Of a DNA stretch of 64,000 nt, positions 1 to 64,000 are shown piece by piece (position 1 is the stretch's first letter; each line of letters starts with the position of its first letter). This DNA is from Bacteriovoracales bacterium. GTDB taxonomy: Bacteria > Bdellovibrionota > Bacteriovoracia > Bacteriovoracales > Bacteriovoracaceae. The stretch covers positions 1 to 64,000 of the forward strand of contig JASBRV010000084.1 in the NCBI GenBank assembly GCA_030149295.1, written 5' to 3'. The notes under the pieces were generated by a model. The model had not been told where the DNA came from. It searched no databases and saw nothing but the letters and a program-made list of their open reading frames with translations. A program made the position numbers and the translations under genes.

Positions 1-150
1 CTTCTACTTTCGCTTCTACTAAAGGAGGATTTAGTTACATCAGATTATCGTCTGTCTAAAATGCCCGATTATCTTTCTCGTCTTAAATTCACCGCCGAAG
101 CGGTAAAATCTATTTTCTTATTCGAATGTCAAAGATCAAAATTCTTTTAA
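1..150 (+). CDS. 3' end of an unidentified protein gene (partial)
   Basis: An open frame runs from the first base to a TAA at 148-150 and encodes about 49 C-terminal residues, ending in ...ECQRSKFF. The start lies outside the window. The fragment has no motif I recognise, so no function is offered. It is probably real because the frame is open from the edge with ordinary codon use, but a tail this short could be fortuitous. About 190 bp of non-coding DNA separate it from the next gene. That gap holds two short stem-loops (arms at 205-209/215-219 and 251-255/260-264) that may help end this transcript. Confidence 0.45.
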   Translation, partial: LLLSLLLKEDLVTSDYRLSKMPDYLSRLKFTAEAVKSIFLFECQRSKFF

Positions 151-330
151 GCGAAGACAGTGAAACCCTGAAAAACTCAACAAAGCGTGTTTTTCATGGT
201 TTAGACGCTGCAAGAGCGTTTCTTGTCATTCGCACAAGGCGGGATATTATAGATCGAAGGATCTCTCGTCAATACTTTTTTTACTTTTATTTCATTTTTT
301 TTAGGAGTCGCAAAAAAATTACAAGCTTCG

Positions 331-336
331 TATAAT
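331..336 (+). promoter_or_regulatory. -10-like TATAAT, 7 nt before the PilZ gene start
   Basis: A perfect TATAAT lies 7 nt before the ATG at 344. No Shine-Dalgarno sequence precedes the start. The -35 region is weak. If used, transcription would begin at or next to the start codon, giving a leaderless mRNA. Confidence 0.45.
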
Positions 337-343
337 GGACTAA

Positions 344-1117
344 ATGACAAGTGTTTTAAACGATCAAATCTTTCCTCAAAAGTTCCAAGATATCATCGGA
401 AAGCTTCCTCACGCCTTGCTAACCAATGACTCCCATTCCAGTTCTTTTAAATGCATTCAAACGACCACTAATACTTACAAAAAAGACAAAAGCTATAGTC
501 TGTATCAAATTTCGTGCTTGGTGCGACTCCTAGGCAAAAAACTAAACCTTTTTACCAATGACCTACTTAAAGAACTTCAAGAAGAAGCAAATGAATTGGC
601 CATTATTTTTCGATGGGAAGAAAGTTTTAAAGTCATTATGATCATTGATACAGCTAAAGGTAATCCAAAAGAGCTAGTTCAATGGTTAAATGAAAAGGCA
701 AATAAGGAGTCTATTAGCGAGGTTTTCACAAATCATCAAAGAGAACAGGAAAGAGAAAATCACAGACAAAGTAAGCGCTACAAGATTTGGCCATTAAATG
801 CCCTGGTTGAATTCCCCATGGGAGACTCTAAACAATTCAGAGTGCATGATATTTCTTTAAGTGGATTAAAAGTTTTTTCTCATTCTCAGATGACCCTCAA
901 CCACTACCACCAAGTAAAGCTTATAATAAAAGGAAAGGAGCCCCTCCCCTTAAACTTAAAACAAGTGTGGCAACTCCCTTTAAAAGATGAAGAACAAAAC
1001 AGCCCCTTTCGTTATAGAAGTGGCTACCGTATAAAGTTTTTCGACAAAAAAGATTTTAAAAAATGGCTAGGCTTTTTATACGCTTTTGACAAAATCAATG
1101 CCAAAAACCTGCTTTAA
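344..1117 (+). CDS. PilZ-domain protein (probable c-di-GMP receptor)
   Basis: The protein has 257 aa. The C-terminal part from about residue 143 looks like a PilZ domain: a basic K-R-Y-K segment stands where RxxxR is expected, followed by the D-I-S-L-S-G signature that matches [DN]xSxxG. The N-terminal 140 residues match nothing I recognise and may be the output or partner-binding part. PilZ domains bind cyclic di-GMP and often control motility or polysaccharide secretion, which fits the glycosyltransferase genes next door. The second arginine of RxxxR is not obvious, so binding is not certain. The 3' end overlaps the convergent glycosyltransferase gene by 42 bp. The start has a TATAAT 7 nt upstream and no ribosome binding site. 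Confidence 0.7.
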   Translation: MTSVLNDQIFPQKFQDIIGKLPHALLTNDSHSSSFKCIQTTTNTYKKDKSYSLYQISCLVRLLGKKLNLFTNDLLKELQEEANELAIIFRWEESFKVIMIIDTAKGNPKELVQWLNEKANKESISEVFTNHQREQERENHRQSKRYKIWPLNALVEFPMGDSKQFRVHDISLSGLKVFSHSQMTLNHYHQVKLIIKGKEPLPLNLKQVWQLPLKDEEQNSPFRYRSGYRIKFFDKKDFKKWLGFLYAFDKINAKNLL

Positions 1118-2269
1118 TTGTTGATGATACTTTTCTTCAATCACTTTTGCTTTTTGAGCAGCATTTTGAATAAGATAAAATCTTTCATCACTAGAGCCTT
1201 TTTTTATTTGTTGAAAAAGTCCCTCATAATCATAAGGTTGAAAGAGAAGACTATCATGATTGTTCTCCATCAACTCTCCACTCCCCCCAAGACCAGTCGA
1301 TATAACAAGGGTACCTGATTTAAAACCCTCAAGAATTACTCTTCCAAAGGGTTCAGGGTTTAAACTACTATGAATAAAAATATCTAGTTCACGAAAGATT
1401 TCATCTGGATTTTTAAGACCTCTAAACACAACAAAATCAGAATCAAATTTATTCACAAGTTTTATAAGACTTTCTTTGTAATGAGAATGAGCCCCTTTGG
1501 TTTTGTAGATTTGATCGCCGTAAACATAGAAATGCTTAAAACCAAGTTTTTTTAATTTTTCTTCATAGAGAAGAGAAAATAAAACCGTGGAATGAACACC
1601 TTTCCATGGGGCTAGCATGGAAGCGCACCCGAGATTAAAGGGAGGCTTATCGCGGCATTGAAATTTAAATTGAGATACTGGATTATAGAGAACGTTATAA
1701 CTTGAGTAGGAGAAAGGACTTTCTTTTACTTTTAAATTAACGTCATAAGAATTACTTAAAGCCTCAAGTTTGAAAGAATGAGGGATTTTAAAAAGAAAAG
1801 CAAAAAGACGATAAAAACCCTTTGAATACGGATAGTCTCTAAAATGCCATAACATCCGCCCTTGAAAACCACTAAGAATACCCAAGAGAAAAACAACAAA
1901 GCCAACTTTATTTCCGCCAACCCACCACACATCAGGATTTTTAAGTTTTAAGTGACTGAGGTTTCTCATGGTCAGACTTAAACCAATAAGTAACTTATAG
2001 AGATAAGGAAAGAGGGACCATCTACTAGTTCTTCCTAACTCAAAGAGGTAGGGATGATACCGGTAGTAAAAGATTTCGGTATTTCGCATTCCCTGCCCAA
2101 TAAGAAAATTTTTGAGTTCATCAGTCTCTTCAAGCTTAGAAATATAAGGGAGGTATACTCTAAATTCCCAATGAGGAGCAGACCGCTTGAGATCTCTAAT
2201 TTGAAGAGAAAAGCTTCTCTCAGCTCCTCCCAGCGAAGGTGAATTAAAGAAACAGGCATATGAACTCAT
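1076..2269 (-). CDS. GT4-type glycosyltransferase
   Basis: The protein has 397 aa and two Rossmann-like halves of GT-B fold. The N-terminus carries the sugar-acceptor loop motif S-L-G-G-A-E-R typical of GT4 enzymes. The C-terminal half has the E-P-F-G-R-V-I-L-E-G nucleotide-sugar segment (ExFGxxxxE) followed by G-L-G-G-S-G-E. It probably transfers a sugar from a nucleotide donor to a lipid-linked glycan at the inner face of the membrane; the sugar cannot be told from sequence. Its start overlaps the upstream glycosyltransferase stop by 4 nt (ATGA), so the two are translationally coupled. It converges with the PilZ gene, with a 42-bp overlap of coding ends. Confidence 0.85.
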   Translation of the reverse strand: MSSYACFFNSPSLGGAERSFSLQIRDLKRSAPHWEFRVYLPYISKLEETDELKNFLIGQGMRNTEIFYYRYHPYLFELGRTSRWSLFPYLYKLLIGLSLTMRNLSHLKLKNPDVWWVGGNKVGFVVFLLGILSGFQGRMLWHFRDYPYSKGFYRLFAFLFKIPHSFKLEALSNSYDVNLKVKESPFSYSSYNVLYNPVSQFKFQCRDKPPFNLGCASMLAPWKGVHSTVLFSLLYEEKLKKLGFKHFYVYGDQIYKTKGAHSHYKESLIKLVNKFDSDFVVFRGLKNPDEIFRELDIFIHSSLNPEPFGRVILEGFKSGTLVISTGLGGSGELMENNHDSLLFQPYDYEGLFQQIKKGSSDERFYLIQNAAQKAKVIEEKYHQQLKQVFGIDFVKSV

Positions 2270-3285
2270 CTCAATACACCTTTTATGAGTTCATCATAAT
2301 GTCCACTATGATGAGATTGCAAAGTGTGATTATAGCATTGCTTTGCGATTCTCAAGTATTCTTCTTCGGTCAAGTTTTGAAAAAAGCGTGAAAAGTTCTT
2401 AGGATTCAAAGGTAAAACCCACCCTGTCTTACCGTGATGACAAGCTTCAGGCAGACCTCCATGAGAAGAAACAATAGAAGGCGTACCAAAACGTCCTGCC
2501 TCCAAAACAGTCAGCCCAAAACCTTCGTAGAAACCTTTATAACTATGGTCGAGGCTAAGAAGCAGATTGAAGTGGCACGCTTGATAAAGACTATCTCTCT
2601 CTTCATCACTTAACTTATCAAGGGAGATTGTTTTTACTAGAGGATGCTCAGGAAATGCCTTTGGACAATAAAGTTCTACAGGCTTTCCTGTGGTTTGGGC
2701 CGCCTTTAGGCAAAGGTCAAAAGCGCCAGATAAATTTTTATGGGGAACATCCCTTGCCACGCAAATAAATTTAAGAACAGGATCAGATAAAGAAACCAAA
2801 GAAAGCTCTTTTTTATTTTGAAAGTCTATACAGTTGTGAAAGACAAAGTCTCGTGAGTAATCAATACTTAGACCTGCAAATTCTAGTTTTTTTAAAGTAA
2901 ACTCGCTGATACAAATATTATACTTACAGCTTTGTAGCTTCCTTAGAAAAAACTTCTTAAATAAAAATTTAAACAGTTTCTTGTACCACTTTGGGCTTGT
3001 AAAAAGAATTTCACTACCATGAATGAAATTAATATGCTTCTCACAAAAATCATTCAAATAGTAAGAGCCCATAAAGTGAATATGAATTCCATGTTGGTAT
3101 TTTTTTGTTAACTGAGCTGACTTTAAATCTTGGATATCTTTCCAATGGTAAAGATCATAAGGGAGCCCGAGATTCTTCAAGGCTTTTTCAACTAATAAAG
3201 TAAAAGTCGAAAGGCCACCTAGCCGAGGTGGATAATCAGGAGTTGTTAAAAGGATACGGGAGTTTTGCCCTTTGTTGGTAAGCAT
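2266..3285 (-). CDS. GT4-type glycosyltransferase
   Basis: The protein has 339 aa. It opens with L-L-T-T-P-D-Y-P-P-R-L-G-G-L, the GT4 N-terminal pattern (PP..GG). The donor-binding half contains Y-E-G-F-G-L-T-V-L-E-A, a classical EGFGLxxLEA motif, followed by S-S-H-G-G-L-P-E-A. It is somewhat short for the family but both halves are present. It lies in a minus-strand run with the WecA-like gene upstream (46-nt gap) and a coupled second glycosyltransferase downstream, so it probably elongates the glycan started by the WecA-like enzyme. Donor and acceptor are unknown. Confidence 0.88.
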   Translation of the reverse strand: MLTNKGQNSRILLTTPDYPPRLGGLSTFTLLVEKALKNLGLPYDLYHWKDIQDLKSAQLTKKYQHGIHIHFMGSYYLNDFCEKHINFIHGSEILFTSPKWYKKLFKFLFKKFFLRKLQSCKYNICISEFTLKKLEFAGLSIDYSRDFVFHNCIDFQNKKELSLVSLSDPVLKFICVARDVPHKNLSGAFDLCLKAAQTTGKPVELYCPKAFPEHPLVKTISLDKLSDEERDSLYQACHFNLLLSLDHSYKGFYEGFGLTVLEAGRFGTPSIVSSHGGLPEACHHGKTGWVLPLNPKNFSRFFQNLTEEEYLRIAKQCYNHTLQSHHSGHYDELIKGVLR

Positions 3286-3330
3286 AGAGTAATAGAATAA
3301 GGCCTACAGAGTTGAGAAAAAAGGGAAATT

Positions 3331-4578
3331 TTACGCCGCTAGCTCTGAATCATCTTCGTCTTCACCAGTTTGTGCGAAAACATCATCCTCGCCGATAATT
3401 TCGATTTGAAAATCGTCAACTTCAAGAGAGCTAATAACCCCAACATCCTTTTTCAAAAGATAATCAAAGAGACTTCTAGGTCTAAGCACCATAGAATCCT
3501 TGGTTCTCCAATGCTTACGACCAACTGCAACATAAGCAATGGTCAAAGAGACTCCCATAGCAAAGATTCCAAAAACAGGACCATAAAAATGGCCCACACT
3601 AAAGCCAATAATCATACAAGTCATATATCCTGAAGCAAAAAGGGTGCTCGCATGGGAAGGACTCATTCCGTGGTAATTCTTCAAGATATGATGAAGGTGA
3701 TATTTATCTCCTTTAAAAGGTGACTTATGATTATAAATTCTTCTTAAAAAGCTAATGGTAAGTTCGGTCATAGGTAAAATTAGAGGAATCATTGCAGTCG
3801 CAAAAGCGTTCCAATGACCAAACTTCATTCTCGTCATCGCCGTATAAGTTAAACAACTAATTAAAAGTAGTGAAAATCCAATAAAGCTTCCACCAATCTC
3901 TCCAAGATGGATTTTAGCAGGTTCTTTATTAAAGAAATAAAAGCTTCCGATAGCACAAAAAGCCACTAAGGATGCCACGGCGACCGAGCCAATCGAGTAG
4001 TTATAAGAAATAATAAAGAAGCCAAAAAGACTAACCATACTGATTTTTATTGTGAGTGTATCAAGCCCATCTAAAAGATTACTTCCATTAATCACTCCGA
4101 GACCTACAAAACTGATCATAACAAAAGAAACTGCACTCCAATGGGGAAATAGGACCCGAGATTCTAATAAAGCAAAAGTACAAATAGAGAAAACTTGAAG
4201 AGACAGTTTTACAATTGGCCTAAGTTCAAATCGATCGTCAAAATAGCCGTAAAGGCCAATCACACTGGCCCCTACAAACCAGTATTTAAATGAATAGTGG
4301 TCTAAAACACTGAAGAAGCTGGCAAAATTAGGATGATTAAAAACTTGAAAAAGTCCTAGAGATATAGTCAGCGCTAAAGGCAATCCTCCAAGCTGTACAG
4401 CATTGGTAATAGATTTTCTCGCTGGTATATAAAAGATTTTTCGGATGGTCGCAGATTGAGCCCGTGACGCCACAATCAAGAGTGCAAATGAGGTGATCCC
4501 CACTAAAAAAGTACAGGGAAAAATCCACCAAATATCCCTCTCAAACATGAATTGGAAGAAACTTAATTTATCCAACAT
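3331..4578 (-). CDS. WecA/MraY-type undecaprenyl-phosphate glycosyl-1-phosphate transferase
   Basis: The 415-aa polytopic membrane protein belongs to the Glycos_transf_4 (PNPT) superfamily. Visible signatures are Y-G-Y-F-D-D-R (the aspartate pair of the second cytoplasmic loop), N-G-S-N-L-L-D-G-L-D, H-L-G-E-I-G-G-S and the basic H-L-H-H motif of the last cytoplasmic loop. Enzymes of this family load a sugar-1-phosphate on undecaprenyl phosphate and so start surface-glycan assembly. It differs from MraY in its HLHH loop and is closer to WecA or TagO. The C-terminal 50 residues form an acidic extension that is unusual for the family. It sits just upstream of two glycosyltransferases. Confidence 0.88.
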   Translation of the reverse strand: MLDKLSFFQFMFERDIWWIFPCTFLVGITSFALLIVASRAQSATIRKIFYIPARKSITNAVQLGGLPLALTISLGLFQVFNHPNFASFFSVLDHYSFKYWFVGASVIGLYGYFDDRFELRPIVKLSLQVFSICTFALLESRVLFPHWSAVSFVMISFVGLGVINGSNLLDGLDTLTIKISMVSLFGFFIISYNYSIGSVAVASLVAFCAIGSFYFFNKEPAKIHLGEIGGSFIGFSLLLISCLTYTAMTRMKFGHWNAFATAMIPLILPMTELTISFLRRIYNHKSPFKGDKYHLHHILKNYHGMSPSHASTLFASGYMTCMIIGFSVGHFYGPVFGIFAMGVSLTIAYVAVGRKHWRTKDSMVLRPRSLFDYLLKKDVGVISSLEVDDFQIEIIGEDDVFAQTGEDEDDSELAA

Positions 4579-4648
4579 AGAACCTAAACTCCCACTGTGT
4601 TTATCGGACTTTAAGGTCTCTAAGTTTAAGACTATTTATTCCATAAAA

Positions 4649-5758
4649 TTAACAGCTTAGATCAATATAACGCTTTAGAATCACATCCCATGAAAAAAGG
4701 TGATCAAAATGCTCTTGATAAGCTTTTCTTTGCTGAGAACTCAAAATTATCTCTTTTGAATCTGAGTTGAAAAAATGAGTTAAGAAGGCACGAGCTCCTT
4801 TGAGAAAGTCTTCATCTCGTGCGGGAAATAAGTGAATATTGGGCCAATGAAGAAACAACTCTTCACTACCCCAATCATAAGAACTTAGAAGATGAATTCC
4901 CTGATTGAGAGCGGCCATAGCCGAACCCCGTCGACTTGAGAGCCCATCACTAAAATAGGCAATCATAAGATCACTCTTTGCTATCCTTTCAGCTACTTCA
5001 TGAGAGTCACACTTTCCGAGAAAGTTAATATGATTGGCCATTGGATGCTTCTGTAATTCAAGGGGAAGATCTTCCTTTTCAAGGCCTATAAACTCAATTT
5101 CCATTTCTTCATTCAAGATCTGAAAAACTAAGTCATAGCGTTTACTGACATGTAGTCCTCCAAAGAGACACACTTTTAAATTTTTATGACCTTCATGACC
5201 AATGAGTCCTTTAAAACGAGAAATATTACTGCCCACGGGTAACCAGTGACAATTATCACGAAGTGCCACATGTCTGCCCTTTTTTAAGTTAGTTTGAGTT
5301 GAAAAGAAAGCTTCTTGAGAACACCACAAACACATGACATACATAAAATGATGACAAAGCCACATCAGAGCATCTTTCCAATAAAAAGAAAAAGGATAAT
5401 GAAGCTCATGAAACATGACTTGAAGACGAGGCCCGTAAAGAAACTTACATAATAGGGCAAAAATACCTATAGAAGGAACCAGGCCACCTTTTGAGGAATA
5501 CATATGGGGAACAAATTGAATAATAATCTTATCCCAATTCTTTTTTGAAGCTTTCATTTCTCTTAAAAGCTTCAAAAAGGTAAAAAGATTCCAACGATTA
5601 GCCTCAAAGAAAACTGAGGAGTCTCTCCCCAGACCTTTATTGCAAATAATATCAACTTCATGACCGGATTTTGACAATTGAGAGCAAAAGATAGTGCTAT
5701 AGTCCGAGAGACCATTCATTTGTGGAGCAAAATAAGGTGAGAGAACAAGAACCTTCAC
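4649..5758 (-). CDS. GT4-like glycosyltransferase
   Basis: The 369-aa protein starts with a GTG codon (M-K-V-L-V-L-S-P-Y-F-A-P). It has the N-terminal GT4 pattern P-Y-F-A-P-x-M-N-G-L-S-D-Y followed by a typical Rossmann half. The C-terminal half is more divergent: the usual ExFGxxxxE motif is replaced by a stretch around S-S-R-R-G-S-A-M-A-A-L-N, as in GT4 relatives acting on less common donors. It probably adds a sugar during assembly of the same surface glycan. It is divergent from the CNNM gene with 51 bp between starts. Confidence 0.72.
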   Translation of the reverse strand: MKVLVLSPYFAPQMNGLSDYSTIFCSQLSKSGHEVDIICNKGLGRDSSVFFEANRWNLFTFLKLLREMKASKKNWDKIIIQFVPHMYSSKGGLVPSIGIFALLCKFLYGPRLQVMFHELHYPFSFYWKDALMWLCHHFMYVMCLWCSQEAFFSTQTNLKKGRHVALRDNCHWLPVGSNISRFKGLIGHEGHKNLKVCLFGGLHVSKRYDLVFQILNEEMEIEFIGLEKEDLPLELQKHPMANHINFLGKCDSHEVAERIAKSDLMIAYFSDGLSSRRGSAMAALNQGIHLLSSYDWGSEELFLHWPNIHLFPARDEDFLKGARAFLTHFFNSDSKEIILSSQQRKAYQEHFDHLFSWDVILKRYIDLSC

Positions 5759-5797
5759 AATAAAAAAACCTTTTTTCCTATTGTAACCATTTTTAGT

Positions 5798-5803
5798 TAT
5801 ATT
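5798..5803 (+). promoter_or_regulatory. -10-like TATATT, 6 nt before the CNNM gene start
   Basis: TATATT lies 6 nt before the ATG at 5810 and there is no Shine-Dalgarno sequence. This is the same leaderless-type geometry as at the PilZ gene. The -35 position is poor. Confidence 0.35.
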
Positions 5804-5809
5804 GAAATC

Positions 5810-6784
5810 ATGCTTCTTTTTTATATTACTCTTTCTGTCCTTGTTTCTTTTACCTGCTCCTTACTTGAAGCTACAATCCTCAGTGTCTCTCCGGCCTACT
5901 TGAAGTTATTAAAAAGTGAGGACACTAAACTTTATGAAAAACTAAATTTCTTAGAAAATGATATTGAAAAACCCTTAGCCTCAATTCTAACTTTAAACAC
6001 TATTGCCCACACCATAGGGGCTGCAGGAGCAGGAGCGGAAGCTCAAGCCCTCTGGGGAAATGAATACCTTTCTCTTTTCTCGGCAATCCTCACCTTCATT
6101 ATCCTTTTCTTTAGTGAGATCGTTCCAAAATCTATAGGGGCAAGAAGCTGGAAAAGCTTACTCCCTCTCTCCACTCTACTTTTAAAACCAATGATTTTTA
6201 TCTCCTATCCCATCGTTTGGATTTCAATTAAGATTTCCAAAATGATAAAGGGAGACAGCGCCCATTACTTTCAAAGAGAAGAAATTCCCGCCATGGCAGA
6301 GTTGTCCATGGAGTCAGGCGCGATCAATTTAAAAGAGCTTCAAAGGGTTAGGTCTCTCATCAATTTTGCTAAAGTAAAACTTGCAGATATTCTTACTCCT
6401 ATTGATCAAGTATCTGGTGTTTCAATCAAGATGACCATTGAAGAGGCTTATGGTGAAATAAAACAAAACACTTTTTCACGACTTATTGTCTTTGGAGTCC
6501 ATCAACATGACATCAAAGGCTACGTCATGCGAAAGGATATTCTTCAAGCTCTTATTGATAATGAGCTAACAAAAAAGAATATGACCATTGAATCTTTAGT
6601 CAAAAAAATTCTAATTTTACCAGAATCCACAAGTGGCCAGACCCTTTTTGATAGGCTCTTGGCCAGAAGATCCCACTTTACAGCGGTTATTAATAGAGAA
6701 GGTGACTTTATTGGTATCGTCACGCTAGAGGACCTGATTGAAACCCTTATGGGCACAGAGATCTATGATGAATTTGATCGATAA
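5810..6784 (+). CDS. CNNM/CorB-type membrane protein (DUF21 plus CBS pair)
   Basis: The 324-aa protein has an N-terminal DUF21/CNNM transmembrane domain (residues 1 to about 150) with the family hallmarks S-L-L-E-A in the first helix, N-T-I-A-H-T-I-G-A in the second and F-S-E-I-V-P-K-S-I-G-A in the third. Two CBS domains follow (about 180-320). It lacks the small C-terminal CorC/HlyC domain. Bacterial relatives take part in Mg2+ or Co2+ transport or resistance. Its place among glycan genes looks incidental. It is a single gene, divergent from the minus-strand glycosyltransferase. Confidence 0.85.
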   Translation: MLLFYITLSVLVSFTCSLLEATILSVSPAYLKLLKSEDTKLYEKLNFLENDIEKPLASILTLNTIAHTIGAAGAGAEAQALWGNEYLSLFSAILTFIILFFSEIVPKSIGARSWKSLLPLSTLLLKPMIFISYPIVWISIKISKMIKGDSAHYFQREEIPAMAELSMESGAINLKELQRVRSLINFAKVKLADILTPIDQVSGVSIKMTIEEAYGEIKQNTFSRLIVFGVHQHDIKGYVMRKDILQALIDNELTKKNMTIESLVKKILILPESTSGQTLFDRLLARRSHFTAVINREGDFIGIVTLEDLIETLMGTEIYDEFDR

Positions 6785-6818
6785 ACAGTAAAGAATCCCT
6801 TTCCCCCTTGCCTTAGAT

Positions 6819-6848
6819 TTGCTGAGACCAGCTGAACACAGTTAAAAT
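6819..6848 (+). promoter_or_regulatory. Candidate promoter TTGCTG-N18-TAAAAT for the glycosyltransferase at 6855
   Basis: A -35-like TTGCTG (6819-6824) and a -10-like TAAAAT (6843-6848) are 18 bp apart. The -10 ends 6 nt before the ATG, so the transcript would be leaderless. No ribosome binding site is seen. Confidence 0.4.
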
Positions 6849-6854
6849 AAAGTC

Positions 6855-8033
6855 ATGAAATTAAATATCTTTGTTCATGAATTTGAATATTCTGTCGGCC
6901 ATTCAAAGGCCATGATAGAAGTGCTCAAAAGAATCCCAGATCAACAGATCGAACACCTCAGAGTTATTTGCTATAGCGCTGACGAGCCTCATGAACATTT
7001 TTCTCACCTAGGAAATAGGTTTGAGATTCACAAAGTACCATTGTCATTTTTAAAGCCCTTTATTCTCAAATCTCTTTTTTTTCAAATCTACACTCTCCTC
7101 TTTTTTAGAAGAAAAGCTGGTTCAATTAATATCAGTATGGGTGTCTGCTCATTTGTCGGGGACATCATTAACGTCCAATTTTGTCATTTTTTATGGCAAA
7201 AGAAGTATTTTTCAGCGGCCAAGCTTTCGTTTTTCAAGAGAATTTATAAAAAAATCCTCTTTCATTATCTTGTAGCTTGTGAAGACTATGTCTACAGTAA
7301 GGAAAACATTAAGTTCGTCTTTCTCAGTAAATTCATGGAAGAAGAATTTACTAAACGTTATCAAATCCCTTCTCATAATAGAACAACGACATACTCTTCT
7401 GCAGATCTTTCAAGGTTTAAACCTAATGAGAAAAGCCGCGAGGACAACCTCAAAAATCTAATATGTTCTTATCCCCAACTCTCTTCTCTTGAGCCTAGAA
7501 AACCAATTTCTCTTTTTGCAGGCGCTTTTGAAAGAAAGGGCTTGCCCTTCCTTTTAGAGAACCTTCCTCAAGACCACCAACTCATCGTAATTGGAAAGGG
7601 AGAGAAAGGCTCTCAATTTCCCTTGCTAGAACAGGAACACATTTTTCATGTTGCTTTTACAAAAGAAATAGAACTCTTTTATCAAAGCTGTGACCTCTTT
7701 ATATTCCCTACTCTTTTTGAGCCTTTTGGCCTAGTTATTATGGAAGCTGCCATGTGTGGTATGAAAGTCCTTGTCTCCAAGGAACATGTTGGGGCAACAG
7801 AAATACTTGAGGGTCTTGAAGGGATCGACTTAATCAATCCACTTACGCCTGAGCATGAATGGATAAATCATCCAACAATCCTAAGTGAAAGCGAGCGCTT
7901 TTCTTACTATGAAAAACGCAAAGGACTCCAGAATCAGCTTTCTTGGGAGAAGTGCTGTAAGGACTGGCTAGTTACTATTAATCTGTTCGGTAATGAAAAT
8001 AGCACTAATGACTGTAGCGACGACACCAATTAG
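6855..8033 (+). CDS. GT4-type glycosyltransferase
   Basis: The 392-aa protein has a clear GT4 C-terminal half: L-F-A-G-A-F-E-R-K-G (donor-site G/K region), F-P-T-L-F-E-P-F-G-L-V-I-M-E-A (ExFGxxxxE motif) and a following E-H-V-G-A-T-E. The N-terminal half is less typical, with G-H-S-K-A where the acceptor glycine loop is expected. It is likely one more glycosyltransferase of the surface polysaccharide locus, transcribed alone on the plus strand. Its last 66 bp overlap the 3' end of the SLBB gene on the other strand, the longest convergent overlap in the window. The terminal residues are Asn/Asp/Ser-rich and probably unstructured. Confidence 0.83.
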   Translation: MKLNIFVHEFEYSVGHSKAMIEVLKRIPDQQIEHLRVICYSADEPHEHFSHLGNRFEIHKVPLSFLKPFILKSLFFQIYTLLFFRRKAGSINISMGVCSFVGDIINVQFCHFLWQKKYFSAAKLSFFKRIYKKILFHYLVACEDYVYSKENIKFVFLSKFMEEEFTKRYQIPSHNRTTTYSSADLSRFKPNEKSREDNLKNLICSYPQLSSLEPRKPISLFAGAFERKGLPFLLENLPQDHQLIVIGKGEKGSQFPLLEQEHIFHVAFTKEIELFYQSCDLFIFPTLFEPFGLVIMEAAMCGMKVLVSKEHVGATEILEGLEGIDLINPLTPEHEWINHPTILSESERFSYYEKRKGLQNQLSWEKCCKDWLVTINLFGNENSTNDCSDDTN

Positions 8034-8507
8034 ACTCGTATAATAAGAACGATCCTGATAAAAAGTATCTTTAGGAATAAATACTGTATCACCAGGCTTT
8101 AATTCAAAGTCCTGGAGAGACATATCTCCCCCTTCCGATATATCAAAAGTAAACTTTTCTCGTTTGCCATTTCGTGTTGTAGTCACATGAATCTCTTCAA
8201 AATGAGCATCAGAGTTTGGCCCACCTGCTAAAGAAATGCCGTTAATCAGGTTGGTACTTATTGGAATAAAATGAAGTCCAGAGTCCTTTAGATGCCCCCA
8301 AAAATGAACAGGCATAAGCACCTTTCCTTTGACCGCTGGAGAATAAAAAACAGCACCAGACTTCTTCCTAATATCTTCAACTTCCGAAGGAAGGGCAAGT
8401 TCCCGAATATTAAGATCTTTGCTACTCGTTTTGGCCTTTTTGTTTTGGGCCATAACTGGATTGATAAAGAGGGAAAAAGTAACAATCAATGATGCCAAGC
8501 GTCTCAT
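7968..8507 (-). CDS. SLBB-domain periplasmic protein, polysaccharide-export-like
   Basis: I start the gene at the ATG at 8507 (179 aa) because it begins M-R-R-L-A-S-L-I-V-T-F and continues to V-M-A-Q, a normal signal peptide. The longer frame back to 8717 would overlap the upstream gene. The mature part contains a single SLBB (soluble ligand-binding beta-grasp) domain: V-K-G-K-V-L-M-P-V, I-S-L-A-G-G-P-N-S-D-A and a final L-K-P-G-D-T-V-F-I-P-K. Wza-type export proteins carry SLBB domains after a Poly_export domain and before an outer-membrane helix. Here the Poly_export domain is absent and a hydrophobic segment (S-L-I-G-V-V-A-T-V-I-S-A) lies near the C-terminus. It is probably an accessory export component rather than a complete Wza. 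It is co-transcribed with the Wzy-like gene. Confidence 0.7.
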   Translation of the reverse strand: MRRLASLIVTFSLFINPVMAQNKKAKTSSKDLNIRELALPSEVEDIRKKSGAVFYSPAVKGKVLMPVHFWGHLKDSGLHFIPISTNLINGISLAGGPNSDAHFEEIHVTTTRNGKREKFTFDISEGGDMSLQDFELKPGDTVFIPKDTFYQDRSYYTSLIGVVATVISAIFITEQINSN

Positions 8508-8553
8508 AAAAGTCCTATTTTTTTCTATTTTAACCTTCTTTAAAAAGATAAAG

Positions 8554-10089
8554 CTAGTCTTCTGACCGACTTTTCTTGGCATGATAAAAAGTAGAGAAAC
8601 CCAAGGCAACCCACATCCAAAAATAAAAGGAATCGGGATTATAAGGTAATAAAACACCACCCCAATTGGAAATAATAAAAACAAAAGCACTGGCACAACT
8701 TGCGGCGACCACTCCAAAAGCAGTCATACTTTGCCAACGATAAAGAGTAAAAAGTCTTGAAAACAAAGAAACAATAATGGCCATAAGAATGAAAAGATAG
8801 AAAATCGCACCCAATCCAAGCTCCAGAAATAAAAACATAATAAGATTATCCAAATGCCAAAAGGCATAAGGTGAAACCTCAACATGTTGTTTACGTCTAG
8901 CTTCATAGTTGGGAAGAAAAGATTGGGTCATTCCAAGCCCAAACCCAAAAGGGAATTGGACATTTTTTTCAACATTCCTCAAAAAAACATCAATTCCCGC
9001 CCTATGTTCTGTTACGCCAGATTCAAGAACACCATCCCACCTCTCTAAAGATTGATCGAGAACACTATTATTCTCCATCAAAGGATTAAGATTGGTGAAA
9101 AAGGGAATCGTGAGACTCAACAAAACTACAGTAAAGATAGCGGATACAGCACGTTTTGCTTTAACCTTACTACCTAAAAATTTAAATATCGAATAAAAGC
9201 CGATAATTAAAACCAGCTTAATTGTCGAACTTCTCACCTGGCTTACAAAGCTTGCATAAAGCATAAGGAAAATCCCACTGTATTTAACAAAGTTTGTAAT
9301 AGCGAGTTTTTTAATTTTTTGATGATAAAGAACTTGGGGTCTATAGAGTAACCATAACCCTATAAAACAGTAAAAATAAGCACTCATTCCACCCGGCAAG
9401 AAACTAGTTCCCCAAGGCCGATAAAGATAGCCCGTAAAAATTGCGTATTTAGGAAAGAGAGAGACATAGTTGGAACTCACACTCTCAATAAGTTCCCCTG
9501 CAAAAAAGCTCTGAACAACGACCAGTAAACTGAGCAAATAAACGATAATAACACAATCTTGTAGTTTTCTTTGTGTAACAGGAGAAGAGAAGTCATACCT
9601 CATACTTTTTAAGAGAAAGAAAAGAAAGAAAGGAAAGATATAATACTTACTGGTCGCGAAAGCAGCAAAGAGATCTGGTCCGCTTGGATTAAAGAGCTCA
9701 AGACCCCACCAGATGAAATGAAGAATAATACCAAAGATGAGAAAATTGGGAAGAATCTCTCTATCAAAAATCTTCTTAGTTTTAGCCAAATCGCGTAAAA
9801 CCATTAAGCCAAGCATAATGTCAAAGATTAATCGAAAAACAATACCGTATCCCCAAACAACCCGGCCTTGGCCTTCAAAAAAGGAAAATAGAATATAGAC
9901 CCAAAGGTGATTCTCCCTTTTTCCGAAAAAAACTGACAAAAGGACAAAAACTAATTGAGCAAGGTAAACCCACTTTACTAGGGGTGAGCCCATAAAGTTA
10001 AAGAATATATTCACCATCGAAAGAGCAAAGAAAATAAGAAAAAATATATTTCCCAAAGGTTGTTCTTTCTTTGGTGTTTTTGTTTTCAT
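8554..10089 (-). CDS. Wzy / O-antigen-ligase-like membrane protein
   Basis: The 511-aa polytopic protein has about ten to twelve hydrophobic segments and a large soluble loop at roughly residues 345-395, containing N-x-V-L-D-Q-S-L-E-R-W and F-P-F-G-F-G-L-G. Such a topology and a G-x-G-x-G segment after the loop are typical of the WzyC/O-antigen ligase superfamily, which polymerises or ligates undecaprenyl-linked glycans in the periplasm. Sequence conservation in this superfamily is low, so the choice between polymerase and ligase is open. The Wzz-like gene nearby favours a polymerase. It is divergent from the small membrane protein gene at 10109; both appear to use the same AT-rich -10 palindrome. 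Confidence 0.68.
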   Translation of the reverse strand: MKTKTPKKEQPLGNIFFLIFFALSMVNIFFNFMGSPLVKWVYLAQLVFVLLSVFFGKRENHLWVYILFSFFEGQGRVVWGYGIVFRLIFDIMLGLMVLRDLAKTKKIFDREILPNFLIFGIILHFIWWGLELFNPSGPDLFAAFATSKYYIFPFFLFFLLKSMRYDFSSPVTQRKLQDCVIIVYLLSLLVVVQSFFAGELIESVSSNYVSLFPKYAIFTGYLYRPWGTSFLPGGMSAYFYCFIGLWLLYRPQVLYHQKIKKLAITNFVKYSGIFLMLYASFVSQVRSSTIKLVLIIGFYSIFKFLGSKVKAKRAVSAIFTVVLLSLTIPFFTNLNPLMENNSVLDQSLERWDGVLESGVTEHRAGIDVFLRNVEKNVQFPFGFGLGMTQSFLPNYEARRKQHVEVSPYAFWHLDNLIMFLFLELGLGAIFYLFILMAIIVSLFSRLFTLYRWQSMTAFGVVAASCASAFVFIISNWGGVLLPYNPDSFYFWMWVALGFSTFYHAKKSRSED

Positions 10090-10096
10090 ATTTGTT

Positions 10097-10103
10097 TATT
10101 ATA
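10097..10103. promoter_or_regulatory. Shared -10-like palindrome of a divergent gene pair
   Basis: The plus strand reads TATTAT at 10097-10102, ending 6 nt before the GTG at 10109. The minus strand reads TATAAT at 10103-10098, ending 8 nt before the ATG at 10089. The starts are only 19 bp apart, so both genes may be transcribed from one symmetrical AT element. This is inferred from position only. Confidence 0.35.
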
Positions 10104-10108
10104 AGGGG

Positions 10109-10435
10109 GTGACTATTTGGGAACAACTCGACGATACAATTCGCCAATTTACGAGAACGATGTCAAAAACCTACCTTTTTGATACGATTAGACTCGACCT
10201 CATTCTTCACTTTTTCCTAGGTGTTATTCTTACTCTCCTTATTAGAAAGTGGAAGAAATCCCCTTTATTTGGCTTTGCCCTCGTTCTCCTCATCCAGCTT
10301 ATCAAAGAATTTTACGATAGCTTCACTCTCAATGCTTCAGTTAAAGAAAGCATTATTGATACAGCTGTAACAGTAATTTATCCCTTCACACTTATTATTA
10401 TTGAAAAATTCTTGAAGAAAACTGGAAGAGCTTAA
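10109..10435 (+). CDS. Small membrane protein of unknown function
   Basis: The 108-aa protein has three predicted membrane segments: around L-I-L-H-F-F-L-G-V-I-L-T-L-L, F-A-L-V-L-L-I-Q-L-I and the C-terminal V-I-Y-P-F-T-L-I-I-I. The H-F-F-L-G / E-F-Y-D-S-F arrangement recalls small VanZ-like membrane proteins, but I cannot assign a family. The start is either GTG at 10109, which has a -10-like element 6 nt upstream, or ATG at 10160. Its stop interlocks with the Wzz gene stop in a 4-bp TTAA overlap. Its function may relate to the polysaccharide genes around it; that is inference. Confidence 0.6.
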   Translation: MTIWEQLDDTIRQFTRTMSKTYLFDTIRLDLILHFFLGVILTLLIRKWKKSPLFGFALVLLIQLIKEFYDSFTLNASVKESIIDTAVTVIYPFTLIIIEKFLKKTGRA

Positions 10436-11931
10436 TCGAAATCAGGAGTGTTTCCAATAATCGTGAGTTCTTCAAAACTCTTTTGAAGCTCCGTTTGATC
10501 AAAGATACGATCATCAAGAAGATAAAAACCAAAAATAATAGAGCTAAGACTCACAAAACTTGCCATCAATGAGAAGAGGGCTACTTTAGATTTCCCAGTT
10601 TTCTTGTAGCGGTAAACAGGACTTAGTTGATTTTCAAACTTTAAATCGGAAACTACTGTTGAATTAAAAAAGTCTAATTGTACAATTTTCTGGTCGAGAA
10701 GTTTCAAATACTCAAAGGCAGGCTTTACCTCTTCAATTTTTGTATCAATCTTTGCTATTTCTTTTGCGATCTCTTCCCTTTCCGCAATCAGCTTTTCATA
10801 GTCAGCTTGAGCTTTAGCAACTTGTTCCTTAAGGACTTTATGGTTAAACTCAGTAAAGCGGCTCTCCCCATCTTTTTTGAGAATAAAGTTCGTATTACTA
10901 CTAACACTTCTTCCCGCTTGAAATGATTCCTTCAACTGCTTTTTCATTGACCTCAATCGGGACTTCAGTTGATTAACGATAATTTGATCTTGTTTGCTGA
11001 GACTGTCTGATACAGACTTAATCGCAGCAATATCTTGTTCATATTTTTTGATTTTAATTTCTAGGTCTGCTTTTTTTTCAGCCTTAATAATACTATCTGT
11101 TTCGATTTTACCTTTTGTAGCCTTTTTGGTTTCGCTCATTTGAGTTGCCACCATTGCCAAATCTAATTGTAATTTCTGATTAAGCTTACTGTAGTCTGTA
11201 ATTTTAAAACTAAGTTCATCTGCCTTCTGTTGAAGTTCTCTTTTTTGCTCTTTTAATTCCATGAGATTAAAACTATCAATTTTTTCTCTCTTATCTTCAG
11301 CTAGTTCTTTAGAAAGCTTAATCTGCTCTTCAATTTTATGTTTTATAGTAGAAACCCTGTTTTCAACTATTAGCTCAGAAACTTCTTCTAGTAGGACCTT
11401 AGTGGTGAAAGCGTCCTTTGTTGATACCTGAATAAAAAATTTATTGGTGACCACCTTGTCAGGTAAAATAGAAATAAAAGAGAAAATGCGGCCTCTTAAG
11501 GCATTCACTTTACAAGCTTGGTTGGCACCGCAACCTGACAATAAGTCTTCCAGAACGAACTCATTTTTTTCTTGAAGAAGGCCAAAGTTAAGCTGGTGCA
11601 GCTCAGGATGCTTGAGGATATTCTCTGTAAACTCCTGCTGAAAATCCAGAGAATTTGCCATCCCAACAATTTCACTTTCAGAAAGCCCACTGGTTTTTTC
11701 TCCAAGTACAGAAGCAATCGCACTAGTCGTACTATTTAGGTCTTCAGTTAGATTTTTAAAATATTTTCTTCTTTGGAAAATATCACTTTGATTGCTATAG
11801 AAATAAATTGAATACGAAAAAACCAAGAGAGGCACCATTATAGATACCCACTTATAACGTACGATCAATTTCCAAAAAAATGGAAAATCTATGATCGTTG
11901 TTTCATGTAGAATTACATTCAGTTTTTTCAC
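10432..11931 (-). CDS. Wzz-like polysaccharide co-polymerase
   Basis: The 499-aa protein has an N-terminal membrane helix (about residues 28-46), a very long periplasmic region with coiled coil from about 205 to 420 (runs such as E-L-K-E-Q-K-R-E-L-Q-Q-K) and a C-terminal membrane helix near 455-478. This two-helix, coiled-coil layout is that of Wzz/BY-kinase-activator proteins, which set glycan chain length or gate export. It has no fused kinase domain. It starts with GTG, which overlaps the stop of the upstream ATPase-like gene by one base (TAGTG), so the two are coupled. That supports the pairing with the kinase-like proteins. Confidence 0.75.
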   Translation of the reverse strand: MKKLNVILHETTIIDFPFFWKLIVRYKWVSIMVPLLVFSYSIYFYSNQSDIFQRRKYFKNLTEDLNSTTSAIASVLGEKTSGLSESEIVGMANSLDFQQEFTENILKHPELHQLNFGLLQEKNEFVLEDLLSGCGANQACKVNALRGRIFSFISILPDKVVTNKFFIQVSTKDAFTTKVLLEEVSELIVENRVSTIKHKIEEQIKLSKELAEDKREKIDSFNLMELKEQKRELQQKADELSFKITDYSKLNQKLQLDLAMVATQMSETKKATKGKIETDSIIKAEKKADLEIKIKKYEQDIAAIKSVSDSLSKQDQIIVNQLKSRLRSMKKQLKESFQAGRSVSSNTNFILKKDGESRFTEFNHKVLKEQVAKAQADYEKLIAEREEIAKEIAKIDTKIEEVKPAFEYLKLLDQKIVQLDFFNSTVVSDLKFENQLSPVYRYKKTGKSKVALFSLMASFVSLSSIIFGFYLLDDRIFDQTELQKSFEELTIIGNTPDFD

Positions 11932-12704
11932 TATTTAAAAAGCCTTTTCCACCAAGGAACTTTGTCTTTCTTTTGCACTTCTATATTATTCTTACTGAGT
12001 CCTGAAGTTCTCTCTTCCAATAATAAACCTTTTAAATTTATACCGTAACCGAGAAAGAACTTCTTAATCTCTTCTATGTCATCTTTTTTACTTAAGGACT
12101 GAGCGACAATAATGCTAATAGATTCATATTTCATAATCACAGGGAAGTATTTTTCAGAATTGACCTGTATTTTATGCAGCTCTGGAACATCCCAAAATAC
12201 CACATCATAAAGATCAACAATGCGGTCAAAAACTTCGTCATACTCGTTAACTTTTTTATCATTGGCCAAATCAAGTAGCTCATCAAGATTGATAAATTCA
12301 AAATGATTATAAAAACTATAGATTGAGACTCCCTTTTCTTCACCCCAAAAATCATAATTCACTTTTTTACTAATGCTCACAATATCCTTGAATGCACCGT
12401 GAGTGAGATTATCGGAAATTATACCAATCTTGAGATCTTCTTTATGATCAAAGAAGCTTGCGAGACCCAAAATGGTCTTTTGCTGGCTTGTCTGATATCC
12501 CGTTGAGCTAATAGCAAAACTCTTTACGCCTAAACTATAATCATTAAAAAAGGAGCGACCAATTTTAAAGAGTTCATGATGGTTGCTTACTTTATAAAAG
12601 AATCTATTGGCACGCTTTTTCTTCTTTTTATGAAGTTCATGGACATTGCTATGATCATTTAGGGGCTCACTACCCTCTTTTAGCTTAAATTTTAAAGCAC
12701 TCAT
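11931..12704 (-). CDS. BY-kinase/ParA-like ATPase with degenerate P-loop (copy B)
   Basis: The 257-aa protein is laid out like the ATPase domain of bacterial tyrosine kinases of the Wzc/CapB type. The strand before the P-loop is S-F-A-I-S-S-T-G. The motif then reads S-Q-Q-K-T where G-x-G-K-[TS] is expected, and L-G-L-A-S-F-F replaces the usual N-L-A helix. A Walker-B-like strand Y-D-V-V-F-W-D-V-P-E matches YDxVIxDxPP. The conserved glycine before the lysine is Gln, so ATP binding may be weak or lost. No C-terminal tyrosine cluster is present. It follows its paralogue with a 4-nt ATGA overlap and precedes the Wzz-like gene. I infer an adaptor or pseudo-kinase role in polysaccharide export. Confidence 0.6.
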   Translation of the reverse strand: MSALKFKLKEGSEPLNDHSNVHELHKKKKKRANRFFYKVSNHHELFKIGRSFFNDYSLGVKSFAISSTGYQTSQQKTILGLASFFDHKEDLKIGIISDNLTHGAFKDIVSISKKVNYDFWGEEKGVSIYSFYNHFEFINLDELLDLANDKKVNEYDEVFDRIVDLYDVVFWDVPELHKIQVNSEKYFPVIMKYESISIIVAQSLSKKDDIEEIKKFFLGYGINLKGLLLEERTSGLSKNNIEVQKKDKVPWWKRLFK

Positions 12705-14068
12705 GAGTGCCCTCCTTTTTTCTTAGGAGGTTCACTAAAAAGCAGCCCTTTTATGGGAATCTGGTAGCGGTTAAAATAACTAATTTGTTCATTAATTTCA
12801 GAAATTTTAGAAGTATTCTTACCTACAATAAAAGATACATTATCAAGACTTCTAATGATGGGAAAAAAGAGTTCTTTGTTTGAGTCTAAAATTTCTCTTT
12901 CGGGTAAGTCCCATAAAATTATGTCATACCGACTCATCAAAAAATCTATAAAATCTTCGAAAGTATAGGCTGTTAATTTTCTCTCTATACGTTTTAGTTC
13001 TTGAAATTCAACTGTATCGAAACCATCACCAGCGAAGAAGTTAAATGTCAATTCCTCATCAAAAACATTTTCTTCTTTCTCTTGAAAGTCTTTTCCAATT
13101 TTTTGGTAAAAAGAACCTAAAAGGTCGGATGTGACTACACAGACATTTACATCTTGGTGATAGTTAAAGAAAGAAAGTATGCCCAAAACAGTCTTCTCCC
13201 TTTCGTCGTTAAGTCCCTTTGAAGAAAAACTAAAGGACCTAAGACCAGATTTAAAATCTTTTAGGTAAGAGCTTCCAACTTTATATAATTCAACATGATC
13301 TTTAGCTCGATAGTAATAAGACTGTCCCGCCTTTCCTTTCTTTCTTGTAAAAGTGTGCTTTTGATATTTTAGATTTTTCTCACCACTATCTTTTTTAAGT
13401 TTAAGTAAGGGGCGTTTAGCCTTAATATCCTGAGAGTCTTCAAGGTTGGAAGTCTCCTTAGGTGTAACCCCATTACTAAATTCTCCTTCAGCCTCAGAAT
13501 ATTTCTCTTTTGGGAATGAAAAATTTAAAATATTTTCTTGCTCGTTTACTCTAGGAGAAGATTGACCTCTATCTAGCTTGGACATTGGAGGATTTTGTGA
13601 GGGAGCTTTTCCTAAAAAGTCTTCATTTACAAGGTTTTCCATTTCATCCAAGGAAAATGTTTTGAAAACAATGGAATCTTTTGGATCTTGAAAATCCTCT
13701 TCCTCTAAAAGGCTCAAAAGTTCTTGTTTTTTTTCTTTTGGTTCAAATAACAGGCTGACTCTTGTTGCCTCATCAACGCTAATTTTTTCGACAACAACCT
13801 GTTTAATGTCTTTTGTTTGTTTAATAATTTCTTTAAGTTTTAGCGGATCGATGACATCAATTCCTGAATCCCTAAAAACTTTTACCTGAGTGATGGGTTG
13901 ACCATTTTGAGAAAGCATTCCATCTGGCAATTCGATATTCTTTTCAAAATATTCTGAAGTTAATTTGAATTCAGAACCAAGTGGATAAATAGATCCACGA
14001 GAATCAATTTTATGATTCTCTTCAACGCAGTTTTCATAACCGTCGTCAAAATAGGGTTTCTTTTTCAA
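12701..14068 (-). CDS. BY-kinase/ParA-like ATPase with degenerate P-loop and long N-terminal extension (copy A)
   Basis: The 455-aa protein has a low-complexity, charged N-terminal half (1 to about 225) followed by a domain paralogous to the next gene. Matching segments are Y-Y-Y-R-A-K-D-H-V-E-L-Y-K-V-G, R-S-F-S-F-S-S-K-G, then E-R-E-K-T-V-L-G-I-L-S-F-F in P-loop position and Y-D-I-I-L-W-D-L-P-E as Walker-B-like strand. The glycine before K-T is Glu. The pair looks like a tandem duplication in which both copies lost the same P-loop glycine while keeping Lys-Thr. A 22-bp inverted repeat lies about 65 bp upstream and may be an operator. It is the first gene of a three-gene coupled operon ending in the Wzz-like gene. 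Confidence 0.58.
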   Translation of the reverse strand: MKKKPYFDDGYENCVEENHKIDSRGSIYPLGSEFKLTSEYFEKNIELPDGMLSQNGQPITQVKVFRDSGIDVIDPLKLKEIIKQTKDIKQVVVEKISVDEATRVSLLFEPKEKKQELLSLLEEEDFQDPKDSIVFKTFSLDEMENLVNEDFLGKAPSQNPPMSKLDRGQSSPRVNEQENILNFSFPKEKYSEAEGEFSNGVTPKETSNLEDSQDIKAKRPLLKLKKDSGEKNLKYQKHTFTRKKGKAGQSYYYRAKDHVELYKVGSSYLKDFKSGLRSFSFSSKGLNDEREKTVLGILSFFNYHQDVNVCVVTSDLLGSFYQKIGKDFQEKEENVFDEELTFNFFAGDGFDTVEFQELKRIERKLTAYTFEDFIDFLMSRYDIILWDLPEREILDSNKELFFPIIRSLDNVSFIVGKNTSKISEINEQISYFNRYQIPIKGLLFSEPPKKKGGHS

Positions 14069-14132
14069 ATTGCCGATTACAACTTCCTTTAAAAAGTTAT
14101 TTCTCTTAGTCTTTTCGGCAACCTAAGCTGGA

Positions 14133-14154
14133 TTGTTTAAATTACTTTAAACAA
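14133..14154. repeat. Perfect inverted repeat upstream of the three-gene kinase-like/Wzz operon
   Basis: Two 9-bp arms, TTGTTTAAA and TTTAAACAA, are separated by 4 nt. The repeat sits between pheT (ends 14228) and the start of the next gene (14068). No T-run follows on the minus strand, so an operator is as likely as a terminator. Confidence 0.45.
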
Positions 14155-14227
14155 AATCTAAGACACATTACATCTGACCAAAAAACTCGGAATTGACCAG
14201 AAATATGAATCACAATTTTGGGTGTTA

Positions 14228-16654
14228 TTACGCTTGTTTAAGACAAAAACCTGACTTTTCAAGCCCATTTATAATCAATTCTTCACATTCTTTAATAATT
14301 TCCCCAGGCAAAGTTTTCTCTGGATCAGAAAGTATTGCGGCCATTGTTATGAAACGCTGTTCTTTATCAGGAGAATAAGTTGTCACGATTTTATGGTCAC
14401 AACTGACAGGAAGCTTGATTTTTTTAAGAGAAGAGAAGATATTTTCAATATTTTGATTTTTATCGACCACCAGGGTGTAATCAAAACGACTTGAGGGAAA
14501 CTTTGCCAAAGGCTTATAGCCAACCTTTCCCTTTGGAGCGTTCTTTTCAAAAGGGCTCATGTCAATCATCGCTATTGATAAGTTCCCTTTTGTTTTAAAA
14601 GATTTGAGCATTAAGGGATGAACGGAAAAAACAACTCCCTTCATTTTACCCATCACCCTAATGTTTTTGAACTCGAAAGGATGAAGACCAATCCATTGCT
14701 CGTCGATAAGCTCATTTTTAAACTTAGGATGGGAGTCAGTAAAGTCCATAGGGATATTCAAAAAAGCCCCTAAACTCTGTACATCATTAAGCAAGGGCAG
14801 AATGGGACTTTCTTCTTTATCAAAGTAGGCAATAGCTAAAATATTTTTTTCGAAACTATATTGGGCGTCGTCATGATGATACGTTCTGCCCCATTCAAAA
14901 AATCGATAATTTTCAAAATTCTTACTATTTTTAGAGGCTGCCTCTAAAAAACTAGGCACAAGAGAATCACGCATTTGATTTTGATCCACTGAGAGACTAT
15001 TCAGTAATTTAAGGCTACTTTCCTTCCATGATGCTTTTTTTAATAACTGTGGACCAACCATAGGATAGGTTGTTAACTCGAAGGCTTTTGCATGTTGACA
15101 CAAAAAGTCCTGAGCCCTTCTCTTTAGTTGATGAAGTGGGGATGGCCTAACGGGAGAAACTTCGAGCAGTGGTCCTTCAGGAGAAATATTATCGTATCCA
15201 ATAACACGTCCTATTTCTTCAATAATATCAGCACTACACTCGATGTCTTTAGTGGATCTGTAACTTGGTACCTGAATTTTAATATCTTCACCATCTGTTT
15301 CAACTCCAAAATCTAATCTTTCAAGAATTGCTATAATATCTTTTTTTGATATTTCCTTTCCTAATGTTCTATTCACGTTTTCTATGGAGACTTTCAAAGA
15401 AAGAGGCTTATAATCTTTAAGATTAGGTCCATCGTATTGCGGTTTTCCAATGACCTTAGCTTCTGGGCAAAGATTCTTTACAAGTTCCAATGTCCTTAAA
15501 AGTGTTCGATACAACAATTGGGAGTCGAGAGTTTTTTCATACCTCATAGAACTATCAGTTCTTAAGCCTAAGCGAGTAGAAGTTTGCCTCACTCGAGCAG
15601 CTTCCCAATTCGCTACCTCAATAAGGATTTTGGTCGTTTTCTCATTAACGCCACTATTAAGGCCTCCCATTATGCCAGCGAGAACTAAAGGCTTCTCTAA
15701 GTCTTTAATTACAGTATCTGAAGGAATTAATTCTCTTTCTTCCTCGTCTAGGGTGATAAATTTTGTGGATGAACCCACTTCACTAATTTCAATTTTTTCG
15801 CCATTAATAAGATCCCTATCAAAAATATGAAGGGGAATTCCCAATTCAAGCATTACGTAATTTGAAATATCAACGATATTATTGATAGGACGAAGCCCAA
15901 CAGCTGTAAGGCGATCCTTAATCCACTCTGGAGATTCCGTCACTTCGACATTATCTACACTGAGTGCATAATAGCCAAGGCATGAAGAGGATTCATGCAC
16001 CTTGACACTCATAGGTGCTTTCTCATCAGTAAAAAGACCCTCAAGAGACTCATGCCACTTTTTATCAAAAGGCTTTTTGAAGTCACACTCATACAAGGCA
16101 GAGAATTCACGGGCCATACCATAATGACCCCATAAATCTGGACGATGGGTCAAAGATTTATTATCGATATCAAAAAGGACGTCTCTTTTCTTTTCCCACA
16201 GGGTTTCAAGATTAACTCCAAGTGGGCAATCATCAGGCAACTCCATAATACCTGAACTACTCTCGCTAAGACCTAGTTCTTCTTCGGAACATAGCATTCC
16301 CTCAGACAAGATACCACGAATCTTTTTAGGCTCTAGAGTAAAACCAATTGGCAGCGTTGTCCCAATAGGAGCAAAAGGAGTTTTCATTCCTAAACGCACA
16401 TTTGAAGCGCCACAAACAACTCGAAAGCTTTCCTCATCACTTAACTTAAAACTGACCAGATTGAGTTTGTCGGCTTCTGGATGTGGTTCAATTTTAGTCA
16501 CTTCAACCACTTTAATTTCTCTCCAAAAACCATTGACCTCTTCGACTCCCTCGACTTCTGCCGTGCCCATGGTTAGGCGTAAACCAAGATCTTTCGGAGA
16601 TATATTTTCTGGTAAATGAGAGAAATCTTTTATCCAATCAAGTGAAATAAGCAT
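14228..16654 (-). CDS. pheT: Phenylalanine--tRNA ligase beta subunit
   Basis: The 808-aa protein has the normal length and domain order of bacterial PheT. It begins M-L-I-S-L-D-W-I-K-D-F; an EMAP-type tRNA-binding domain (V-V-E-V-T-K-I-E-P-H-P-E-A-D-K-L) covers about residues 40-155. The B3/B4 and B5 domains follow, with Y-D-N-I-S-P-E-G marking B5. The C-terminal ferredoxin-like anticodon-binding domain begins near K-F-P-S-S-R-F-D-Y-T-L. With PheS it forms the alpha2-beta2 enzyme that charges tRNA-Phe. It lies 11 nt after pheS in the usual order. I see no T-box or phe leader peptide upstream. Confidence 0.97.
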   Translation of the reverse strand: MLISLDWIKDFSHLPENISPKDLGLRLTMGTAEVEGVEEVNGFWREIKVVEVTKIEPHPEADKLNLVSFKLSDEESFRVVCGASNVRLGMKTPFAPIGTTLPIGFTLEPKKIRGILSEGMLCSEEELGLSESSSGIMELPDDCPLGVNLETLWEKKRDVLFDIDNKSLTHRPDLWGHYGMAREFSALYECDFKKPFDKKWHESLEGLFTDEKAPMSVKVHESSSCLGYYALSVDNVEVTESPEWIKDRLTAVGLRPINNIVDISNYVMLELGIPLHIFDRDLINGEKIEISEVGSSTKFITLDEEERELIPSDTVIKDLEKPLVLAGIMGGLNSGVNEKTTKILIEVANWEAARVRQTSTRLGLRTDSSMRYEKTLDSQLLYRTLLRTLELVKNLCPEAKVIGKPQYDGPNLKDYKPLSLKVSIENVNRTLGKEISKKDIIAILERLDFGVETDGEDIKIQVPSYRSTKDIECSADIIEEIGRVIGYDNISPEGPLLEVSPVRPSPLHQLKRRAQDFLCQHAKAFELTTYPMVGPQLLKKASWKESSLKLLNSLSVDQNQMRDSLVPSFLEAASKNSKNFENYRFFEWGRTYHHDDAQYSFEKNILAIAYFDKEESPILPLLNDVQSLGAFLNIPMDFTDSHPKFKNELIDEQWIGLHPFEFKNIRVMGKMKGVVFSVHPLMLKSFKTKGNLSIAMIDMSPFEKNAPKGKVGYKPLAKFPSSRFDYTLVVDKNQNIENIFSSLKKIKLPVSCDHKIVTTYSPDKEQRFITMAAILSDPEKTLPGEIIKECEELIINGLEKSGFCLKQA

Positions 16655-16665
16655 GATACTACCTA

Positions 16666-17727
16666 CTAAAAAGCTTTAAATTGATGATTAAAACGAAGGT
16701 CTCCAGAATTAAGATGGCGAATATCATCAATTCCATATCTCATCATTACGAGACGATCTAGACCCAGGCCAAAGGCAAATCCATTGTGTTCTTCAGGATC
16801 AATACCACCTGCTTTTAGAACATTAGGGTGAACCATTCCACATGGAAGAAGTTCTACCCACCCTGTCTTTTTACAAACAGAGCAGCCATTACCTTTACAA
16901 ATTAAACATTGAATATCTAATTCAAATCCAGGCTCAACAAAGGGAAAGAACCCAGGACGCAGTCTGACCTCAACCTCTTTTTGAAAAATTTCTTTTAAAA
17001 GGGTCTTCATGAAGTAAATTAAATTACCAACGGAAATGTCTTTTCCGACCATCATGCCCTCGAGTTGATTAAAAACCATCTCGTGACTGGCATCAGTTCT
17101 TTCACAACGAAAAACAGTGCCAGGGGCAATGAAACGAAAGGGAGGTGTTCTCTCTTTCATGCCACGCACTTGGATTGTGGAAGTGTGGGTTCTTAAAAGT
17201 TTTTTATTGGGAACGTCACTTTGGGGATCATGAAACCAAAATGTGTCTTGCATATCTCTGGCCGGGTGATCCTCTGGAATATTGAGAGCTTCAAAATTAT
17301 GAAACTCATCTTCTATATGGGGTCCATCTAAGATTTCAAATCCCATGGAGAGAAAAACGTCTTCGATTTCTCTTTGGATAATTGTCCTCGGATGAAGACC
17401 TCCATGGTTATTTTTTTTCAAATATTTAAGGTCAAGATCACTAAGATCAATTTTATTTTTCTCTAACTTTTTATTAACGGACTCGACCTCTATCGCCATT
17501 AGCTTTTGTGAGACGAGTTTATTAATTTCTTCCTTTAGAGCGTTTGCCTTCGGACCGATCTCCTTTCTTTGCTCAGGAGTGGCATCTTTAAGCCCCTTTA
17601 AAATTTCTGAAACCTTGCCTTTCTTTCCTAAAAACTCGCTTTTTAGATTTAAAATCCCAGCTTCGTCATTTAGTTGTTCCAAATTTTGTATAAACTCTTG
17701 AGAGAGGGCCTCTAACTGTTTAATCAT
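16666..17727 (-). CDS. pheS: Phenylalanine--tRNA ligase alpha subunit
   Basis: I place the start at the ATG at 17727 (353 aa) because GAGGA lies 5 nt before it; the frame also has a TTG four codons earlier. The N-terminal coiled coil (about 1-90) includes the K-S-E-F-L-G-K-K-G-K motif. Class II catalytic motifs are clear: G-F-E-I-L-D-G-P-H-I-E-D-E, F-R-C-E-R-T-D-A-S-H (motif 2 region) and G-L-G-L-D-R-L-V-M-M-R-Y-G-I (motif 3). A four-cysteine cluster (C-L-I-C...C-S-V-C) is present, as in many bacterial PheS. It provides the active site for Phe activation. Confidence 0.97.
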   Translation of the reverse strand: MIKQLEALSQEFIQNLEQLNDEAGILNLKSEFLGKKGKVSEILKGLKDATPEQRKEIGPKANALKEEINKLVSQKLMAIEVESVNKKLEKNKIDLSDLDLKYLKKNNHGGLHPRTIIQREIEDVFLSMGFEILDGPHIEDEFHNFEALNIPEDHPARDMQDTFWFHDPQSDVPNKKLLRTHTSTIQVRGMKERTPPFRFIAPGTVFRCERTDASHEMVFNQLEGMMVGKDISVGNLIYFMKTLLKEIFQKEVEVRLRPGFFPFVEPGFELDIQCLICKGNGCSVCKKTGWVELLPCGMVHPNVLKAGGIDPEEHNGFAFGLGLDRLVMMRYGIDDIRHLNSGDLRFNHQFKAF

Positions 17728-17765
17728 GACTTTCCTCAAAATTGGTGTTTGGGCGCCATTCTTTC

Positions 17766-17787
17766 ATTGAAAAGGCACATTTTCAAT
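17766..17787. repeat. Perfect inverted repeat between the DUF4416 gene and pheS
   Basis: Eight-base arms ATTGAAAA and TTTTCAAT flank a 6-nt spacer GGCACA. It starts a few bases after the DUF4416 gene and lies about 40 bp before pheS. No T-run follows, so it may be an operator or an RNA stem acting on pheST. Confidence 0.45.
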
Positions 17788-17790
17788 AGT

Positions 17791-18357
17791 TTATAGCTCT
17801 TTTAAATCATCGATTAAGCTTTCTCTCGCGCTGAGAAAAAACTCTTTGACTTCTTTAATTTGATAATCTGGATAGGTCCAATCCAGACTGTGCCAATTCT
17901 TATGTTGAAAGACATAAGTTAACTCTCCATAAATATGAAAGTGACGGACCGCACCTAAATATAAACGGTGAGAATAGGGTTTACACGTGGAGAGAACAAC
18001 TTGCTCATGTGAAATAAAACCCGGATCAATATTAACAACGCGACCACCTGCCTTCTTTTCTTTTTGCCAATATTCTTCCCAATCACAGGACCTTGCCTTG
18101 AGCTCGAGGAGCTTGGTTCTATCCTCCACACCTTTAAAAGTAAGCCAGAACCTTTTCAACTTATTAGCGGGTCCCATCTCTTTTGAATAATAATTCGCCA
18201 TCTCGTAAAAAGTAGGCTCAGATTCCAGACAAGCACTAAAGCCTTGGTTATTGAAAAAGGAAATAATCTCTTCTTTTGAAGTCTCACCCTCATGAAAAAG
18301 AATACCTACAAAGAACTTAGCCTTTTGAGGTGGATAAGAATTGATTGGAGTATTCAC
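17791..18357 (-). CDS. DUF4416 family protein
   Basis: The 188-aa protein matches the DUF4416 pattern: an N-terminal K-F-F-V-G-I-L, a central G-G-R-V-V-N-I-D-P-G-F-I-S segment, then L-S-T-C-K-P-Y-S-H-R-L-Y-L-G and a C-terminal W-T-Y-P-D-Y. Members occur mainly in deltaproteobacteria and related phyla and their function is unknown. The gene overlaps the heptose-kinase gene by 4 nt, so they are coupled. It stands between LPS-core genes and pheST. Confidence 0.8.
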   Translation of the reverse strand: MNTPINSYPPQKAKFFVGILFHEGETSKEEIISFFNNQGFSACLESEPTFYEMANYYSKEMGPANKLKRFWLTFKGVEDRTKLLELKARSCDWEEYWQKEKKAGGRVVNIDPGFISHEQVVLSTCKPYSHRLYLGAVRHFHIYGELTYVFQHKNWHSLDWTYPDYQIKEVKEFFLSARESLIDDLKEL

Positions 18358-19376
18358 TGATAGCGCTCTAAAACCTTTCGATAAAAGACAAAGAGTTCTT
18401 CCATATTCACCGTAGCGGTACCTTTTTTTGCCACCACTACACCAGCTCCACAGTTACCAATCCACCCCGCTTCACTTAAACTGGCACCGCAAAGAAGAGA
18501 TGTGGCCAAAAGACTAATCGTTGTATCTCCTGCACCACTAACGTCAAAAACCTCTTGGGCAACAGTAGGAATGATTTCTAGTTTTCCATCGCCTTCTGTA
18601 TCTAGTAGCGCCATCCCCTCCGGTCCTAGAGTGATAACAAGCTTTTTAACATCCAATTTATCTACAAGAATAGCTGCTTTTTCTTCCAGGCTTTTCTTTT
18701 CATAAGTATAGCCAAGGGATTCAACAATCAGTTTGGCTTCTTTTAAATTAGGTTTTAATAGATGACACCCTTTATAATATTTTGGCGGTGTTGTTACTCC
18801 TGGGTCGACAAAGACAAGTTTCTTTTTATCATTGGCCATTTCAATTGTTTCTTTTATGACTTTTTCAGTCAAAGTACCTTTGGCATAATCCTCCAGAATG
18901 ACTCCTGAATGATCATCTAAAAAATCAGAAACTCGTTGAAGAATCTTGTCTTCTACCTGAGGAAGCAAGGGATAATTATCTTCATAATCGATGCGACAAA
19001 TTTGTTGAGTATTTGTGGTAATTCTTTCTTTAAAAATAGTAGGTCTTCCCTCGTCTCTAACAATCCCCCAAGTTTTTAGTTTCGTTTCCTCTAAAAGACT
19101 TTCGAAACGAGGTGCCCTTAAATCGTTACCAATCACACAGCAGAGAGTGCCATCAACTCCCAAAGAGTGTAAGTTATGACCAATATTGGCAGATAGCCCC
19201 AGTTTTTCCCATTCCTTTTGGACATGAACAACAGGGACAGGAGCTTCAGGGGAGATACGACTCACATCACCGAGGGTGTATTTGTCTATTCCTGCGTCAC
19301 CAACAATAATAACAGGTTTTAAGCTACTAAATTTGCCAGTAATTTCTTTAAAACGAGATTCTTTAATAAGGTTCAC
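18354..19376 (-). CDS. rfaE1: PfkB-family heptose-phosphate kinase (HldA/RfaE domain I)
   Basis: The 340-aa protein is a PfkB/ribokinase-type kinase resembling the first domain of HldE. It shows G-D-A-G-I-D-K-Y at the N-terminus, L-V-F-V-D-P-G, H-L-L-K-P-N-L-K-E-A and the catalytic G-A-G-D-T near residue 278. It would phosphorylate heptose-7-phosphate for ADP-heptose synthesis for the LPS core. The C-terminal adenylyltransferase domain of HldE is absent, so it is the split type; the partner gene is not in this window. The heptosyltransferase gene immediately upstream (4-nt overlap) supports the assignment. Confidence 0.85.
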   Translation of the reverse strand: MNLIKESRFKEITGKFSSLKPVIIVGDAGIDKYTLGDVSRISPEAPVPVVHVQKEWEKLGLSANIGHNLHSLGVDGTLCCVIGNDLRAPRFESLLEETKLKTWGIVRDEGRPTIFKERITTNTQQICRIDYEDNYPLLPQVEDKILQRVSDFLDDHSGVILEDYAKGTLTEKVIKETIEMANDKKKLVFVDPGVTTPPKYYKGCHLLKPNLKEAKLIVESLGYTYEKKSLEEKAAILVDKLDVKKLVITLGPEGMALLDTEGDGKLEIIPTVAQEVFDVSGAGDTTISLLATSLLCGASLSEAGWIGNCGAGVVVAKKGTATVNMEELFVFYRKVLERYQ

Positions 19377-20446
19377 TCTGATCCTTTTGTTGGCAGCAGC
19401 TCTAGTGCCGCTTGAAAAACTTCATCCACTTCTATTTTAGCCATACACTCATAATAGGGGCAACTCGAACCAGCGCATGCAATGGACTCACCGCATACAA
19501 CATCAGGAACAATTACCTTAACTTGATCATTTCTCAAATAGGGACCCCAACGGTGGCTTGACTGCACCCTAATGGGAGAAAAAATGGCAATTTGAGGAAC
19601 ACCTAAAGCGTTGGCCATATGAGTAGTCCCAGTAGAAGGACCGATAAAGAGAAGTGCCCCTTTTAATAAGCGGGTGTAATGAACGATCCCTTTTTTACTT
19701 CCATCGTAGAAGTGAATATCTTTTTGCAGGTCTTTTTTCTCTGCCAAGAAATCTTTTAGACCTTCCAAATAAGGTTCATCGCTAGGGGTATGAGAAATAA
19801 TCAATTTATATTTTCCATTGGTGGCCATATGAATTCTTTCAATGAGTCGACCATAATTTCGACTGGCCCAATTAAGCGTGTGACCACTCATCCCCGGATG
19901 GATAATGATATAAGGCGATTGCCCGAGTTTTTCCTCTTGTTTAACCTTTTCATTTTCTTCAACTGTCACATTTAAACGAGGTGCGAATTTCGGGGGTCTT
20001 TTGCCTAAAGCATGAATCCCCAAGACATTCGCCAGCTGCAGATTATAGTCGCTTTCGTGCATGGTAACGAGACGTCTGCTTTGCCTCATTCCTTTATTAA
20101 GAAAAAGAAAGGTGGACCACTTAGATTTTAAACCACCTCGAAAAGAAACCTTTAATAGAAAGGCCATAATAATGGGAAGATGTTTCCCCCCTAAGTGAAA
20201 AAAATGAGTATAACTTTCTTCTTTAAATAACGTTTTTAAAAAATGAAATCTCTTAGAAAAAGACCAAGAAGGATCATAGATCAAAGCCTTATCAACACCC
20301 TCACAAAGGTTAATAAGATCACCACTGCGTGGAGAAACCAAGAAGTGAATTTCACAATTTGGGTCACGATCCTTAAGGAGTCTGGCCATCGGAGTTGAAA
20401 GTAAGCAATCACCAATGGCATCTGTTCTGTTGATAAGAAACTTCAT
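19373..20446 (-). CDS. GT9-family glycosyltransferase (heptosyltransferase)
   Basis: The 357-aa protein begins with K-F-L-I-N-R-T-D-A-I-G-D-C-L-L-S-T-P, the GT9 signature (xRxDxIGDxxLxTP). The C-terminal half has F-I-G-P-S-T-G-T-T-H-M-A-N-A-L-G-V-P, the conserved GPxxGxxHxAxAxG donor site. GT9 enzymes transfer heptose from ADP-heptose to the LPS core. The region near the C-terminus contains several cysteines (V-V-C-G-E-S-I-A-C-A-G-S-S-C), seen also in other GT9 members. It is one base after cmk and overlaps the heptose kinase by 4 nt. Confidence 0.88.
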   Translation of the reverse strand: MKFLINRTDAIGDCLLSTPMARLLKDRDPNCEIHFLVSPRSGDLINLCEGVDKALIYDPSWSFSKRFHFLKTLFKEESYTHFFHLGGKHLPIIMAFLLKVSFRGGLKSKWSTFLFLNKGMRQSRRLVTMHESDYNLQLANVLGIHALGKRPPKFAPRLNVTVEENEKVKQEEKLGQSPYIIIHPGMSGHTLNWASRNYGRLIERIHMATNGKYKLIISHTPSDEPYLEGLKDFLAEKKDLQKDIHFYDGSKKGIVHYTRLLKGALLFIGPSTGTTHMANALGVPQIAIFSPIRVQSSHRWGPYLRNDQVKVIVPDVVCGESIACAGSSCPYYECMAKIEVDEVFQAALELLPTKGSE

Positions 20447-20447
20447 T

Positions 20448-21131
20448 TTAGAAAGATATACACTTTTCTTTGGCTTTTGTTTGAGAGATGGACTCTAATT
20501 GGGAAAGAACAACTTCTGGCCCCATTTCACTGGTATCCAAAAGAATCGCATCATCTGCAACTCTTAAGGGTGATACTTCCCTTTCCGTATCAAGTCGATC
20601 TCTCTCAACGACATCTTTTAAAACTTGATCAAAATCTAATCCCGTTTTACCACTTTCTTCTAACTGATTCAGCCGACGCTTAGCCCTGACTTCCGCGCTG
20701 GCAGTGACAAAAATTTTGCAAAAGGCTTCGGGAAAAACAACAGTTCCGATATCCCTTCCCTCCATAACGCAAACTTCTTTTTGTCCTAAGTCCCTTTGAA
20801 AATTGATGAGGAAAGTTCGCACAGAGGGAATTTGGGAGAATTGGGAAGCCAAAGTGCTCACTCTGTGCTCTCTAATCTTCTCAGTGAGATTCTCTCCCCC
20901 AATAGAAATGAGGTTTTCCCCTTTTCCATAAGAGATATCCAAGCTCTCTAAGAACTCTTTCATTTCTGGACCTTCATGATAGGCAACCCCTTGCTTATCG
21001 GCCCAAAAAGCGAGGGCTCGGTACATGGCCCCTGTGTCGATATATAAAATATTTAAGCGCTCTGCTAAACGCTTTGCCATAGTCGATTTACCCGAACCGC
21101 TAGGTCCGTCGATAGCAATAACTTTTTGCAT
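20448..21131 (-). CDS. cmk: Cytidylate kinase
   Basis: The 227-aa protein has the expected length. It starts V-I-A-I-D-G-P-S-G-S-G-K-S-T (P-loop), followed by L-Y-I-D-T-G-A-M-Y-R-A and later V-M-E-G-R-D-I-G-T-V-V-F-P, all typical of CMP/dCMP kinases, and ends with a lid region containing R-D-R-L-D-T-E-R. It phosphorylates CMP and dCMP using ATP. It lies in the same orientation between a lytic transglycosylase and LPS-core genes, and is probably co-transcribed with the latter. Confidence 0.95.
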   Translation of the reverse strand: MQKVIAIDGPSGSGKSTMAKRLAERLNILYIDTGAMYRALAFWADKQGVAYHEGPEMKEFLESLDISYGKGENLISIGGENLTEKIREHRVSTLASQFSQIPSVRTFLINFQRDLGQKEVCVMEGRDIGTVVFPEAFCKIFVTASAEVRAKRRLNQLEESGKTGLDFDQVLKDVVERDRLDTEREVSPLRVADDAILLDTSEMGPEVVLSQLESISQTKAKEKCISF

Positions 21132-21155
21132 ACTAGTGAATCCATTTAGGAAATT

Positions 21156-22121
21156 TTAATGGTTCAGGGTAACAAGAACTTCACCAAAGTGAAAAGACTT
21201 TACTTCTGGCAGAGTGTCATAACGCGAGGAGTAGACATAGGTGTTTGTATAAAGAGGAGCTCTTCGGCGAAAGTACTGATTGGGGGCTCTTGTTAAAAGA
21301 CGGTAAGCTCTTCTTACCTTATCTAGGTAAAGGTTCTTTGTTCCTACGGGAAGACCCCATCTTAAACGCCTTTTGGTGTATCCTGGCCCCATATTGTATG
21401 CGACCGTAGCATACACATAATTTTGACGAAATTTTTTCAACAAACGATCCAAATAGAACGTACCCAATTGAACATTGTGAATTGGATCTTTTGTTAGTTC
21501 ATACGCCAATTTTGGCTCGAGAGTTCGATCTAGTAAGTGATTAAGCCAATAGGAAGTTGCAGGCATGATCTGCATTAAGCCTGACGCATTAACAGGAGAC
21601 TTCACCTGGGGATTAAAGTGACTCTCCACCCAAATAATAGACAGAACCCAAAAAGGATCGACTTGATATTTTTGAGCAAAATGGAAAGAGAGCTGTAGGT
21701 ACTTTTTTAATCCGCTTCTAATATGCCTTGGCGAATTTTCAATAATAAGGTCTTCAAGGTCGTGACGAGAAAGTTCACTTAATCTCCAAAGAGGAAATTT
21801 TAGGCCAAAACTTTTTCCTACTTTATGAAAACTGTAAAATTTTTGAGGAACATATGCTGGCTTATGAGGAGGACCATAGACTGGACCTTGTTTGATTTTT
21901 CGATAAGTCGTTAGTCCTGTCGCTGAATATTGGGCGGCTTCAATCACCATAAAGAAAGAAACTAAAATAGTTACGTTTTTCACCCCATCAGGGGCATCTG
22001 CTAAGGCGATGAAAATTTGGCTCAGACCTTTTAAAACGGACCTAATCCAACGGACATAATCAGAAAGACCATCCCAAGCAAAGGTTGTGCTTTGGCCGGT
22101 CTCTATAGTGGAAACTTTCAT
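21156..22121 (-). CDS. Membrane-anchored SLT-type lytic transglycosylase
   Basis: The 321-aa protein has a hydrophobic segment near residues 45-70 (V-T-I-L-V-S-F-F-M-V-I-E-A) and a C-terminal Slt domain from about 150. The catalytic region reads I-I-W-V-E-S-H-F-N-P-Q-V with the acidic Glu, then N-A-S-G-L-M-Q-I-M-P-A-T and the later V-A-Y-N-M-G-P-G-Y (AYNxGxG motif). It cleaves peptidoglycan glycan strands with 1,6-anhydro product formation. The 45 residues before the membrane segment are unusual for this family. It may take part in wall remodelling. Confidence 0.85.
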   Translation of the reverse strand: MKVSTIETGQSTTFAWDGLSDYVRWIRSVLKGLSQIFIALADAPDGVKNVTILVSFFMVIEAAQYSATGLTTYRKIKQGPVYGPPHKPAYVPQKFYSFHKVGKSFGLKFPLWRLSELSRHDLEDLIIENSPRHIRSGLKKYLQLSFHFAQKYQVDPFWVLSIIWVESHFNPQVKSPVNASGLMQIMPATSYWLNHLLDRTLEPKLAYELTKDPIHNVQLGTFYLDRLLKKFRQNYVYATVAYNMGPGYTKRRLRWGLPVGTKNLYLDKVRRAYRLLTRAPNQYFRRRAPLYTNTYVYSSRYDTLPEVKSFHFGEVLVTLNH

Positions 22122-22215
22122 TGCCCTTACCTAACCTTTTTGACTCGGTATAGCAATAGCGCTTTCCCCTATTTACAAGGGAAGTTTGGACATTTTATTG
22201 GATGAAATCTTTTAC

Positions 22216-22244
22216 TTCAAAGATGTTGCCTCTTCTTTTATAGT
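22216..22244 (+). promoter_or_regulatory. Candidate promoter TTCAAA-N17-TATAGT for the DUF255 gene
   Basis: A weak -35 (22216-22221) and a good -10-like TATAGT (22239-22244) are 17 bp apart, about 60 bp before the start at 22307. Confidence 0.3.
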
Positions 22245-22306
22245 GATAGGACGAACTATTAAGGGCTTAGCTGTCCACCAATATGCCAAAAGAGAAAAGG
22301 AGCACC

Positions 22307-24361
22307 ATGAGCAGCCCAGGAATTAATCACCTCAAAAATGAAAAATCTGCTTACTTATTAGCCCACAAAGAGAATCCCATTCATTGGTTTAGCTACGGAC
22401 CCGAAGCCCTTCAAAAGGCAAAGGATGAGAATAAACCTATATTTTTAAGTATAGGCTACTCCTCTTGTCACTGGTGTCACGTCATGGCGAAGGAGTCTTT
22501 TAGTAATCAAGAAATAGCAGACTATCTCAACGAGCACTTTGTTTCGATAAAGGTTGATCGTGAAGAACATCCTGACATCGACCATTACTACCAACAAGCG
22601 TGCCAACTCTTTGTCAAAACTGGTGGCTGGCCACTTAGTGCTTTTCTCTTACCTGATATGAGACCTTTCTTTGTGGGAACTTATTACCCAATGGTCAAAA
22701 AAGGCGAAGGTGCCACTTTCATGGAGCTCATTAAAGAACTGAAGAGAGCTTATCATGAAGAAAAAGAGCAAGTCGAAACGAATGCTCGCGGTGTAACTGA
22801 AAGTATTGAAAAAGGTCTGGGCCCAAAAGAGGAAGTTCCCTTTCAAGGCCATTTCCCACCCCCTATGGCCATCTTAGATGCTATCAAAGAATTTAGTGAC
22901 AAAGAAAATGGTGGTTTTGGGGATGCCCCAAAATTTCCTCATTTCTCTTTTTATGAGTGGGCAGTAGAACAAATTCTTGAGGGTATGATCACACAGGAAG
23001 GTGGACAACATATTGTGGACTCAATTGAACGGATGTTGTTAGGAGGAATGAGTGATCACTCCCGTGGAGGAATCCACCGTTACAGCACTGATAAAAAGTT
23101 TCTTGTTCCACACTTTGAGAAAATGCTTTATGACCAGGCTGGATTACTCAAAGTGCTTGCCAAGTTTTCTCTCATTTACCCAAGCCCTGCAGTCTTTGAT
23201 CACCTCATGAATACATTGGATTATCTGAAAGCTGAGATGCAAGATGAAATAGGTTACTTCTTTAGTGCCCAAGATGCCGACAGTGAAGGTGTAGAAGGCT
23301 TATATTTCACCTTCACCTTAGATGAATTTAAAGACCTGTTAGTTAAAGCTTCTGAGGAAGAAGACCTTGTTGAAAACCAAGAGAATATCCTCAAATGGTT
23401 TCAAATCACCCAAGAAGGAAATTTTGAAAGAGGTTTAAATGTCATTAGCCTCAACCCTCAATACAAAGAAGAATATTACGATCAAAAAAACTGGGAAATG
23501 GTTCGCCGTATTCGAAAGGCCATCCTGGAAGACAGAAAGCAAAGAATGCCACCGGCAACTGATTCAAAGGGCATATGTAGTTGGAACTCTCTCATGATCT
23601 CAGCCTTAGTCGATGTCATGCAGTACTGTCCAGTAGATGTCATCAAGAGAAAGGCATCTGATCTCTTTAATTCTGCGGTTGAGGGTCACTATAATAGTTT
23701 TCTTTTGCAAAAAGATAATCGTGGCATGATGTTACGCCATTCAACAACCAAAGAAGAAGGTCTTGCTTACCTGGAAGACTTTGTCACTTTTTCAGAATCC
23801 ATGCTTCGAGTATATGAAATCTCAGGTAATCCAACTTTCAAACAAAATTTCAAAGACACACTCGATTTTATTCTGAAAGAATTTATTGATGATAATAAAA
23901 TATACACTCGTGCTCGGGCGCAAGAAAGTCATGCACTCTATCCAAACATGGCCTTAAGTCCTTTTGATCAATCTTTTAAAAGTATGGCGATGTCTTTATG
24001 TGGAATTATAAAAAGGGCGCGAATACTTTTTTTAGACCCTGAAATTGGAAAGGATATTGATCAGTACTGTGAAGACAGTAAACATTTTATCCTAAGGAAT
24101 CCCATTAATGGTGGCGAAGGCTTAAGGGTTCACTCCTATCCAGACAATGCCTACAGAGTTGTCAAGGTGCCTAAAGAATGGCTTCAAAACAATCAATTCA
24201 TTAATTTTATGAGTTACTTTTTGCCACGCTTTGTTCTTGATTACACTCAAGAAGGTGGAGAAGACTGGGAAATCTGTAACCTTAACCAATGTGAACTTAA
24301 AGGCACTGGTATCAATGAGTTTCTCGACACCCTAAGACCAAAAAATACACAAAATGCTTAA
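22307..24361 (+). CDS. DUF255 / YyaL-type thioredoxin-domain protein
   Basis: I choose ATG 22307 (684 aa) because AAGGAG lies 5 nt before it. The N-terminal DUF255 domain has the thioredoxin-like S-S-C-H-W-C-H-V-M motif, N-P-I-H-W and [10 protein letters not shown]. The remainder is the six-hairpin, glycosidase-like region with F-G-D-A-P-K-F-P and [10 protein letters not shown], typical of the YyaL/SPATA20 family. The function of this family is not established; redox or sugar-related roles are proposed. Its 3' end overlaps the CoA-transferase gene by 8 nt. Confidence 0.9.
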
Positions 24362-25268
24362 GGTTCTTGATTTAAGTCACCGCCTACCTGGGCCTCTAGC
24401 TGGTCACATCTTTGAATCTCTTGGAGCAGAGGTAACAAAAGTTGAAGATGTGAGCTTTGGAGATCCCTTCAAAGACGGTTTCTTTAAGGAAATGGACCCC
24501 TCATTTGCTGATTGGTATGAAAACCTCAATACTAATAAGCGTATTGTCGTGATGGACTTTAATGGTGATACCGCGACCGATGAGATAGCAAATCTCGTTA
24601 AAGAGAACGATATTATCATTAACGGTTTACCACCCAAGTTCATTGAGAAATTTCATATTTCCCCCAATGATTTGACTAAAAAATACCAATCGAAAGTTTT
24701 TATTCAAATGATTGGCAGCAAGAACTCAAAAGAAGGCATCCATGATCTTAATGTATTGGCGAGATTTGATTTGCTCAGGCTCTTTTTAAGTGACAAGGAG
24801 AAGGGCCAAATTCAGTCCCCTCCTTTTCTTCCGATGGGTGGAATTTCTTATGGAGCCTATCTTTGCTCATTTGCACTTTCTAGACTTCTCACAGCAAAAG
24901 AAGAAAAGAGTGTTATTTGTGAAATTGTCTCTTTAGAAGAGTCTGTTGCGGTTCTCTTAAGACCATTCTTTAGCAAAAAATTAGCGGCTACTGGTCAAAG
25001 AAAGTTCCTCCATAATGGACGCTACCCTTGCTACGCTCTTTATCCCCTAAAAGACGAAGGTTTCCTCGCCGTGGCCTCCCTTGAACCTAAGTATTGGAAA
25101 ACCTTTTGCAATTGCCTAGATCTTAGACTCTCTTTAGAAGATCGTTTTGAATTTGAAAACCCTAGTGTCTTTCAAACCATCAAAGAAAAGACACGCTCTC
25201 TTACCATTAAAGAAGCCGAGTCTCTCTTTGAGAATCAGGATTGTTGCGTAGACATTGTGACCCCTTAA
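24354..25268 (+). CDS. CaiB/BaiF-type (class III) CoA-transferase
   Basis: The 304-aa protein begins [15 protein letters not shown], the class III CoA-transferase N-terminus, followed by [10 protein letters not shown] and N-T-N-K-R-I-V. It is shorter than the usual 390-400 aa, as are the alpha-methylacyl-CoA racemase-like members. The catalytic Asp normally found near residue 170 is not evident where G-G-I-S-Y-G-A-Y appears. Its substrate is unknown. Translation is coupled to the DUF255 gene. Confidence 0.75.
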
Positions 25269-25333
25269 AGGACCTTTCAGGTGCCATAATGCACTAGGTC
25301 TATTTAAACACCATCAGATTATGCCTATTATTA

Positions 25334-25347
25334 ATAACTTAAGTTAT
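25334..25347. repeat. 14-bp palindrome upstream of a sigma-54-type box
   Basis: ATAACTTAAGTTAT is a perfect palindrome ending 7 bp before the -24/-12 box at 25355. It could be a regulator site for that promoter. Confidence 0.4.
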
Positions 25348-25354
25348 CTCAAAA

Positions 25355-25371
25355 TTGGCATGGGCCTTGTA
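25355..25371 (+). promoter_or_regulatory. Sigma-54-type promoter before the hairpin leader
   Basis: The site TTGGCATGGGCCTTGTA fits TTGGCAYGRNNNTTGCW except that GC at -12 is GT. GG and GT are 10 bp apart. The predicted start, about 25381, lies 9 nt before the first hairpin of the leader. Confidence 0.6.
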
Positions 25372-25389
25372 TCTATAGGGGCAACAAAA

Positions 25390-25453
25390 GACCAAAGGGA
25401 TGTTGGTCACGGATTTTACCAGGATGGTAGTGAAAGAGTGCCTAGGAGGGCAC
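25390..25453 (+). ncRNA. Three consecutive GGA-loop hairpins: candidate CsrA/RsmA-binding leader or sRNA
   Basis: Hairpin 1 pairs GACCAA (25390-25395) with TTGGTC (25403-25408) and has loop AGGGATG. Hairpin 2 pairs TACC (25417-25420) with GGTA (25426-25429), plus a flanking U-G pair, and has loop AGGAT. Hairpin 3 pairs GTGCC (25438-25442) with GGCAC (25449-25453) and has loop TAGGAG. A further AGAGGA forms the ribosome binding site of the next gene. GGA exposed in short-stem loops is the known binding element of CsrA/RsmA. No terminator follows, so this looks like the 5' leader of the secreted-protein gene at 25474 and not a free sRNA. CsrA binding itself is inference. Confidence 0.55.
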
Positions 25454-25473
25454 CTTTAGGAAGAGAGGAAACT

Positions 25474-25800
25474 ATGAACCTAGTAAAAGCCACAATCATT
25501 CTTACTTGTATCTTCATAGGGCAAAGCGCCCTTTCAATGGACATGATCAGACTTCAGGTAGGGGAAGTTAACCCCAATATCCCTGTAGAAAAAGTTGAAA
25601 CTTACTATGGTGAAGTCTTAAAAATAGGAGACATGAAAGGATTCTCAAAGAGAGAGCCCTTAAAAAGTGTTATCCATAGTAGGCAAATTGAAATGAAAAA
25701 TGGAAATATCTACTACCCTGAGGAAGTAGAATACGTTATCGAAAGTGTGGCCAGTGGACGCTTTGGAGCAAACCAAAAAGCCCCACACACCCCTGATTAA
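25474..25800 (+). CDS. Small secreted protein of unknown function
   Basis: I place the start at ATG 25474 (108 aa) because AGAGAGGA precedes it and it begins with a signal peptide, M-N-L-V-K-A-T-I-I-L-T-C-I-F-I-G, ending near A-L-S-M-D. The frame is open back to 25321, but that part is the structured RNA leader and gives an unlikely protein sequence. The mature 85 residues contain no cysteine and no motif I recognise. The gene sits behind a sigma-54-like promoter and three GGA hairpins, so its translation may be tightly controlled. Its stop interlocks with the MscS stop in a 4-bp TTAA overlap. Confidence 0.7.
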   Translation: MNLVKATIILTCIFIGQSALSMDMIRLQVGEVNPNIPVEKVETYYGEVLKIGDMKGFSKREPLKSVIHSRQIEMKNGNIYYPEEVEYVIESVASGRFGANQKAPHTPD

Positions 25801-26672
25801 GAGCGAAGACTAACCTCTCCGCTCTTCCAATGAAGGTCCATTTGGGGAAAGGGTATTTCGATTCCCTTTTCCTTAAAACCTTCAAAAATCATAAATCGTA
25901 GGTCTGATAAGATCCCTTCATAAAACCACAGATCAGATATCCAAACAGTTAAAACGAAGTCTAAAGAGGAATTACCAAAATCCTTAAAAAAGACCTTGGG
26001 TCCGGGGTTTTTTAAAACACTGTCGTGTTCAGTGGCAACCCTCATTAAAACCTCTTCTACAAGTTTTGGATCAGTCCCGTAGGAAACTCCCACCTTAACG
26101 TGATGGCGGATCTTATCCCCAGAAAGAGTCTCATTCACTACCTGCTCAGAAATAAACTGAGAATTGGGGACAATGATAGATATATCATCACGGGTGTTTA
26201 TTAAGGTAGAGCGCGCGCCTATGGTAAGAACCTTGCCATTAACACCCTTGACTTCAACAAAGTCTCCTACCTTAATAGGTCGTTCTAAAAGAATAATGAG
26301 ACCTGAGATAAAATTTTGAGTAATATTTTGCAGGCCAAAACCCACACCAACCATTAAGACGGCACCTACAGCAGCGAGAGAACTGGTTTTAATACCGATA
26401 GTATCTAAGGCAACAAAACCTCCAATGATCAAGACTGTATAACGAGTAAATCGTTTAATACTGTCTTTTACGCCACTATCAATATCTCTTCTATCAGCAA
26501 GAAGTCTTCCCACTCCCCTTTCGGCATAACGGGAAACCAAAAGTGTAAAATAAAAAATGGCCCCGCTAGTTATCAGGGACATGAGGCTAATTTTATGCCC
26601 ACTAATTTCAAAAAGAGTAAATCGTAAAACGGACCAAATATCTTCCAAAATTGTCATCGTATCAGCACTCAT
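25797..26672 (-). CDS. MscS-family mechanosensitive channel
   Basis: The 291-aa protein has three membrane segments. The pore-lining helix and beta domain are typical: G-V-G-F-G-L-Q-N-I-T-Q-N-F-I-S-G, E-R-P-I-K-V-G-D-F-V-E-V, I-G-A-R-S-T-L-I-N-T-R-D and I-V-P-N-S-Q-F-I. A Q-M-D-L-H-W segment ends the C-terminal domain. It probably releases solutes on hypo-osmotic shock. It is translationally coupled to the methyltransferase upstream (4-nt overlap). Confidence 0.93.
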   Translation of the reverse strand: MSADTMTILEDIWSVLRFTLFEISGHKISLMSLITSGAIFYFTLLVSRYAERGVGRLLADRRDIDSGVKDSIKRFTRYTVLIIGGFVALDTIGIKTSSLAAVGAVLMVGVGFGLQNITQNFISGLIILLERPIKVGDFVEVKGVNGKVLTIGARSTLINTRDDISIIVPNSQFISEQVVNETLSGDKIRHHVKVGVSYGTDPKLVEEVLMRVATEHDSVLKNPGPKVFFKDFGNSSLDFVLTVWISDLWFYEGILSDLRFMIFEGFKEKGIEIPFPQMDLHWKSGEVSLRS

Positions 26673-27400
26673 TCTGATATTCCTTTATTTTTAGTGTTAG
26701 GCCTTTTAAGAGTGAACCTTAAACATTCCGGATCACCTGTCATGGGCTCACTACGTTTATTACCAGGAATCATTTTTATTGATGCCTGACAGACAAAAAA
26801 TTCTATCTCAAAACCACAATTTTTAAAAAGGTCTTCCCACTCTCTCGCTTCCAAAATGGTTCTTATGGGAATGGATCCTTGAAAAAGAACCCTCTTATCA
26901 AAGTCAAAATAGAGGTCACTATCAAAGGAAATATTCTTATGAAGAGTCATGACCTCACCAATAAAGCGACCACCTGGCCTAAGAGATTGAAGGATATGGC
27001 CGAGGACCGTAAACACCTCTGGCAAAGAGCATAGGGAGTGAAGAAAATGGCCATCAAGAAGAATCTGATAAGGCCCGTAAGGTATCCCTTTAGTGAGATC
27101 TGCTTGGTGGTAATGACACCGCCCCCATGAGTTTGCCCTATCAATGGCAACATCTGACAAATCAAAGCCCCAAAGGTCACTCTTATTTTCAATACCCGGT
27201 AATAGTTCTTCTTCAAAGAGACTTTTTTCGCCACAGCCTAATTCGGCCCAAGCACCATCAACTAGAGAATCTTTTAGCCATTGATTGATAGGCTCTTTTT
27301 TTAAGAAGCTCGATAAACTGGGATTTGAAAGGCCTCGATTTAGACCATTTCTTTGTCTGTATTGCGCGTTGACTCTTTCAACTTTTTCATTAATTTCCAA
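26669..27400 (-). CDS. SAM-dependent methyltransferase
   Basis: The 243-aa protein has a class I methyltransferase core: A-E-L-G-C-G-E-K-S (motif I), W-G-F-D-L-S-D-V-A-I-D-R-A (motif post-I acidic strand) and L-R-P-G-G-R-F-I-G-E-V (motif III). The substrate is unknown. The start is a TTG at 27400 with GGA 6 nt upstream; no ATG is available in this frame nearby, so the exact start is uncertain. It overlaps mscS by 4 nt. Confidence 0.82.
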   Translation of the reverse strand: MEINEKVERVNAQYRQRNGLNRGLSNPSLSSFLKKEPINQWLKDSLVDGAWAELGCGEKSLFEEELLPGIENKSDLWGFDLSDVAIDRANSWGRCHYHQADLTKGIPYGPYQILLDGHFLHSLCSLPEVFTVLGHILQSLRPGGRFIGEVMTLHKNISFDSDLYFDFDKRVLFQGSIPIRTILEAREWEDLFKNCGFEIEFFVCQASIKMIPGNKRSEPMTGDPECLRFTLKRPNTKNKGISE

Positions 27401-27427
27401 AACTTATCCATGTTTAGGCCAAAAAAA

Positions 27428-27463
27428 AGGTGTTTACTTATTTTACGAGTAATAAGTTCACCT
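27428..27463. repeat. Nested inverted repeat upstream of the sigma-54-type box at 27499
   Basis: Inner arms ACTTATT (27436-27442) and AATAAGT (27451-27457) are nested in outer arms AGGTG (27428-27432) and CACCT (27459-27463). The element ends 36 bp before the -24 box, in a position where enhancer-binding proteins often bind. Confidence 0.4.
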
Positions 27464-27498
27464 GTAAAAATTTCTGCTTTGCACAATTGTGAACTGTT

Positions 27499-27515
27499 TT
27501 GGCATAGAGTTTGGA
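27499..27515 (+). promoter_or_regulatory. Sigma-54-like promoter before the 1258-aa protein gene
   Basis: TTGGCATAGAGTTTGGA matches TTGGCAYGRNNNTTGCW with two mismatches (G to A at the eighth base, GC to GG at -12). The GG-N10-G spacing is kept. The predicted leader of about 120 nt can form a stem with arms ATACATT (27544-27550) and AATGTAT (27581-27587) enclosing two GGA triplets, and a second stem at 27604-27622. Confidence 0.4.
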
Positions 27516-27644
27516 ATAGAACCAAGTAGAACAACGCAAACCTATACATTGGACGTATTTTGGAGCCGTTTCAACCCTGAAATGTATCCAAAAAACGTTC
27601 TACCGGTGTCAACCAGGCACCGTTCGGGGAATTGAGGAGAAACC

Positions 27645-30600
27645 ATGAAGAAGATGACACCATTAATGTTAGCTACCATGATGCTTGCACCAGCGATCTT
27701 AATTGATCAGGCAAAAGCAAGAACTGGAGCCGATCGTAGAGAAGAAGAAAGAAGGCAAAGGGAGGGTCGCGGTGATAATCGAAGACCTGGAAGAGATGTT
27801 GATCTCCCATTTGGCCAAAGAGGAAACCTCGTTGGTGAAAGAGATTTCGGAGATTGGGATCGCAGCTACATTGGTGTAAGAAGCTTTAAACTCATTGACG
27901 ACCCCGAGTTCAATAGAATTTCAAGCGACGCCACCACAAAAATTAAAGAACTTCTTGGTGCGACAAAAAGACTTGATGACAAAGAAAAAGTTGTCACGGC
28001 CACTAAAAAGAAAGTCACAGATATAGAAAAAGAAATTGGTAAACTCTCTCAAGAAATTGTTGAGGCCATAGGCACGAAAACAAAAACAGAAGCCCAGCTT
28101 CCAAGCTTAACTAATCAAGTCACCAATGCCACTAATCAAAAGAACCTGGCCCAAAATACTTTTGATTCGACTAAAGAGGATCTTGATGCCGTTAATGCGG
28201 CCATCGAGACAGCAGAAGGTAACTTAGAAACAGTTAAGGCCGAATGTCAGGAAGCTCCTGCTGATAATTGTGAGAGAAGAATTAATAGAGCCACTAATAG
28301 ACTCAATAACGCCAAAGCGAAAAAACCTCAGGCGCAAACTCTCTTTAATACCGCCAAAGGAAATTTACAAAGAGCGACCAAGAACTTAGAGGCAAGAGAG
28401 AAGAAATTAGCTGATGCTAAGGCCCTTATCGCAAAAATAACATCAGAAAATGCACAAAGATCAACAAAGATTGACTCTCAAAAAGGTAAGCTTGCTAGCG
28501 CAAAAGTAGCCCAGCAAAAGGCCATCAATGAACTTGAGCCCATTAAGAAGGCCTACATAAGAACTCTTATGCAAAGAAACGATGCCGTTGCTCGTAAGAA
28601 CGTGATGAAAGGAAGACTGATAGAAGAAATCATGAAGCTCAATCGCCGAGGAGGAATTGTTGGCGAGGAAGCAGGAAGTATTGACGGTGATTACTACGCC
28701 GAGTCTATTGGTGTCTCTGAAGGGATGCGTGATGGCGATGCTGAAGGGACAAGAACCGGTACCAGAGATGGACAAAACTCTGCCTATAATAGAGGCCTTG
28801 GCCAGGGTGAGATTGAAGGAAGGGCCGATGCTGAAACCAGAGGTTTGGCAGATGGAACTAAACTTGGTACCGATCAAGCAAATACACAGGCAGGAAGTGA
28901 TCAAGGAACAATTGATGGCACCCAAAACGCCAGAAATTCAAATGCTGCCGAAGTCGGCAGCAATCAAGGAGCCAGCGCTGGACTTGATCGTGCCGTTCGT
29001 GAGGGTAAATCAGCCGGTAACGCTCTAGGTGAGCGACAGGCCATCCAATTTCATGAGACAAAAAGCCTCAATGATCAAAATGCCAATGGAAACTTCGCTG
29101 GCGCCTTCGCGGCTCAAGTACCAAGTTATCCTGGCTTTGATTGTATTCAGGTAGGAAGTAGACGCTATTATCGTGATGATTATGGTTGGAGAGGAAATCG
29201 TCGCTACACCATTGATCACAGAGCTTGTCCTAATTTTAGGCCAGCAAAGCACTCGGAATATGCAAGAACCAACAGACCTATCCTTAAAGAAGCTTTTCTT
29301 GATGGATACCTTAGAGGCTATAGACTTAATCGTCGCGGCCAATTTGTTGAAGCAATTGATCGCTATTACCTCAATGCCTATGACAACTCTCGTGATGCTG
29401 CATACGCAGAATTCTCAAGTCGCAGTTACCCTGAGTACAGAGAAAGAGGCCGTGGTGAAGGCTTTCAAACTGCTTTTAACGCGCGCTACCCTGTCGTCAA
29501 AGAAGAGGCAAGAGTTGAGGCCTACGCCCAAACAATCAATAACCCCAATAGGGATTCTTCACAGTACCGTGACACGTATGCCAGAGTTCAAAGATCAACC
29601 TACAACCGTGTCTATGAACAAATTCGCTCGGCCAATTTTAATCGTGTTGAAGGTGAAACTTTCGCTAATAATATTGAAGAGCAAACAGAGATTTTTAGAA
29701 AAGCTCGTTACGCTGCTGTCGATGCCATTTACAAAAACCATCCTGTAATGAAGTTTGTCTCCTCCTCTATTCACGATGGCGGAATTAATGGAGTCGCCAA
29801 AAATGACGGAGTTTTCCAACCAGGTGAGACGACTCTTCATAATGTGACCCTTATTAACTACGGTGATAAGCCCGCAACAAATGTGATTGTAACAAATGAA
29901 GAGGGAACAAAGATTAAGCTTCCTGCTATTGCTGGCAAATCTAAGGTGACAATTAAAGGGGCAGCGAAAGGATCTGTACCTTCACGTACTCGTATAGGAA
30001 CTCGCCATGAGTCAACCCTTACCGTCTTCTCACCTCTTAGTGCAGAAGCGACAATTCAAGGGCGTCACTATTACGCGAGCTCTACAGGGCGTATGAATCG
30101 TGGTGATAAAAAGAACCAAACGATTCAATACCCTCTTAGTCTTTCTCATTTGAAAACTGAAGGTCAACTTCTTATCAATGAAACCAGCACACTTAAAGTT
30201 GTAGCTAGTAACAACTCTAAAAGAAAATACACTGGTAACCTTAAAATTGAATTGAGTGTTGACTCTCAAACGGGGATTATTACTAGAGAATTTACTGACC
30301 TCAAGGAACTCTCTGGTTCTAAGACCCTTGATAGCGCAAGAGTGCTTGTGGCCAGTGAAAGAGATGTCTACACTCCCCTGACTTTTAGCGCTAAAATCAC
30401 TAAGCAAGGTGTTACCCTAGGAACTTTAAGCTCAGCTTTAACAACTATGGCAAAAGCGCCTTATAGTGAAAAGTCAGGAAAGCCAGTTTTTGTTGCCGAT
30501 TCCTCTAAAAATGCAAGGGATCTCATGCAGGCCATTAGACAAGTTGGAGGTCTCTCAAAAGCTTCGGTCATTGACCTCTCTCTTGGTCGTCTTAACAGAG

Positions 30601-31421
30601 AAGTGTTAACACAAGGCCTTAATAAGAAAATGATGGTTGTTCTTGATGACCTTAGAGGATCAACTGTTAAAGGTGTCGCTTCACTTTTAAAGAAGGCCGA
30701 AGACACCGTCATGCTCTTTGTTGATGAGAGAAACCAAGGAATCAACACCGCTTCAACTTCTGGAGTGCTTAAGAATGCTGCGGTTCTTCCGGTTGTCCTT
30801 AAAGGAAACTCAGAACTCTTTAATCTTCGTTTCACAAATCCCCACCTAGATGGAGTTGATGAAATGACCGTTGTTGCCCAAACAACCCCAAGAGGAATGA
30901 CTGATGCCATAAAGACGCTTCAGGGATTTATGAAAACCAATAATGAATTGGTTTCAGAGGCTGGAAGTGCTCTTAATAAGAACAATGTAAACAACACCAA
31001 TGAAGCCGTTCAAAAGATGATTGCCATGGCCACAGCAGAGATTGTAACTATTAATCAAGCTTACAAGGCCACTAACAATGATCGTTTTGAGGATGTGGTG
31101 AGAGGTGCCAATATGATTTACGTCAAAGTCCTTGATGCCTCTGGCAAGAAGGTTAAGAGAAGTACTCTTAGCAAAAACCTCGCGGCCATGGTCATGTACA
31201 ATGTTGTGGACACAGCACTTGATAAATTTGATCCAGTTGATGATGTCATGTCTCAAGACATTGAGCGCGAAGTAGAAGACCGCCTGCGCGATACCATCAA
31301 AGGAGACGGCTTTTTACGAATCCGCCGTGGTTTAAGAGAAAACCTTAAACGTCACGACGAATCGTTGTACAATCAAATTGATGACAATAAACTTGTACAC
31401 AGTCCATTTAGAATTAATTAA
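27645..31421 (+). CDS. Large exported protein with coiled coil and G/A-x3 repeat region, unknown function
   Basis: The 1258-aa protein has a signal peptide (M-K-K-M-T-P-L-M-L-A...D-Q-A-K-A). A long coiled coil spans about 85-335. Residues about 359-463 form a run in which Gly or Ala recurs every fourth residue (D-G-D-A-E-G-T-R-T-G-T-R-D-G), some 25 times with few slips. An Arg/Tyr-rich region follows, then a beta-rich CARDB-like segment near 710-760 (F-Q-P-G-E-T-T-L-H-N-V-T-L-I-N-Y-G). The C-terminal third holds A-rich and V-V-L-D-D-type strands of unknown fold. I do not recognise the whole protein. GAGGAG lies 5 nt before the ATG. The downstream subtilase-like gene begins inside its 3' end. 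Confidence 0.85.
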   Translation: MKKMTPLMLATMMLAPAILIDQAKARTGADRREEERRQREGRGDNRRPGRDVDLPFGQRGNLVGERDFGDWDRSYIGVRSFKLIDDPEFNRISSDATTKIKELLGATKRLDDKEKVVTATKKKVTDIEKEIGKLSQEIVEAIGTKTKTEAQLPSLTNQVTNATNQKNLAQNTFDSTKEDLDAVNAAIETAEGNLETVKAECQEAPADNCERRINRATNRLNNAKAKKPQAQTLFNTAKGNLQRATKNLEAREKKLADAKALIAKITSENAQRSTKIDSQKGKLASAKVAQQKAINELEPIKKAYIRTLMQRNDAVARKNVMKGRLIEEIMKLNRRGGIVGEEAGSIDGDYYAESIGVSEGMRDGDAEGTRTGTRDGQNSAYNRGLGQGEIEGRADAETRGLADGTKLGTDQANTQAGSDQGTIDGTQNARNSNAAEVGSNQGASAGLDRAVREGKSAGNALGERQAIQFHETKSLNDQNANGNFAGAFAAQVPSYPGFDCIQVGSRRYYRDDYGWRGNRRYTIDHRACPNFRPAKHSEYARTNRPILKEAFLDGYLRGYRLNRRGQFVEAIDRYYLNAYDNSRDAAYAEFSSRSYPEYRERGRGEGFQTAFNARYPVVKEEARVEAYAQTINNPNRDSSQYRDTYARVQRSTYNRVYEQIRSANFNRVEGETFANNIEEQTEIFRKARYAAVDAIYKNHPVMKFVSSSIHDGGINGVAKNDGVFQPGETTLHNVTLINYGDKPATNVIVTNEEGTKIKLPAIAGKSKVTIKGAAKGSVPSRTRIGTRHESTLTVFSPLSAEATIQGRHYYASSTGRMNRGDKKNQTIQYPLSLSHLKTEGQLLINETSTLKVVASNNSKRKYTGNLKIELSVDSQTGIITREFTDLKELSGSKTLDSARVLVASERDVYTPLTFSAKITKQGVTLGTLSSALTTMAKAPYSEKSGKPVFVADSSKNARDLMQAIRQVGGLSKASVIDLSLGRLNREVLTQGLNKKMMVVLDDLRGSTVKGVASLLKKAEDTVMLFVDERNQGINTASTSGVLKNAAVLPVVLKGNSELFNLRFTNPHLDGVDEMTVVAQTTPRGMTDAIKTLQGFMKTNNELVSEAGSALNKNNVNNTNEAVQKMIAMATAEIVTINQAYKATNNDRFEDVVRGANMIYVKVLDASGKKVKRSTLSKNLAAMVMYNVVDTALDKFDPVDDVMSQDIEREVEDRLRDTIKGDGFLRIRRGLRENLKRHDESLYNQIDDNKLVHSPFRIN

Positions 31422-32262
31422 AACCAAACGAAGGGTCCTCTTTATGGGGATCCTTCTTATTTTCATTTCCTGCCTTCAAGCAAAAGAACTCCATATTGCC
31501 CTGCTCGATACCCCCTCCTGCCCCAACCTCATTAGCAAACATAAAAACGTTATTATTAATCCATTGGTAGATCTCACCCAAAGCCATGATTACAAATGTT
31601 ATCAAGGAGCCCTCAATAAGAGGCTTTTTCACGGACATTGGGTATTGGAGAATATTTTAAAAAATATTGAACCCAACTTGAAAATCCGCTTCACTCCCCT
31701 TGTCGTCTTTGACCAAAAGGGAAATCAAAAACTCGATTATTGGAAAAGGGCCTTTGAGCACATTAAGAATCAAAAAGTGGATATGATTATCAGTGCCGCG
31801 GGTTTTCCTTTGATTGATGAAAACCTAAAAAAAGAAGCCACTCAAATAGAAATTCCTCAAATCCCACTCTTCTTGGCAATAGGTCGAAAAAGTCCTTTTC
31901 TCAGAAAGGAGGTCGCCTTATTTCCTCATATTCATAGCACCTGGCAGACATTAACTTTTGGTAGCTACCACAAAGCATTTGATAAAAAGGATCAAGCAAA
32001 ATACGACCTCAACCAATTTTCAAAACCTAAACCAAAGTATCTTTTTCCCTTTGAGGACTTAAGTTCCGCTTACCCTAAACTCAAAGGATCCTCTCTTTCT
32101 GTGGCCTTAGGTCTTAATTTCACCCTTAAAAACTGCTTAAATTCCCTCAATCAAACCAACGCTAAATTACTGAGTAAATCCCTACAAGAGTGCTTAAATA
32201 AGTATGAAAAAAGCATAACCTTTGGAAATAGCCCTTTAAAAGGCCTTATTCTTACCCAGTGA
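31378..32262 (+). CDS. Exported protein resembling a minimal subtilase (S8) domain
   Basis: The 294-aa frame starts at 31378, overlapping the previous gene by 44 nt; an alternative ATG at 31444 has AAGGG 8 nt upstream but cuts off the basic part of the signal sequence (K-T-K-R-R-V-L-F-M-G-I-L-L-I-F). Three segments fall in subtilase order: H-I-A-L-L-D-T (catalytic Asp region), F-H-G-H-W-V-L (HGTH-like His region) and K-G-S-S-L-S-V-A-L-G (GTSxA-like Ser region), with I-I-S-A-A-G-F between. Family S8 peptidases are usually larger and better conserved, so it may be a divergent protease or an inactive relative. Coupling to the 1258-aa protein suggests a processing partner; that is inference. Confidence 0.55.
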   Translation: MMTINLYTVHLELIKTKRRVLFMGILLIFISCLQAKELHIALLDTPSCPNLISKHKNVIINPLVDLTQSHDYKCYQGALNKRLFHGHWVLENILKNIEPNLKIRFTPLVVFDQKGNQKLDYWKRAFEHIKNQKVDMIISAAGFPLIDENLKKEATQIEIPQIPLFLAIGRKSPFLRKEVALFPHIHSTWQTLTFGSYHKAFDKKDQAKYDLNQFSKPKPKYLFPFEDLSSAYPKLKGSSLSVALGLNFTLKNCLNSLNQTNAKLLSKSLQECLNKYEKSITFGNSPLKGLILTQ

Positions 32263-32385
32263 CACATTGATGAGGCACTCTGCCTTCTAAAGCGAATAGT
32301 ATCACCACTAGCATTAACTCCCCGATATTATATACTTAAAGAGAAAACATCCTTTGGGAAAACAGCATTATTGCCAAGAACTCCT

Positions 32386-32391
32386 TATAAT
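32386..32391 (+). promoter_or_regulatory. -10-like TATAAT before the 657-aa protein gene
   Basis: A perfect TATAAT ends 16 nt before the ATG at 32408, so the leader would be about 10 nt and would include AAGG. No good -35 is seen. Confidence 0.35.
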
Positions 32392-32407
32392 GGAGAAAAG
32401 GTAAGTT

Positions 32408-34381
32408 ATGAAAAAGATGACCATCATTCTCCTTTATACTCTTTCATCGATTTGGGCCTATCCATCAACAGGTCTTGATGAAAAAAAGGCGGCGTGCACG
32501 GGAGCTCACCAAAAATGGGATGATAGTCTTAATCGCTGCATGGTCACCCAAGGTGCCGTTGACATGAAAGGCAACACAGATGCGTGTGCTGGCTCTGCCG
32601 ACCCCGAGTCTTGTTATATGAAAGTGGCCGAAAAAGAAACGGGTGTTCAAGAGGGTGATAAGCTTGAATCAAAGAATATTGAATTGGTTGCCAAAGTTGT
32701 TGCAGGTGCCTATGCCATTTTCTCCTTTATTGCAGGTAGTGCTGCATTTGAGCGCTATACAAAGGCTGGCGAAAAAGCAATGAAAGGTACTGGCGTTAAA
32801 AAAGGATGTAAATCTAAAACAGCTTTCCAACTCACTTCAGTTGCTTGGATTGGTGGTGATCTTTTTCTCAAACATCGTGCCAAGAAGAATTTTGAAAAGA
32901 TGGCCGAAGACTATAAAAGCGAAGCCAACAATGAAAACCTAAAAGGTAGCGCGGACAGTTCTTTTCAAGCACAAACAAGAGCTTTCACTTATCTCAGGCA
33001 AGAGCAAGAACAGATAAAAGAACAAGCTGACATGCGTGTTAAACTGCAAATGGTAGCCGCTCTAGGTTTTGGCGTCACCGCAGGCCTTGCGACCTACGAA
33101 CTTTTTAATCCCCTTGCGGCTTGTGGTAGTACTGGTGAAAAAGGCGAGCCTGATGCGGCTGATTCCGATGCGACAGGGACTGAAACGGCTGAAGCACCAG
33201 ATACACCTGCCGATAGTACAGGAGCTGAGGCTGGATCTGCCGGAAAAGATGTCGCCAAAGATGCTGCTCAAGGATTAGATCCAAAGCAAAAGGCTGCTGC
33301 TTCGTTCATGGCCAAGCTGCATAGTTCACCAACCATTCTCACGGGCGCTCTTGTTATGATGGCCATCAATCTCTATCTCATTCACCATGCCAAAGCTGAA
33401 AAAGGTAGAGCCGAAAAAAACATCGCCATGATCGATGAGGCCTTAGAAACTTATAGTCAATTTATGGCAGGCTTTTGCCCGGACGGACGCGAAGATATCA
33501 ACAATGATCGCTGCTATTGCTATAATCCTGATGGCACAAAAAATGAAAATAGAACCAAGTCAGTTATTTGCCAAAACCTCTTCGCGGCCGATGACATCAA
33601 CTACTCTCTTAAAACAGCAAAAATCAAACCTATCGATGAAGGACCTAGGCAAGGTTGTATCACCGTTACCGGACAATTTGATGTGGATTGCAAGTGTCAA
33701 AAGATGATCAATACAACGAGCAAGCAAAACGCTTGTATGAACTCACCAAACAGCGGTCTTTTTACGGGAGGCTTCGGTGCTCAACTTGATGCCCCTTCCA
33801 CCATCAGCACGCTTGGAAGTATGGGTAACGGTGCCAATAAAGCCCTTGGAAGTCTTAATGGGGCAGACCTCGCCAAGAAAGTGGCTAGAAACAAAAAGCT
33901 TCTCGATTCGCTCACGGCGCAAGCCAAGGCCAAGGACCCAAAAGCTAAAACGACAAAAGAAATGGAGGGCATCGCCAAAGACCTCCTGAAAGGAAGCACA
34001 AGCCCGGCTTCCCTCAGCCGAATGAATAATGCCTTTAGCCCAACAGGAAGAGGATTAGGCTCAGTCCCTCAAGGTCTGGACAGCGCACTTAAAAAGGTAG
34101 AATCAAAAGTGAATCTAGATAAAAGTCCCTCTCTCGTCATGGCAAAGTCCGGTAAGGGCACGGTGGGGGCCAACTCTGGGAAAGGATCTGATTTTAAATT
34201 TAAGTGGAACGACACGGCCGCTAGAGAAGGCAATCAGGTGAAAAGTTTTATGGCAAAAGATTATGATTATAAAGGCTCAGATATCGTCGATAACGATAAC
34301 GTGAGTCTTTGGAATGTCATTTCTAAGCGTTATCAAACCAGTGGTCTTAAACGGCTTTTTGGGGAAGAGGAAGAAGAATAA
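32408..34381 (+). CDS. Exported multi-helix protein with C-terminal ISxRY motif, unknown function
   Basis: The 657-aa protein has a signal peptide (M-K-K-M-T-I-I-L-L-Y...I-W-A-Y). Hydrophobic segments lie near residues 90-113, 211-233 and 307-327, with an Asp/Thr/Ala-rich linker at about 245-285. A cysteine-rich stretch (about 355-445) contains C-Y-C-Y, C-K-C and several single cysteines. The C-terminal 160 residues are Lys/Gly/Ser-rich. The last 26 residues carry S-L-W-N-V-I-S-K-R-Y, which resembles the tail of the 655-aa protein at 35582. The protein ends in five glutamates. I know no family for it. The M15 peptidase gene follows after 6 nt. Confidence 0.78.
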   Translation: MKKMTIILLYTLSSIWAYPSTGLDEKKAACTGAHQKWDDSLNRCMVTQGAVDMKGNTDACAGSADPESCYMKVAEKETGVQEGDKLESKNIELVAKVVAGAYAIFSFIAGSAAFERYTKAGEKAMKGTGVKKGCKSKTAFQLTSVAWIGGDLFLKHRAKKNFEKMAEDYKSEANNENLKGSADSSFQAQTRAFTYLRQEQEQIKEQADMRVKLQMVAALGFGVTAGLATYELFNPLAACGSTGEKGEPDAADSDATGTETAEAPDTPADSTGAEAGSAGKDVAKDAAQGLDPKQKAAASFMAKLHSSPTILTGALVMMAINLYLIHHAKAEKGRAEKNIAMIDEALETYSQFMAGFCPDGREDINNDRCYCYNPDGTKNENRTKSVICQNLFAADDINYSLKTAKIKPIDEGPRQGCITVTGQFDVDCKCQKMINTTSKQNACMNSPNSGLFTGGFGAQLDAPSTISTLGSMGNGANKALGSLNGADLAKKVARNKKLLDSLTAQAKAKDPKAKTTKEMEGIAKDLLKGSTSPASLSRMNNAFSPTGRGLGSVPQGLDSALKKVESKVNLDKSPSLVMAKSGKGTVGANSGKGSDFKFKWNDTAAREGNQVKSFMAKDYDYKGSDIVDNDNVSLWNVISKRYQTSGLKRLFGEEEEE

Positions 34382-34387
34382 TCTACT

Positions 34388-35050
34388 ATGCTAAATAAAG
34401 AACTCTTTGGCCTCCAAGCAGCCTATACAAAAGAAACTCTTTTTCTTGATCCAGATACCCACAAAGAATTCCTTCTCTTGCAAGAAAAAGCAAGAGTGAG
34501 TCAAATTGAAATCAAGGTAGCGAGTGGCTTTCGCTCTTTTGAGAGGCAGCTTTCTATTTGGAATGCTAAGGCCATGGGCAAAAGAAAGCTTTTAGATTCA
34601 AATTCAAAAGAGATCAATCCTAAAGAGCTAACACCTAAAGAACTAATCTTTGCCATCCTACGCTGGAGTGCTCTTCCTGGTTTTAGTCGCCATCATTGGG
34701 GTAGTGACTTTGATATTATTGATGCCAACGCACTAGGGCCTGAAGATAGCTTTGAACTCATTCCCAGTGAATATCAAATAGGTGGTGTCTTTGAGAGGCT
34801 CGGTCAATGGCTCAATCAATACTTGGATTCACCTTTTTACAGACCCTATGAATTGGATCACGGAGGAGTTGCACCCGAGCCATGGCATATCAGCTACAGA
34901 CCCATTAGTGAAAAACGAATGAAGGAACTATCCTTTGAGGAAGGACTTGAGTTTCTAAAAAGTAATCATTGTAAAGATTTAGCTTACAGCGATACTGTCA
35001 TTGATAATTTTAAAGAGATTTACGAGAGATTTGTCATTCCAACCGCATGA
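34388..35050 (+). CDS. M15-family D-alanyl-D-alanine carboxypeptidase (VanY-like)
   Basis: The 220-aa protein shows the M15B zinc-site motifs: S-G-F-R-S-F-E-R-Q, S-R-H-H-W-G-S-D-F-D (SxHxxGxAxD type) and E-P-W-H-I-S-Y (ExWH), with the zinc ligands His, Asp and His and the catalytic Glu in place. It probably trims peptidoglycan stem peptides. No signal peptide is seen, so its location is unclear. It lies 6 nt after the 657-aa protein gene and is probably co-transcribed. It converges with the thioesterase gene, with a 31-bp overlap. Confidence 0.9.
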   Translation: MLNKELFGLQAAYTKETLFLDPDTHKEFLLLQEKARVSQIEIKVASGFRSFERQLSIWNAKAMGKRKLLDSNSKEINPKELTPKELIFAILRWSALPGFSRHHWGSDFDIIDANALGPEDSFELIPSEYQIGGVFERLGQWLNQYLDSPFYRPYELDHGGVAPEPWHISYRPISEKRMKELSFEEGLEFLKSNHCKDLAYSDTVIDNFKEIYERFVIPTA

Positions 35051-35433
35051 AGCCATTCTTTGGTTGGCTCCATTAATTTCCTCTTTTCCAAATCCATGAG
35101 ACCTACGCTTAGTTCCAAAGTGGCGGCAAGAGAGCCATCCTCTTTGTGCATCTTTTGATTCATGGTCATAACAAGCTTGTTGAGAGGTTCACCACACTGA
35201 GAAGTAATGGTAACTCTCTCCCTATTTTTTAATTCTCTTTTAAATTTTATACGGGCCTCAAGAATCACGGGACCCTTTTTAAGACGTTGAATATCTTCTA
35301 AGCCCCAACCTCTAAGGGAGATAAAATCCCAGCGGGCTTGCTCAAAAAGCGTTAAATAAGTGGCATTATTCACATGCCCAAAGGTATCAAGATGGGACTC
35401 AATCACCTGAAATTCGTAATGAAAACTCTCCAT
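35020..35433 (-). CDS. Hotdog-fold acyl-CoA thioesterase (4HBT/YbgC-like)
   Basis: I start at ATG 35433 (137 aa), where AGGTGG lies 5-6 nt upstream; an in-frame extension to 35496 lacks support. The protein begins H-Y-E-F-Q-V-I-E-S-H-L-D-T-F-G-H-V-N-N-A-T-Y, the 4HBT active-site loop (DxxGHVNN) with its catalytic Asp. Such enzymes hydrolyse acyl-CoA or acyl-ACP. It is a lone minus-strand gene between exported-protein genes. Confidence 0.85.
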   Translation of the reverse strand: MESFHYEFQVIESHLDTFGHVNNATYLTLFEQARWDFISLRGWGLEDIQRLKKGPVILEARIKFKRELKNRERVTITSQCGEPLNKLVMTMNQKMHKEDGSLAATLELSVGLMDLEKRKLMEPTKEWLHAVGMTNLS

Positions 35434-35568
35434 AAATGCCACCTTTTTGTGGCTTATTTTAGCCAAGTAACGAGTGATTGGGAAACCAAAAATCATTAGA
35501 TTTCATAGACTTAGATAAGTTAACTTGAATACCGCCCGATTATGCTCAAGAATAGCCGGTTTTTCCCC

Positions 35569-35574
35569 GATAAT
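35569..35574 (+). promoter_or_regulatory. -10-like GATAAT, 7 nt before the 655-aa protein gene
   Basis: GATAAT ends 7 nt before ATG 35582, the same leaderless-type spacing as at several other genes here. A weak AGAGAG overlaps the gap and could act as ribosome binding site instead. Confidence 0.3.
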
Positions 35575-35581
35575 AGAGAGT

Positions 35582-37549
35582 ATGAAAACCCTAAAGCGAG
35601 ACACATTCATGATCAAATTAGCTCTAGTGACCTGTTCAGTACTTATCGGCTTTTCAACCAATGCTAACGACCCTTTAGAAAGCTTTCTTACAGCGCCAAT
35701 GGGCTCAGGTTTTGCATCCGGGGCAAATAACAACGGCAGCACCCCTCAACAAGGTGGGTTTCGTGATGCACAAAATAGATCCACAAATTTTAAACGCTGT
35801 GAAACATTAGCTGGGATGCAGTGGACTGAAGCTTTCGCAGCTCCTTATTTTCAAAATAAAAAAGTCATGGATAAATTTATCAAACCTGCTTTTGACAAAC
35901 GGGCCAATGGAGTCAATGCCACTCGTGTGTCGCCAGAGGAACTCGCTGCCAAAATTGTTCATCAAGTACTTTTATGTGAAGCCTATAGAGTCTCTACCGA
36001 CCCTGCTAATTATGATTATAACCAAAATTATGGGGAGTTCGAGGGGGATGATGGTAAGGAAGCGGCAACTTCTATGTTTGGCGCCAGTGGTATTGAGTGT
36101 GCCAACCAACCAACAGCTCAAGCAAAAACTGAATGTATGGTTCGCGCAAAAGAAGAAGGCCCTCTTAGTTGTAGTCACAACGGAGCTGAAACCCACGACT
36201 TTTTACAATGCAAGAAAGTTATTAATTTTATGGATGGTTTTGTCGCCGGAAAACAAGTCATGCAAGTGCAACAAACCGTTCGTGCAGGTCTCAAGCAAAA
36301 TGATCTTCAAGACGGTCTTATGCAAAAACAAATATCAGGTGAAGGGGTAGGCATTGTTGATAGCATGGGAGCGCAAGCCGAAAGTATCGAGCAACAAGGA
36401 AATCTTGCCTATGAGATGGCGGCCTTTGATGCGGCCAAGGCGGGAACGCTTCTCACTATGATTAACAACTTTCCAAAACCTTCAACGATGATAGAGGAAT
36501 GTAATAATCAAATGGCCCAATACGGTGATGTAAGTCAAATTGTCCATTATATCCAAAAAGCTTTGGGTAGTCATAAGATTGGTCCCACAGAAACTAAAGA
36601 TCATTTTAGAAATGCAGTAGACAACATCCCAACTCAAACTTTAGCTGATTACTGTACTTTTGCCATATCAACCAATAGAAATGCCGGCGGCGGTCAAAAC
36701 TTTCTCTTTATGAATCAAAAAATTATCGACAAAGTAAAGTCTGCGGCCATGAAAGCGGGACTTGAAGCCCTTGCCAATGGTGCTAAGGGCGCCCTTCTCC
36801 ATGATCAAGCGGGGCTGATCGAAGATGCGATGAAAGATATTGAAGAGTTTGCTCCTCCTGAATTTCCGGTCGCTGAACCTCTTCCAGACACCGCTAGTGA
36901 ATGTTTAGTTGACCCTGAAGCAGAGGGCTGTATTGCACCTACGACTGCTGGTTTTGAAGGGTTTCGTGATGGAGGCTTTAATGCCAATATAGGAGGCTCA
37001 GCAAGCTTAGGAACTCCCGGGCAAAACGGAAACCTTAGCGATGAGGGATCAAGTGTCTCTGGTGCCACAAATAGAGATCTCTTACCTGAAAACTTTGGAT
37101 TAGTAGACGCCCAACCCACAGGTCCAAATGACTTTGTCGATGGCACAGCTGCCCCTGGCTCCATTAAGGCCGGACAAGTGGCCGCTGGTGGTGGCGGAGC
37201 TGGTGCAGGTGCCGGCGGCGGCGGTGGCGGCTTTGGTGGCGGTGGTGGTGCTCGTGGACCTGCGGCCAAAGAAAAACCAAGTGGAAAACGTGACATTAAT
37301 ATTAAAACCAAGGGTTCTGGCTTTGGTGCTATCGGTGGAACTGGTCGAATTGGGGCTAATAAAAGAAAGCCAAATAATCCATTCAGTAAGCTCCTTGGAA
37401 AAAATAAAGCTAAAGGAAATGGAACATTGAACTTTCGTGGCCCTGCCCAAGTGGGAGGAAAGAAAGGCTCAATCTTTCAGATGATTTCTAATCGCTATAG
37501 CAATGTCGCGAAAAAGGACCGTCTTCTTAAATATGAGATAAAAAAGTAA
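35582..37549 (+). CDS. Exported Gly-rich protein with C-terminal ISxRY motif, unknown function
   Basis: I start at ATG 35582 (655 aa) instead of the upstream TTG, because a signal peptide follows (I-K-L-A-L-V-T-C-S-V-L-I-G-F to T-N-A-N-D); ATG 35609 is also possible. The N-terminal 300 residues are helical with spaced cysteines. A Gly-rich stretch (about 530-560) consists mostly of Gly/Ala runs, followed by a basic tail. The end reads G-S-I-F-Q-M-I-S-N-R-Y, resembling the 657-aa protein. I do not recognise a family. It could be a structural or surface component. It ends 3 bp before the convergent 325-aa protein gene. Confidence 0.78.
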   Translation: MKTLKRDTFMIKLALVTCSVLIGFSTNANDPLESFLTAPMGSGFASGANNNGSTPQQGGFRDAQNRSTNFKRCETLAGMQWTEAFAAPYFQNKKVMDKFIKPAFDKRANGVNATRVSPEELAAKIVHQVLLCEAYRVSTDPANYDYNQNYGEFEGDDGKEAATSMFGASGIECANQPTAQAKTECMVRAKEEGPLSCSHNGAETHDFLQCKKVINFMDGFVAGKQVMQVQQTVRAGLKQNDLQDGLMQKQISGEGVGIVDSMGAQAESIEQQGNLAYEMAAFDAAKAGTLLTMINNFPKPSTMIEECNNQMAQYGDVSQIVHYIQKALGSHKIGPTETKDHFRNAVDNIPTQTLADYCTFAISTNRNAGGGQNFLFMNQKIIDKVKSAAMKAGLEALANGAKGALLHDQAGLIEDAMKDIEEFAPPEFPVAEPLPDTASECLVDPEAEGCIAPTTAGFEGFRDGGFNANIGGSASLGTPGQNGNLSDEGSSVSGATNRDLLPENFGLVDAQPTGPNDFVDGTAAPGSIKAGQVAAGGGGAGAGAGGGGGGFGGGGGARGPAAKEKPSGKRDINIKTKGSGFGAIGGTGRIGANKRKPNNPFSKLLGKNKAKGNGTLNFRGPAQVGGKKGSIFQMISNRYSNVAKKDRLLKYEIKK

Positions 37550-37552
37550 TTC

Positions 37553-38530
37553 CTATTTAGAGACCTTGAGCCACGACTTTTCTGACTCTCCTCTTAGCGA
37601 GTAATGACCTTGATCATTAATGATACTAGGAGCGACCTTCTGATATTTCTCTTTCACATTTTGTAGAGCATTTGGAAGAACTGGACACTCTAAGCTCATG
37701 TCATACTCAGCTTCCAGCGTGCGAAGACGCTCTTTTACAGACAGAAGCATCTTTTCACTAGTAAAAGCACTACAGTTAACTGACTCATCAAAACTATGAT
37801 CAACATAGCTTGCCCAACTGATCTCCTTTTCTACTTTAAAGCGACCTTGATCACAACTTACATAAGGACCAATATTTTCACCTAAGACATCGTCTCTTTT
37901 TTGTAGGACATGGTTCCAAAAACGCATTCCATTGAAATTGGCAGCGAGGTCACCATAGGACATCACTCCCGTAGTAATCGCTCCTAATACACCTGTTTCT
38001 GCTCTTTCACCGATCGCTAGGGCTTCTTTAAGGGCTTGCCCTTTTACATGGTGACTTTCAAAATAACGAAAACCTGAACCTAAAAAGTGCTCAAATTTAT
38101 CAGTGCCCATCATGACGCCATTAATTTTGATTGTAGCAGCAGTTGGGTCTTCAAACACACGTCCAAAGAAACCTTGAACCACTGATTGGTACCACTTAAA
38201 GTCAGCGTAAATACTTTCTTCAATAGTCATGGTATGCTTATCAAAGCCTGGAGCTTTCACGAGGTATTCGCCTAGCTCACCTTGATATTGATTATTAAAA
38301 TATTTTCTCATTCTTTTATAGAGAACTTTTTCTTCACAGTGATGCTCTCTTTCATTAGCTTCTTTAACAGCGAGGCTGAGATATTCATTCGTCTTGGTGT
38401 TCGCTAATTCAAGACTATCTTGAAGGGGAATATTTCGATAAGTAAAGCTGTCGACTTCAGCTGCAAATAGCGATCCAGTAAAACAACTCACAAAAAGAAT
38501 TGCTGTTTTCCATTTCTTCGTTTTCATCAT
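37553..38530 (-). CDS. Exported protein with G-T-D-K-F-E-H-F motif, unknown function
   Basis: I start at ATG 38530 (325 aa; 38527 equally possible), giving a signal peptide K-K-W-K-T-A-I-L-F-V-S-C-F-T-G ending near L-F-A-A-E. The longer frame adds a hydrophobic leader with no ribosome binding site. The centre contains M-G-T-D-K-F-E-H-F-L-G-S-G-F-R-Y-F, a D-K-x-x-H-F-type motif seen in several membrane-linked families, then E-R-A-E-T-G-V-L-G. Conserved-looking cysteines lie at the N- and C-terminal ends. The function is unknown. It converges with the 655-aa protein gene. Confidence 0.75.
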   Translation of the reverse strand: MMKTKKWKTAILFVSCFTGSLFAAEVDSFTYRNIPLQDSLELANTKTNEYLSLAVKEANEREHHCEEKVLYKRMRKYFNNQYQGELGEYLVKAPGFDKHTMTIEESIYADFKWYQSVVQGFFGRVFEDPTAATIKINGVMMGTDKFEHFLGSGFRYFESHHVKGQALKEALAIGERAETGVLGAITTGVMSYGDLAANFNGMRFWNHVLQKRDDVLGENIGPYVSCDQGRFKVEKEISWASYVDHSFDESVNCSAFTSEKMLLSVKERLRTLEAEYDMSLECPVLPNALQNVKEKYQKVAPSIINDQGHYSLRGESEKSWLKVSK

Positions 38531-38726
38531 CTTTAATTTCTCTTTTTTGGGGTCTCTTTTTTCTAAAATTTTCTTACAAATTTTGGGTATAAAAATTGAT
38601 ATCATTCCTATTTTACCTTTTAACCAAGCAAAACACTTTGATATTGAAAGATCTTCAGTCATTCCAAAAAGTGTCTAAAGACCAAACAGATTTTAAAGGT
38701 CATCTCGTCCCCAAAAGGAGCCCTTT

Positions 38727-38744
38727 TCAGAGATAAACCTCTGA
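38727..38744. repeat. Inverted repeat about 60 bp upstream of the perfect sigma-54 box
   Basis: Arms TCAGAG and CTCTGA flank a 6-nt spacer. An adjacent pair AAAAGG/CCTTTT precedes it at 38713-38727. Either may bind an activator. Confidence 0.35.
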
Positions 38745-38803
38745 TAAAACGTCACCAGTATCAGTTCCTACCACCCTAAGTCATTAAATTTACATTATAT
38801 TCC

Positions 38804-38820
38804 TTGGCATGGACATTGCT
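38804..38820 (+). promoter_or_regulatory. Sigma-54 promoter, perfect consensus match
   Basis: TTGGCATGGACATTGCT fits every position of TTGGCAYGRNNNTTGCW. The predicted start is near 38831, giving a 27-nt leader with AAGGAG before the GTG at 38858. Confidence 0.8.
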
Positions 38821-38857
38821 CATTAAAACCTAAGCTTCATGTCAAAGGAGAGGCAAA

Positions 38858-39001
38858 GTGAAAACTTATGAAAACAAAAGATTAAAAAAAGCGACAACTC
38901 AATCAAGGGTCGTTCAAAGAAATTTAATTTTAAAGGGCGTCATTTTAGCCTATTCCCATTTTCTCTTACTCGTTACGGCCTTGGCCATTTGGGGAGATTA
39001 A
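38858..39001 (+). CDS. Small single-helix membrane protein (47 aa)
   Basis: This short gene starts with GTG behind AAGGAG (7-nt spacing) and ends at TAA 38999-39001. The N-terminal half is basic (K-R-L-K-K-A-T-T-Q-S-R), the C-terminal half is one hydrophobic helix (V-I-L-A-Y-S-H-F-L-L-L-V-T-A-L-A-I-W) and the protein ends G-D. It should insert with the basic end inside. A perfect sigma-54 box lies 38 bp upstream of the start. The function is unknown; small membrane proteins of this type often modulate larger complexes. The TPR gene follows 72 bp later. Confidence 0.7.
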   Translation: MKTYENKRLKKATTQSRVVQRNLILKGVILAYSHFLLLVTALAIWGD

Positions 39002-39025
39002 ATCAATAAAGGCTATGGATAGCTT

Positions 39026-39055
39026 TTGACAGTGACACCCCAACTTCTTTAACAT
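39026..39055 (+). promoter_or_regulatory. Candidate sigma-70 promoter for the TPR gene
   Basis: A perfect -35 TTGACA (39026-39031) is followed after 18 bp by TAACAT (39050-39055). The -10 is mediocre. Confidence 0.4.
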
Positions 39056-39073
39056 TTATTCAGGGACGAAAAA

Positions 39074-40144
39074 ATGGATTTTGAAAATATGACCAATGAA
39101 GGTTTGGCCCACTTGGCCCTCAGTGAATTACACACCTGCCAGAGTTACTACAACCGTATGTTCTTCGGTTTACTAGAAAGTAGTGAATCAGCAAAACATC
39201 AAAAAATTCGTGCTTGGGCGACAACCTTTGTTAACCAAGCGAATATTCATATGAGAAAGCATTGGCTAGGTCATGATCCAAAAGAAATTCAAAGCATTGA
39301 CCTTATTGAGACCAAAACTCTCATTGAAGCCAAAGACTATTCTCGCTCCCTTTTTCAGGCAATGAGCTCTCTCACAGAAGCTGGTCTCTTTGAAGATGAA
39401 CACTTTAGTCGCCTCATGTCCTTGAGTCTTAACTTTTATTTTCTTCATGCAAGAAGACTACATTTACTTATAGATGAACTCACAAATCTCCAAGTAGAAC
39501 TCCCTCGTGTCTCACTCATGGATACCATTTTTAATGATGATGGCATTCCGAACTACCGGGTTTCCGCGGAATCTATCTTCGAACTCAATGAAGACAAAGA
39601 CCCCACTATAAGAAGCCTCAGTGGCCAAAGACAAAAGAAATACGAGGAGCTTATCCATAAAGGTCATCAATGGATGGCCAAAAAGGAATACGACCTCGCA
39701 CGTGAAAGCTTTATGAGGGCCCTTAATTTTAAAGAAAGTGCCGAAGCCTATAACCTCATTGGCTGGGCGTATTCTTTAGAAGACCAATACGACACAGCTA
39801 AAAAGTTTTGTATGAAAGCGATCCAAATAGATCCCTCCTATGGTGCTCCTTATAATGACCTGGGGAGCTACCTCTTAGCAGAGGGCGAAGTCAATGAAAG
39901 CCTAAAGTGGTTTGAATTGGCCAAAAATTCACGCCACTATCAAAACCGCGAGTATCCTTATATCAATGCTGGACGAGCCTATCTCAGTAAAAAAGAATTT
40001 AAAAAAGCCCTCGAAGAATTTTCTATGGCGCTTACCCTTGCACCCTTTAACGAAGAGTTGCACACTACTGTACAAAGAATAAAAGAGACTTTGGATAAGA
40101 GTGAACTATTCCAAGAAAAAACTTTGCCGCCCCCTCTATTCTAG
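39074..40144 (+). CDS. TPR-repeat protein
   Basis: The 356-aa protein has no signal peptide. Residues 1-170 form an all-helical region without known motif. From about 195 there are four tetratricopeptide repeats, for example A-K-K-E-Y-D-L-A-R-E-S-F-M-R-A-L, A-Y-N-L-I-G-W-A-Y and G-A-P-Y-N-D-L-G-S-Y-L-L-A-E-G. TPRs mediate protein-protein contacts; partner unknown. It ends 24 nt before the Nif3-like gene. Confidence 0.85.
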   Translation: MDFENMTNEGLAHLALSELHTCQSYYNRMFFGLLESSESAKHQKIRAWATTFVNQANIHMRKHWLGHDPKEIQSIDLIETKTLIEAKDYSRSLFQAMSSLTEAGLFEDEHFSRLMSLSLNFYFLHARRLHLLIDELTNLQVELPRVSLMDTIFNDDGIPNYRVSAESIFELNEDKDPTIRSLSGQRQKKYEELIHKGHQWMAKKEYDLARESFMRALNFKESAEAYNLIGWAYSLEDQYDTAKKFCMKAIQIDPSYGAPYNDLGSYLLAEGEVNESLKWFELAKNSRHYQNREYPYINAGRAYLSKKEFKKALEEFSMALTLAPFNEELHTTVQRIKETLDKSELFQEKTLPPPLF

Positions 40145-40168
40145 CGGCAACTTTTATAAAGGGTAAGC

Positions 40169-40936
40169 ATGGCCGTTAAAAGAAATGAATTAGAAAATTT
40201 TCTAAACACAACCCTTAACATTCATGACTTTCGCGATTACGGGCCCAATGGTTTACAAGTCGAAGGAAAAGAGACCATTGAAAAAATTGCTTTTGCAGTC
40301 TCAGCCACCCAAGACTCCATTGCAAAGGCCGTGCGCTGGCAAGCGGATGCTATGGTTGTTCATCATGGTCTCTTTTGGGTTTTTCATGGAGCACGCTCTA
40401 TTAGCGGCCCCTTTGCTAAAAGAGTAAAACCCCTTATCACTAGCGACATGAATCTCTTTGGATACCATCTTCCTTTAGATGCTCATCCCCAATATGGCAA
40501 CGCTTCGGCCATCGCCAAGAAAATTGAGCTAAAAGAGCTTCAACCTTTTGGTGACTATAAAGGTTCACCCACTGGAATCAAAGGACAGTTTCTTAAACCC
40601 ATCAAGGCCAATGAGCTGTCAGAGAAACTCGAAAATATACTCAATCACTCCGTCATGCTCTCTTCTCCTAACGCTAATCAAGTCCTTCACTCTATGGCGA
40701 TTATCACAGGGGGAGCCAATAGTGGCTGGCAAGAATGCGTTCCCCAAGGCATAGACTCTTATTTAACAGGAGAAATGTCGGAACATGACTGGCACGAGGC
40801 TAAAGAAAGTGGAATTCACATGTTTGCGGGTGGACATAATGCTACAGAACAATTTGGTGTTCAGATGCTAGAAGATCTCATCAAAGAGAATTTTGATATT
40901 GAAACTCAGTTTATTCCTTCAGAGAATCCGGCCTGA
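40169..40936 (+). CDS. Nif3-like dinuclear metal-centre protein (DUF34)
   Basis: The 255-aa protein matches the NIF3/YbgI family: an N-terminal G-P-N-G-L-Q-V-E-G, V-H-H-G-L-F-W (metal-binding HHG), F-G-Y-H-L-P-L-D-A-H and a C-terminal G-H-N-A-T-E-Q-F-G motif with metal-binding His and Glu. It lacks the inserted PII-like domain of longer members. Members have been linked to GTP cyclohydrolase-like or metal-chaperone roles, without consensus. AAAGGG precedes the ATG. Its end overlaps the LysR gene by 18 bp. Confidence 0.9.
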   Translation: MAVKRNELENFLNTTLNIHDFRDYGPNGLQVEGKETIEKIAFAVSATQDSIAKAVRWQADAMVVHHGLFWVFHGARSISGPFAKRVKPLITSDMNLFGYHLPLDAHPQYGNASAIAKKIELKELQPFGDYKGSPTGIKGQFLKPIKANELSEKLENILNHSVMLSSPNANQVLHSMAIITGGANSGWQECVPQGIDSYLTGEMSEHDWHEAKESGIHMFAGGHNATEQFGVQMLEDLIKENFDIETQFIPSENPA

Positions 40937-41848
40937 TTTTTTCCTTGTTGCTAGTTTCTCCTTGAGAAAGTCTCTAAACTTTTTCACCACATACGAATGA
41001 CTTTTTCCTTTGAGGCTCGCCAGGCTCAAAGTATTTTTATAATGTTTTCCTTTTCCCTTAAAGAGATAAAGGTCCTTATTCTTCTTTGCTTTGACCACGT
41101 GATAAGGAAGGATACCAGCTCCAAGTCCGTGACGAATCAATTGCTCCACTCCTTGTACATCCATTTGCGAGCTTCGAATTTTTAATTCACTAAGTTCGCG
41201 ACCGAGGTGAAAACGAAACCACCGATTAAGAACCGGATAAGAGGGAAGATAGGTTATGTAATCGAGCTTTTTAAAAAAGGTGGCATTATTTTGAATAGTT
41301 CCAAATTTTTCGAGATACTCTTTATGAGCACAAAGAATATGAGCTTCATAGTCTAAATCTTCCAATTCAATTTGAGGTGAAAAAGCATAATCATCGACAA
41401 TAGCATAGTCCAATTCACCATCAAGAATTAACTCATTCATTTGGGCCGCATGACCATAGTTAAATTCAAAATTCACTAAGTTGTGTTCCTTAGCAAACTC
41501 TGCTGCTAACGGCATGATAAATCTATTTCCGTATTCGATAGGAACTCCTACAGCAATCGTTCCTCTTAAATCCAGGTCCTCCCCCATAAGCATCGCCAAC
41601 ACTTCTTCGAGGTCATGCAACTGGACTTTCACTAAAAGAAATAAGCGTTCCGCTTCTTCAGTGAGAATGAGCCTTCCTTTAAAACGGTCAAATAACTTAA
41701 GACCTAAGAGCTCTTCTAGTGCCTTAATATTTTGTGAGACCCCACTTTGGGTTAAGTGAAGTTCTCCTGCTGCCTTGGTCATACTTTCAAGACGCGCTAC
41801 GGACTCAAAAGTCCTCAAATGATTTAAATTGAGATTCGCTAAATTCAC
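40919..41848 (-). CDS. LysR-family transcriptional regulator
   Basis: The 309-aa protein has the normal length. The N-terminal winged helix contains L-R-T-F-E-S-V-A-R-L-E-S-M-T-K-A-A-G-E-L-H-L-T-Q-S-G-V-S-Q, with the typical recognition helix, and is followed by a periplasmic-binding-protein-like effector domain. It starts with GTG behind AGAGG. The divergent neighbour is the small secreted protein at 41957, 108 bp away, and may be its target. The inducer is unknown. Confidence 0.92.
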   Translation of the reverse strand: MNLANLNLNHLRTFESVARLESMTKAAGELHLTQSGVSQNIKALEELLGLKLFDRFKGRLILTEEAERLFLLVKVQLHDLEEVLAMLMGEDLDLRGTIAVGVPIEYGNRFIMPLAAEFAKEHNLVNFEFNYGHAAQMNELILDGELDYAIVDDYAFSPQIELEDLDYEAHILCAHKEYLEKFGTIQNNATFFKKLDYITYLPSYPVLNRWFRFHLGRELSELKIRSSQMDVQGVEQLIRHGLGAGILPYHVVKAKKNKDLYLFKGKGKHYKNTLSLASLKGKSHSYVVKKFRDFLKEKLATRKKSGRIL

Positions 41849-41899
41849 ACATTCCTCTTTTCAAGAGCTTAACACGTCACCCCATTAACTATACTAATG

Positions 41900-41912
41900 T
41901 TTAATCCTTAAA
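41900..41912. promoter_or_regulatory. Candidate LysR-type box (T-N11-A dyad)
   Basis: TTTAATCCTTAAA is a 13-bp dyad with T-N11-A form in the LysR/secreted-protein intergenic region, 32 bp before the -10-like element at 41945. Confidence 0.3.
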
Positions 41913-41944
41913 ACAAATAATGTGCATAATTGGTTTGAAATAAT

Positions 41945-41950
41945 TATAAA
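41945..41950 (+). promoter_or_regulatory. -10-like TATAAA, 6 nt before the 95-aa secreted-protein gene
   Basis: TATAAA ends 6 nt before ATG 41957 and no ribosome binding site is visible, another leaderless-type start. Confidence 0.35.
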
Positions 41951-41956
41951 TGCCCC

Positions 41957-42244
41957 ATGAAAAACTTAATCGTACTGACAGCCTTTATTTCTTTGTTTTC
42001 TCTTTCCAGCGCACAAGCTTCTGTTGCCACCAGTGTTTATGGCCAGATCTTTGACGTCAAAGGTGGATATGTCTTCTCCAGTCTTGAAGAAGATACCTAT
42101 GGCGCCGAGGTCGAAATAGACGGTGACTCTTTTGCTACCCATTACAAGTGCTCTGAAGGCCTCTTTACTCTCGTTCAATCCTTAAGAAAGGACAGAAGCT
42201 ACGAAGTTATTGATGTCGTTTGCGAAGACCTAGAAACTTACTAA
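41957..42244 (+). CDS. Small secreted protein of unknown function
   Basis: The 95-aa protein begins with a good signal peptide (M-K-N-L-I-V-L-T-A-F-I-S-L-F) cleaved near S-A-Q-A-S. The mature part of about 72 residues has two cysteines (Y-K-C-S and V-V-C-E) that may form a disulphide. No family is recognised. It is divergent from the LysR gene and its stop interlocks with that of the DUF4442 gene in a 4-bp CTAA overlap. Confidence 0.75.
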   Translation: MKNLIVLTAFISLFSLSSAQASVATSVYGQIFDVKGGYVFSSLEEDTYGAEVEIDGDSFATHYKCSEGLFTLVQSLRKDRSYEVIDVVCEDLETY

Positions 42245-42720
42245 TTCTTTAGCTTACATGAGAGAGTAAGTTGAAAAGTGGCCACTGGCTCATCGCCGAA
42301 TTGTGTAGGAGTGGTGGCCGCGACATCAACGCTCATATTTTGGCGCTCTCCGCTTTCAATAACCTTTTCAATAAAAGATTTGATTTCGGGTCCTTGGTTG
42401 TTAGTAAAGAAAGTATCACCATGGGCCCTTTTGTGAAAATCTGCCTTAAAGTCTTTAAAAGAAAGACTGATTGCTTTTCCACTCTTATTGATATGCTCCA
42501 TGGCCGCTAGGCCACCGGCCAAATCAGCTGCCGTGCACAAGACTCCAAAATACATGGAGCCAAGATGGTTTTTATTCTTTCTTATAAAAGGAATTTTGAT
42601 TTGGGTTGTCGTTTCATTGAGTTCTACTACGGTTGGTCTTACAAACCAAATGAGAGGAATTTTAGCTAAGCCAAAAAGTCTTACAAAAGCTGTTTGTTTA
42701 ATACCTTCAGCAATACCCAT
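42241..42720 (-). CDS. DUF4442 hotdog-fold protein (PaaI-like thioesterase relative)
   Basis: The 159-aa protein resembles DUF4442: an R-K-N-K-N-H-L-G-S-M-Y-F-G segment (NHxGxxYxG) stands in the position of the PaaI-type active-site helix, followed by A-A-D-L-A-G-G. Such proteins are putative acyl-CoA thioesterases. AAGGAG lies 6 nt before the ATG. It is the last gene of the putA-proC run. Confidence 0.78.
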   Translation of the reverse strand: MGIAEGIKQTAFVRLFGLAKIPLIWFVRPTVVELNETTTQIKIPFIRKNKNHLGSMYFGVLCTAADLAGGLAAMEHINKSGKAISLSFKDFKADFHKRAHGDTFFTNNQGPEIKSFIEKVIESGERQNMSVDVAATTPTQFGDEPVATFQLTLSCKLKN

Positions 42721-42740
42721 TGCCCTCTCCTTAAAATTGA

Positions 42741-43568
42741 TTACTTTTCTAGTTTAAGGGCAATTTTTCTGAGTTCAAGACTTCTTTGAAAATTATTTTC
42801 TAGGGCCGAGAGGGTCATGCCCTGCCAATCCCCTCTTTTGAAAGTTTCAAGAGCTTCATAAGTGACTCCTTTCTTACTGGTCACCTTATTTCTGAGAGTT
42901 TCAAAATCTTGATCTTCATTTTCCATCAAAAGAGAACTACCGGTGAAAAGCTGTTTCACAAGAGTCGCAGAAGCCTTCTTTTCAAGACCTTTTTCTTCAA
43001 GGTAAAGGGCCATTTGACGGGCGAACTCAAAGATATAGGCAGGTCCCGAACCTGTGACTGCTGTGGCAGCATCAAACTGGTCTTCATTTTCGCAAATATA
43101 ATATTTTCCCGCTTGGGAAAACATCTCACTTAATCGCTCCTTTTCTTCTTCGCTCACTCCTTTGCCAAAGAGTACTAAGATCATCGCCTTTCCAACGAGG
43201 CTCGGAGTATTAGGCATAATACGAACGATTCGATCGCTAGAAAAGCTCTCTTTCAAAACGGCTAAGGGAGTGCCCGCAAGCATACTGACAATAACAGGCT
43301 TGCTCTCAAGTTCTTCCCAGTTAACGCTTTCTTTAAAAGAAGCACTCGCCTTTTCAAATTGTTGCGGTTTAAATGCCAAAAATATAAAGTCGAGACCTTT
43401 TGGGGAATCCTTGAGGTCTTCAATTAGCTTTCCTTCCATCTTTTCGCTTAACTCTCTCGCCTTAGTTACACTTGGAGTAAAAGCATAGAAAGACGAAATT
43501 TTATCTTTCATTCCCAACAGGAGGGCGCTGGCCATATTGCCAGCACCTAAAGTTAAAATACGACTCAT
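42741..43568 (-). CDS. proC: Pyrroline-5-carboxylate reductase
   Basis: The 275-aa protein has the N-terminal Rossmann motif L-G-A-G-N-M-A-S-A-L, the segment R-I-M-P-N-T-P-S-L-V-G and the C-terminal signature T-A-V-T-G-S-G-P-A-Y-I-F, all typical of ProC. It reduces pyrroline-5-carboxylate to proline with NAD(P)H. Its position 10 nt downstream of putA is notable, since PutA catalyses the reverse route. AAAGGA precedes the ATG. Confidence 0.93.
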   Translation of the reverse strand: MSRILTLGAGNMASALLLGMKDKISSFYAFTPSVTKARELSEKMEGKLIEDLKDSPKGLDFIFLAFKPQQFEKASASFKESVNWEELESKPVIVSMLAGTPLAVLKESFSSDRIVRIMPNTPSLVGKAMILVLFGKGVSEEEKERLSEMFSQAGKYYICENEDQFDAATAVTGSGPAYIFEFARQMALYLEEKGLEKKASATLVKQLFTGSSLLMENEDQDFETLRNKVTSKKGVTYEALETFKRGDWQGMTLSALENNFQRSLELRKIALKLEK

Positions 43569-43578
43569 AAATTATCCT

Positions 43579-46500
43579 TTAAACATCTACGTCTAAATCA
43601 AGATCAAGAGGTGCCCCATGCCTCATGGTATTCACAGCAAAAGCACGTACCCAAACATAATTTCCACACAGTCGTTTGAAGTCGGTAGGATTAAAAGTGT
43701 CAAAAGGTGTAAAAATATTTCGAATTCTTTGCTGCGATTCAATTCCATCATAAACGCTATTGAGCACTCTTTTAACCCAAACTTTATTGCCATCAATAAT
43801 GCAATAACTCACAAGAGGATGGCGAAGTGCTCTTTCAAATTCCTCATCTCCAGGAAAATAAACAACAAAGTTTTCACGAGAAATTCCCGCTTGATAATAA
43901 TAATTGGAAACACCTTGCCACCACTCATAGGATTTTTTGGAGCGACACAACACTGTTACCCCAGTCCCCATCAAGATGGCCGCTGCGACCTGAAGGAAAC
44001 TGGATATGTGAGGTACTTCCTGCACCATAATGGCAAGAGCATGTTCTCCTTGCATTTCAAAACTCGAGAAACTTTCTTGGCCGGGGATTTCACGATTGGC
44101 ATGATTCTTTGTGATGTAATTGTAACTATTGGCCTTAATCCATTTTCTAAACTTAGAAACGAGACGCTTTTTGTGACCATGGATCCCCTGGTAAAAGGTT
44201 TGAAAATGGAGAATAAAAAGGTCAAGTGCGATCATAGCACGATCCACTCTCATCTGAGGACTAAAACCAGAGCGACCGGCAAGGATCACTTTGTCGTGAA
44301 AACCACTTTCTTCTTTCATTTCTTTTTCATCGACATCATGCCGGTGAATATGAAAAGCAGGAATATAAACCTTCCCTCCGGCCTTGGGTCCAGTACCACT
44401 CATCTTAAAACCACCAAAAGGTTCAATTCCTACTCTTGCTCCGGTATTTGGTCTATTCACATAGAGGTTTCCACACTCCATTTGAGCTGTACAAAAATCG
44501 ATATCATCTTGGGATTGAGAATAGATTCCCCCAGTTAAACCGTAGTCAGTACAATTGAAAATTTCAACAGCTTCTTCTAGGTCCTTAAACCCTATAATAT
44601 GAACGACGGGACCAAAAAGTTCCCGTTTAGCATAGGACTTATCATCTTTAGCAAGACCTGAAGGCACTTCAATAAGTGCTGGGCCAACACAATAGCCAGG
44701 TAAGTCTTCACCCGAGCGATCAATAATCACTCGTCCCCCAACTTTGATGGCCTCTTCTTTAGCTTCTTTCACTTGTTTTTGCAGTCTTTCCTTATCCTCT
44801 AAAGTAATCACCGGATTGACACTACAGCTAAAGTTATAAGCTTCACTTACTTCCAAATCAGCTACCGCTTCTTTTAATCGCTCAATAAGTCGATCTTTAA
44901 CGGATTCATCAACTAGAATTCTACTAGCAGCTGAACACTTCTGTCCGGCATGGGCAAAGGAGCTGTAGAGAATTCCCGCTACCGTTTCATCTAATTCAGC
45001 ATTAGCGGTAACGATGATAGCATTTTTACCACCAACTTCTGTAATGGCCTTAACAGGAAATTCAATATTCCAAAGATCATTTTGATAGAACCTCTTTCCT
45101 GCTTGAGAAGCAATAATTTGCCCAACATTTTTTGACCCTGTAAAAACGTAGCCTGCAATTTTAGGATTATTAACGAGAGCAGCCCCAACCGTTTCACCTT
45201 CACCGGGTAGGTGGATAAGAGCATCTTTTGGGACGCCGGCTTCGTGAAGAATATTAACCATCTCTTGTGCGACGAGAGGGGTTTGTTCAGCAGACTTTAA
45301 AATGACAGTATTTCCTGCAACAAGAGGTCCTGCCACCATACCGGTAGGAATGGCGAGGGGAAAGTTCCAAGGAGTAATGGAGACAATAGGTCCCCGGCTC
45401 ACCATTTGTCGTGAGTGAACTGTGATTTTTCTTTCCTCACGCGCATAATAATTAAGAAAATCAATGGCCTCGTCAACATCCGCATAGGCTTCGGGAATAG
45501 CTTTTCCAGCTTCATAAGAGATAAGAGCGGAAAGTTCATTGCGCCGACTTAGCATAATATCGGCAGCCTTTAAAAGAACGCTTGAACGAGTCAACCAAAA
45601 ATGACGGGACCAAACGCCTTTATTATAAGACTGCTCTACAATTGAGACGGCCTTTTCGACGTCCTCGAGAGAAGCATTTTGTATTGTGCCTACTTTAATA
45701 GAAGGATCAGAACTTGAGTGTATGACAACTTTTTCTCCTGTCGTCACAAAATTGTTGTCATAATTTTGAGCTTCCTCTTTTTTAAGAGACTCACTAAACT
45801 TTTGATAAGCTTCATTAACAATATTCCACTGATCTTTCACATAAAGACGAATCGGGGTGATATTAAAAAACTCTGAAGTCATAGCACCAACAGTCTTATC
45901 ATGAACGAGAGTCCACTCTTCTTTTTGGCGCAAATGCACAGTCATAGGATTATCCATGCGCGAAGACTTCTTGTGAGAGCGCATAATAGTTAAGACCCCT
46001 ACCTGAGAACTATTTTCCATAATTCTTCTTACTAAGTAGGCCATACCTACAATAAGACTTCCAACGGGAACATAATTTCTCGTCGCCCACCCTTTTTTAG
46101 CAAGTGCTGTGGATAGGGCTTCATAGGTCATATGGAGACATTGATGTTCAATTTCAGGAATATGGGGGTATTTCTTTTCTCTTAAAACTTGTGCAAAACA
46201 ATGATCCGCAAAATTATGAGACGCTAGGCAAAGCTGCACATGGGGATCAAAATCAAAAATTTTAACGATCAGTTGTCTGAAGTTTAGATCTGTTTCTTCT
46301 TTATTAAGAAACTCAGGGGCATCAAAGGAATGAGCATCGGCTTCAACAGTTTCTGCATCCCAATAAGCTCCCTTTACGATGCGAATAGGCATGCGCAAGC
46401 CGCGCTCTTTTGCCAAATCCACAATATCTACAAGGTGCTCATAGGCATCCCTTAGGTAAGCTTGAAGAACAATTCCTGTTTGAGCGTAGTCTTTTAGCTC

Positions 46501-47799
46501 TTTTGTCTCGAGAAGAACTCGCTTATAAACATCAAAAACGATGTCTCTATAATCGTAATGTTCGGCATCGATATTGATAAAAACGTCTTTTTCTTTGGCC
46601 CTAATGAGGATTTCTTTGAGTCGTGGGGCTACTAGCTTATAGGTGTATTCAGGAGCCTCTGGTTTAAAATCACTACAAAGGGCAGAGACCTTAATAGAAA
46701 CGTGAGCCCGATTGATGCCCGCTTTATTTTTATCACCTTTTCTCACATGAAGACCAAAGCCTTCAATAAGGTTTAAAACTTCTCGACAATAATTATCCGC
46801 TTCTTTTTCGGAGACAACCAACTCTCCTAATTGATCAAGAGTGACATCCCTTCCTGTTTGAAAGAGACCGCTAAAGGAATTCTCCGCAGATTCAATTGTC
46901 TCCCCGGCAATAAAGCGCTTGGCCATAAAGCGCACACTTTGACGTACTAATTTTGCCAGTGGTTCCGCTGGAATCTGGCGTGCCACAAAGCCTCCTGCTC
47001 TCAACGCCCAAACAATGTGGGTAGGAAGAGGTGCTTCTTGCCCCTTTTTTCTTAGAAGTTTCGCCTTGGTTGAGTCACTGACTAATCTTCTAAAGGTCTC
47101 AAGTAAAATTCGCTTTACCTCAACACCACTAGTGTCATGATCAAGTGAAGGTAAAATGGCCAAGAACTTAAGAAGGTGTATCCGCATCAGAGCAAAGCGA
47201 GCAGTTAAATCAAGACCATAGTCAGATACCCGCTCAAAAAATGAAGGCTTATATTGATCAATATATTTCACTAGCCCTTGAACCTTTTTATCAATGTCAG
47301 TTTCTAGTTCTTGATAAAAATTATCGTTGATTAAATCAGGTAATTCATATTTCTTTGTCACAAGATCGTGTTGACTGGGAAACTCATGCAAGGGAAGTGC
47401 AGCAACTTCTTCAGCATAATTCTTAAAGGCTATATAGGCATCACTGCGAACCAAGGTTTCACAGGGATCTTCTGATTTATTTTGTTGAATTTGCTCGATG
47501 AGATAAAGCTCTCTTCCCAAACGAGGAGAATACACACCAATCGTTTTCTCTTTTATATAAAGACCAAAAAGGAGCGGAATTCCTCCTATGATAAATTGAA
47601 CCCTAAAGGAGGAGAATTGATCATCACAATAAGGGCTTACTTGGGAGATTAAGCTCTCTTCGTATTGATTGAGAATATTTTCAAACTCTGGATAAAATTT
47701 TAATGTCCAAGTTGCCCCATTAATTGAAATATCCCTTTGGGAAATTGTCGGGATCGTTGGGGTCTTTGCGACCAATGGCATGTCATTATTTTCAGTCAT
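43579..47799 (-). CDS. putA: Bifunctional proline dehydrogenase / P5C dehydrogenase (PutA) with C-terminal extension
   Basis: I start at ATG 47799 (1406 aa) because GGAG lies 6 nt before it. The proline dehydrogenase barrel (about 200-600) shows V-S-A-L-C-S, D-A-E-H-Y-D-Y-R, R-I-V-K-G-A-Y-W and C-L-A-S-H-N. The aldehyde dehydrogenase part (about 700-1190) has T-P-W-N-F-P-L-A, F-T-G-S-K-N-V-G, the general base in T-E-V-G-G-K-N and the catalytic Cys in A-G-Q-K-C-S-A. A C-terminal extension of about 200 residues follows, as in long PutA types that need it for stability or channelling. No DNA-binding N-terminal domain is present. It oxidises proline to glutamate. Confidence 0.95.
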   Translation of the reverse strand: MTENNDMPLVAKTPTIPTISQRDISINGATWTLKFYPEFENILNQYEESLISQVSPYCDDQFSSFRVQFIIGGIPLLFGLYIKEKTIGVYSPRLGRELYLIEQIQQNKSEDPCETLVRSDAYIAFKNYAEEVAALPLHEFPSQHDLVTKKYELPDLINDNFYQELETDIDKKVQGLVKYIDQYKPSFFERVSDYGLDLTARFALMRIHLLKFLAILPSLDHDTSGVEVKRILLETFRRLVSDSTKAKLLRKKGQEAPLPTHIVWALRAGGFVARQIPAEPLAKLVRQSVRFMAKRFIAGETIESAENSFSGLFQTGRDVTLDQLGELVVSEKEADNYCREVLNLIEGFGLHVRKGDKNKAGINRAHVSIKVSALCSDFKPEAPEYTYKLVAPRLKEILIRAKEKDVFINIDAEHYDYRDIVFDVYKRVLLETKELKDYAQTGIVLQAYLRDAYEHLVDIVDLAKERGLRMPIRIVKGAYWDAETVEADAHSFDAPEFLNKEETDLNFRQLIVKIFDFDPHVQLCLASHNFADHCFAQVLREKKYPHIPEIEHQCLHMTYEALSTALAKKGWATRNYVPVGSLIVGMAYLVRRIMENSSQVGVLTIMRSHKKSSRMDNPMTVHLRQKEEWTLVHDKTVGAMTSEFFNITPIRLYVKDQWNIVNEAYQKFSESLKKEEAQNYDNNFVTTGEKVVIHSSSDPSIKVGTIQNASLEDVEKAVSIVEQSYNKGVWSRHFWLTRSSVLLKAADIMLSRRNELSALISYEAGKAIPEAYADVDEAIDFLNYYAREERKITVHSRQMVSRGPIVSITPWNFPLAIPTGMVAGPLVAGNTVILKSAEQTPLVAQEMVNILHEAGVPKDALIHLPGEGETVGAALVNNPKIAGYVFTGSKNVGQIIASQAGKRFYQNDLWNIEFPVKAITEVGGKNAIIVTANAELDETVAGILYSSFAHAGQKCSAASRILVDESVKDRLIERLKEAVADLEVSEAYNFSCSVNPVITLEDKERLQKQVKEAKEEAIKVGGRVIIDRSGEDLPGYCVGPALIEVPSGLAKDDKSYAKRELFGPVVHIIGFKDLEEAVEIFNCTDYGLTGGIYSQSQDDIDFCTAQMECGNLYVNRPNTGARVGIEPFGGFKMSGTGPKAGGKVYIPAFHIHRHDVDEKEMKEESGFHDKVILAGRSGFSPQMRVDRAMIALDLFILHFQTFYQGIHGHKKRLVSKFRKWIKANSYNYITKNHANREIPGQESFSSFEMQGEHALAIMVQEVPHISSFLQVAAAILMGTGVTVLCRSKKSYEWWQGVSNYYYQAGISRENFVVYFPGDEEFERALRHPLVSYCIIDGNKVWVKRVLNSVYDGIESQQRIRNIFTPFDTFNPTDFKRLCGNYVWVRAFAVNTMRHGAPLDLDLDVDV

Positions 47800-47856
47800 A
47801 TCTAGCTCCATCTTTGAAACCTCAAGCTAACATAAAATGGCGTTTTTGTATTGTTC

Positions 47857-50274
47857 TTAAAGAAGAGAGAGCTGCTTCTGACGCTCCCTTTCATAATCGA
47901 AATAGCCCACAAATAAAGGACTCTTTCGCAAGACATCACCAAGGATGTAATTGTCCTGATCTAAAACAGGCGCCAGCATCTTTTCTCCCTTATACAAAAA
48001 GGGCTTAACGGGAACTGTCACCAGCTTATCTTCCCATTGAACTTTTAATAAGAAGGGCTCATCCAAACTTAAGCCCTCTTTAAGTAGGACCTCTTGGTCC
48101 ATCCGAGTAATACCAGTTACATTAGTTTCAATAGCTTTTAAGTTATCACCATTAAATGCTGCTGCGCCCACACCGGCAAGACCTTCGGCCCTCTCTTCGG
48201 TTTTCCCTTCATTACTGGAATCACTAACGCTTTCGCTACTACTATTAGTAGACTGGGAGTCAGGACTCACTTCTGTCCCCTCTGTTACAGCGATCGTTCC
48301 CTCCGGCTTGGGACGCCCTGGGTTGGTTTCAAACTTCTCTGAAGCCCTATCACTTGTATCCTCTTCAAGACTTCGCCAGCGATCATTAAGTTCTCTATTT
48401 CTGGCCAACTCATTTTCCCAGAGACGATTTGATCCTCTTTCTCTAACCCGAGAAGGGCCATTAACACGAGGGTCTTTTTTGGATGGAGAAGGTCGATTTG
48501 AAGGGAAATTACTTTGACCAGAAAGGTTTGAAGTCTTAGCTTCAATCTTTCTTTCAAGGTCTCTATTGGCGGCCACAAGATCTTCCAGATTTTGGTTATA
48601 AATGTCCTGACTCTTCTCTTGGTTATCAAGTGCTCCTCGAATCAAATTTCCCATAGCAGAAAAAAGATCTCTATCAGCACGGTTGTATTTCTTTGGCGCT
48701 TTAGATTCGGTAGTATTAACAGGGACAAATGAATTAGTTGAAGCTTTATTTTGGGGGCTATCACTAGAATTAAGAGACCCAGGACTTGTTTTTCCTATCA
48801 TTCGCCCACTTTTCCTTTTCTCTAAAGATTGACTCCCCCTTTGTGCGATCTTTGGGGAAGGGGCGACAGTGCTTAGCTTCGGGGCAGGGCTCTGCTCAAC
48901 TTCTATTTTCCTAGTGGCAACTTCTGGTCCTTCTGGCGCGAAATACTCTTCCCCTAGAAAATTTTGGGAAAAAGAGGACATCAAAGGAACTTCTTTTTCA
49001 ATTCTTTTTTCTTGATCCCCTAAAATGGCGAGAAAACTTTTCACCTGGGGGCTTTGGCAATACTGATCATTTGAACAATCTAAATAAGATTTTAACTCCA
49101 CTAAAGAGCGTGGTTTCTCTCGTTGTTCACACGCTGCCCCTTCTTGAACTTTTAAAGCGTTTTCACAAGCGATAAGGGGGCACAACTCATTATCTAATAC
49201 ATTACTATCAAGACTATCCTCTTTATCCTTTAACATTATATACTCTTCAATGCTCTCAGGAAAATGATCTGATAAAATCGAATCTACATTGTGGCTATTT
49301 TCACATTCACCTTCACACTTGGGCTCACAATTAAGAACAAAATGCCCGTAACTTTTTTCAGTCCCAATATCACTAAACTCAGCCTCAAATTCATCAAATC
49401 CTAAGTCAAAGGCAGAGCCATCATAGTTAAAAACCAAACCATTAAAACCAGAATCATCAATTCTATGTTGGTTAATAGGCTGACAAAGAACCCCAGAAAT
49501 CCTTGAGACCATAGACTCACAAACTTTAATGGCATTACTTTCTAATTTTTGGCTATTGTTTTCGACTAAACTTTTTAATTGCTCCTCAAAATTGGACCCT
49601 TCTAATTGACCAAATTCCAAATCATCTTCAAATCCAAGGAGTTCAACAAGCTTATTAAAAAATTTCGTCTCATTTGTAGTAGCGTTATCCTTTTTTACCT
49701 TTTCTGAAAGGTCATACAAGTCGACTTCCCGATTTTCCTCTATGAGTTGATCAAGAAGAATTTTCTTGCGAATAAAAGGATTCAGACATTGTTGGGAATT
49801 GAGATTCGTGTATCCTGAAACCTTTTCCTGATATTCAGTCGCAATAGAAGTGAAGAGTTGATTCACATTCTTATATTTGTTTCTGGTGATCATTCTAAGG
49901 TATTCATTACTTTCTTTAAGGCAAGGGTTCTTCTCCATAATCTTACTTATTGAACATGTACTTTTGGTGCCATAATCTTTCCCAATAAAGGAGTGAAGAA
50001 AGTCTACTTGGGCCATATCATCCACGGATTGCACAATAGAATTTTGAAGGGCAGAGCCTAGAGTGTCTTTTATGAGGGCCATTCTTTGTTCTTTAAAGTC
50101 ACCTAAAAGTTCTGCACTTAAATCATAGGCATCAGAACAATCCGTTTTCTCGAAACTCATGGCATCAGCAAATGGCCGTGCCTTTAGGCAATCAGAAAAT
50201 TGCGCATAGGAAGCATTGTAAAATATAGACCAACAAACCAAAATGGTCTTTAAGGCCAAAGAAATAGATTTCAT
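47857..50274 (-). CDS. Large exported protein, unknown function
   Basis: The 805-aa protein has a signal peptide (M-K-S-I-S-L-A-L-K-T-I-L-V-C-W) cleaved near S-Y-A-Q-F. The N-terminal half is acidic with many scattered cysteines (for example C-E-P-K-C-E-G-E-C), which suggests disulphides. The middle (about 470-720) is Ser/Pro/Asn/Lys-rich and likely disordered, with a short coiled coil near 560-600 (N-R-D-L-E-R-K-I-E-A-K). The C-terminal 95 residues look folded. I know no family. It is preceded by a 211-aa exported protein gene (48-nt gap), probably in one transcript. Confidence 0.78.
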   Translation of the reverse strand: MKSISLALKTILVCWSIFYNASYAQFSDCLKARPFADAMSFEKTDCSDAYDLSAELLGDFKEQRMALIKDTLGSALQNSIVQSVDDMAQVDFLHSFIGKDYGTKSTCSISKIMEKNPCLKESNEYLRMITRNKYKNVNQLFTSIATEYQEKVSGYTNLNSQQCLNPFIRKKILLDQLIEENREVDLYDLSEKVKKDNATTNETKFFNKLVELLGFEDDLEFGQLEGSNFEEQLKSLVENNSQKLESNAIKVCESMVSRISGVLCQPINQHRIDDSGFNGLVFNYDGSAFDLGFDEFEAEFSDIGTEKSYGHFVLNCEPKCEGECENSHNVDSILSDHFPESIEEYIMLKDKEDSLDSNVLDNELCPLIACENALKVQEGAACEQREKPRSLVELKSYLDCSNDQYCQSPQVKSFLAILGDQEKRIEKEVPLMSSFSQNFLGEEYFAPEGPEVATRKIEVEQSPAPKLSTVAPSPKIAQRGSQSLEKRKSGRMIGKTSPGSLNSSDSPQNKASTNSFVPVNTTESKAPKKYNRADRDLFSAMGNLIRGALDNQEKSQDIYNQNLEDLVAANRDLERKIEAKTSNLSGQSNFPSNRPSPSKKDPRVNGPSRVRERGSNRLWENELARNRELNDRWRSLEEDTSDRASEKFETNPGRPKPEGTIAVTEGTEVSPDSQSTNSSSESVSDSSNEGKTEERAEGLAGVGAAAFNGDNLKAIETNVTGITRMDQEVLLKEGLSLDEPFLLKVQWEDKLVTVPVKPFLYKGEKMLAPVLDQDNYILGDVLRKSPLFVGYFDYERERQKQLSLL

Positions 50275-50322
50275 AACCCTTTTTCGGCTACTTAAGATAA
50301 ATCATTAAAATCTTTGCACAAT

Positions 50323-50958
50323 TTATTTAAAAAGTTTGTCTTTTCTTTTGCACCACTCAGGATGAGGGTATTTTTCGAATCTTCCACCAAGCATACACAT
50401 TTTCTTGAGAGGGCGCTCTCCTAAACCTTTTATAGTTGTACCAAAATACTCACCTCGTTGAACGGCTTCGTAATGAATATCTAAAAAGGTTCGCCCCTGG
50501 GAGTCTTTTTGATTGATCAGTTTACTAAAATCCTCTAGTCGGCCTTGATCGCGATAGACTCTTATCACATCATTAATATCAGTGGAAAACGTACCAAAAC
50601 GAATGGCCAAATGATTAAGTAAACCCATCTTATGCCGATTATAACCACCATCTTGGCAAGCGAAGGCCGCCCTTCCATAAAGCTCATCTAAACTGATATC
50701 AGAATGGCATTTCTTTACATATTTATAAAAGTTATCCATCTTTTCAAAAACAGTGATCAAATGACAAAAACCCGTATCAAAACTTTCTTTTCCACAAGCG
50801 AGCTTATCTATCAATTCCTCAGCAGTGTAATTAATAAGGACCAGGGTTTTGTTATTTGTTCCCGTGAGATTATTCCCACAGTCCACACAATCATCCCCAG
50901 ATCCGGCGAAAACGCAGTAAGAAGACAAGAATAAGAAGAGAGAAACAATAACTTTCAC
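50323..50958 (-). CDS. Exported cysteine-containing protein, unknown function
   Basis: I choose the GTG at 50958 (211 aa): AGGTGA stands 5 nt upstream and a signal peptide follows (M-K-V-I-V-S-L-F-L-F-L-S-S-Y-C-V-F-A-G). A TTG start at 50973 would be possible but lacks a ribosome binding site. The mature part has about nine cysteines, starting with D-D-C-V-D-C-G-N. The region around G-R-T-F-L-D-I-H-Y-E-A-V-Q-R-G resembles one ankyrin repeat, which is weak evidence. It lies between a 116-aa membrane protein gene and the 805-aa protein gene. Confidence 0.72.
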   Translation of the reverse strand: MKVIVSLFLFLSSYCVFAGSGDDCVDCGNNLTGTNNKTLVLINYTAEELIDKLACGKESFDTGFCHLITVFEKMDNFYKYVKKCHSDISLDELYGRAAFACQDGGYNRHKMGLLNHLAIRFGTFSTDINDVIRVYRDQGRLEDFSKLINQKDSQGRTFLDIHYEAVQRGEYFGTTIKGLGERPLKKMCMLGGRFEKYPHPEWCKRKDKLFK

Positions 50959-50993
50959 TTTTTCACCTACCAATTGATTTAAAACCTAATCGG

Positions 50994-51344
50994 TCAGAGA
51001 AAAAGATTCATAAAGGAAGATGCTAGTTTTTTTGTGGCAGGAATATACGTTAAAATCAGAAGCCCAACAAAGCCAAGTAAAAAAATCAACAATAAACCAA
51101 TTAAGAGTTTATGGGTTAGTCCTAATTCATAATAATCAGAGCGCAAAAACATTTGTTGTCGAAGCTGCTCACGGTGCTCTTCTAGCCGCTGCCTTTGCCT
51201 TTTGAGCTCTCGCTCTTTTTCTAACTCTTTAAACTGATTTTTTTCTTTTTCCAGATCAATTTGTTTTTGTTTCTCGCTAGGATTCATCGGGCTTTTGAGA
51301 TTCTCCAAGACTTTCAGGGGACCCGCCATCCATCGGACACTCAC
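50994..51344 (-). CDS. Coiled-coil tail-anchored membrane protein, unknown function
   Basis: The 116-aa frame begins at a GTG (51344); an ATG at 51287 would give a 97-aa product and is equally credible. The central part is a highly charged coiled coil (E-K-E-R-E-L-K-R-Q-R-Q-R-L-E-E-H-R-E). One hydrophobic helix near the C-terminus (L-L-I-G-L-L-L-I-F-L-L-G-F-V-G) gives a tail-anchored layout. No family recognised. It is 35 nt upstream of the 211-aa gene and probably the first gene of that transcript. Confidence 0.6.
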   Translation of the reverse strand: MSVRWMAGPLKVLENLKSPMNPSEKQKQIDLEKEKNQFKELEKERELKRQRQRLEEHREQLRQQMFLRSDYYELGLTHKLLIGLLLIFLLGFVGLLILTYIPATKKLASSFMNLFL

Positions 51345-51363
51345 CCAAAGAATTAAGGAAAAA

Positions 51364-51392
51364 TTGACGAAGGAAAGGCCAAAGCTTATTCT
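51364..51392 (+). promoter_or_regulatory. Candidate sigma-70 promoter TTGACG-N17-TATTCT
   Basis: A near-perfect -35 (51364-51369) and a fair -10 (51387-51392) are 17 bp apart, about 27 bp before the 396-aa protein gene. Confidence 0.5.
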
Positions 51393-51418
51393 TTTTAATA
51401 GACCTTAAGGAGACATGG

Positions 51419-52609
51419 ATGTTTCATAAAAAGTACTTTAATCAAGTAATCACTTTTACCCTCTTATGCCTGAGCTCAGAGGTCTACTCATCTATAAAAA
51501 CCCTTTATACAAAAACGGATCTAGAAATCCTGCAAGGTCAAAAATCTTATCAAGAATTTCTCGCCCACGCTAAAGACATCCCTCCAAGAGAAAGGGATAA
51601 ATCCTGGTATGAAATGTTAAGTGATATGGGTAGCGGTCTTATTGATAATTTGAGAAAAACAGAAAAATACCAACGCTCTACCTTTAAAAGAATAGAAGAG
51701 CTAGCTTCTTGGCCTGAGTTTAAAAGAGATGAGTTTTTTCAAGTAAAGAGAGAAGCCTATACCCTATCTTACCTTAAGCATTGCCTGACTAAGGCGCGTC
51801 CCCGCGATTGTCGCGAAGACCTTTTGAGTTTTTGGAAAAGTTCTCGCAAAGACAATGAAACAGGCTATCAATTAATGCTCCTTAACCTTGGTTTTTTCCC
51901 AAAAACTTCTAGCTACCCCTTTATTGAAAAGACCCTGACATCGGAAACCTCTCATTTCTATTGTGCTCGACCAATGGTTCAATCAACAGTTTACAAGCAT
52001 CTCAGAGAGTCAGATATCCGCTTTAATTTAGAAAATGCCAACCAAAACAAAAAGGATCTGCAACTTGAGACTTTTGCTAATCAAAAGTGTTGGCAAAAGC
52101 TCATACCATTTTTTAAGGAGAGACTTTTTAGTCAATCCTCGCCAATGGACTTCTACCTCTTAGAGCACCTAGGAGAGCTAAGTGAACTTGATAAATCTCT
52201 TTGGTTAACCCTTTATTTTTTAAACTCACCTGAACCAGGACCACTCTTTAATCGCGCTTGGAATACTATTGAAAAGGTTTCTCAAAGCTACCATTTGAGA
52301 GGAAAGGTCTTTAAAAAGCTCACACAGCTTGACCCCCTACCTGGAAAAATCTTCGCTCACCCATCGCACACTCACCGCAAGACCTTGACCGATCATTTGG
52401 CCAAGAACTTTCCAGAATACGTAGCAAAATACTCGAAACAATGCATTTCTTACCTCTCTGGAGAAAAGATTTTTCCTCATGGTAATCCTACGATGGAGTG
52501 TCATGAGCTTTTTTCATTGGATCAAAATAAGGAAAAAGCCACTGAGAAAATCATTTCTCAGGAGCTACACTTAAAATATTCGGGAATTCAGAGAAAGCTT
52601 AAGAATTAG
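51419..52609 (+). CDS. Exported protein, unknown function
   Basis: The 396-aa protein starts at ATG 51419 with AAGGAG 6 nt upstream. It has a signal peptide (Y-F-N-Q-V-I-T-F-T-L-L-C-L-S-S) ending near V-Y-S-S. The rest is predicted helical and rich in charged and aromatic residues, with about eight cysteines, and could form helical repeats. No family recognised. It is divergent from the coiled-coil membrane protein gene. Its stop interlocks with the GNAT gene stop in a 4-bp TTAG overlap. Confidence 0.75.
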   Translation: MFHKKYFNQVITFTLLCLSSEVYSSIKTLYTKTDLEILQGQKSYQEFLAHAKDIPPRERDKSWYEMLSDMGSGLIDNLRKTEKYQRSTFKRIEELASWPEFKRDEFFQVKREAYTLSYLKHCLTKARPRDCREDLLSFWKSSRKDNETGYQLMLLNLGFFPKTSSYPFIEKTLTSETSHFYCARPMVQSTVYKHLRESDIRFNLENANQNKKDLQLETFANQKCWQKLIPFFKERLFSQSSPMDFYLLEHLGELSELDKSLWLTLYFLNSPEPGPLFNRAWNTIEKVSQSYHLRGKVFKKLTQLDPLPGKIFAHPSHTHRKTLTDHLAKNFPEYVAKYSKQCISYLSGEKIFPHGNPTMECHELFSLDQNKEKATEKIISQELHLKYSGIQRKLKN

Positions 52610-53046
52610 AGGACTTTTTCCCACTCTACAATTTGACCGTCATCTATTTTGTTATTGGTCTTCTTGTAACCATGACTTTCATTGAGAGAGTACATGCGAA
52701 AATTATCTATACGACAATAATGTTTGATAGACTTTGCCTTTAACTCTTTGGCCTTTTCTTCAAAAAACTCTTTAATTTCGTGATTATAACCAGCACCTTG
52801 GTGGTTAATTTTAAGTCCTGTATTCTTCGTTAATAAGGCCCCATTTTCTTTTCTGAAAAATACAGCGGCTACAATCTCATCATCTTCATTGGTGACACCA
52901 TAAAGAAGCCAACCATCTTTCACTTCTTTTTTAATTTCCTCAAGATTCCAATTAAAATCTGGGGTATCGGAAAAGGCATCGATCGTATATTCATAAACCT
53001 TTTTGATATCTTTGGGTTTATCTGCGCTAAAAAAACTGAGGTTCAT
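52606..53046 (-). CDS. GNAT-like acetyltransferase
   Basis: I start at ATG 53046 (146 aa), where AAGGA lies 5 nt upstream. The fold is suggested by a central strand W-L-L-Y-G-V-T-N-E-D-D-E-I-V-A-A-V-F-F, the loop around N-H-Q-G-A-G-Y where the acetyl-CoA motif Q/RxxGxG/A is expected, and the C-terminal N-F-R-M-Y-S-L-N-E-S-H-G-Y-K segment typical of GNAT proteins. The substrate is unknown. It lies 38 nt downstream of the cytochrome gene. Confidence 0.65.
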   Translation of the reverse strand: MNLSFFSADKPKDIKKVYEYTIDAFSDTPDFNWNLEEIKKEVKDGWLLYGVTNEDDEIVAAVFFRKENGALLTKNTGLKINHQGAGYNHEIKEFFEEKAKELKAKSIKHYCRIDNFRMYSLNESHGYKKTNNKIDDGQIVEWEKVL

Positions 53047-53084
53047 GCAAATCCTTTTGGCCAAGCTCAATCATTAAGGAGAAT

Positions 53085-53384
53085 CTATTTCATCGCGGAA
53101 ATATAAGCAGCGAGGTCTTCTATATCAGAGTTGGAAAGGCCCTGAATGTAAGGCAACATCTTTGGATTCTTGCGTTCAACTCCTGCCTTAAACTGCTTGA
53201 TGCTTGAGATGATATACCAGTCAAATTGGCCGGCAATCTTGGGAGCCTCTTGCTCAACGACGCCCATTCCATCTGCACCATGGCACTGGATACAGGCCTT
53301 ATAAAGTTCCTGCCCCTTGGCCGCATCAGCAGCTTGAGCGTTAAAAGATAAAACAGATAATACCAAAGCGAGTGTCGTTAACAA
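53085..53384 (-). CDS. Class I cytochrome c, periplasmic
   Basis: The 99-aa protein starts at a TTG behind GGAGG (5-nt spacing). It has a signal peptide ending near N-A-Q-A-A and one haem site C-I-Q-C-H with a distal methionine in K-M-L-P-Y. The final Y-I-S-A-M-K is the usual C-terminal helix. It is probably an electron carrier matured by the ResB/CcsA system encoded at 57-60 kb. Confidence 0.93.
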   Translation of the reverse strand: MLTTLALVLSVLSFNAQAADAAKGQELYKACIQCHGADGMGVVEQEAPKIAGQFDWYIISSIKQFKAGVERKNPKMLPYIQGLSNSDIEDLAAYISAMK

Positions 53385-53422
53385 CGCATCCTCCCATAAA
53401 AAATAGACTCAAATACCCTTCT

Positions 53423-53451
53423 AATTTATCTCCTATGAGGACAGACGGCAA
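53423..53451 (-). promoter_or_regulatory. Candidate sigma-70 promoter for the cytochrome c gene
   Basis: On the minus strand TTGCCG (53451-53446) and TAAATT (53428-53423) are 17 bp apart, about 40 bp before the start. Confidence 0.4.
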
Positions 53452-53468
53452 CAATTTTACTTACTTAT

Positions 53469-53477
53469 TGCTATAAT
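53469..53477 (+). promoter_or_regulatory. Extended -10 (TGCTATAAT) before the thiamine pyrophosphokinase-like gene
   Basis: A perfect TATAAT with the extended TGn motif ends 6 nt before the ATG at 53484. Transcription would begin at the start codon. An earlier ATG at 53478 touches the -10 itself and would fall before the transcript start. Confidence 0.5.
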
Positions 53478-53483
53478 ATGAGC

Positions 53484-54104
53484 ATGACAAAAAGATATGT
53501 CTTCATTGGACCTATGAAAATTCCTGAGCCTTCAAGAATCAGGGCCTTGTACAAAGATTTAAAAGATGCACCTCATATCTATATAGATGGAGGTCTGTTG
53601 CATAAGCCTCACCTTAAAGTTCCTCATCTCTTTAGTTTAGGTGATGGCGATAGCTCCGACGGCCTGGCCTTGGATATTGGCCATCCTTCAGAGAAGGACC
53701 AAAGCGACTTTACTCTTGCGCTGCAGGAATGGCTCAAAAAAGAAGATCCCCCACCATCTGAGCTTCACTTACTGGGTTTATGGGGCGGTCGGCTCGACCA
53801 CTCCCTCGCCCTCTTGGGTGAATGTTTTTCCTTTTTAGAAAGTTGGCCTTCACATAAGATCATTTACTACCGAGAGGATGGAAAAATTGGAGGCATTCTT
53901 TTTAAAGGACAATACGAACTCAATTTTCATGGCACTTTCAGTTTATTTGCTCTTAAATCTAATCAAGTCACCATCTCAGGAGAGGCGAAGTACAATGGCG
54001 ACTTCAATCTTCAACCCCTCTCAAGTTTAGGGCTCAGTAATATTAGTAAAGGTTCAGTTTCCCTTTGCTCCCAACATCCTCTACTTTTGTGCCTCAATGA
54101 TTAA
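53484..54104 (+). CDS. Thiamine pyrophosphokinase-like protein
   Basis: The protein has 206 aa from ATG 53484 (208 aa if the ATG at 53478 were used). Family hallmarks are Y-I-D-G-G-L (ADGG-like), L-G-D-G-D-S (GDxDS), K-D-Q-S-D-F-T-L-A-L (DxTDxxxA) and G-G-R-L-D-H (GGRxDH). It would transfer pyrophosphate from ATP to thiamine. Its start geometry suggests leaderless translation. It converges with the acylase gene (24-bp overlap). Confidence 0.85.
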   Translation: MTKRYVFIGPMKIPEPSRIRALYKDLKDAPHIYIDGGLLHKPHLKVPHLFSLGDGDSSDGLALDIGHPSEKDQSDFTLALQEWLKKEDPPPSELHLLGLWGGRLDHSLALLGECFSFLESWPSHKIIYYREDGKIGGILFKGQYELNFHGTFSLFALKSNQVTISGEAKYNGDFNLQPLSSLGLSNISKGSVSLCSQHPLLLCLND

Positions 54105-56426
54105 AGTGCCGTAGCGCTCTTCTTTTCTAAGCTCTCTCATGAGCTGGGGTCGATACTGATTTTCTTTAAAGAGGGCCCACTGATCAAAAAGAAAGGGGCT
54201 CTTTCTATGCCCACTATTTCCCATGGGCAGAATTCCCCAGGACTCTTTTGGATTTTTAAAATCCACTAACCTTCTAGTGCTCGGTCCGGCTTCAACTTTC
54301 ATTCCATATTCACAGCCAACTTCGCGCATGTGATTAATTTCGTGAAATCCACCATCAATAGGGTAAGGACCATGATTAAAGATGCTGGCCAGTACAGGAG
54401 AAGCCTTGCCCAAAGGATGAGGAAAAGTAATGAGGTGTTCACTTCCCCACTGCCACTTTTTAAAATCATCACCATAATTGGCCTTAAGTTCTTTTAAGGC
54501 GTCGCGAACACTTTGGGCCACCAACAAAGAACTTCCCTCTTGATTAAACTTTCGATTAAGAGCAAAAGAGAAGTCATTTAACGAGCAAAAATGAAGGTAT
54601 TCTAATTCCTCCATTTCTTTAAAGGCCTTCTTCCTAAAATGATGAAGGACTTTAAAATAAACAAGGGGCTGTCCCATTTCATGATAGGAAAGTCTATTCC
54701 ACTCCCTAAACCAATTTAGAACTTTCTTTTCCCAAGGACTGAGTTGATCTTGAAAATGGTCTCTAGTCCATTTCACCATGTGAATATGACGTTGTTCTCT
54801 TATCCAATTGGTCGGAGCGGTTTGGACAAGTTTCATATCATCGAGGTTCCACTTTTCTTGTGCACTTAAGAGGTGATGAATGGTTTTATAGCGATCACTG
54901 GGATGAAAGTAGCCTGGAAACTGGGAAGGAATCACATTTTCAGGAACTTGATTGGCACTCACCACGACACCTGAATCGGGATTAATTTGATGGGCGCGAT
55001 CTTTGAAGGCGACTTTCTTCCATGTAAGATTTGGGTTTTCTGGTAAATACTCGCCATGACTGATTCTTCTAGAGTCAATTCCCTCACGCTTCCAAACAGT
55101 CCCCACTAAATAACGGGCGATATGATTTTCCTCTTGATTGGCATAAACAACATTGAGGCCGGGCGCTCCGGCGTAGCTCATCGCTTGTTCAAATTCGTCT
55201 ACACTCTTTGCCATGAGACCATAATAAAGAGTCTTCTCTGGCCGACTATCTAAATCGTGATGGCCCCAGTGCATGGCAAGCTTTTGCTTTTCCTTTAAAG
55301 GAATAAAGTTTTCTTTGTCATTTAAGGCCTTTTTTAAAATACCATCAACAAAAACCCCTCGAGGGGACCAGCCAACATCGAGCAGGTAATCCTTATCATC
55401 TTTAACTAGGATTTTTTCTTGAGACTTTTTGATGGGAGAATACCCTTCTTTGGTCACTACACTTTTATTGTCTTTGGAAACTTTTTCGTAAATGAAGTCC
55501 ATATCATCGACGTAAGATATGGTGACCCCCCAACCATGATTTTTTGTATGCCCCATGGCCGCAAAAGGAACCCCCGGCACAAAATGACCGTAAAATTCAA
55601 AACCAGGAAAAGACAGGTGGGCCTCATACCATAGGCCTGGAGAGGAAAAACGCACATGAGGATCACTGGCGAGGATAACTCCCCCTTTACTTCTTTTTTG
55701 ATTGAGCGCCCAAGCATTGGAACCGGTAAAAAGCCCTACTAACTCTTCACCAAAATGATGACCTTTAAACCAGGTTGTATCTTGAAAGCTAACCTTTTCC
55801 TTGGCTTTTTGGGGATAGGCCCGTAATTGATTCACCTCATTTGGCTTAAGTTTATTGGCCATCCTCTCCGTAAAAAGATCGGCCTTTAATCCCATGGCAA
55901 AGCTATAGGCCATGTATCCCAAAACAGCGTGGGCATCCTCAACTTTAAAGGCCTTAGGATTCGTTCCCAAAAGAAGATACTCAAAAGGACTGAGTCCTAG
56001 ATCAATATAAGCATTTGCCCCTGAAACAAAAGCTGCCATCAATCTATCAATGTGGGGGTCGCGGCTTTCTTGATTTCTTTGACGAAAGTTTTTGGTGAGA
56101 CTTAAAGTACGAAAAAGGACATCTGTCTCTAGAGCTTTTTGTCCGAGAATCTCAGCAAGTTGACCAGTAGAGAGTCTTCGAATGAGATCCATTTGCAAGA
56201 GACGATCTTGGGCCATCACAAAACCGAGGGCGCGATAGGCTTCAATCTCATTGGGCGCTTTAATATGCGGAATTCCGTAATTATCGTAGGTGATTTCTAC
56301 CGACTCTTGAAAACTCTTAGCGGCGATCTTTCCTCGATAAACTGGCTTTCCTTTGTGGGGTAAAGTTAACACCACGACAAAAAGAACGAGGATAATAAAG
56401 ACAAAACCATAAAATATTTTTTTCAT
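54081..56426 (-). CDS. Penicillin acylase-family (S45) Ntn hydrolase
   Basis: The 781-aa protein has an N-terminal hydrophobic signal/anchor (I-F-Y-G-F-V-F-I-I-L-V-L-F-V-V-V). The S45 nucleophile motif T-G-S-N-A-W-A lies near residue 236; family members self-cleave before this Ser to give alpha and beta chains. The beta chain shows G-H-F-V-P-G-V-P-F-A-A-M-G-H-T and V-V-S-A-N-Q-V-P, as expected. Substrates in this family range from penicillins to acyl-homoserine lactones and cannot be told here. It is divergent from the DUF1624 gene. Confidence 0.92.
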   Translation of the reverse strand: MKKIFYGFVFIILVLFVVVLTLPHKGKPVYRGKIAAKSFQESVEITYDNYGIPHIKAPNEIEAYRALGFVMAQDRLLQMDLIRRLSTGQLAEILGQKALETDVLFRTLSLTKNFRQRNQESRDPHIDRLMAAFVSGANAYIDLGLSPFEYLLLGTNPKAFKVEDAHAVLGYMAYSFAMGLKADLFTERMANKLKPNEVNQLRAYPQKAKEKVSFQDTTWFKGHHFGEELVGLFTGSNAWALNQKRSKGGVILASDPHVRFSSPGLWYEAHLSFPGFEFYGHFVPGVPFAAMGHTKNHGWGVTISYVDDMDFIYEKVSKDNKSVVTKEGYSPIKKSQEKILVKDDKDYLLDVGWSPRGVFVDGILKKALNDKENFIPLKEKQKLAMHWGHHDLDSRPEKTLYYGLMAKSVDEFEQAMSYAGAPGLNVVYANQEENHIARYLVGTVWKREGIDSRRISHGEYLPENPNLTWKKVAFKDRAHQINPDSGVVVSANQVPENVIPSQFPGYFHPSDRYKTIHHLLSAQEKWNLDDMKLVQTAPTNWIREQRHIHMVKWTRDHFQDQLSPWEKKVLNWFREWNRLSYHEMGQPLVYFKVLHHFRKKAFKEMEELEYLHFCSLNDFSFALNRKFNQEGSSLLVAQSVRDALKELKANYGDDFKKWQWGSEHLITFPHPLGKASPVLASIFNHGPYPIDGGFHEINHMREVGCEYGMKVEAGPSTRRLVDFKNPKESWGILPMGNSGHRKSPFLFDQWALFKENQYRPQLMRELRKEERYGTLIIEAQK

Positions 56427-56444
56427 GAACTCTCTCTAATGAAG

Positions 56445-56450
56445 TAAAAT
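56445..56450 (+). promoter_or_regulatory. -10-like TAAAAT, 7 nt before the DUF1624 gene
   Basis: TAAAAT ends 7 nt before ATG 56458; no ribosome binding site is visible. Confidence 0.35.
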
Positions 56451-56457
56451 AATCATT

Positions 56458-57138
56458 ATGAATGAGTTAAAAGCAGGGAGCAAATTTCGTTGGCCTTTTG
56501 TGGATTACCTAAGGGCCATTGCCGTGATCTTAATGATCATCTTTCACTTCTCTTTTGACCTCAAAGCATTTCGCTATGTGCAAATTGATTTTATCAACGA
56601 TCCACTATGGTGGATTTTTCCACGCGTCATCGTATTTCTTTTTCTCTTTAGTATGGGCATAAGCTTTGAAATTTCTTATGAAGACGGCATTGATTGGAAA
56701 AAATTTAATCGACGGCTCCTTAAGATAGGCGTCGGCGCCCTTCTCATTTCCTTATTCACCTTTTTTGCTTACCGCTCCAGATGGATTTATTTTGGCACCT
56801 TGCACTGTATTTTTGTCTGTAGCCTTCTGATAATCCCTCTAAGAAAAAGGCCAAAGACCTGTATTGGATTGGCGTTGGTGATTTTACTGCCGTTGTTAAC
56901 TGGTTTCCAATGGCCTTGGATAAAAATGGGCCACCCCTCTCTCGACTACATCCCAGCTCTGCCCTGGCTAGGTGTCGTTCTTATGGGAATGAGCGCCAAA
57001 TCAATTGGTCTTCACAAGCTTAAACTTCCTTCAAATAAAGGAGTTAAGTTCCTCAGTCAACATAGTTTATTCATCTACCTCATTCATCAGCCAATCCTTT
57101 TTGGACTGGTCAAGGCGTTTTATACATTGACTCACTAA
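56458..57138 (+). CDS. DUF1624-type membrane protein (acyltransferase-like)
   Basis: The 226-aa protein has about seven membrane segments and the family pattern F-V-D-Y-L-R-A-I-A-V-I-L-M-I-I-F-H-F at its start, with R-x-x-A-I-x-x-M-x-x-x-H resembling heparan-alpha-glucosaminide N-acetyltransferase relatives. F-G-T-L-H-C-I-F-V is the second conserved stretch. It may move acyl groups across the membrane. It is shorter than YeiB-type proteins. Confidence 0.8.
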   Translation: MNELKAGSKFRWPFVDYLRAIAVILMIIFHFSFDLKAFRYVQIDFINDPLWWIFPRVIVFLFLFSMGISFEISYEDGIDWKKFNRRLLKIGVGALLISLFTFFAYRSRWIYFGTLHCIFVCSLLIIPLRKRPKTCIGLALVILLPLLTGFQWPWIKMGHPSLDYIPALPWLGVVLMGMSAKSIGLHKLKLPSNKGVKFLSQHSLFIYLIHQPILFGLVKAFYTLTH

Positions 57139-57171
57139 GAGCATTAAGTGCTTAGAAATAAAGAGACAATT

Positions 57172-57188
57172 CTGGCCCGAACCTTGTC
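57172..57188 (+). promoter_or_regulatory. Sigma-54-like box before the ResB gene
   Basis: CTGGCCCGAACCTTGTC keeps GG-N10-GT spacing and matches most of YTGGCACGRNNNTTGCW (mismatches at the A after GGC, the C at -12 and the last base). The predicted start near 57198 gives a 24-nt leader with AAGGAG. An imperfect dyad lies about 20 bp upstream. Confidence 0.35.
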
Positions 57189-57221
57189 CCCATGCTAAAT
57201 AAGATGCATAAGGAGAGAGAT

Positions 57222-58862
57222 GTGAATATCGCGAAAATCGAGCGTACTCTTGGTGGTTTAAAATTTGCTGTTACCATACTTAGCCTTTTTGCTATCGCTA
57301 TGGTGGTCGGTACTTTTTTTGAGAGTTATTACGGCACAGATTTCGCCAATAGAACCGTCTATAAGACCTGGTTTTTTATGCTAATCCAATTTGGCATGTT
57401 CATCTCTATTACTTTTGCGGCTTTTCTCAGACTTCCTCCCAAAAAAAGGCTTTACGGCTTTTACACTATTCATTCCGGTCTCATCATTATTGGTGCCGGC
57501 TCTTTTATGACCTACTATGCAGGGGTGGATGGGTCCATCCTCCTGCCCCCAAACACACCTAACAGAGAAGTTATCCTCAGTGATGATATTCTAAAGATGA
57601 GATTTCCTGATGAAGGTCGGGTGGTGAGCTTTAAGCTGCCTTACAGCGGTTTTGGAAAGGACATCGGAGAAACTTATCAAGGAATAAAGCTTGGTCGCTA
57701 TCTCCCCTTTGCTGAAAAAGAATTCACCTGGCTCAAACCAAAAAGAAGCTATTCTCAAGGGGAGTCGCTTCATTCTAGCCGCTACACACTCGCCAATGAA
57801 ATGGTGGCTCAAGATTTTACCGTTAGCCTTCATCCCGAATCGACAGACTTTGAATCCAACCTCAGCATGGGCCCCCTAACGATCCATTACCTGCCCGAGA
57901 CACTTGCACCATGCTTTAAAGAGAATAACCCCTCAAAACTCATTCTTTGGGACAGAAGGGAAGGCAGCTGTTTTACACCAGAGCAAAGAAAAATCTCTCT
58001 TCAAGTTTCCAAAGAAAGTGGCAATCGCTTTTTGGCCTTTGATTATGGTGGAGAAGTCGTCAGTTTCTTTCCGGACCTGAGCCCTTGGCCGCTCAACAAA
58101 GATATGAAAGTCCAAAGAGGTGCAGACATTAGAATTTTTTCAAAAAAATTATTCGAAGAAAAGCCTAATCTTTTCCTCTTCGGTAAGTGGACCGCTTTTT
58201 ACGACAAAGATGAGGAAAAATGGTTGGCCCACCCATTAAAGAAAGGTAAGCCCCAAGAGATACCATGGATGGGATTTGAATTAGTCTTAGAAGATCATAA
58301 CAAAGATAAGGTACCAACCTTGTTACCAAAGGAAGTTCTTCCCATTCAAAAGAATAATGAAATCATCAAGGGAAACACCAGGGCCCTTGAGTTGATCGTT
58401 CAGGGAGAATCCTATTGGGTTACAAATCAAAACCCGATACAGCTTCTCATTAACGGCAAGCGAGTCGTTTTTGCGCTTCAAAAAGAATCCTTGATGCTCC
58501 CTTTTGAGTTTGTGCTCACCCGTTTTAAAATGGATACTGACCCTGGAACTAAAAGGGCTGCCTCCTATGAGTCATTTGTACGCCTTTTCTCTGAAAATGG
58601 TCCAAGCGACCATCATATCTTCATGAATAATCCTCTAAAACATTCTGGTTTTACCTTTTACCAAGCTAGCTACAGTCAAGACCGCCAAGGCAACTATAGC
58701 TCTACCTTGAGTGTTAATGTGGATCCAGGAAGACCTTTTAAATATGCAGGTTCCCTCATGCTTGTTTTTGGAAGTATGTGGCACTATTGGCTCAACTTTC
58801 GAAAACGAAAAAGAAAGAAAGTCACCCCCTTAATGGAGGCCCTTGAAAATGAAACAGCCTAA
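57222..58862 (+). CDS. resB: ResB-like cytochrome c biogenesis protein (System II)
   Basis: I start at GTG 57222 (546 aa) because AAGGAG lies 6 nt upstream; the frame also has an ATG at 57192 without a ribosome binding site. The protein has membrane segments near residues 15-35, 58-78 and 90-110, a large periplasmic domain and a final helix at about 510-530 (S-L-M-L-V-F-G-S-M-W-H-Y-W). The N-terminal F-A-V-T-I-L-S-L-F-A-I-A-M-V-V-G-T-F-F-E and the F-T-F-Y-Q-A-S-Y segment are typical of ResB/Ccs1. With CcsA it delivers haem and ligates it to apocytochrome c. Its end overlaps ccsA by 14 nt. Confidence 0.88.
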   Translation: MNIAKIERTLGGLKFAVTILSLFAIAMVVGTFFESYYGTDFANRTVYKTWFFMLIQFGMFISITFAAFLRLPPKKRLYGFYTIHSGLIIIGAGSFMTYYAGVDGSILLPPNTPNREVILSDDILKMRFPDEGRVVSFKLPYSGFGKDIGETYQGIKLGRYLPFAEKEFTWLKPKRSYSQGESLHSSRYTLANEMVAQDFTVSLHPESTDFESNLSMGPLTIHYLPETLAPCFKENNPSKLILWDRREGSCFTPEQRKISLQVSKESGNRFLAFDYGGEVVSFFPDLSPWPLNKDMKVQRGADIRIFSKKLFEEKPNLFLFGKWTAFYDKDEEKWLAHPLKKGKPQEIPWMGFELVLEDHNKDKVPTLLPKEVLPIQKNNEIIKGNTRALELIVQGESYWVTNQNPIQLLINGKRVVFALQKESLMLPFEFVLTRFKMDTDPGTKRAASYESFVRLFSENGPSDHHIFMNNPLKHSGFTFYQASYSQDRQGNYSSTLSVNVDPGRPFKYAGSLMLVFGSMWHYWLNFRKRKRKKVTPLMEALENETA

Positions 58863-60435
58863 TAAATACTATCTGATTAAATTACCGGCGCTCTTATTAA
58901 GTGTTCTTTGCCTTTTCCTTCCATTCTCAATAAATGCACAAGAGACAATAGAACAAACCTATTTTTGTCAGAACAAATTGGGTCAAATCCCAATACGCCA
59001 AGGGGGACGAGTCAAGCCTCTTTATGTCCATGCTAGAGAGGTTATCAAATACCTCTCTGGTAAGAAGGGTTATAAAAATCTAAGTGCCACTCAGACCTAT
59101 TGCCTCCTCAGCCTAAAAAGTATGGGATTAGAGAGCCCTATCAACCTCAAGGCACGCGTTGATCATGTCGATGCCCAAAAGTTTTTTGAATTACCAGAAG
59201 GTGAAAAGACCATTGCTTTCTCAAGACTAATGGATGAAATTCCTCGCCTACAAAGGGCAACGAGGCAAGTAAAAGTCCCCAATTCAAAAGACAAAGCACT
59301 TCAAACATTATTAAGCCAAGCCGCTATTTATCGAGAAATAACAGATGGTAACAATTGGCTTTTACCGGCAATGACAAATGAAAGAGTGGATTGGATTCCC
59401 GTCACTGCTTTCTTAAGAGAAGATAAAATCATTGAAGCAAAGAAAGTAAGTTCCACACCATTTCTCAAAGTGATTTTTGAGGAAGTAGAAAGATACGAGA
59501 AAATTATTGGTGATAATCATCTTTTAGAATACCGGTTCATGAAAATGAAGTTGCCAATGGTGTCCCTTGCTCTCACTCTCCTGGCCCTTGCCTCTCTTAC
59601 TCTTTTTAAAAGGTTTTCATGGGCATTGGTTTTAAGCTTTGGCACGATTGGTGTTCAAACGGCGCTTATCGTTTTTCGCATTCTTATAAGTGGCAGAGCC
59701 CCCATTACCAATATGTACGAAACTGTCATGTTTTCAGGTTTCGGTGCCCTCTTTTTAGCCCTTATTGTCGGTCATCTAAAAAAAGAAAAAGTTTATGTCT
59801 ATATGGGTCTCGCCTACAATGCTTGTACTCTTATGATGATGAATTTTGCGACTGGCATGCTCTCAGAAAGCATAAGTCCATTAGTTCCTGTGTTAAGAGA
59901 TAACTTTTGGCTCTCAACCCACGTCACCACAATTATTCTATCTTATGGTGCACTCGCCCTTAGCTGGATTCTTGCCAATACCGTCATGATTAAAAAACGT
60001 TTTTCACAAATGTCCAAAGCGGATGAGGCTTATTATGTAGACCATATTTACACCACACTAAAATGGGGCACCATTATGTTAGGTGCAGGTATCATTTTAG
60101 GCGGTGTTTGGGCGGACTATAGTTGGGGACGTTTTTGGGGTTGGGACCCAAAAGAAACATGGAGTCTTATCGCTTTTGTTATATATATGGCCATTCTCCA
60201 TGGTCGCTATACTTCTTGGATACCAAATCACCGCTTTATCCCCTTGGTTGCTGGGGCTTTTATGTCAATTATGATGGCATGGTTTGGAGTGAACTATATC
60301 CTTGCTTCAGGACTACATTCTTATGGATTTAGTGAGGGAGGAGCCCTCTTCCTTGGTAGCTTTTTCTTAGTCCAAACAACTATAATACTTATAACTAATA
60401 TTAATTTTAAAGAAAGAAAAAGCTCTCTTACTTAG
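58849..60435 (+). CDS. ccsA: CcsA/ResC-type haem export and ligation protein (System II)
   Basis: I start at ATG 58849 (528 aa); a TTG at 58843 is too close to GGAGG. A signal-like helix is followed by a periplasmic region of about 200 residues and then eight membrane segments. The haem-handling WWD region reads W-G-R-F-W-G-W-D-P-K-E-T-W-S-L, and flanking histidines are in T-H-V-T and L-H-S-Y-G. The N-terminal periplasmic domain makes it longer than plastid CcsA. It forms the System II synthase with ResB. Confidence 0.92.
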   Translation: MKQPNKYYLIKLPALLLSVLCLFLPFSINAQETIEQTYFCQNKLGQIPIRQGGRVKPLYVHAREVIKYLSGKKGYKNLSATQTYCLLSLKSMGLESPINLKARVDHVDAQKFFELPEGEKTIAFSRLMDEIPRLQRATRQVKVPNSKDKALQTLLSQAAIYREITDGNNWLLPAMTNERVDWIPVTAFLREDKIIEAKKVSSTPFLKVIFEEVERYEKIIGDNHLLEYRFMKMKLPMVSLALTLLALASLTLFKRFSWALVLSFGTIGVQTALIVFRILISGRAPITNMYETVMFSGFGALFLALIVGHLKKEKVYVYMGLAYNACTLMMMNFATGMLSESISPLVPVLRDNFWLSTHVTTIILSYGALALSWILANTVMIKKRFSQMSKADEAYYVDHIYTTLKWGTIMLGAGIILGGVWADYSWGRFWGWDPKETWSLIAFVIYMAILHGRYTSWIPNHRFIPLVAGAFMSIMMAWFGVNYILASGLHSYGFSEGGALFLGSFFLVQTTIILITNINFKERKSSLT

Positions 60436-60447
60436 GCTAACCCTTTG

Positions 60448-62358
60448 GTGAATCAAAACGAAAGTCTTAAAGACTTCTTCTTAGATGAAGTGCTCCCCTT
60501 CTTTTCCACTCCCTTTAAAAAATCGGAGTTAGGAAAGAAACTACTTTTCTCTATTCTTTTCTTTTCCACTATTGTGACCTTAGTTCTAACAAGTATCCAA
60601 ATTTATGTGGATTACCGATCTGGTATTAATAATATCTACGAGTCCGTAGACCAAATAAAACTTACTCAGTTGGAATCTTTGGCGCAGAACTTGTGGAATA
60701 TCAACAATGAACAAATACAAATACAGCTCAAAGGTCTGCTAGAAATTGAAACCGTTCATTCCCTCACTATTTACCCAAAAGACAATGAGCCTATAAGTCT
60801 AAGTAAAAATCTTGATACTTTTCGTGAAATTGTCACCAACTACCCCATCAATTACCAGCGAAATGGAAAGACCATCAACTTAGGTACTTTAAGAATTGTG
60901 AGTGAAGTATCTCCCGTTGTTAAACAAATTGAATCAAGAATCCTCATCATTCTTCTGGCCCAAGGGGCTAAGACTTTTATCGTCTCTTTATTCATTCTTT
61001 TTATTTTTAATATTTTAGTTTCCAAGCACCTTTTGGCCGTAAGTAAATTTGCCAAGGAAACAAGTCTTGATAATATCGGAAAGAAGTTAATTCTTTCCCG
61101 CGGCCTTCAAGAAAAACCTGATGAACTTGATGAACTGGCTTATAATCTTAATCTTATGCAAGATAAGATTCGACGAGAGGTCTTACAAAGAAAGGGTTTT
61201 CAAGACCAGCTTCTTCAATCCCAAAAAATGGAGGCACTAGGAACTCTTGCCTCAGGTATTGCTCACGATTTTAATAACATTCTCCAAGGCCTTTACAATG
61301 CTCTCTTTCTCCTTGAAGAGGAATGTATCGATAATGCTGACGCCTTACAGAGACTTAATACCGCCAATCATTTGGTTGATCGTGCCCGGGAACTCGTCAA
61401 ACAAATTCTTATTTACACAAGACAAAAGGAAGGTGTTTTTAGTCAGTTCTCCCCCATACCTCCCGTGCAAGATGTTGTTGAAATATTAAGAGCGGCCAGA
61501 AAAAATCAAGTAACAATTGATCTCTTTATAGAACCCCTTAACGGACAAATCTTTGGGGACAAGACCCAACTCAAGCAGGTCTTGCTTAATCTAGGGAACA
61601 ATTCTCTCCATGCTCTTGAGGATGTAGATAACCCACAGTTAAAAATTTATATTCGCTCTAGCATCATAGGTCAGCATAATCCTAAAAATTTAGAGCCTGG
61701 AAATTATTTAGAAATCAAGGTTCATGACAATGGACATGGAATGGCTAAAGAGACTCAAGAAAGAATTTTTGAACCCTTCTTTACGACCAAAGACATAGAT
61801 AAAGGAACAGGACTAGGCTTAAGTGTTGTTCAAGGTATTATAGAAAGACATAACGGTATGATTGAGGTGGATAGCAAAACTAATATCGGAACCACTTTTA
61901 CTCTCTATTTACCACTCACTAAAAAAGAGCTGCAAATTGAAGCCTTTATCTATAACGGAGATGAAAAAATATTTATTATTTCCAACGACCACCAGGTTGA
62001 AAAAGTTTTAGAAGATACGCTTAAAGAACTAAAGCATGACTTCTCCACCTTTGAGTCAGCTTTCTTAGCTCTTGAAGCCATTAAGAGTTTTGTAAAAAAT
62101 GAAGCCAATAAAAATGCCATCGTTATTATAGATCAGTACCTTGATGAATTTTCTTCAGAAGAGTTAGTGAGGAAAATAAGACAATTTTTCAAGGTCATGC
62201 CAATCATATTTCTTGGTGATGATTTCTTTGACATCCCCCTTTACCTAAGGGCAACCAAAGTCGATCGGAGCTACTTCACGTCTCAACCAGATGGCCATCA
62301 ACAAAATCCAGAAGAATTATTAAGGTTTATTGAATCCGCTTTCAAAGCAATATCCTAA
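60448..62358 (+). CDS. Hybrid sensor histidine kinase with degenerate C-terminal receiver
   Basis: The 636-aa protein starts at GTG 60448 (TTG at 60445 also in frame). Two membrane helices (about 32-52 and 163-190) bracket a periplasmic sensor region. The HisKA box G-I-A-H-D-F-N-N-I-L has its His near residue 274. The HATPase domain shows G-N-N-S-L-H-A-L (N box), V-H-D-N-G-H-G-M (G1) and D-K-G-T-G-L-G-L-S-V (G2). The C-terminal part (about 510-630) is receiver-like, with phosphoacceptor-position Asp in V-I-I-D-Q-Y-L-D-E, but the acidic pair of the first strand reads S-N-D. It follows ccsA by 12 nt and precedes apt. Confidence 0.9.
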   Translation: MNQNESLKDFFLDEVLPFFSTPFKKSELGKKLLFSILFFSTIVTLVLTSIQIYVDYRSGINNIYESVDQIKLTQLESLAQNLWNINNEQIQIQLKGLLEIETVHSLTIYPKDNEPISLSKNLDTFREIVTNYPINYQRNGKTINLGTLRIVSEVSPVVKQIESRILIILLAQGAKTFIVSLFILFIFNILVSKHLLAVSKFAKETSLDNIGKKLILSRGLQEKPDELDELAYNLNLMQDKIRREVLQRKGFQDQLLQSQKMEALGTLASGIAHDFNNILQGLYNALFLLEEECIDNADALQRLNTANHLVDRARELVKQILIYTRQKEGVFSQFSPIPPVQDVVEILRAARKNQVTIDLFIEPLNGQIFGDKTQLKQVLLNLGNNSLHALEDVDNPQLKIYIRSSIIGQHNPKNLEPGNYLEIKVHDNGHGMAKETQERIFEPFFTTKDIDKGTGLGLSVVQGIIERHNGMIEVDSKTNIGTTFTLYLPLTKKELQIEAFIYNGDEKIFIISNDHQVEKVLEDTLKELKHDFSTFESAFLALEAIKSFVKNEANKNAIVIIDQYLDEFSSEELVRKIRQFFKVMPIIFLGDDFFDIPLYLRATKVDRSYFTSQPDGHQQNPEELLRFIESAFKAIS

Positions 62359-62368
62359 AGGTAATAAT

Positions 62369-62911
62369 ATGAATGATCACATCAAAGCTAAAATAAGAAC
62401 AGTCCCCCATTGGCCAAAAAAAGGCATCATGTTTAGAGACATAACCAGTCTTTTACAGGATGCCAAAGGACTAAGAGATACAATCAAAGCTCTCGTAAAA
62501 AGATGCCAAGAAACTTATCCCGGTCAAGTAGATGTTATAGCAGGTATCGAAGCAAGAGGATTTATCCTTGGTTCTGCCATGGCCTATGAGATGAACTTGG
62601 GATTTGTTCCCATTAGAAAAAAAGGAAAGCTACCCGGAGAAACTTATTCTCAAGACTATGAGCTAGAATATGGCACCGACACAATAGAAATCCATAAAGA
62701 CTCTTTTAAACCGGGACAAAAAGTTTTACTGGTTGATGACCTCCTTGCCACTGGTGGTACATGCCTAGGTGCTTATCAACTCATAAAAAAAACAGGGGCA
62801 GAAGTCGTTGAAGCCTGCTTTATAGTCGACCTCCCTGACCTTAAAGGTGGAGAAAAACTAACAAAACACAACATCCCCTGGTCGGCCCTCGTCGAGTTTG
62901 AGGGTGAATAA
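62369..62911 (+). CDS. apt: Adenine phosphoribosyltransferase
   Basis: I start at ATG 62369 (180 aa), with AAAGG 7 nt upstream; an earlier in-frame ATG lies inside the kinase gene. The sequence has K-K-G-I-M-F-R-D-I-T, G-I-E-A-R-G-F-I-L-G and the PRPP motif V-L-L-V-D-D-L-L-A-T-G-G-T, typical of Apt. It makes AMP from adenine and PRPP. Its stop is followed by a run of ten A. Confidence 0.95.
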   Translation: MNDHIKAKIRTVPHWPKKGIMFRDITSLLQDAKGLRDTIKALVKRCQETYPGQVDVIAGIEARGFILGSAMAYEMNLGFVPIRKKGKLPGETYSQDYELEYGTDTIEIHKDSFKPGQKVLLVDDLLATGGTCLGAYQLIKKTGAEVVEACFIVDLPDLKGGEKLTKHNIPWSALVEFEGE

Positions 62912-62919
62912 AAAAAAAA
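62910..62919 (-). terminator. Ten-T tract at the end of the FliG-like gene (minus strand)
   Basis: On the minus strand ten T follow the stop codon of the FliG-like gene by 2 nt. The preceding stem is weak, so this is only a possible terminator; on the plus strand the same run overlaps the apt stop. Confidence 0.3.
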
Positions 62920-62921
62920 GC

Positions 62922-63356
62922 TCAAACAAACTCGTCACCTTTAGCATCTAGGACAAGAACGCCTTTATTAATGAGGTCAATGCAAATATCCTTGATTTTT
63001 TGCGAGGCTTCCTCAGCTTGTGAGCGAGGAACTTTTGTATTTTCCATAAGATCTTTCAGTTCTTCGCTCATACGAGTACTTAACGATTCGAGAAAGAACA
63101 ACTGAATTTTTTGGTCTTCCAATTTAAGTGCCAAAGCTAAGTCCTTTAATTTAACCGCCTTCAGGAAGTCAGGTAACATTTTTGGGGTCATAAGGGTTAG
63201 TTGTTCAAAACGAAAGAGATGTTCTTTGATGAGAGAAGCCATATGAGGGTCCTTTTGCATCATAAGCTCAAGCACTTTATCTTTTTGACCTTTGGGTAGA
63301 CCATTAAGCATATCTGCGGCGACATCAATGGAGCTCAAATTCTTTTTTTTATTCAT
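62922..63356 (-). CDS. FliG C-terminal-domain-like protein
   Basis: The 144-aa protein resembles the middle/C-terminal part of the flagellar switch protein FliG: M-M-Q-K-D-P-H-M-A-S-L-I-K-E-H-L-F-R-F-E-Q-L, L-K-D-L-A-L-A-L-K-L and later E-E-A-S-Q-K-I-K-D-I-C match the FliG pattern. The N-terminal domain that anchors FliG to FliF is missing, and full FliG has about 330 aa. No flagellar gene is visible nearby. It may be a regulator or paralogue of the switch, or a general MgtE/FliG-like helical module. GGAG lies 6 nt before the ATG. Confidence 0.6.
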   Translation of the reverse strand: MNKKKNLSSIDVAADMLNGLPKGQKDKVLELMMQKDPHMASLIKEHLFRFEQLTLMTPKMLPDFLKAVKLKDLALALKLEDQKIQLFFLESLSTRMSEELKDLMENTKVPRSQAEEASQKIKDICIDLINKGVLVLDAKGDEFV

Positions 63357-63377
63357 ATGCCACTCCCCCTATCGCTT

Positions 63378-64000
63378 TCAAATTATTTTAGGCCTCATGT
63401 GAGGTTTAGCATAAGGAAGTCGCTTCCCATTACCCTCCAAGTTCAAATAATGATCCAGTCCCACACAAAGAAGGGGATCACTTTTTTCATATAAAACTTG
63501 GCCATCATCATCCAAATACTTTTCTTCAATATATACTTCTTGAACTTCACCAATAAGAAGAAGTGTTCCATTTTCTGGAATTTCAACAAATCTGATATAT
63601 TTCATAGTCCACGATATCGGTGCTTCAAAAACGTGAGGACAAGAAAACTCTCCCCTTTTTATGGCCGTGAATTCGCAGGCATCAAATTCACTTTCCTCTT
63701 TTGAAAACCGAGCGGAAGTTAAATGAGCATTCTTTGCGAGAGAGTAAGGAACACAATTAAGTGAATAATACTTATTCTCTAGGATATTTTCATAGGTGTG
63801 TCTTTCGACGGTCGTAGGCCTAAAAATCATTCCCATAAGTGGCGGATTCGCACCCAGATGAAAAACGGAAGAAAAAATCGCTAAATTCTGATATCCATTT
63901 TTATCTTCAGTTCCCACAAGAAAAGGGGTTTTAATTCCAGAAAGAGTATTAAAAAAGCGTGCACGCTTTCTTTCCTCTTCCTTATTTTTACAGTTTTTAA
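63378..64000 (-). CDS. Flavin reductase-like / flavoredoxin protein (5' end outside the window)
   Basis: The frame stays open to the right edge of the window; the first codons of the gene are outside. About 207 residues are seen. The segment N-T-L-S-G-I-K-T-P-F-L-V-G-T, followed by Y-Q-N-L-A-I-F-S-S-V-F-H-L-G-A-N-P-P and M-G-M-I-F-R-P, is the FMN-binding flavin reductase-like (flavoredoxin) signature. It probably binds FMN and acts in flavin or disulphide reduction. A GTG at 63917 lies inside the conserved domain and is not the true start. Confidence 0.82.
   Translation of the reverse strand, partial: KNCKNKEEERKRARFFNTLSGIKTPFLVGTEDKNGYQNLAIFSSVFHLGANPPLMGMIFRPTTVERHTYENILENKYYSLNCVPYSLAKNAHLTSARFSKEESEFDACEFTAIKRGEFSCPHVFEAPISWTMKYIRFVEIPENGTLLLIGEVQEVYIEEKYLDDDGQVLYEKSDPLLCVGLDHYLNLEGNGKRLPYAKPHMRPKII

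Follow-up and report, generated by a model that had tools for sequence, protein, structure and literature searches.

Promoter, leader and gene at the P0001 locus

The window, the whole 64,000-nt stretch of DNA that was analysed, is part of contig 125 of a 4.0-Mb draft genome and carries on its plus strand, at 25474-25800, a gene for a 108-aa protein (P0001) with a hydrophobic N-terminus, a putative exported protein from a family of unknown function. The locus is flanked upstream by genes for a DUF255/thioredoxin-domain protein and a family III CoA-transferase, and downstream by a convergent MscS-type gene. A longer frame at 25321-25800 (159 aa) was rejected as the gene because its start lies upstream of the promoter box described below, so that the predicted transcript would lack its first codons. 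With P0001 as the sole query, 17 of 98 genomes gave a homologue, while a 17-row profile identified homologues in 46 of 129 Bacteriovoracaceae genomes from 20 of 48 genera. Among 368 genomes of the phylum 47 were matched, one of them outside the family; this last match is weak, falls within a 940-aa frame and was taken as chance. No Pfam family scored over the cut-off for P0001 (SepA, at E 0.25, fell below it and was discarded), no PHROGs family matched at E 0.1, and four NCBIfam families were set aside as each matched only one of 17 members. An AlphaFold model generated from 8 sequences had a pLDDT of 77.3, and its comparison with PDB folds gave no confident match (best E 0.83, not used).

Upstream of the gene, the plus strand carries a sigma-54-type -24/-12 promoter element at 25355-25371 (TTGGCATGGGCCTTGTA), in which GG and GT stand ten bases apart, the exact sigma-54 spacing. 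The single departure from the consensus noted in the first-pass annotation proved to be GT for GC. The position of this box predicts a transcript start at about 25381 and hence an untranslated leader RNA of 93 nt (25381-25473, plus strand) containing six GGAs. The three adjacent GGA-looped hairpins originally described could be read in this leader, all with perfect stems: hairpin 1 at 25390-25408 (GACCAA[AGGGATG]TTGGTC, 6 pairs), hairpin 2 at 25417-25429 (TACC[AGGAT]GGTA) and hairpin 3 at 25438-25453 (GTGCC[TAGGAG]GGCAC). A further GGA at 25411 separates hairpins 1 and 2, and the purine-rich ribosome-binding stretch at 25458-25469, previously credited with one GGA, has two (25459 and 25467) ahead of the ATG at 25474. 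Under a simple rule the leader contains 4 GGA-loop hairpins versus 0.75 in shuffled sequences, and none of 200 shuffles reached 4. Folding of 110 nt (25381-25490) gave a z-score of -2.75, with 5 of 200 shuffles folding equally well, and replaced hairpin 2 by pairing with the start region; folded only to the ATG, the leader formed hairpins at all three places. The window had no Rfam match at the gathering score, nor did 25300-25560 at E 10.

Conservation of the promoter and the first hairpin

Conservation of the leader was assessed in 47 of the 48 family matches, one of the two places that score equally in G127 being read. Of these 47 loci, 45, from 19 genera, have a sigma-54-type box at the correct spacing, 59-131 bases upstream of the start codon, with start codons chosen from the frames. 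A pattern located forty of the boxes; the other five (L012, L043, L050, L055 and L065), each with one departure, were placed by eye. The two loci where no box was seen, L068 and L069, are among the weakest protein matches. All 45 boxes have TG in the -12 element and 23 of them have the TTGTA state, which argues that the GT-for-GC departure at 25355-25371 is no local defect.

The hairpins of these 45 leaders differ in how widely they are kept. Hairpin 1 is the only one that is general among relatives. Under a content-blind rule hairpin 2 is GGA-looped in three of the six same-genus loci (L002, L005 and L008), and hairpin 3 has a loop GGA in two of them (L002 and L003), with a stem lacking the loop GGA at its place in L005, L006 and L008 and no stem in L011. 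Some relatives have a leader with a single GGA hairpin, three leaders of genus 24 measure just about 35 nt, no GGA hairpin was found in the L061 leader, and L013 and L015 have weak ones only.

As GGA is common near ribosome-binding sites, GGA-rich gene starts and short stems might be mistaken for a pattern, and several controls bear on this. The 45 leaders contain 79 GGA-loop hairpins versus 26.6 ± 4.1 (maximum 40) in 200 dinucleotide shuffles. In 84% of the 45 leaders the sequences flanking the first GGA pair over at least 5 bases, versus a mean of 27% and a maximum of 45% when 3' arms were exchanged between genera in 500 rounds. When the best hairpin between +1 and +48 was picked without regard to its content, one was present in 40 leaders and had GGA in its loop in 36 of these, versus 7.6 expected, across 14 of 17 genera. 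With the last 14 bases of each leader removed, a content-blind rule found no hairpin in six leaders, while the loop held GGA in 36 of 39 first hairpins (6.4 expected) and in 21 of 34 later hairpins (5.9 expected). Among 102 other gene starts in the fetched loci, 66 had a hairpin and only 6 of these 66 had GGA in it. A chance origin is thus very improbable, and the relatives settle that the sequence pattern is beyond chance: because it is conserved in them, we regard the pattern at 25355-25474 as real.

Covariation of hairpin 1 was examined in 36 of the 45 leaders, aligned with MAFFT; the other nine had odd spacing or short leaders or were near-duplicates. Two-sided changes were found at all eight aligned pairs, amounting to 68 cells versus 32.3 ± 4.8 when shuffled, a count that used the structure named from hairpin 1 itself, with controls, and the named register outscores every slid register. 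Against this, only 62% of the hairpin 1 cells pair in the alignment, and RNAalifold predicted zero pairs on it. All these counts are inflated by kinship, sequences within a genus not being independent. The expectation that stems would covary and loop GGAs persist across relatives therefore holds for hairpin 1 and does not extend generally to hairpins 2 and 3.

Further sigma-54-type leaders with GGA hairpins

A covariance model of the box and hairpin 1, run on the same genome (G000), gave its best score, 44.6 bits, to the P0001 leader. Next, with 42.2 bits, came a contig 57 site with the hairpin TGTTAAATAGGAAGTTTAACA, which precedes a subtilase (Peptidase_S8) gene on the minus strand (G000:C57:14467-16030; L127 / L155). 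Reading the 16 closest homologues of this subtilase, its own copy included, revealed a box in 15, all but L160; ten of these boxes matched the pattern, and those of L161, L164, L165, L168 and L169 were recognised by eye. A stem of at least 5 pairs is present in 13 of the 15 boxed leaders, with a loop GGA in 12 of these 13 versus 1.3 expected, although two of the 12 GGA hairpins (L166 and L170) are weak. The arm-swap control separates the subtilase set less sharply, at 80% of 15 leaders versus 31%, with a maximum of 69%.

The two promoter sets also have an upstream element in common. In 23 of the 45 P0001-type leaders TGACAC/GTGTCA occurs no more than 160 bases upstream of the box (2.9 in shuffled sequences, maximum 8), and 8 of the 15 subtilase promoters have it too (1.0, maximum 4), a recurrence that suggests one sigma-54 activator common to both. 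No exact copy was found within 157 bases of the box at 25355 or at the genome's own subtilase promoter. The sequence GGTGCCATAATGCACTAGG at 25280-25298, to which no strand is assigned, bears a weak likeness by eye to the element and is a possible divergent activator (enhancer) site.

A relaxed search of G000 for the box found 32 places, versus 5 for the reversed pattern. GGA hairpins by our rule follow the boxes of the P0001 leader, the subtilase, contigs 106 and 134, and contig 128, and a box on contig 41 is followed by a four-pair GGA hairpin that falls below the rule. An internal contrast is given by nine other boxes, which by eye stand ahead of ORFs that start like signal peptides or lipoproteins and which lack a GGA hairpin under the rule. 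The sites on contigs 106 and 134 seem to be a single gene present at the ends of two contigs. Its product is an 82-aa exported-type protein (G000:C106, about 13480-13870, minus strand, also at the end of C134; L204 / L213), and it stands behind a box and a 113-nt leader with seven GGAs and two GGA hairpins. Homologues of this protein occur in 6 of 59 genomes searched, and the leader comparison, which covered five of these six (G001 left out), found the box and GGA hairpins in all five, its own genome and four others. On contig 128, a box at 10522-10538 (minus strand) precedes a candidate sigma-54 noncoding RNA of about 95 nt (L211), for which no fitting ORF was found on its strand. Its GGA elements span roughly +13 to +39, and a strong hairpin with a U-rich end follows at +63 to +92. 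This last hairpin may be the terminator of a convergent gene; a terminator scan did not list it.

Several other sites came to light. In G114 (L114; G114:C1:372145-372206 and downstream) a DksA/TraR zinc-finger gene is preceded by a sigma-54-type box and has, in its leader, two perfect GGA hairpins, and in G048 (L113; G048:C63:5151-5211, minus strand) a box and GGA hairpin lie 5' of a 112-aa exported-type protein that was missed by the P0001 profile and seems distantly related to P0001. Within the window itself, weaker sigma-54-type sites lie at 38803-38864 (22.7 bits) and at 27498-27563 (16.2 bits), the latter 5' of a 1258-aa ORF at 27645 that matches no Pfam family at E 0.001. By eye, many boxes in G000 stand ahead of short leaders of exported or lipoprotein-like ORFs, from which sigma-54 may largely serve exported proteins in this genome.

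Leader loops and the CsrA consensus

A loop profile was compiled from 68 GGA loops of the P0001-type and subtilase leaders, with GGA in the loop as the sole criterion. A precedes GGA in 56 loops and A or U follows it in 56, and the next two positions are G in 43 and U in 43, giving the consensus AGGA(A/U)GU. This is close to the published CsrA ligand, for which SELEX gave RUACARGGAUGU and the CsrB repeat is CAGGA(U/A/C)G (PMC7652899), although part of the profiled positions sit in stems and are also constrained by pairing. SELEX preferred stems of at most 4 pairs and an upstream ACA (PMC7652899), whereas the hairpin 1 stem has 6 pairs at the locus and 5-11 in relatives and the upstream ACA is not kept. 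These longer stems would suit a different binding protein, or hairpins that act as 5' stabilisers with an incidental CsrA-like GGA. We judge this improbable, as the loop GGA is kept while the stems change and the positions after GGA also match the CsrA consensus, and we infer that CsrA would be the ligand of the leader.

The genome encodes the regulators that CsrA control of a sigma-54 transcript presupposes. The csrA gene, whose absence the first-pass annotation would have taken as a refutation, has one match (E 1.2e-25), with a fliW gene 80 bases 3' of it, and rpoN is represented by one Sigma54_DBD match (E 9.7e-66). As csrA is matched in 119 of the 129 family genomes, its presence discriminates little; no match was found in 4 of the 45 leader-bearing genomes, G039, G056, G118 and G127, which are drafts of 100, 74, 83 and 56% completeness, respectively.

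A proposed double gate on exported proteins

We consider it probable that CsrA acts in cis to repress translation of a small set of exported proteins transcribed from sigma-54 promoters, with FliW as its likely antagonist. An enhancer-binding activator would presumably turn on the sigma-54 promoter to yield a short mRNA, the leader of which would present one or more GGA-loop hairpins together with the GGAs of the ribosome-binding stretch. A CsrA dimer would attach to a hairpin and reach across to the ribosome-binding site, blocking translation of the putative exported protein until CsrA is removed, most likely by the FliW encoded beside csrA. Expression would thereby pass a double gate, sigma-54 for transcription and CsrA for translation, and as at least two other exported-protein genes in the genome appear to carry the same gate, the P0001 leader would be one member of a small regulon. 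In this scheme we infer the direction of repression, the role of FliW, the activator, the binding of CsrA and the start site.

The initial reading had left a choice between a CsrA-controlled leader and a decoy RNA. The GGAs in the ribosome-binding stretch and the conserved downstream ORF favour cis control, with titration as a possible though unlikely role. As a decoy or dual-function RNA, an abundant sigma-54 transcript would titrate CsrA through its GGA array and the small protein would be a second product, as the multiple GGA hairpins per RNA, the seven-GGA leader of the 82-aa protein gene and the candidate ORF-less RNA on contig 128 might indicate, and for which the Campylobacter jejuni flaA leader offers a precedent (PMC4894983). 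Against this, homologues of the downstream protein occur in 46 of 129 genomes, some leaders have a single GGA hairpin, and fliW is present as an antagonist. By extension, the sigma-54 GGA-array mRNAs of P0001, the subtilase and the 82-aa protein, perhaps with the contig 128 sRNA, might form a CsrA-titrating circuit in predatory-type bacteria, a prospect that we regard as doubtful to the same degree. Were it correct, switching on the sigma-54 activator would flood the cell with CsrA ligands and flip CsrA-controlled traits, filling, alongside FliW, the role of CsrB/RsmZ in Gammaproteobacteria, and this would be a more striking outcome than cis repression.

If cis repression by CsrA is correct, two global regulators, sigma-54 and CsrA, would co-gate exported proteins, a subtilase among them, in the Bacteriovoracaceae, a family with predators among its members. 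Direct binding and fusion tests can now be made on three leaders whose loops are exactly defined. According to a review, joint action of FliW and sRNAs on CsrA is undetermined in any species (PMC7652899), a question that a sigma-54/CsrA/FliW leader system could answer. Among the open-licence papers searched, titles and abstract openings yielded no CsrA target in this bacterial group.

Comparison with known systems

The RNA family described here has no Rfam counterpart at the thresholds given above, while the mechanism proposed for it is of a known kind, represented by the C. jejuni flaA and Escherichia coli glgC leaders. The merRNA of the predator Bdellovibrio has likewise been proposed as an RNA reservoir, but it holds a c-di-GMP riboswitch, and the text describing it makes no mention of CsrA (PMC3627812). 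Decoy sRNAs of the CsrB/RsmZ type have AGGA(U/A)G repeats in hairpin loops (PMC7652899, PMC4894983), a feature that the P0001 leader resembles. Unlike these, the P0001 RNA leads a conserved coding gene, the 108-aa ORF, and matches no Rfam decoy family, and on both counts it departs from a noncoding sRNA of the CsrB/Rsm type.

The glgC leader of E. coli combines an upstream GGA hairpin with a site at the Shine-Dalgarno sequence, which are bridged by one CsrA dimer in glgC (PMC7652899), and the P0001 leader has a similar layout. The two differ in gene, host and promoter, and binding has been demonstrated for glgC (PMC7652899) and is predicted for the P0001 leader. Close in kind is the flaA leader of C. 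jejuni (PMC4894983). The earlier view that no leader of this arrangement was known stands for the exact combination, which is absent from Rfam, and has to be relaxed for the general type. The flaA leader is also short, has GGA in hairpin loops with compensatory stem changes and a GGA over the ribosome-binding site, and occurs in a genome with csrA and fliW; CsrA represses it, the leader also titrates CsrA, FliW is the main antagonist, and many CsrA targets are RpoN- or FliA-dependent (PMC4894983). Whereas flaA encodes a sigma-28-dependent flagellin and has two stem-loops in 45 nt (PMC4894983), the P0001 leader has a sigma-54-type promoter, a predicted length of 93 nt and a putative exported product of unknown function.
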